Shown piece after piece: positions 1 to 11,755 of a stretch of DNA of 11,755 nt. This stretch comes from Candidatus Methanodesulfokora sp. GTDB taxonomy: Archaea; Korarchaeota; Korarchaeia; Korarchaeales; Korarchaeaceae. The position numbers were made by a program, and so were the translations under genes. The DNA lies in contig JAGDWR010000011.1 of the NCBI GenBank assembly GCA_023269865.1, positions 1-11,755 on the forward strand, in the 5' to 3' direction. How positions within the stretch are numbered: position 1 is the first letter of the stretch; every line of letters begins with the position of its first letter. The notes under the pieces are model-generated. The model saw only the letters and a program-made list of their open reading frames with translations. It did no database searches and was not told the DNA's origin.

Positions 1-1212
1 CTCTCTAAGCTCTGCTCTTGCGCCCCACTTCACCTCTATGCCCATTGCCTTGCCGGGTATGACAATATCTATCTCCGTTTTGTCTCTCCAATAGCCTATG
101 TTGAGCTTTCTAGCCAGTTGTGCGGCCACGGTGCTCTCTACAATTGCATTAATGCTGGGCCTTCTGGTCATGCACCACTCCGAGAATACAGTGTAGAGAA
201 ATGGGTCTGTTAAATGTATTTTTCTTTGTTTATAATACAGTTCTACGAGCTTATTGGGCTCTATAAAGAATATATTTTTTAGTATAAACATCTTTTCAAA
301 TAAATCTAAGTAGTAGAATACAGTTTTATGAGACCCTATTTCAAACTCCTTCGCTATGCTGCTCAAGCTGACAGCCGAGGGCAGCTTCTCCAAAACAGCC
401 TTTATGACCCTCTTTGCAATGCTCTCACTCCTCCTGAGCTTCGCTATGTCGGATATGAAGGAGGAGATAATGGCATCCTTTGCTTCCTCTGATACCTCCC
501 CCCTCTCAAGAAGGGATTTTATCGCAAGGGGGAATCCACCGCATTCAAGATAGCTCTCAAACGCCCTGTTGACCTCATTGAGCCAGGGCCTAGCCTTGAC
601 GCACTTTTCCCACACCTCAGAAGGATCCATCTCTTTTATTCCCTCCAGAGAGTTGTAGATATCTGGATTTGCTATTTTTAGAAATTCTCTGAAGCTCAGC
701 GGATGGAATACTATGTTCCTTCCTCCCCCTCTCCTGCCGGGAAATGTCTCAACCTCCCTCCTGACAAACATGCTCCAGGAGCCCGTCAGGATCAGGACAT
801 CATTTTGCAGATCGCCTGAGTCTATTCTATACTTTACCGCTCTATACCACTCCCTGGGGAATGTTATCTCGTCCAGGAATATGTAAGCTGTCTTTATCTT
901 GTAAGCCCTCTTCAGCATGAGGTAGTTCTCCATCACTATATCCAGTTCCTTGTAGTCGGAGAGCCTATCGCACCTGTAATAGAAGATCGATCTTGGATCT
1001 TCCACGGATTCCAGAAGTTTTTTTATCACCAGCTTCACTAGAGTGGTCTTTCCCACTTGTCTAGGCCCGAATATGAAGTTCAGAGAAAAGGGCTCCAACT
1101 TTATCTCATTGATTATCTCAGGGATCCATTTTATCCTGCTCTCATACCATTTCCTCAGATCAGGATCATTTGTCAGATCTTTGCTCTTCCACCAGGGATT
1201 CTGTTCCTCCAT
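1..1212 (-). CDS. DUF4143-type AAA ATPase (AAA_14 + winged helix + nuclease-like C-terminus), 3' end cut by window edge
   Basis: The frame is open from the ATG at 1212 to the window edge, giving 404 residues and no stop; relatives are usually somewhat longer, so only a short tail should be missing. Walker A is GPRQVGKTT (residues 49-57) and Walker B is YIFLDEI (110-116). A sensor-like LTGS precedes a basic PGRRGGG stretch. A helix-turn-helix-like segment lies near residues 265-310. The C-terminus has the EID (380-382) and EVK (393-395) spacing of the PD-(D/E)xK fold found in DUF4143 proteins. This is a large, multicopy, often mobile archaeal/bacterial family of unsettled function; DNA binding or defence-type roles are suggested, but none can be assigned here. 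The start fits a leaderless transcript (TATA centred 27 bp upstream) and the promoter holds two palindromes, suggesting autoregulation. Family call is firm; cellular role unknown. Confidence 0.88.
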   Translation of the reverse strand, partial: MEEQNPWWKSKDLTNDPDLRKWYESRIKWIPEIINEIKLEPFSLNFIFGPRQVGKTTLVKLVIKKLLESVEDPRSIFYYRCDRLSDYKELDIVMENYLMLKRAYKIKTAYIFLDEITFPREWYRAVKYRIDSGDLQNDVLILTGSWSMFVRREVETFPGRRGGGRNIVFHPLSFREFLKIANPDIYNSLEGIKEMDPSEVWEKCVKARPWLNEVNRAFESYLECGGFPLAIKSLLERGEVSEEAKDAIISSFISDIAKLRRSESIAKRVIKAVLEKLPSAVSLSSIAKEFEIGSHKTVFYYLDLFEKMFILKNIFFIEPNKLVELYYKQRKIHLTDPFLYTVFSEWCMTRRPSINAIVESTVAAQLARKLNIGYWRDKTEIDIVIPGKAMGIEVKWGARAELRE

Positions 1213-1213
1213 C

Positions 1214-1232
1214 CTGGTAATATGATTACCAG
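1214..1232. promoter_or_regulatory. Palindromic operator copy 1 (CTGGTAAT-N3-ATTACCAG)
   Basis: Perfect 8-bp inverted repeat with a 3-bp spacer, lying exactly between the ATPase TATA box and its start codon. A protein bound here would block initiation. The same core recurs at 1249-1265. Confidence 0.6.
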
Positions 1233-1234
1233 TC

Positions 1235-1243
1235 ATTTAAATA
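1235..1243 (-). promoter_or_regulatory. TATA box of the ATPase gene
   Basis: On the minus strand this reads TATTTAAAT, centred about 27 bp upstream of the ATG at 1212. That places the transcription start on or next to the start codon, so the mRNA should be leaderless or nearly so. Confidence 0.6.
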
Positions 1244-1248
1244 CCTTT

Positions 1249-1265
1249 TGGTAATCTCATTACCA
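1249..1265. promoter_or_regulatory. Palindromic operator copy 2 (TGGTAAT-N3-ATTACCA)
   Basis: Perfect 7-bp inverted repeat with a 3-bp spacer, centred 34 bp from copy 1, on the upstream (BRE) side of the TATA box. The two copies bracket the core promoter, as expected for a repressor operator pair. Confidence 0.55.
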
Positions 1266-1314
1266 GTTACTTTTTAAGGTCGCTTCTAGACAGAGAATAC
1301 TATGAATTCTGAAC

Positions 1315-1331
1315 TATGTAGTTACTACATA
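1315..1331. repeat. Palindrome TATGTAG-TTA-CTACATA
   Basis: Perfect 7+3+7 inverted repeat about 100 bp upstream of the ATPase start. Its sequence is unrelated to the GGTAAT pair. It could be an extra regulatory site or a stem-loop; no poly-T follows on either strand. The rest of 1266-1398 holds no convincing gene. Confidence 0.4.
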
Positions 1332-1398
1332 ATTCTTGATCCTCATCAGAATCATCCTTAAAAGTTCTGAATAACTAATAATTTCTCTGTTATGGTAC

Positions 1399-1415
1399 AT
1401 TGAGCCCAGCTCAAT
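1399..1415 (-). terminator. Hairpin just after alaX (ATTGAGC-N3-GCTCAAT)
   Basis: Perfect 7+3+7 inverted repeat beginning 7 nt past the alaX stop. The position suggests an mRNA 3'-end stem. No clear U-run follows on the minus strand, so it could equally be a processing or stabilising hairpin. Confidence 0.3.
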
Positions 1416-1422
1416 CCACACA

Positions 1423-2184
1423 TTAAGGCCGGACTCCATAGTATATCCTAGTTCCTCCCTCGATCCTCTCAATGCCTGTTATGGAGATCATACCGACTTC
1501 AGATGTGTTCCTTACATGAGTTCCAGTACATGGCATTGCATTTACCCCCTTTATCTCCACTATTCTGTATCTTTCAGCTTTAGGAAGTCTGTCCAGATTT
1601 GGGGCCCCGTATATCACTTTCTCCAGATCTTCTGGAGCTATCTCCCTGACTATAACTTCCCTTCCTTCGACAAGCTTGTTCGCTCTTCTCTCTATCTCCG
1701 GGAGAAGATCCTCTTCTATTTTAGTCTTGTAATCCACATGTGCCCTTGGAGGACCATGAAAGGCACCTATTGTCTCAGCTCCCCCAGTCAGGTCGGCCAC
1801 AGCCCTGTCTATTATGTGGCCTGCTGTGTGCAACCTCATTATCAAGTGTCTCCTTTCCCAGTCCAGCTCCTGCTCGGCATCCTCCTCCACCTCCCCTTTT
1901 ATCAACTTGCAGTATAACACAATCACGTCATTGCTCTCAAGAGCTTTTCTCACTTCTGCCTCAAAATTCCTCCCGCGAATCCAACCCTGATCGCTCGGCT
2001 GGCCTCCCCCGACAGGGTGGAATATGGATGAATCGGGAACTATGTAGTAATTGCTTCCCTTCTCCCTCATGACCTTTAAAATCCTGCTTTTGCATTTTCT
2101 CACGTAGGAATCTGCAAGATAGATCTTATTTGTAGGTGAAAGCCCTCTTGCTATCTCCTCTATCCTCACAAGCAGTTTGCTCAA
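1423..2184 (-). CDS. alaX: Alanyl-tRNA editing protein AlaX (AlaX-M type)
   Basis: A free-standing homologue of the AlaRS editing domain that hydrolyses Ser- or Gly-tRNA(Ala) in the cytoplasm. The N-terminal part carries FHPVGGGQPSDQG (residues 55-67), the glycine-rich strand-loop of the family. The zinc site is complete: HTAGH (H119, H123) and CTGTH (C219, H223). About 250 residues without a DHHA1 C-terminal domain matches the medium AlaX class. The frame opens with TTG at 2184, with no Shine-Dalgarno sequence. A GTG at 2169 has a TATA-like CTTTTAAT about 25 bp upstream and may be the true start, since family members usually begin close to the KIYLADSY stretch (residues 20-27). It starts 16 nt after the EamA gene on the same strand, so it can be the last gene of the PCK-EamA-AlaX unit or have its own internal promoter. 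Family assignment is secure; only the start is uncertain. Confidence 0.93.
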   Translation of the reverse strand: MSKLLVRIEEIARGLSPTNKIYLADSYVRKCKSRILKVMREKGSNYYIVPDSSIFHPVGGGQPSDQGWIRGRNFEAEVRKALESNDVIVLYCKLIKGEVEEDAEQELDWERRHLIMRLHTAGHIIDRAVADLTGGAETIGAFHGPPRAHVDYKTKIEEDLLPEIERRANKLVEGREVIVREIAPEDLEKVIYGAPNLDRLPKAERYRIVEIKGVNAMPCTGTHVRNTSEVGMISITGIERIEGGTRIYYGVRP

Positions 2185-2200
2185 AGCTAGATTAAAAGAC

Positions 2201-3016
2201 TTATTTCATTGTTATAGCTATGCTGAGAAGTATTGCTAAGGAGCCAAAAAGACCTTCTGTGCTCATCACCTCCCCTAGGAGGAGATAGGAGGATAGAGCA
2301 GATGTAACAGGCTCAAGCAGATATGCAAATGCTGCAATTTCAGGAGATACATCTCTTTGACCCTTAGCTTGAGCCCATAGACCGTAAACAGTGCCAAATA
2401 TCGATGTGTAGAGCAGAGCTGTGAGCGCGGATGCAGAAATATCGAATGGCCCCTGAATTAAAGCAATGGGGGAGCTCATCAGGGCAATTATCAGAGATTG
2501 AATGAAAGCAAGGGATAAAGGATCTGTCCTGGAGGCACAGATACCGATCAGAACTATCTGAATGCTCCATGAGATTGAGGATAGTAGTGTCAGCAGATCC
2601 CCGATGTTCACACCCTCAAACCTGTAGTTTGTTATGAGGGCTAGTCCGATCAAGCTCAAGGGCAGGGATATAGCAAGCCTTGCAGGGGGCCTCCTCCCAA
2701 GGAGAATATAGGATACAACAGGTGTAAATACGACATACATCCCTGTTATAAAACCGGAATTTGTTGCTGTCGTATATCTCAGCCCAGTTACCTGAAGTAC
2801 CATACCAAGAAAGGAGATGAGCCCAACAAGAGCGCTAAGAACATCAATCTTTGGCGTCCTTCTTAAAGCAGCTATGATTGGAAGTGCGATTGAGAACCTG
2901 AGCATGAGAAACTGGAATGTAGATAGGTCAGCAAGCGCTATCTTCATCACAGGGAAGGTGAGGCCCCAGACTACACCAGCAGATAAAAGAAGAAACTCCG
3001 ACCTCAATTCGATCAC
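2201..3016 (-). CDS. EamA/DMT-family membrane transporter
   Basis: A strongly hydrophobic 271-residue protein with about ten predicted membrane segments arranged as two EamA repeats of five. The first helix carries the typical WGLTFPVMKIAL pattern. The third to fourth helix region has NSGFITGMYVVFTPV (residues 86-100), and an LLGRRP loop follows. Family members export or import small metabolites (amino acids, nucleotide sugars and others); the substrate cannot be read from sequence. The start is GTG at 3016, overlapping the TGA stop of the PCK gene by 4 nt (GTGA). Translation is therefore probably coupled to PCK, and the next gene, alaX, follows after 16 nt. The operon hints at a C3/C4 acid or amino-acid-related substrate, but that is inference only. 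Confidence 0.9.
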   Translation of the reverse strand: MIELRSEFLLLSAGVVWGLTFPVMKIALADLSTFQFLMLRFSIALPIIAALRRTPKIDVLSALVGLISFLGMVLQVTGLRYTTATNSGFITGMYVVFTPVVSYILLGRRPPARLAISLPLSLIGLALITNYRFEGVNIGDLLTLLSSISWSIQIVLIGICASRTDPLSLAFIQSLIIALMSSPIALIQGPFDISASALTALLYTSIFGTVYGLWAQAKGQRDVSPEIAAFAYLLEPVTSALSSYLLLGEVMSTEGLFGSLAILLSIAITMK

Positions 3017-4800
3017 TCGAAGTCCATAGCTCTTACTATCTCCTCAGGAAGATCAGGACAGTTCCTTTTCAGCCAGTACTTGCTCTCCTCAACCTCGGCC
3101 TTGAGAAGCTCTCTGAACTCCTCCATCGTAAAGTGGCTTGTTGGATCAAGCTCCCTCAGCCTTTCCTCAGCTATTCCCGGAACTTTTGAGGGCACCAGAA
3201 CCTTATCTCCCCACACTGGATGAGGTCTGTACTCAACAGCCCCTCTTGCAGACTGAAGTATGAAGAGCTCATCCTCCTCTATTGATGGTTTCGCCCCTCC
3301 CACGGGCCTTGGTATTCCATTCTGCTCCACGAGAACAGGCTCGGGAACCTGAATTATCCTATCGTCAAGCTTTCTCTCGACCCACTTGTACTTAGCACCT
3401 ATCCTGCCAGTTGTGACAAAAACGTAGACCTCTACCGGATCCCCTCTCTCAGCTCTCTTCCTCAGGATCTCGTAGAACCTCACCAGATGAGCTGAGTCAG
3501 GAACTCCTATTGTGAACTCCGAGAATCTTGGAACATACCTTACTTTGCCAACAAGCTCCTTTGCCTGAGCAGGATGTCCTACTGTCTTTCCATCTGCCAG
3601 AACCTTCACAGCAAAAGCAGGATCGACTATCTTCATCCAAGCATAGGATGTGAAGTAGCTTGGCGATAGAAACACTGCTGTCGTCAGAGGGCCACTTGAC
3701 ACTATGTCTCCATCGAAATAACCGGTGTCCTCCAGATAGAGGACGCTTCTTGAGTTCCTATTTGGCCTTCCGAAGTACTGAAACAGCTCCCCTTTGAAGC
3801 ATGGATTTCCACTCTCATCAAATTCTGTTATCTCATGTAGAGCTCTTGAGCTCATTGCTCCTCTCCACATCGCGACCTGATCTGGTGTTAGATCCTCTGT
3901 CTTCGTCCAGGATCCCCTCTCCGATCCGTACACTCTGTCCTCTGCTATTGCTATTATGTCATCGTTCTTTATCACCTGATCCCTCACGTAATCAAGCGGA
4001 TTTACCCCAAATCTCTCAATGAAGATCTTGGAGTTCTCCTGTGTCCAGACATAAAAGCTGTGAGTTGATTTCCCGCTTCCAGTCAGGCCCCATATGGCCA
4101 TTATCACCCTCCTCCAGGATCCGTCCACTGTCCTCACAGTGAACTCCCTCAGGGCTGCATGCTCCCCAGTGCACCCCTTCTTGTAAACGTGGTATATCCA
4201 GTGAGTGAGCACTGCTTTCTTAACCTCCCCCTGATATGAGGAGACTGTTATTATCGTCATGTCGTGGTTGGGGAATCTCATCACCATGAGCATCTTGTCG
4301 CTTCCCGGTATGTTCGGATTTCCCAGATAGTGAGGTATTACGAAAACTTCTACGTCAGGCTTTCCATTAGGAGGAGCTGGGTAGACAAGCTGGAGCCATC
4401 TGTATGCGATATCAGGAAACTGAGGATCTACATAAACCCTAGCATGCATTTGAACTATAGTTCCCGGCTTGCCCACATATCCATCGACTTTTATTAAAGG
4501 CCCCTGAGCTAGTATGTGCTCTAAAACCCTCATCAGAAGGATCCTATGTTCCTTCTTCAGCTCCTCATCTCTCTCTATCACCACAGTGTTTGCAGCAGAC
4601 CTGCTCCATATGTTGGAAGCCCATCCCCAAGCCCCATTTCTAAACCTGGTTCCATAGAGCTTGGCTCTCTCCAAGAGATCCGGTGGATTATCCAGTATTG
4701 CTTTTATTCCAGCTCTCTCCTTCAGCTCTATTATTTTTCTGAAGGATTCCTTGAACTTCTCGGCTGTAATCTGATCGAGTGGGGGAATGGGTCTCTCCAT
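3013..4800 (-). CDS. pckA: Divergent ATP-type phosphoenolpyruvate carboxykinase
   Basis: Likely interconverts oxaloacetate + ATP and PEP + CO2 + ADP, the entry step of gluconeogenesis. The 595-residue protein keeps the ATP-PCK landmarks in order. YQGEVKK (189-195) corresponds to the YxGEMKK segment with the metal-binding lysine. GEH (212-214) corresponds to the metal-ligand histidine region. The kinase-1a P-loop is GLTGSGKST (238-246; bacterial enzymes have GLSGTGKTT). The acidic pair NDD (279-281) stands where GDDE is expected. NSRSVLYL (349-356) corresponds to the NTRVVYP region with its substrate arginine. Regions between these are poorly conserved and longer than in bacterial PckA, so the protein belongs to a divergent archaeal branch. 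The ATG start has GGAG six nt upstream and a TATA-like TTTTTTAA at 4828-4840. It heads a probable operon with EamA (4-nt overlap) and AlaX. A different nucleotide kinase-like activity is not excluded. Confidence 0.85.
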   Translation of the reverse strand: MERPIPPLDQITAEKFKESFRKIIELKERAGIKAILDNPPDLLERAKLYGTRFRNGAWGWASNIWSRSAANTVVIERDEELKKEHRILLMRVLEHILAQGPLIKVDGYVGKPGTIVQMHARVYVDPQFPDIAYRWLQLVYPAPPNGKPDVEVFVIPHYLGNPNIPGSDKMLMVMRFPNHDMTIITVSSYQGEVKKAVLTHWIYHVYKKGCTGEHAALREFTVRTVDGSWRRVIMAIWGLTGSGKSTHSFYVWTQENSKIFIERFGVNPLDYVRDQVIKNDDIIAIAEDRVYGSERGSWTKTEDLTPDQVAMWRGAMSSRALHEITEFDESGNPCFKGELFQYFGRPNRNSRSVLYLEDTGYFDGDIVSSGPLTTAVFLSPSYFTSYAWMKIVDPAFAVKVLADGKTVGHPAQAKELVGKVRYVPRFSEFTIGVPDSAHLVRFYEILRKRAERGDPVEVYVFVTTGRIGAKYKWVERKLDDRIIQVPEPVLVEQNGIPRPVGGAKPSIEEDELFILQSARGAVEYRPHPVWGDKVLVPSKVPGIAEERLRELDPTSHFTMEEFRELLKAEVEESKYWLKRNCPDLPEEIVRAMDFE

Positions 4801-4806
4801 GTATAT

Positions 4807-4840
4807 CTCCGCTCTTCATCACCAATTGTTAAAAAATTTG
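4807..4840 (-). promoter_or_regulatory. Promoter and Shine-Dalgarno of the PCK operon
   Basis: The minus strand reads CAAATTTTTTAAC at 4828-4840 as an AT-rich TATA candidate, just past the GNAT stop. GGAG at 4807-4810 lies six nt before the ATG. Together they suggest an independent transcript with a very short leader. Confidence 0.45.
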
Positions 4841-4843
4841 CGG

Positions 4844-5644
4844 TCAGGATGAGAGGACTTCCTCCATGCTTCTTCTTGTGAGAATGTGGTAGTTATCCCT
4901 GAAGTCGACATCGATGTACCCTAGGCCCATATAGTGCTCCATCAGATAAGCCACCTCATCCCTCCATATCTCCAGCTCCCTTCTCCCCCTAAGCTTCTCC
5001 AGATCTTCAGGTATCTTTATCTTAATGGGATCGTACTCTGAGATCTCAAATCTAACTGGAACCTCCAGACCTCCCTGAAGGCAGGAGCCCAGGACCTCCA
5101 CTCCATCTAGATCTCTGTATATCCCCTTCAGCCTGTTCTCCACCCTTCTGCTCCTCAGATGCCACTCAACCTTCATCCTATCTGATCTCATCCCCCTGTT
5201 TATCTCATCTGACATCTCCCCATAGTAGTCTCTCAGGAATCTAACCCCCACTGCTCCAAGCTTTCTGATGTTGAAATGACTGTTGACAGACCTTAGAGGA
5301 TCAAATGTCCATTTTATTAAATCTATTCCTCTCCTCAATGCCTCCTCCCTCTGGGCCAGCTTTAGAAGAAAGCCTATCCCCTTACCCTGCATCTCCGGCA
5401 CAACAGCCGTGTGGTGAGAGTAGAAGAATATTTTCCCGTTCTCCTCAGCAAGGAAGGCAAGGCTATAGCCTAAAGCATCTCCTTTTTCATCAAATGCGCC
5501 TAGAACTATGCCCCCATTGTCATCTATTGCCTTCATTATCCTGTGTCCAACGGCATCTGTGACAGATGGGTTCCACGTTCTTATCTGCACTTTAACAAGT
5601 TTCTTGAACTCCTCCTGATTTTTGGGCCTCCTTATCTCTATCAC
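4844..5644 (-). CDS. GNAT-superfamily acetyltransferase, COG3375 type
   Basis: A predicted acyl-CoA-dependent N-acyltransferase of unknown substrate. Numbering from the GTG at 5644 (266 aa), the acetyl-CoA-binding motif A is VVPEMQGKGIGFLLK (81-95). It is followed by the family-specific WTFDPL (112-117), NSHFNIRKLGA and YYGEMSDEINRGMRSDR stretches, which mark COG3375 rather than RimI-like GNATs. The frame stays open to a TTG at 5680, but GTG 5644 is preferred. A TTTAAAA box at 5664-5672 lies about 25 bp upstream, giving a leaderless start, and the residues before it (LNALKGKVQHNP) look non-coding. A second AT box, TTATAAATA, lies around 5683-5692 and could instead give a short leader. The GIY-YIG gene ends 59 nt upstream of the GTG, so the gene probably has its own promoter. 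Substrate unknown. Confidence 0.85.
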   Translation of the reverse strand: MIEIRRPKNQEEFKKLVKVQIRTWNPSVTDAVGHRIMKAIDDNGGIVLGAFDEKGDALGYSLAFLAEENGKIFFYSHHTAVVPEMQGKGIGFLLKLAQREEALRRGIDLIKWTFDPLRSVNSHFNIRKLGAVGVRFLRDYYGEMSDEINRGMRSDRMKVEWHLRSRRVENRLKGIYRDLDGVEVLGSCLQGGLEVPVRFEISEYDPIKIKIPEDLEKLRGRRELEIWRDEVAYLMEHYMGLGYIDVDFRDNYHILTRRSMEEVLSS

Positions 5645-5663
5645 AGGGTTATGTTGGACCTTT

Positions 5664-5694
5664 CCTTTTAAAGCATTCAAAAGATATTTATAAG
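5664..5694 (-). promoter_or_regulatory. Promoter of the GNAT gene (two TATA candidates)
   Basis: On the minus strand a TTATAAATA box (about 5683-5692) and a CTTTAAAAGG box (5664-5673) precede the gene. The second is at the right distance for leaderless initiation at GTG 5644 and decides that start against the TTG at 5680. Confidence 0.45.
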
Positions 5695-5702
5695 GTATTT
5701 TA

Positions 5703-6128
5703 TTAGTATGATTGTGTGGAAACTATCTCCACATTCTTGTAGTCTCTTATTATGTCCAAGAGGAGATGGAGCGGATCACTTTCAGAGAAGAAGAGATGGC
5801 TCCTGTTCTCCCTATCATCCGATGAGCCGAATTTCTCTATACCAGGAAGAACTTTTGATATTCTTCTCGCTATCTCCACCTCATCTCCGCCCCCTATTTT
5901 TATCACTTTTTCGACCCTGAAGGAAGGAGCTGTCACCAGGTAGTCTATGTGCCACCTCACCTTAGATGGTCCCTCCAGATACCTCCTTATCCTCCTCTCT
6001 ATCCCCGATCTAGCAGATCCTATATAGGCATAAAATCCTCTTCTCAGGTTTATTGGCCCTAGGGATCCGACCCTCAGGCTTACATCTTCACTATTTTTCA
6101 GTATAAGAATATAAGCCCCTCTCAACAT
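5703..6128 (-). CDS. Uri-superfamily GIY-YIG protein (DUF123/COG1833)
   Basis: A 141-residue single-domain protein. It shows GAYILIL (4-10), RVGSLG (19-24), GFYAYIGSA (31-39), an RRIRRY helix (45-50), the WHIDYL motif (59-64) and FGSSD...SHLFF (100-114). That is the motif order of the DUF123 branch of the GIY-YIG nuclease fold, a small predicted DNA/RNA nuclease family widespread in archaea. E85 is a candidate catalytic glutamate. Relatives usually carry conserved cysteines (ECE-A and SDC-C-SHL patterns); this copy has D-V-E-I-A, SDDREN and no cysteine anywhere. The start is ATG at 6128, with GGAG seven nt upstream (6137-6140) and a TTTTAT box about 25 bp upstream. The gene is separated from HDAC by 86 nt and is probably transcribed on its own. 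Activity is unproven. Confidence 0.85.
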   Translation of the reverse strand: MLRGAYILILKNSEDVSLRVGSLGPINLRRGFYAYIGSARSGIERRIRRYLEGPSKVRWHIDYLVTAPSFRVEKVIKIGGGDEVEIARRISKVLPGIEKFGSSDDRENRSHLFFSESDPLHLLLDIIRDYKNVEIVSTQSY

Positions 6129-6214
6129 ATCATTTCTCCATTGGAAGATAAAAATCTACTGCAGTTAGAACAATAAAATGACCTGATCAATCTGCTTGCA
6201 TCATCCACACAAAA

Positions 6215-7162
6215 TCATCCTCTAGAACTGTGGCCGAGAAAGCTCATCTCTTTTATCACATCCATCCAGGCTGATGCAACTTTCTCAGGGTTATATCCAC
6301 CTCCTCCAAGGGCTATCAACCTTCCATTTGCCTTTCTGTGGGATATCTCATGAGCTGTCCTGATGACCTCCTTGTGGACTTTTGAGCTGCATCTGAGGTG
6401 AGTTATGGGATCCCCATCCAGGCAGTCTCCTCCACACTGAACCACCACTAGATCTGGGTTTATGACATCCATGAACTTTTTTGCCTCCTCAAACCTGGAG
6501 AGAAACTCGTAATCCCCAGATCCTGGCTGGAGCGGGATGTTGAGCTTGGTTCCCTCTGCTCCTCCCCTTCCCCTCTCCCACTCAAATCCAGTGCCGGGAT
6601 AGAGGAACCTCCCATCCTCATGCAGATCGACTATGAATATCTCCGGATCATCTTCATACTCATAGTATACTCCATCCCCATGATGGGCATCTATATCTAT
6701 GTAAAGTATTCTCCTCAGCCCTCTTCCTCTTGCAACCTCAAATAGCACCCCTATATCGTTGAAGACACAGAATCCAGCAGCAGATCCCCTTCTAGCGTGA
6801 TGAAGACCTCCCATTGGGTTGAATGCATGGTCAACCTCTCCCTTCAGCACGGAGTCCAAAGCTCTCAGCGTGGATCCCACAACGTAGGCAGATGCCTCAT
6901 AAACGCCCTTGAAAGCTGGAGTATCCCCGTAGTCGAGGTATCCAAACCCCTTCTCCGACATCCTCTTCACAAACTCAACATAATCTTTTCTGTGAAATAG
7001 AGTTATCTCCTCCTCCTTCGCCATGACGGGCTTCAGCAACACGAAATCCCCTTGAAGAAGCTCGTAGAACTTAATTATCCTGGAGGAATTCATCGGATGC
7101 GATGGTCCAAAGGAGTAGAGGGTGAGCTCAGGCCCGAAGAGAACTCCTACTCTGCATCTCAT
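6215..7162 (-). CDS. Class I HDAC-like deacetylase (AcuC/acetoin-utilisation family)
   Basis: A zinc-dependent amidohydrolase removing acetyl groups from protein lysines or small acetylated amines. All catalytic elements of the arginase/deacetylase fold are visible: the tandem histidines GGLHHA (H121, H122), zinc ligands in DIDAHHGDG (D158, H160) and CGGDCLDGDP (D246), and the transition-state tyrosine in GGGGYN (Y290). The 315-residue length suits archaeal and bacterial AcuC-like proteins. The start is ATG at 7162 with a weak GGGG five nt upstream. A TTTAAG box (7204-7212) with a 5+3+5 inverted repeat downstream of it (7186-7198) suggests an independently controlled promoter. Targets could include histone or Alba-like chromatin proteins, acetyl-CoA synthetase or polyamines; the neighbours do not decide. 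A GNAT acetyltransferase is encoded two genes downstream, but an acetylation/deacetylation pair is speculation. Confidence 0.93.
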   Translation of the reverse strand: MRCRVGVLFGPELTLYSFGPSHPMNSSRIIKFYELLQGDFVLLKPVMAKEEEITLFHRKDYVEFVKRMSEKGFGYLDYGDTPAFKGVYEASAYVVGSTLRALDSVLKGEVDHAFNPMGGLHHARRGSAAGFCVFNDIGVLFEVARGRGLRRILYIDIDAHHGDGVYYEYEDDPEIFIVDLHEDGRFLYPGTGFEWERGRGGAEGTKLNIPLQPGSGDYEFLSRFEEAKKFMDVINPDLVVVQCGGDCLDGDPITHLRCSSKVHKEVIRTAHEISHRKANGRLIALGGGGYNPEKVASAWMDVIKEMSFLGHSSRG

Positions 7163-7185
7163 ATGATCCCCACGATTTCCACTTC

Positions 7186-7213
7186 AGTCTAGAAGACTAT
7201 GTAGCTTAAAGCT
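7186..7213 (-). promoter_or_regulatory. HDAC promoter with inverted repeat
   Basis: The minus strand reads AGCTTTAAGCT at 7203-7213 (TATA-like and itself nearly palindromic), then AGTCT-TCT-AGACT at 7186-7198. The latter sits where the transcription start would be, about 20 nt before the ATG. It may be an operator. Confidence 0.35.
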
Positions 7214-7214
7214 C

Positions 7215-7760
7215 TTACCTTCCGTATTTTACAGTGGTCTCTCCCACAGCTATTATCTTGTTCTCCATTGCTTTAAGCAGGTCATCCCTGCTAGCTCCAG
7301 GTCCAAGCAAAATAGCTTCTTTCAGCGCATAAATCCTGAAGATATATCTGTGGGTGCTTCCCCTTGGAGGGCAAGGGCCTCCATATCCTATTCTTCCAAA
7401 GCTGTTTATCCCCTGCAGCCCAATCCCCTCGACTCTCCCCTCCTTCGGAATACCCTCTGGAAGCCCCTTCAATGATGGATCAATGTTGTAGATAACCCAG
7501 TGGACAAAAAGCCCGCCAGGAGCATCTGGATCCTCCACTATAATGGCCAGAGATTTTGTGCCATCAGGAATGCCCGACCAGGATATTCTGGGGGAGACAT
7601 CCTGGCCATCGCATGTGTTCTTTATGCTGAAATCTATGCTGATGGAGATCTGAGGTGTGATCTGAGGCACTTGAGGGACCTCCTTCCTCTCCCTTGGGTA
7701 AAGGATGAAGATTATTATTGCTGCTATTATTATCAGGACTATGAGAGCTGACATCCGCAT
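7215..7760 (-). CDS. Membrane-anchored PEBP (YbhB/YbcL family)
   Basis: From ATG 7760 (181 aa) the protein starts with an uncleaved-looking membrane segment (about residues 4-21) and a short charged/proline-rich linker. A single phosphatidylethanolamine-binding-protein domain follows, probably facing outside. Family signatures are CDGQDVSPRISWSGIP (50-65), VEDPDAP (75-81), HWVIYNI (87-93), and GYGGPCPPRGSTHRYIF near residues 125-142. These build the small anion/ligand pocket of the Raf-kinase-inhibitor-like fold. The biochemical role in archaea is unknown; protease inhibition or lipid/headgroup binding is suggested for relatives. An upstream in-frame TTG at 7766 exists, but the TATA box 7782-7791 lies about 25 bp before ATG 7760 and supports a leaderless start there. 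It follows the ADH stop by only 30 nt yet has its own promoter. Confidence 0.9.
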   Translation of the reverse strand: MRMSALIVLIIIAAIIIFILYPRERKEVPQVPQITPQISISIDFSIKNTCDGQDVSPRISWSGIPDGTKSLAIIVEDPDAPGGLFVHWVIYNIDPSLKGLPEGIPKEGRVEGIGLQGINSFGRIGYGGPCPPRGSTHRYIFRIYALKEAILLGPGASRDDLLKAMENKIIAVGETTVKYGR

Positions 7761-7781
7761 ATGCAAAGTGAGGGGATGTCA

Positions 7782-7791
7782 GATATATACT
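7782..7791 (-). promoter_or_regulatory. TATA box of the PEBP gene
   Basis: The minus strand reads GTATATATCT, touching the ADH stop codon. It is centred about 26 bp upstream of the ATG at 7760, giving a leaderless mRNA and deciding against the TTG at 7766. Confidence 0.5.
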
Positions 7792-8792
7792 TAGCCCACC
7801 CTGATGATGGCTGTCATCCTCTCCAGTTTCCCGCTTCTCACTTTTATCATCGCATCCTGAAGCTCCTCAAAATCAAATACCTCTTTATCTATGCTGAAAT
7901 CAACTTTTCTAGCTAGATTCAACATTTTCATTATCGTGCTCCTCCTTATGTTGTACACCGTCCTTATGTCCTTTCCCCAGAGGTCCTCCCCATAGTTCTC
8001 AACAATCATTGGACTTTGAGATGCTATTGGAGCCAGGACAAGAATACCTCCACGCTTTAAATTCCTGAGAGCTCTTGTGAACATCTCTCCTGCCGGGGGG
8101 AAATATATTATGCTGTCCATTTTATCAGGGAAATCTTTTTCAGCTATGTTTCCAATCCATCTTGCACTTAGTTCAGCAGCTATCTCCTGATGATATCTTG
8201 ATCTAGTGCTGACGTAGACATCAGCCCCTATGTGGTTAGCTATTTTCATCAGGTAGAATGCAGTTGGACCGAATCCTATAAGGCCTATTTTATCCCCTGG
8301 CTTAACTTCAGCTAGCTCATAGCAGAGATGAGCTATAACTCCAGGGCACATGAGGGGAGCACAGTCCTCATCTTTAAGTGGGATGTCAAGAGGTGCGACA
8401 TACTCCTCCTCTGCAATTACATATTCAGCAAACCCTCCATCAACATCCCATCCGGTCCTGACTATATCCGGGCAGTAGTTCTCCCTTCCTGTTAGGCAGT
8501 ATTTGCAGCTGTTGCAGGAGCTGTAGAGCCATGTCAACCCGACTCTATCCCCCTCCTTTATCCTCCTTCCTCTCGATCTATCCACTGTTCCGACGATCTG
8601 ATGGCCCAGTATCACAGGCTTTTTGTGCAGAGGATGATCGCCCTCTGCTATGTGCAGATCAGTCCTGCATATACCGCAGAACCTCACTTTTATCCTTATC
8701 TGACCTTCCCTTGGCTCTGGATCAGGAATGTCAACTAATTTCAGGGGCCTATCCTCTATTTTGGACTGCCTTTCAAGGATCCAAGCCCTCAT
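7791..8792 (-). CDS. Zinc-dependent MDR alcohol dehydrogenase (adh_fam_2-like)
   Basis: An NAD(P)-dependent medium-chain dehydrogenase/reductase. Numbering from the upstream ATG of the MMRAW pair, catalytic zinc ligands are C43 (in CGICRTDLH), H65 (GHQIVG) and C150 (LMCPG). The structural zinc loop holds C94, C97, C100 and C108. The nucleotide fold carries GLIGFGPTA (about 172-180), and the STRSRYH stretch after its second strand favours NADP(H) because no acidic residue follows the strand. CPGVIAH and the YFPPAGEM segment resemble the adh_fam_2 subfamily rather than threonine or sorbitol dehydrogenases. The usual GHE is GHQ here. Two adjacent ATGs exist (8795 and 8792). GAGGTGAT lies seven nt before the second, so 8792 is chosen; it overlaps the nnr stop as TGATG. 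Substrate unknown. Confidence 0.92.
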   Translation of the reverse strand: MRAWILERQSKIEDRPLKLVDIPDPEPREGQIRIKVRFCGICRTDLHIAEGDHPLHKKPVILGHQIVGTVDRSRGRRIKEGDRVGLTWLYSSCNSCKYCLTGRENYCPDIVRTGWDVDGGFAEYVIAEEEYVAPLDIPLKDEDCAPLMCPGVIAHLCYELAEVKPGDKIGLIGFGPTAFYLMKIANHIGADVYVSTRSRYHQEIAAELSARWIGNIAEKDFPDKMDSIIYFPPAGEMFTRALRNLKRGGILVLAPIASQSPMIVENYGEDLWGKDIRTVYNIRRSTIMKMLNLARKVDFSIDKEVFDFEELQDAMIKVRSGKLERMTAIIRVG

Positions 8793-10363
8793 CATATCAC
8801 CTCAGGCATATATCTCCTCATTATGTTTAAATCAGTCCTGAGCATTCTCATCGCATCTGGAAGGCAGTTCATTATGTCCACAGATGTCATACCATCTTCG
8901 CCCATCTTTTCAGCTGCTATATCTCCAGCAAGCCCATGTATGAAAACTCCAGTTCTAACAGCATCCCCTATGTTCAGGCCGAGACAATATAGAGCAGCTA
9001 TCGTCCCTGTAAGTACATCTCCTGAGCCTGCTGTTGCCATTCCTGAGTTTCCTGACATGTTTATGTAAACCCTGCCATCAGGATATCCTATCAGGCTATG
9101 CGCTCCTTTCAGCACTATGTATGCATTTAGATCCTCGCAGGTCTTTCTGAGCAGCTCTATGTTGTTCTGCACCTCATCAACCTTTCTTCCAGTCATTCTG
9201 GCCATCTCCCCGGGATGAGGAGTCAGGACAGTTGGATTTCTCCTCCCCCTAATTGAATCCAGATCCTTGGATATTGCAGTGATGCCATCTCCATCTATTA
9301 TCACCGGTTTGTCCAGTTTTCTGGCAAGATTCCTTATAAGCTCCTGAGTTTCATCATTTAAAGACGTCCCCGGCCCTACTATCATGATATCCTGCTCCCT
9401 CGAAAGCTCCAATATCTTGCCCTCATTCTCCTTTGATATCGATCCCTCATCAGTTTCTTTTAAAGGTATGTAAACAACTTCGCTTGCCCTTGATGCTATG
9501 AATGGTATCACTGATTCAGGGGCAGCAAGCCTTGAGTATCCACCCCCTGCCTTGAGAAAGGAGAGAGAGGAGAGCATAGGAGCCCCATAGTAATTTCTAG
9601 AGCCTGCAACAGTTAAAAGCTTTCCAAAAGTCCCCTTATGTCCCCATTTGACCCTGGGAGGAGGTTGGACGGGCTCGTTTATCTCAATTTTTATATCCCT
9701 GTAAAGCTCTGGGGGATAGGATATGTGCGATACATAGAGCTTCCCGCAGTAATCATACCCTGGATATAACATGTTTCCCAATTTTGGAAGGCCGAATGTA
9801 ACTGTGTAGTTCGATCTTACTGCAACTCCATACACTTTTCCATCATCTCCCCCTATGCCGGAGGGTATGTCGACGCTGAAGATAACCTTCCCGCACCTGT
9901 TTACCTCCTCTATCACAGCCCTATGAACCCCTTTAACCTCCCTTGAGAGCCCAGTCCCAAATATCCCAACTACAACTCCATCGCTCTGCTGAAGCGATGA
10001 CCTCAGCAGCCCTAAATCGCCCTCTTCAGATATAACATGAACCTCTATTCCCATATTTTTAACTATATTGTAGTTCCTCCTCGCCGGATCCCTGTACTGC
10101 TCAGGATTGCCCAATATGAAAACTCTTACTGCAGCGTTGCTTGAGTGGAGCTTTCTTGCAACCACAAGGGCATCTCCTCCATTGTTCCCCTGGCCAGCTA
10201 TCACGGTAAACTTTTTTCCATGCACTCCGAGCTCCTTCAATATGACGAAGTAGAGGGCATTCCCTGCATTCTCCATGAGGATATCATATCCAATTCCATA
10301 CTTCTCAGCTGCTTCAGAATCTATCCTCCTTATCTCATCAACTGTGCACACCTTCATCGGCAT
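8792..10363 (-). CDS. nnr: Bifunctional NAD(P)H-hydrate epimerase / ADP-dependent NAD(P)H-hydrate dehydratase
   Basis: Repairs hydrated (damaged) NADH and NADPH. The N-terminal epimerase domain (about 1-215) has MENAG (30-34), the GQGNNGGD phosphate-binding loop (57-64) and DIPSGIGGDDG (165-175), including the cation-binding aspartate. The C-terminal ribokinase-like dehydratase domain (about 235-510) has LTVAGSRNYYGAP (250-262), MIVGPGT (327-333), IDGDG (356-360), LTPHPGEM (380-387) and the catalytic NSGMATAGSGDVLTG (439-453, D449). At 523 residues it is a normal-length fusion. The start is ATG at 10363 with a TATATCC-type box centred about 25 bp upstream, implying a leaderless transcript; a second ATG is two codons in. 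Its stop overlaps the ADH start, so the pair forms an operon linking nicotinamide cofactor repair to an NAD(P)-dependent enzyme. Confidence 0.96.
   Translation of the reverse strand: MPMKVCTVDEIRRIDSEAAEKYGIGYDILMENAGNALYFVILKELGVHGKKFTVIAGQGNNGGDALVVARKLHSSNAAVRVFILGNPEQYRDPARRNYNIVKNMGIEVHVISEEGDLGLLRSSLQQSDGVVVGIFGTGLSREVKGVHRAVIEEVNRCGKVIFSVDIPSGIGGDDGKVYGVAVRSNYTVTFGLPKLGNMLYPGYDYCGKLYVSHISYPPELYRDIKIEINEPVQPPPRVKWGHKGTFGKLLTVAGSRNYYGAPMLSSLSFLKAGGGYSRLAAPESVIPFIASRASEVVYIPLKETDEGSISKENEGKILELSREQDIMIVGPGTSLNDETQELIRNLARKLDKPVIIDGDGITAISKDLDSIRGRRNPTVLTPHPGEMARMTGRKVDEVQNNIELLRKTCEDLNAYIVLKGAHSLIGYPDGRVYINMSGNSGMATAGSGDVLTGTIAALYCLGLNIGDAVRTGVFIHGLAGDIAAEKMGEDGMTSVDIMNCLPDAMRMLRTDLNIMRRYMPEVI
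8796..8803 (-). promoter_or_regulatory. Strong Shine-Dalgarno of the ADH gene (GAGGTGAT)
   Basis: Eight-base match to the complement of the archaeal 16S 3' end, located inside the last codons of nnr. Spacing from GAGG is 4 nt to ATG 8795 and 7 nt to ATG 8792, favouring the latter and indicating coupled translation. Confidence 0.7.
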
Positions 10364-10380
10364 ACTGAGTGAACTAGTGA

Positions 10381-10392
10381 TAGGATATAATG
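10381..10392 (-). promoter_or_regulatory. TATA box of the nnr-ADH operon
   Basis: The minus strand reads CATTATATCCTA, centred about 25 bp upstream of the ATG at 10363, consistent with leaderless initiation. Confidence 0.5.
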
Positions 10393-10569
10393 ACAGCTTA
10401 TCTATTTAATTGTTGAAGAATAGTGTACGGAGAGGCTCTCGATCCGGCTGCATTAAAAATGAAATATGAGTTCTTCATGTCAAACAGCAGTATATAGGAG
10501 AAATCTTTAAAAGTACTACATTATAAAAATGAGTGCCAGAAAACCCAGAGCTTCTGGGATGAATGAAAA
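10393..10569. other. AT-rich intergenic stretch with several TATA-like boxes, no gene seen
   Basis: No ORF longer than about 21 codons starts here. Plus-strand TATA-like strings occur near 10402, 10491, 10506 and 10521. A small hairpin (CGGAGAG ... CTC-GA-TCCG, 10428-10446) and a perfect CCCAGA-GCT-TCTGGG stem (10544-10558) are present. The latter could be the left subterminal hairpin of a deleted IS605-like element. Confidence 0.4.
10544..10558 (+). repeat. Perfect stem-loop CCCAGA-GCT-TCTGGG
   Basis: 6+3+6 inverted repeat located 12 bp before the TATA box of the structured RNA. It may be the left-end hairpin of a non-autonomous IS200/IS605-like element whose right-end hairpin is at 10787-10806. 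It is short, so an unrelated stem is possible. Confidence 0.35.
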
Positions 10570-10582
10570 GTTTAAATATAAG
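10570..10582 (+). promoter_or_regulatory. Strong TATA promoter of the structured RNA
   Basis: GTTTAAATATAAG is a near-consensus archaeal TATA box preceded by the purine-rich GAATGAAAA (BRE-like). The expected start, about 25 bp from the box centre, falls near 10601, exactly where the GC-rich structured segment begins. Confidence 0.6.
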
Positions 10583-10600
10583 AATATGGAGTAGGCCTTA

Positions 10601-10806
10601 AATCGGATGTTCCGAGAGGGTGGCCACATATAGCCCATGCGTTAATGAGATGGGGAAGCTGTGACGCCCCTAACCAGCAGATGTGACTGGAGGCGCAAAT
10701 CCCCAGGTGAACGCTGGAACCTAGTGCAAGCTTCCAGCAAAACGGGCTGGAGGGCGACCTATGAAGCCTGAAGGAAAAGCTGGAAGCTCCCGAATTTAGT
10801 TGGGAG
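10601..10806 (+). ncRNA. Structured RNA resembling an IS605/TnpB omegaRNA without tnpB
   Basis: A GC-rich block in an AT-rich gap, lacking a plausible protein. Visible stems: TCGGA/TCCGA (10603-10607/10611-10615); TGGGGA/TCCCCA (10651-10656/10700-10705) enclosing CGCC/GGCG (10665-10668/10692-10695) and CCAG/CTGG (10674-10677/10687-10690); GCTGGAA/TTCCAGC (10713-10719/10732-10738); GGCT-AGG-GCGA-CCT-AGCC (about 10745-10768); and terminal CTCCCGA/TTGGGAG (10787-10793/10800-10806) with loop ATTTAG. The terminal hairpin with its TTTAG loop and the GAAGCTGTGA string resemble the 3' end of archaeal tnpB genes and their guide RNA. A short open frame ending in TGA at 10662-10664 could be the last codons of a lost tnpB. 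If so, the guide would be the bases after 10806, entering vapB. Alternatively it is a structured 5' leader of vapB. The fold is read by eye. Confidence 0.55.
10787..10806 (+). repeat. Right-end-type hairpin with TTTAG loop
   Basis: Seven-pair stem (one G-T wobble) CTCCCGA/TTGGGAG around ATTTAG. Stem-TTTAG-stem hairpins mark the right ends of many IS605/IS1341 elements and the 3' end of their omegaRNA scaffold. It lies 20 bp before the vapB ATG. Confidence 0.5.
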
Positions 10807-10816
10807 AGGACGTCAC

Positions 10817-10839
10817 TTGTGTTACGATGAGCGTCACAA
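10817..10839. promoter_or_regulatory. Imperfect palindrome across the vapB start codon
   Basis: TTGTG-tt-ACG, spacer ATGAG, CGT-CACAA. The position at a translation/transcription start fits autorepression by VapB. A direct repeat of CGTCAC (10811 and 10832, 21 bp apart) overlaps it. Confidence 0.35.
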
Positions 10840-11051
10840 TAACCGTTAAGGTGCCAAAGGAGCTCAAGGAGGAGATCAAGAGAATGGGAATTAACATCAA
10901 CGAAGTTGTGAGAAGGGCTCTGGAGGAAGAGCTGAAGAGAAAAAAGATGGAGGAGGCCATGATGGCTGCAAAGTGTGTTGGAGAGCTACTTTCCAAGCTA
11001 CCAGAGGAGGAAATTGTTGAATGGATTAGGAAAGCCAGAAGGGAGAGGTAA
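10827..11051 (+). CDS. vapB: Orphan VapB-type antitoxin
   Basis: A 74-residue charged protein starting MSVTITVKVPKELKEEIKR. This is the beta-strand then helix opening of archaeal VapB antitoxins (ribbon-helix-helix or AbrB-like DNA-binding N-terminus), followed by a helical, lysine/glutamate-rich toxin-binding tail (EEIVEWIRKARRER). VapB normally neutralises a PIN-domain VapC RNase and represses its own operon. No vapC follows: 35 bp downstream is the end of a convergent gene. The frame is open back to a TTG at 10800, but the family start matches ATG 10827. An imperfect inverted repeat, TTGTGttACG/CGTCACAA (10817-10839), covers the start codon and may be its operator. No good Shine-Dalgarno sequence is near. 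Transcription may come from the RNA promoter at 10570 or from a weak AATTTAG box inside the hairpin. Confidence 0.75.
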   Translation: MSVTITVKVPKELKEEIKRMGININEVVRRALEEELKRKKMEEAMMAAKCVGELLSKLPEEEIVEWIRKARRER

Positions 11052-11053
11052 AA

Positions 11054-11066
11054 CATCTGTTAGATG
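11054..11066. terminator. Small hairpin between convergent genes (CATCT-GTT-AGATG)
   Basis: 5+3+5 inverted repeat in the 35-bp gap between vapB and the convergent gene. On the minus strand it is bordered by GTTTT on both sides, which may help terminate transcription there. Confidence 0.3.
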
Positions 11067-11086
11067 CAAAACAATAGCGATCACAC

Positions 11087-11638
11087 CTAGGAGGAGACTA
11101 TTAATCTGACTATCTTGACAAAATAATCTATATCTGTGCCATACTTTGCAAATATACTATATGCTACTGGAACTCCTCCCTCATTATCCCACCTGACAAT
11201 CCAAGCAGAGTGTCCAGGCCCGTTCAATGGATCAAGCCCATATGGTGGAAATACTCTCCTTATTATGTTCAGGACAAAGGTGTTGTTCACAAAGGTAATG
11301 CTCCTGTACTTCTTCAAGTATTCCTTCATGATTGAAAACACCTCAGTGAGGTTGTTTTGGACTTCAACTACCCTGCTTCTCTCCATAATCCTCTGATTTA
11401 TCTTCCTTCTCATATCCCCCTCTATTGCCTCCTTCGTATAAAGAATTATGTCGCTTGTGCTTATTCCCTCCCATATACATATTCCAACAGTTATCTCTGC
11501 TTCCTGCTTTGTAATAGCTCCTTTCTTACTGTATAGAGCTACTGCACACGGAAATTCTATGGGACGCATCCTGGGACATCCATCCCTCCAGTCAACAGGC
11601 ACTTTAACTACAGTCAGGACCATCCCACCAGGCAGCAC
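11087..11638 (-). CDS. Unrecognised protein
   Basis: I do not recognise this family. From GTG 11638 it encodes 183 residues, soluble-looking, with no signal peptide or membrane helix and no obvious nucleotide-binding or catalytic motif. Noticeable parts are an N-terminal VVKVPVDWRDGCPRMRPIEF stretch (10-29), a charged middle helix (about 75-115) and a C-terminal half rich in aromatic residues (FPPYGLDPLNGPGHSAWIVRW). Start options are GTG 11638 and ATG 11623. An in-frame stop (TAG) lies 33 bp above the GTG, and a TTCAAATATAG-type TATA box lies near 11669-11681. The gene is convergent with vapB and divergent from the partial gene at the window end. Long, codon-balanced and free of stops, it is likely real, and probably part of the accessory region. 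Confidence 0.6.
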   Translation of the reverse strand: MLPGGMVLTVVKVPVDWRDGCPRMRPIEFPCAVALYSKKGAITKQEAEITVGICIWEGISTSDIILYTKEAIEGDMRRKINQRIMERSRVVEVQNNLTEVFSIMKEYLKKYRSITFVNNTFVLNIIRRVFPPYGLDPLNGPGHSAWIVRWDNEGGVPVAYSIFAKYGTDIDYFVKIVRLIVSS

Positions 11639-11668
11639 CTTGGGCAGATGAACATAGAGAATAGAGCC

Positions 11669-11681
11669 CTATATTTGAACT
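11669..11681 (-). promoter_or_regulatory. Candidate promoter of the unrecognised gene
   Basis: The minus strand reads AGTTCAAATATAG. Its expected transcription start is near 11650, giving about a 12-nt leader to GTG 11638. Confidence 0.35.
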
Positions 11682-11710
11682 ATTGAAAATTCGTTCTGTT
11701 TAATGAAAAA

Positions 11711-11718
11711 CTTTAAGG
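11711..11718 (+). promoter_or_regulatory. Candidate TATA box of the plus-strand gene at the window end
   Basis: CTTTAAGG lies about 29 bp before the ATG at 11744, a spacing compatible with leaderless or very short-leader transcription. Confidence 0.3.
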
Positions 11719-11743
11719 TTCAGCGTGAGCTGAAAGAGGAGCT

Positions 11744-11755
11744 ATGAGAGAAGCC
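11744..11755 (+). CDS. Possible start of a plus-strand gene (four codons visible)
   Basis: ATG at 11744 reads M-R-E-A before the window ends. It is preceded by a TATA-like CTTTAAGG and by GAGGAG at 11736-11741, only two nt away. Product cannot be inferred. Confidence 0.3.

Follow-up and report, generated by a model that had tools for sequence, protein, structure and literature searches.

TnpB systems are usually viewed as cis units consisting of one gene, one ωRNA, and one guide. Guide RNAs of transposon-derived proteins also occur where no active nuclease is encoded in cis, or at a distance from it, examples being the stand-alone ωRNA/HEARO copies of IscB systems and the guide RNAs of TldR; IscB is a nuclease of a different family, and TldR is a TnpB without nuclease activity. 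In the available parts of the ISDra2 descriptions, the ωRNA has a pseudoknot between the guide-adjacent bases and the stem-1 loop as well as a stem 4 capped by a UUUA tetraloop (PMC10097598), and the guide is 16 nt long (PMC8612924). Some PATEs were derived from IS605-type elements by core deletion, according to the accessible part of the 2011 account, which predates ωRNAs and describes fused termini and no retained guide RNA (PMC3119063). The literature, searched through titles and abstracts with most subscription journals outside its coverage and the ω sign unsearchable, contained no description of tnpB-less archaeal ωRNA elements. PATEs and ωRNAs are the nearest known systems, and their combination was not found in the literature searched.

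The window, i.e., the whole stretch of DNA analysed, comprises 11,755 nucleotides of a contig from a metagenome-assembled genome of the korarchaeal genus Methanodesulfokora (G000; 1.04 Mb, 72% complete). Its positions 10525–10816 probably represent a tnpB-deleted, non-autonomous derivative of an IS200/IS605 (IS1341-type) element, with an ωRNA that would use TnpB in trans. The features of the locus are as follows:

10521..10524, + strand, TTAT, target motif adjoining the left end of the element (read from the sequence; putative TAM)
10525..10816, + strand, whole solo ωRNA element, 292 bp (left end by comparison of copies, right end where identity with contig C72 stops)
10544..10558, + strand, left-end palindrome CCCAGA-GCT-TCTGGG (read from the sequence; the same palindrome occurs in other left ends)
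10571..10578, + strand, TATA-like box TTTAAATA (sequence match)
10604..10614, + strand, 5′ hairpin CGG-AUGUU-CCG (of the form NNN-ATGTT-N'N'N')
10632..10816, + strand, ωRNA scaffold core, long form (matched by covariance models R1 at 10632–10791 and R2 at 10632–10816)
10652..10670, + strand, stem 1, GGGG/CCCC, 10652–10655 with 10667–10670 (equivalent of covariation helix 2, placed by eye)
10661..10666, + strand, 5′ strand of the pseudoknot, GTGACG (6/6 pairs with 10811–10816)
10674..10717, + strand, stem 2, CCAGC/GCTGG, 10674–10678 with 10713–10717 (covariation helix 4, placed by eye)
within 10687..10706, + strand, stem 3 (covariation helix 5, placed by eye)
10720..10786, + strand, extra domain of the long form, motif GCAAAAC...GCGAC..ATGAAG (long-form alignments)
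10787..10806, + strand, stem 4/right-end hairpin CTCCCGA-(ATTTAG)-TTGGGAG (read from the sequence)
10811..10816, + strand, 3′ strand of the pseudoknot, CGTCAC, and element end (pairing scan and comparison with C72)
10817..10832, + strand, predicted guide TTGTGTTACGATGAGC, 16 nt (flank to the right of the element end; length as in ISDra2)
10827..11051, + strand, ribbon-helix-helix (RHH; CopG/CcdA-like) gene, 74 aa (Pfam RHH_1 and CcdA above the cut-off)

As in the available descriptions of the ISDra2 TnpB ωRNA/reRNA, there are a right-end hairpin with a UUUA-type loop, a pseudoknot with the stem-1 loop, stems 2–3, and a predicted guide taken from the flank (PMC10097598; PMC8612924). As for TnpB ωRNAs, relatives have homologous RNA at the tnpB 3′ end. 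Unlike ISDra2, the window element lacks tnpB in cis, has the tnpB promoter directly before the scaffold, and is of a long form with an extra domain between stems 2 and 4. It resembles IscB ωRNA/HEARO and TldR guides as a transposon-derived guide RNA without an active nuclease in cis. With the PATEs of Haloquadratum, in the accessible part of their description, it shares its shortness, the lack of a transposase, and near-terminal palindromes (PMC3119063); unlike PATEs as described there, the window family keeps a scaffold and a promoter, and the scaffold covaries.

The original prediction had noted a TATA box near 10570, about 200 nt of GC-rich nested stems, and a terminal stem-TTTAG-stem hairpin. 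All three were found: the TATA-like box and the hairpin lie at the positions listed, and the RNA 10598–10816 folded at −79.7 kcal/mol (z −2.98; 1 of 200 shuffles was as good).

The left ends of 25 distinct other insertion sites coincided from just after a T-rich TTAT-like motif (equivalent to approximately 10525), with T ten bases before GGTGCCC in 25 of 25 and T at the base before that in 21 of 25. The window copy was too diverged for the left-end pattern used on other copies, and its left end was therefore set by visual comparison with them. In the same genome, contig C72 was identical to the window over 10762–10816 and divergent from 10817 on, which sets the right end at 10816 (...GACGTCAC) and the start of the predicted guide at 10817. 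This identity suggests recent spread in the genome, although its 55 nt may be merely the assembler overlap length. The last 55 bases of the window (11701–11755) were identical to the first 55 of contig C12, which is probably the assembler overlap length as well.

BLASTN of 10540–10850 against the same assembly, a check proposed with the original prediction, yielded 11 segments on nine contigs, the window included; matches were present in 8 of 61 genomes (own included). The copies share ends but sit in unlike flanks, without a transposase gene and with near-terminal palindromes. The window element is one copy of a dispersed multi-copy element with clean ends and not a single odd gene. Three contigs of this genome, C54 (L004), C65 (L009), and C75 (L013), carried tnpB remnants with a different right end (GGGAACCCTCGCCC...GAGGAGGTCAG); the remnant on C54 adjoins a solo copy. 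Viral carriage was considered and rejected: 33 IMG/VR loci had one common 16-mer, and it was taken as a chance match because 0 of 33 matched R1 at E 0.01.

In G024 (a Thermoproteota MAG), G060 (an Odinarchaeia MAG), and G002 (Candidatus Methanodesulfokora washburnensis, of the same genus as the window's genome), matching RNA overlies the 3′ end of a long ORF that encodes a TnpB domain (PF07282). This position in the TnpB genes of relatives identifies the RNA as an ωRNA homologue, as had been proposed. The TnpB genes on contigs C135 and C73 of G002 are those on NZ_RCOS01000173.1 and NZ_RCOS01000073.1. R1, built from 19 short-form cores with the window excluded, was applied to 24 tnpB loci found separately with the TnpB alignment. 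It matched at the ORF 3′ end in 17 of them, 11 of which were outside the model, and gave no match at the other seven, five of which matched only part of TnpB. On the window, R1 aligned to 10632–10791 with 61.4 bits (E 1.6e-11), stopping at 10791 because it lacks the extra domain; the first part of the window scaffold core derives from the tnpB 3′ end. The similarity to tnpB 3′ ends was accompanied by no match to any Rfam family within 10525–10816 even at E 5, and no tRNA was found in the window; neither of the two outcomes set out in the original prediction as refuting it was therefore observed. Another structured RNA, a chance fold, or an artefact of a fragmented MAG is a strongly disfavoured reading: the assembly is fragmentary, with several copies at contig ends, but the same RNA was detected by R1 covariance search in 8 of 29 genomes of the phylum, one of them a single contig (G009), as well as at tnpB 3′ ends, and it has no Rfam counterpart.

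Four cognate TnpBs were aligned, three of them being 74–82% identical to the first, and all four matched solved Cas12f and TnpB chains by sequence. The RuvC D-E-D residues were intact in 4/4 (IDRG, MENL/MEDL, and RDLNA/RDLDA, which we take to be the RuvC motifs of TnpB). The nuclease-dead, TnpB-like partner considered in the original prediction is thus not borne out, and the family differs from TldR in this respect. A search of the own assembly with the cognate TnpB found no full cognate tnpB, which at 72% completeness does not amount to absence; its matches were stretches of 36 and 27 aa inside solo copies and, at 28% and 34% identity, other TnpBs. At the window copy, no tnpB was found in the 1,632 nt upstream or among the window ORFs, in agreement with the predicted loss of the gene. 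Homology and fold are what define the RNA family here, and the absence of tnpB in cis was accordingly treated as a variant feature and not as exclusion from the ωRNA class.

Solo copies were not peculiar to the window. Using tblastn with a single TnpB on the 188–1,800 nt upstream of each place, we classified 41 places: 29 solo (≤26 aa of TnpB), five with full tnpB, three with partial tnpB (75–111 aa), and four at contig ends; nine lower-scoring places in G027, G005, G009, and G026 (G027 is a Thermoproteota MAG) and fragments on C67 and C72 stand outside this count. All seven own-genome copies with at least 1,500 nt upstream were solo. In G002, R1 gave 17 further weak matches, 14 of which formed a second family with its own pseudoknot TTGACA/TGTCAA (contigs C87, C132, C114, C149, C66, C26, C59, C143, C134, C124, and C46; loci L177–L186, L189–L191, and L193). 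This family consisted of 11 solo copies, one with tnpB, and two at contig ends. Solo copies therefore exceed linked ones in both families (29 vs. five full and three partial; 11 vs. one). The remaining three weak matches were a third type, a 3′ fragment of the first family, and one decayed or unrelated sequence. The third type (L192, G002:C15) was solo and had the pseudoknot GTAACC/GGTTAC. The left end of at least three second-family copies resembled the first-family one, as though the families had exchanged these ends.

The origin of the solo form can be read from G060. Its intact copy L025 has the left-end palindrome, the TATA box, and the tnpB start. In its solo copies C71, C125, and C29, the sequence agrees with L025 through the left end, the TATA box, and the start of tnpB and then passes directly to the last tnpB codons. 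The solo promoter is therefore the tnpB promoter, and the "own promoter" of the original prediction is the one standing before tnpB in this intact relative. The proposed internal deletion would have removed nearly all of tnpB and fused the 3′ part, which makes the ωRNA, to the left end and its promoter and start region. The deletion junctions, compared by eye, differed among G000, G002, G005, G009, G010, G060, and G203; since they differ between genomes, the sequences indicate that tnpB was probably lost by internal deletion more than once. Five of seven own-genome copies had an early stop in the old tnpB frame. Of 33 solo copies, 27 had a loose TATA-like match ahead of the RNA, a figure without a chance control, and the NNN-ATGTT-N'N'N' hairpin was present in 21 of 33 solo leaders against 0.84 expected from shuffles. 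The loop AUGUU of this hairpin was constant (AUAUU or AUGUC in some rows) with a changing stem, and its position is near the expected transcript start. In tnpB-linked copies, the AUGUU-loop hairpin overlaps the tnpB start.

The structure tested for covariation was drawn up from these same sequences; in it, 90.7% of cells were paired and double changes occurred in 17 of 42 pairs, and 0 of 500 shuffles equalled it on each of five measures. Unguided RNAalifold recovered most stems, of stem 4 the outer part only. It paired columns 1–3 with 124–126 in place of the pseudoknot, which this program cannot draw. The pseudoknot was evaluated in 65 cores (solo, linked, and long form together with two further types), a partner for the last six bases being sought in the 5′ part of the core; the last six bases of another copy served as the swapped control. 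A perfect 6/6 partner was found in 41 of 65 cores vs. 37 of 975 swapped controls, which is not readable as a probability because the copies are related; a score of at least 5.5 was reached by 47 of 65 vs. 175 of 975. Relative to the common GUGAGC/GCUCAC, the window has GUGACG/CGUCAC, in which two pairs are swapped, and further forms were GUGAAC/GUUCAC, GUGGGC/GCCCAC, UUGACA/UGUCAA, GUAACC/GGUUAC, and CUGACA/UGUCAG. The 6/6 match of G000:C87 falls outside the stem-1 loop, and the pseudoknot of G010:C69 was invisible to the scan because its core starts at the pseudoknot strand.

These data bear on the possibility that the element is an inert, PATE-like relic of a tnpB-deleted IS605 element, with the ends kept as DNA sites for the transposase and any RNA an unused by-product. 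PATEs are tnpB-less IS605 derivatives in Haloquadratum, in the accessible part of that account (PMC3119063), and the own assembly yielded neither TnpA nor a complete cognate TnpB. Some copies also look decayed: four of the 65 cores (G027:C56, G009, G005:C8, and G035) scored only 4.5 of 6, and the window has lost part of helix 1. However, the internal scaffold beyond the ends (stem 1, pseudoknot, and stems 2–3) is kept with double changes in the solo rows, the promoter and 5′ hairpin recur among solo copies, and the long form has its own swapped pseudoknot. We consider the relic reading unlikely. In 13 solo rows, 480 of 525 pair cells held, with double changes in 13 of 42 pairs. Starting from the nearest linked row, pairing exceeded the random-substitution expectation (P<0.01) in 10 of 13 rows; the remaining three, which differ by one, three, and six substitutions, are uninformative. 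The pairing kept in solo copies supports selection on the solo RNA without proving it, because part of the divergence or compensatory change may predate the loss of tnpB.

One solo copy with a weakened pseudoknot occupied the same site in two species (G009:C1, 845602–845726, and G005:C8, 3699–3823) and is possibly an old, dying insertion. A joined-flank search, made for the G009 site only, found both flanks in G005 with the element; other matches were partial. No empty site was recognised there or in the one stretch read upstream of an RHH gene related to that of the window.

The extra domain between stems 2 and 4 was present in the window, in C16, in C56 and C69 of G010, and in G165, G233, and G171 (by motif match in G165 and G233, by eye in G171). 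The last three genomes share only the domain, Archaea, with that of the window, and tblastn found no TnpB upstream of their long forms. R2 was built from four sequences, including the window and one further sequence of its genome. It matched only 126–140 nt at 17 tnpB loci, which are therefore of the short form, and no tnpB-linked long form was found among the 24 tnpB loci. At 30 of the 53 TnpB loci listed for six genomes, the long-form motif was found in none, and three strong R2 matches covered 126–128 nt. Among the loci examined, the motif occurred in solo loci only; the long form thus adds a domain to the ωRNA for which a partner in cis is yet to be seen. A YGAYNNAYGAAGCC-like motif (L105, L106, L108, L112, L113, and L016) was observed both in the inserted domain of the long form and in solo 5′ leaders of G026 and G027. 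A kink-turn reading of the long-form motif was dropped because it was inconsistent between copies (by eye).

Tentatively, solo ωRNAs may even constitute a guide-RNA lineage that amplifies without tnpB, outnumbers the nuclease genes of its family, and has its own pseudoknots and an added domain; its dispersed trans guides would be programmed by the insertion site, with few TnpB genes serving them.

The tnpB-deleted, trans-acting element that we favour is carried, as far as the sequences go, by the homology to tnpB-linked ωRNA, the absence of tnpB, the common ends in unlike flanks, the conserved fold, and the covarying pseudoknot; we infer from these the use of TnpB in trans by the solo ωRNA. 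Transcription would start from the TATA box at 10571. TnpB supplied in trans would trim and bind the solo ωRNA, and the approximately 16 nt after 10816 would serve as the guide. Cleavage of the empty TTAT+flank site would then keep the insertion from being lost, in the way proposed for TnpB in cis. Such a solo element would need only TnpB made elsewhere, i.e., a guide-RNA element would parasitise TnpB. Nuclease-less guide-RNA elements prevail in two families and have retained their structure by compensatory changes. The window element, with its well-preserved RNA, its promoter, and its many sister copies, suggests that a guide RNA may spread parasitically on an enzyme made elsewhere. If the elements do act in trans, TnpB would be a common resource that miniature elements exploit, and every insertion would supply another guide; one could then test a route from transposon ωRNAs to guide loci standing apart, as those of CRISPR do. 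Present mobility is doubtful, because Y1 TnpA (Y1_Tnp) was found neither in G000 nor in G002; among the other genomes, it was not found in G009, G024, and G026 and was present in G005, G010, G027, and G060.

The guide had been predicted to begin right after 10806 and to run into the start of the downstream gene. As now placed, the guide would cover the start codon of the RHH gene but begin at 10817, so that the predicted start was 10 nt off. Domestication was also part of the original prediction; in the form considered here, the RNA, together with a dead, TldR-like TnpB or alone as a leader, would control the RHH gene or a distant promoter. Apart from the overlap of the predicted guide with the RHH start codon, the sole TATA box seen between this gene and the element is the element's own. 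Positive evidence for domestication was not found, and the multi-copy occurrence and clean ends point the other way, as do the intact D-E-D residues of the cognate TnpBs (no full one having been found in the own assembly) and the flank, which differs per copy; the RHH neighbourhood is peculiar to the window copy among the copies read. A search with TTAT+guide of this single copy in three genomes of the genus found no second match within 3 mismatches; only its own junction was matched, with 2 mismatches. For the one copy tested, this argues against a TldR-like role. We regard domestication as very improbable.

Some observations concern the neighbourhood. The ωRNA transcript would run into the RHH gene, beside which no toxin gene was seen directly on the same strand. 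An NnrD-like protein is encoded at 8792–10363 of the window. Four related RHH copies are present in G002, and related genes occur in other genomes of the family.
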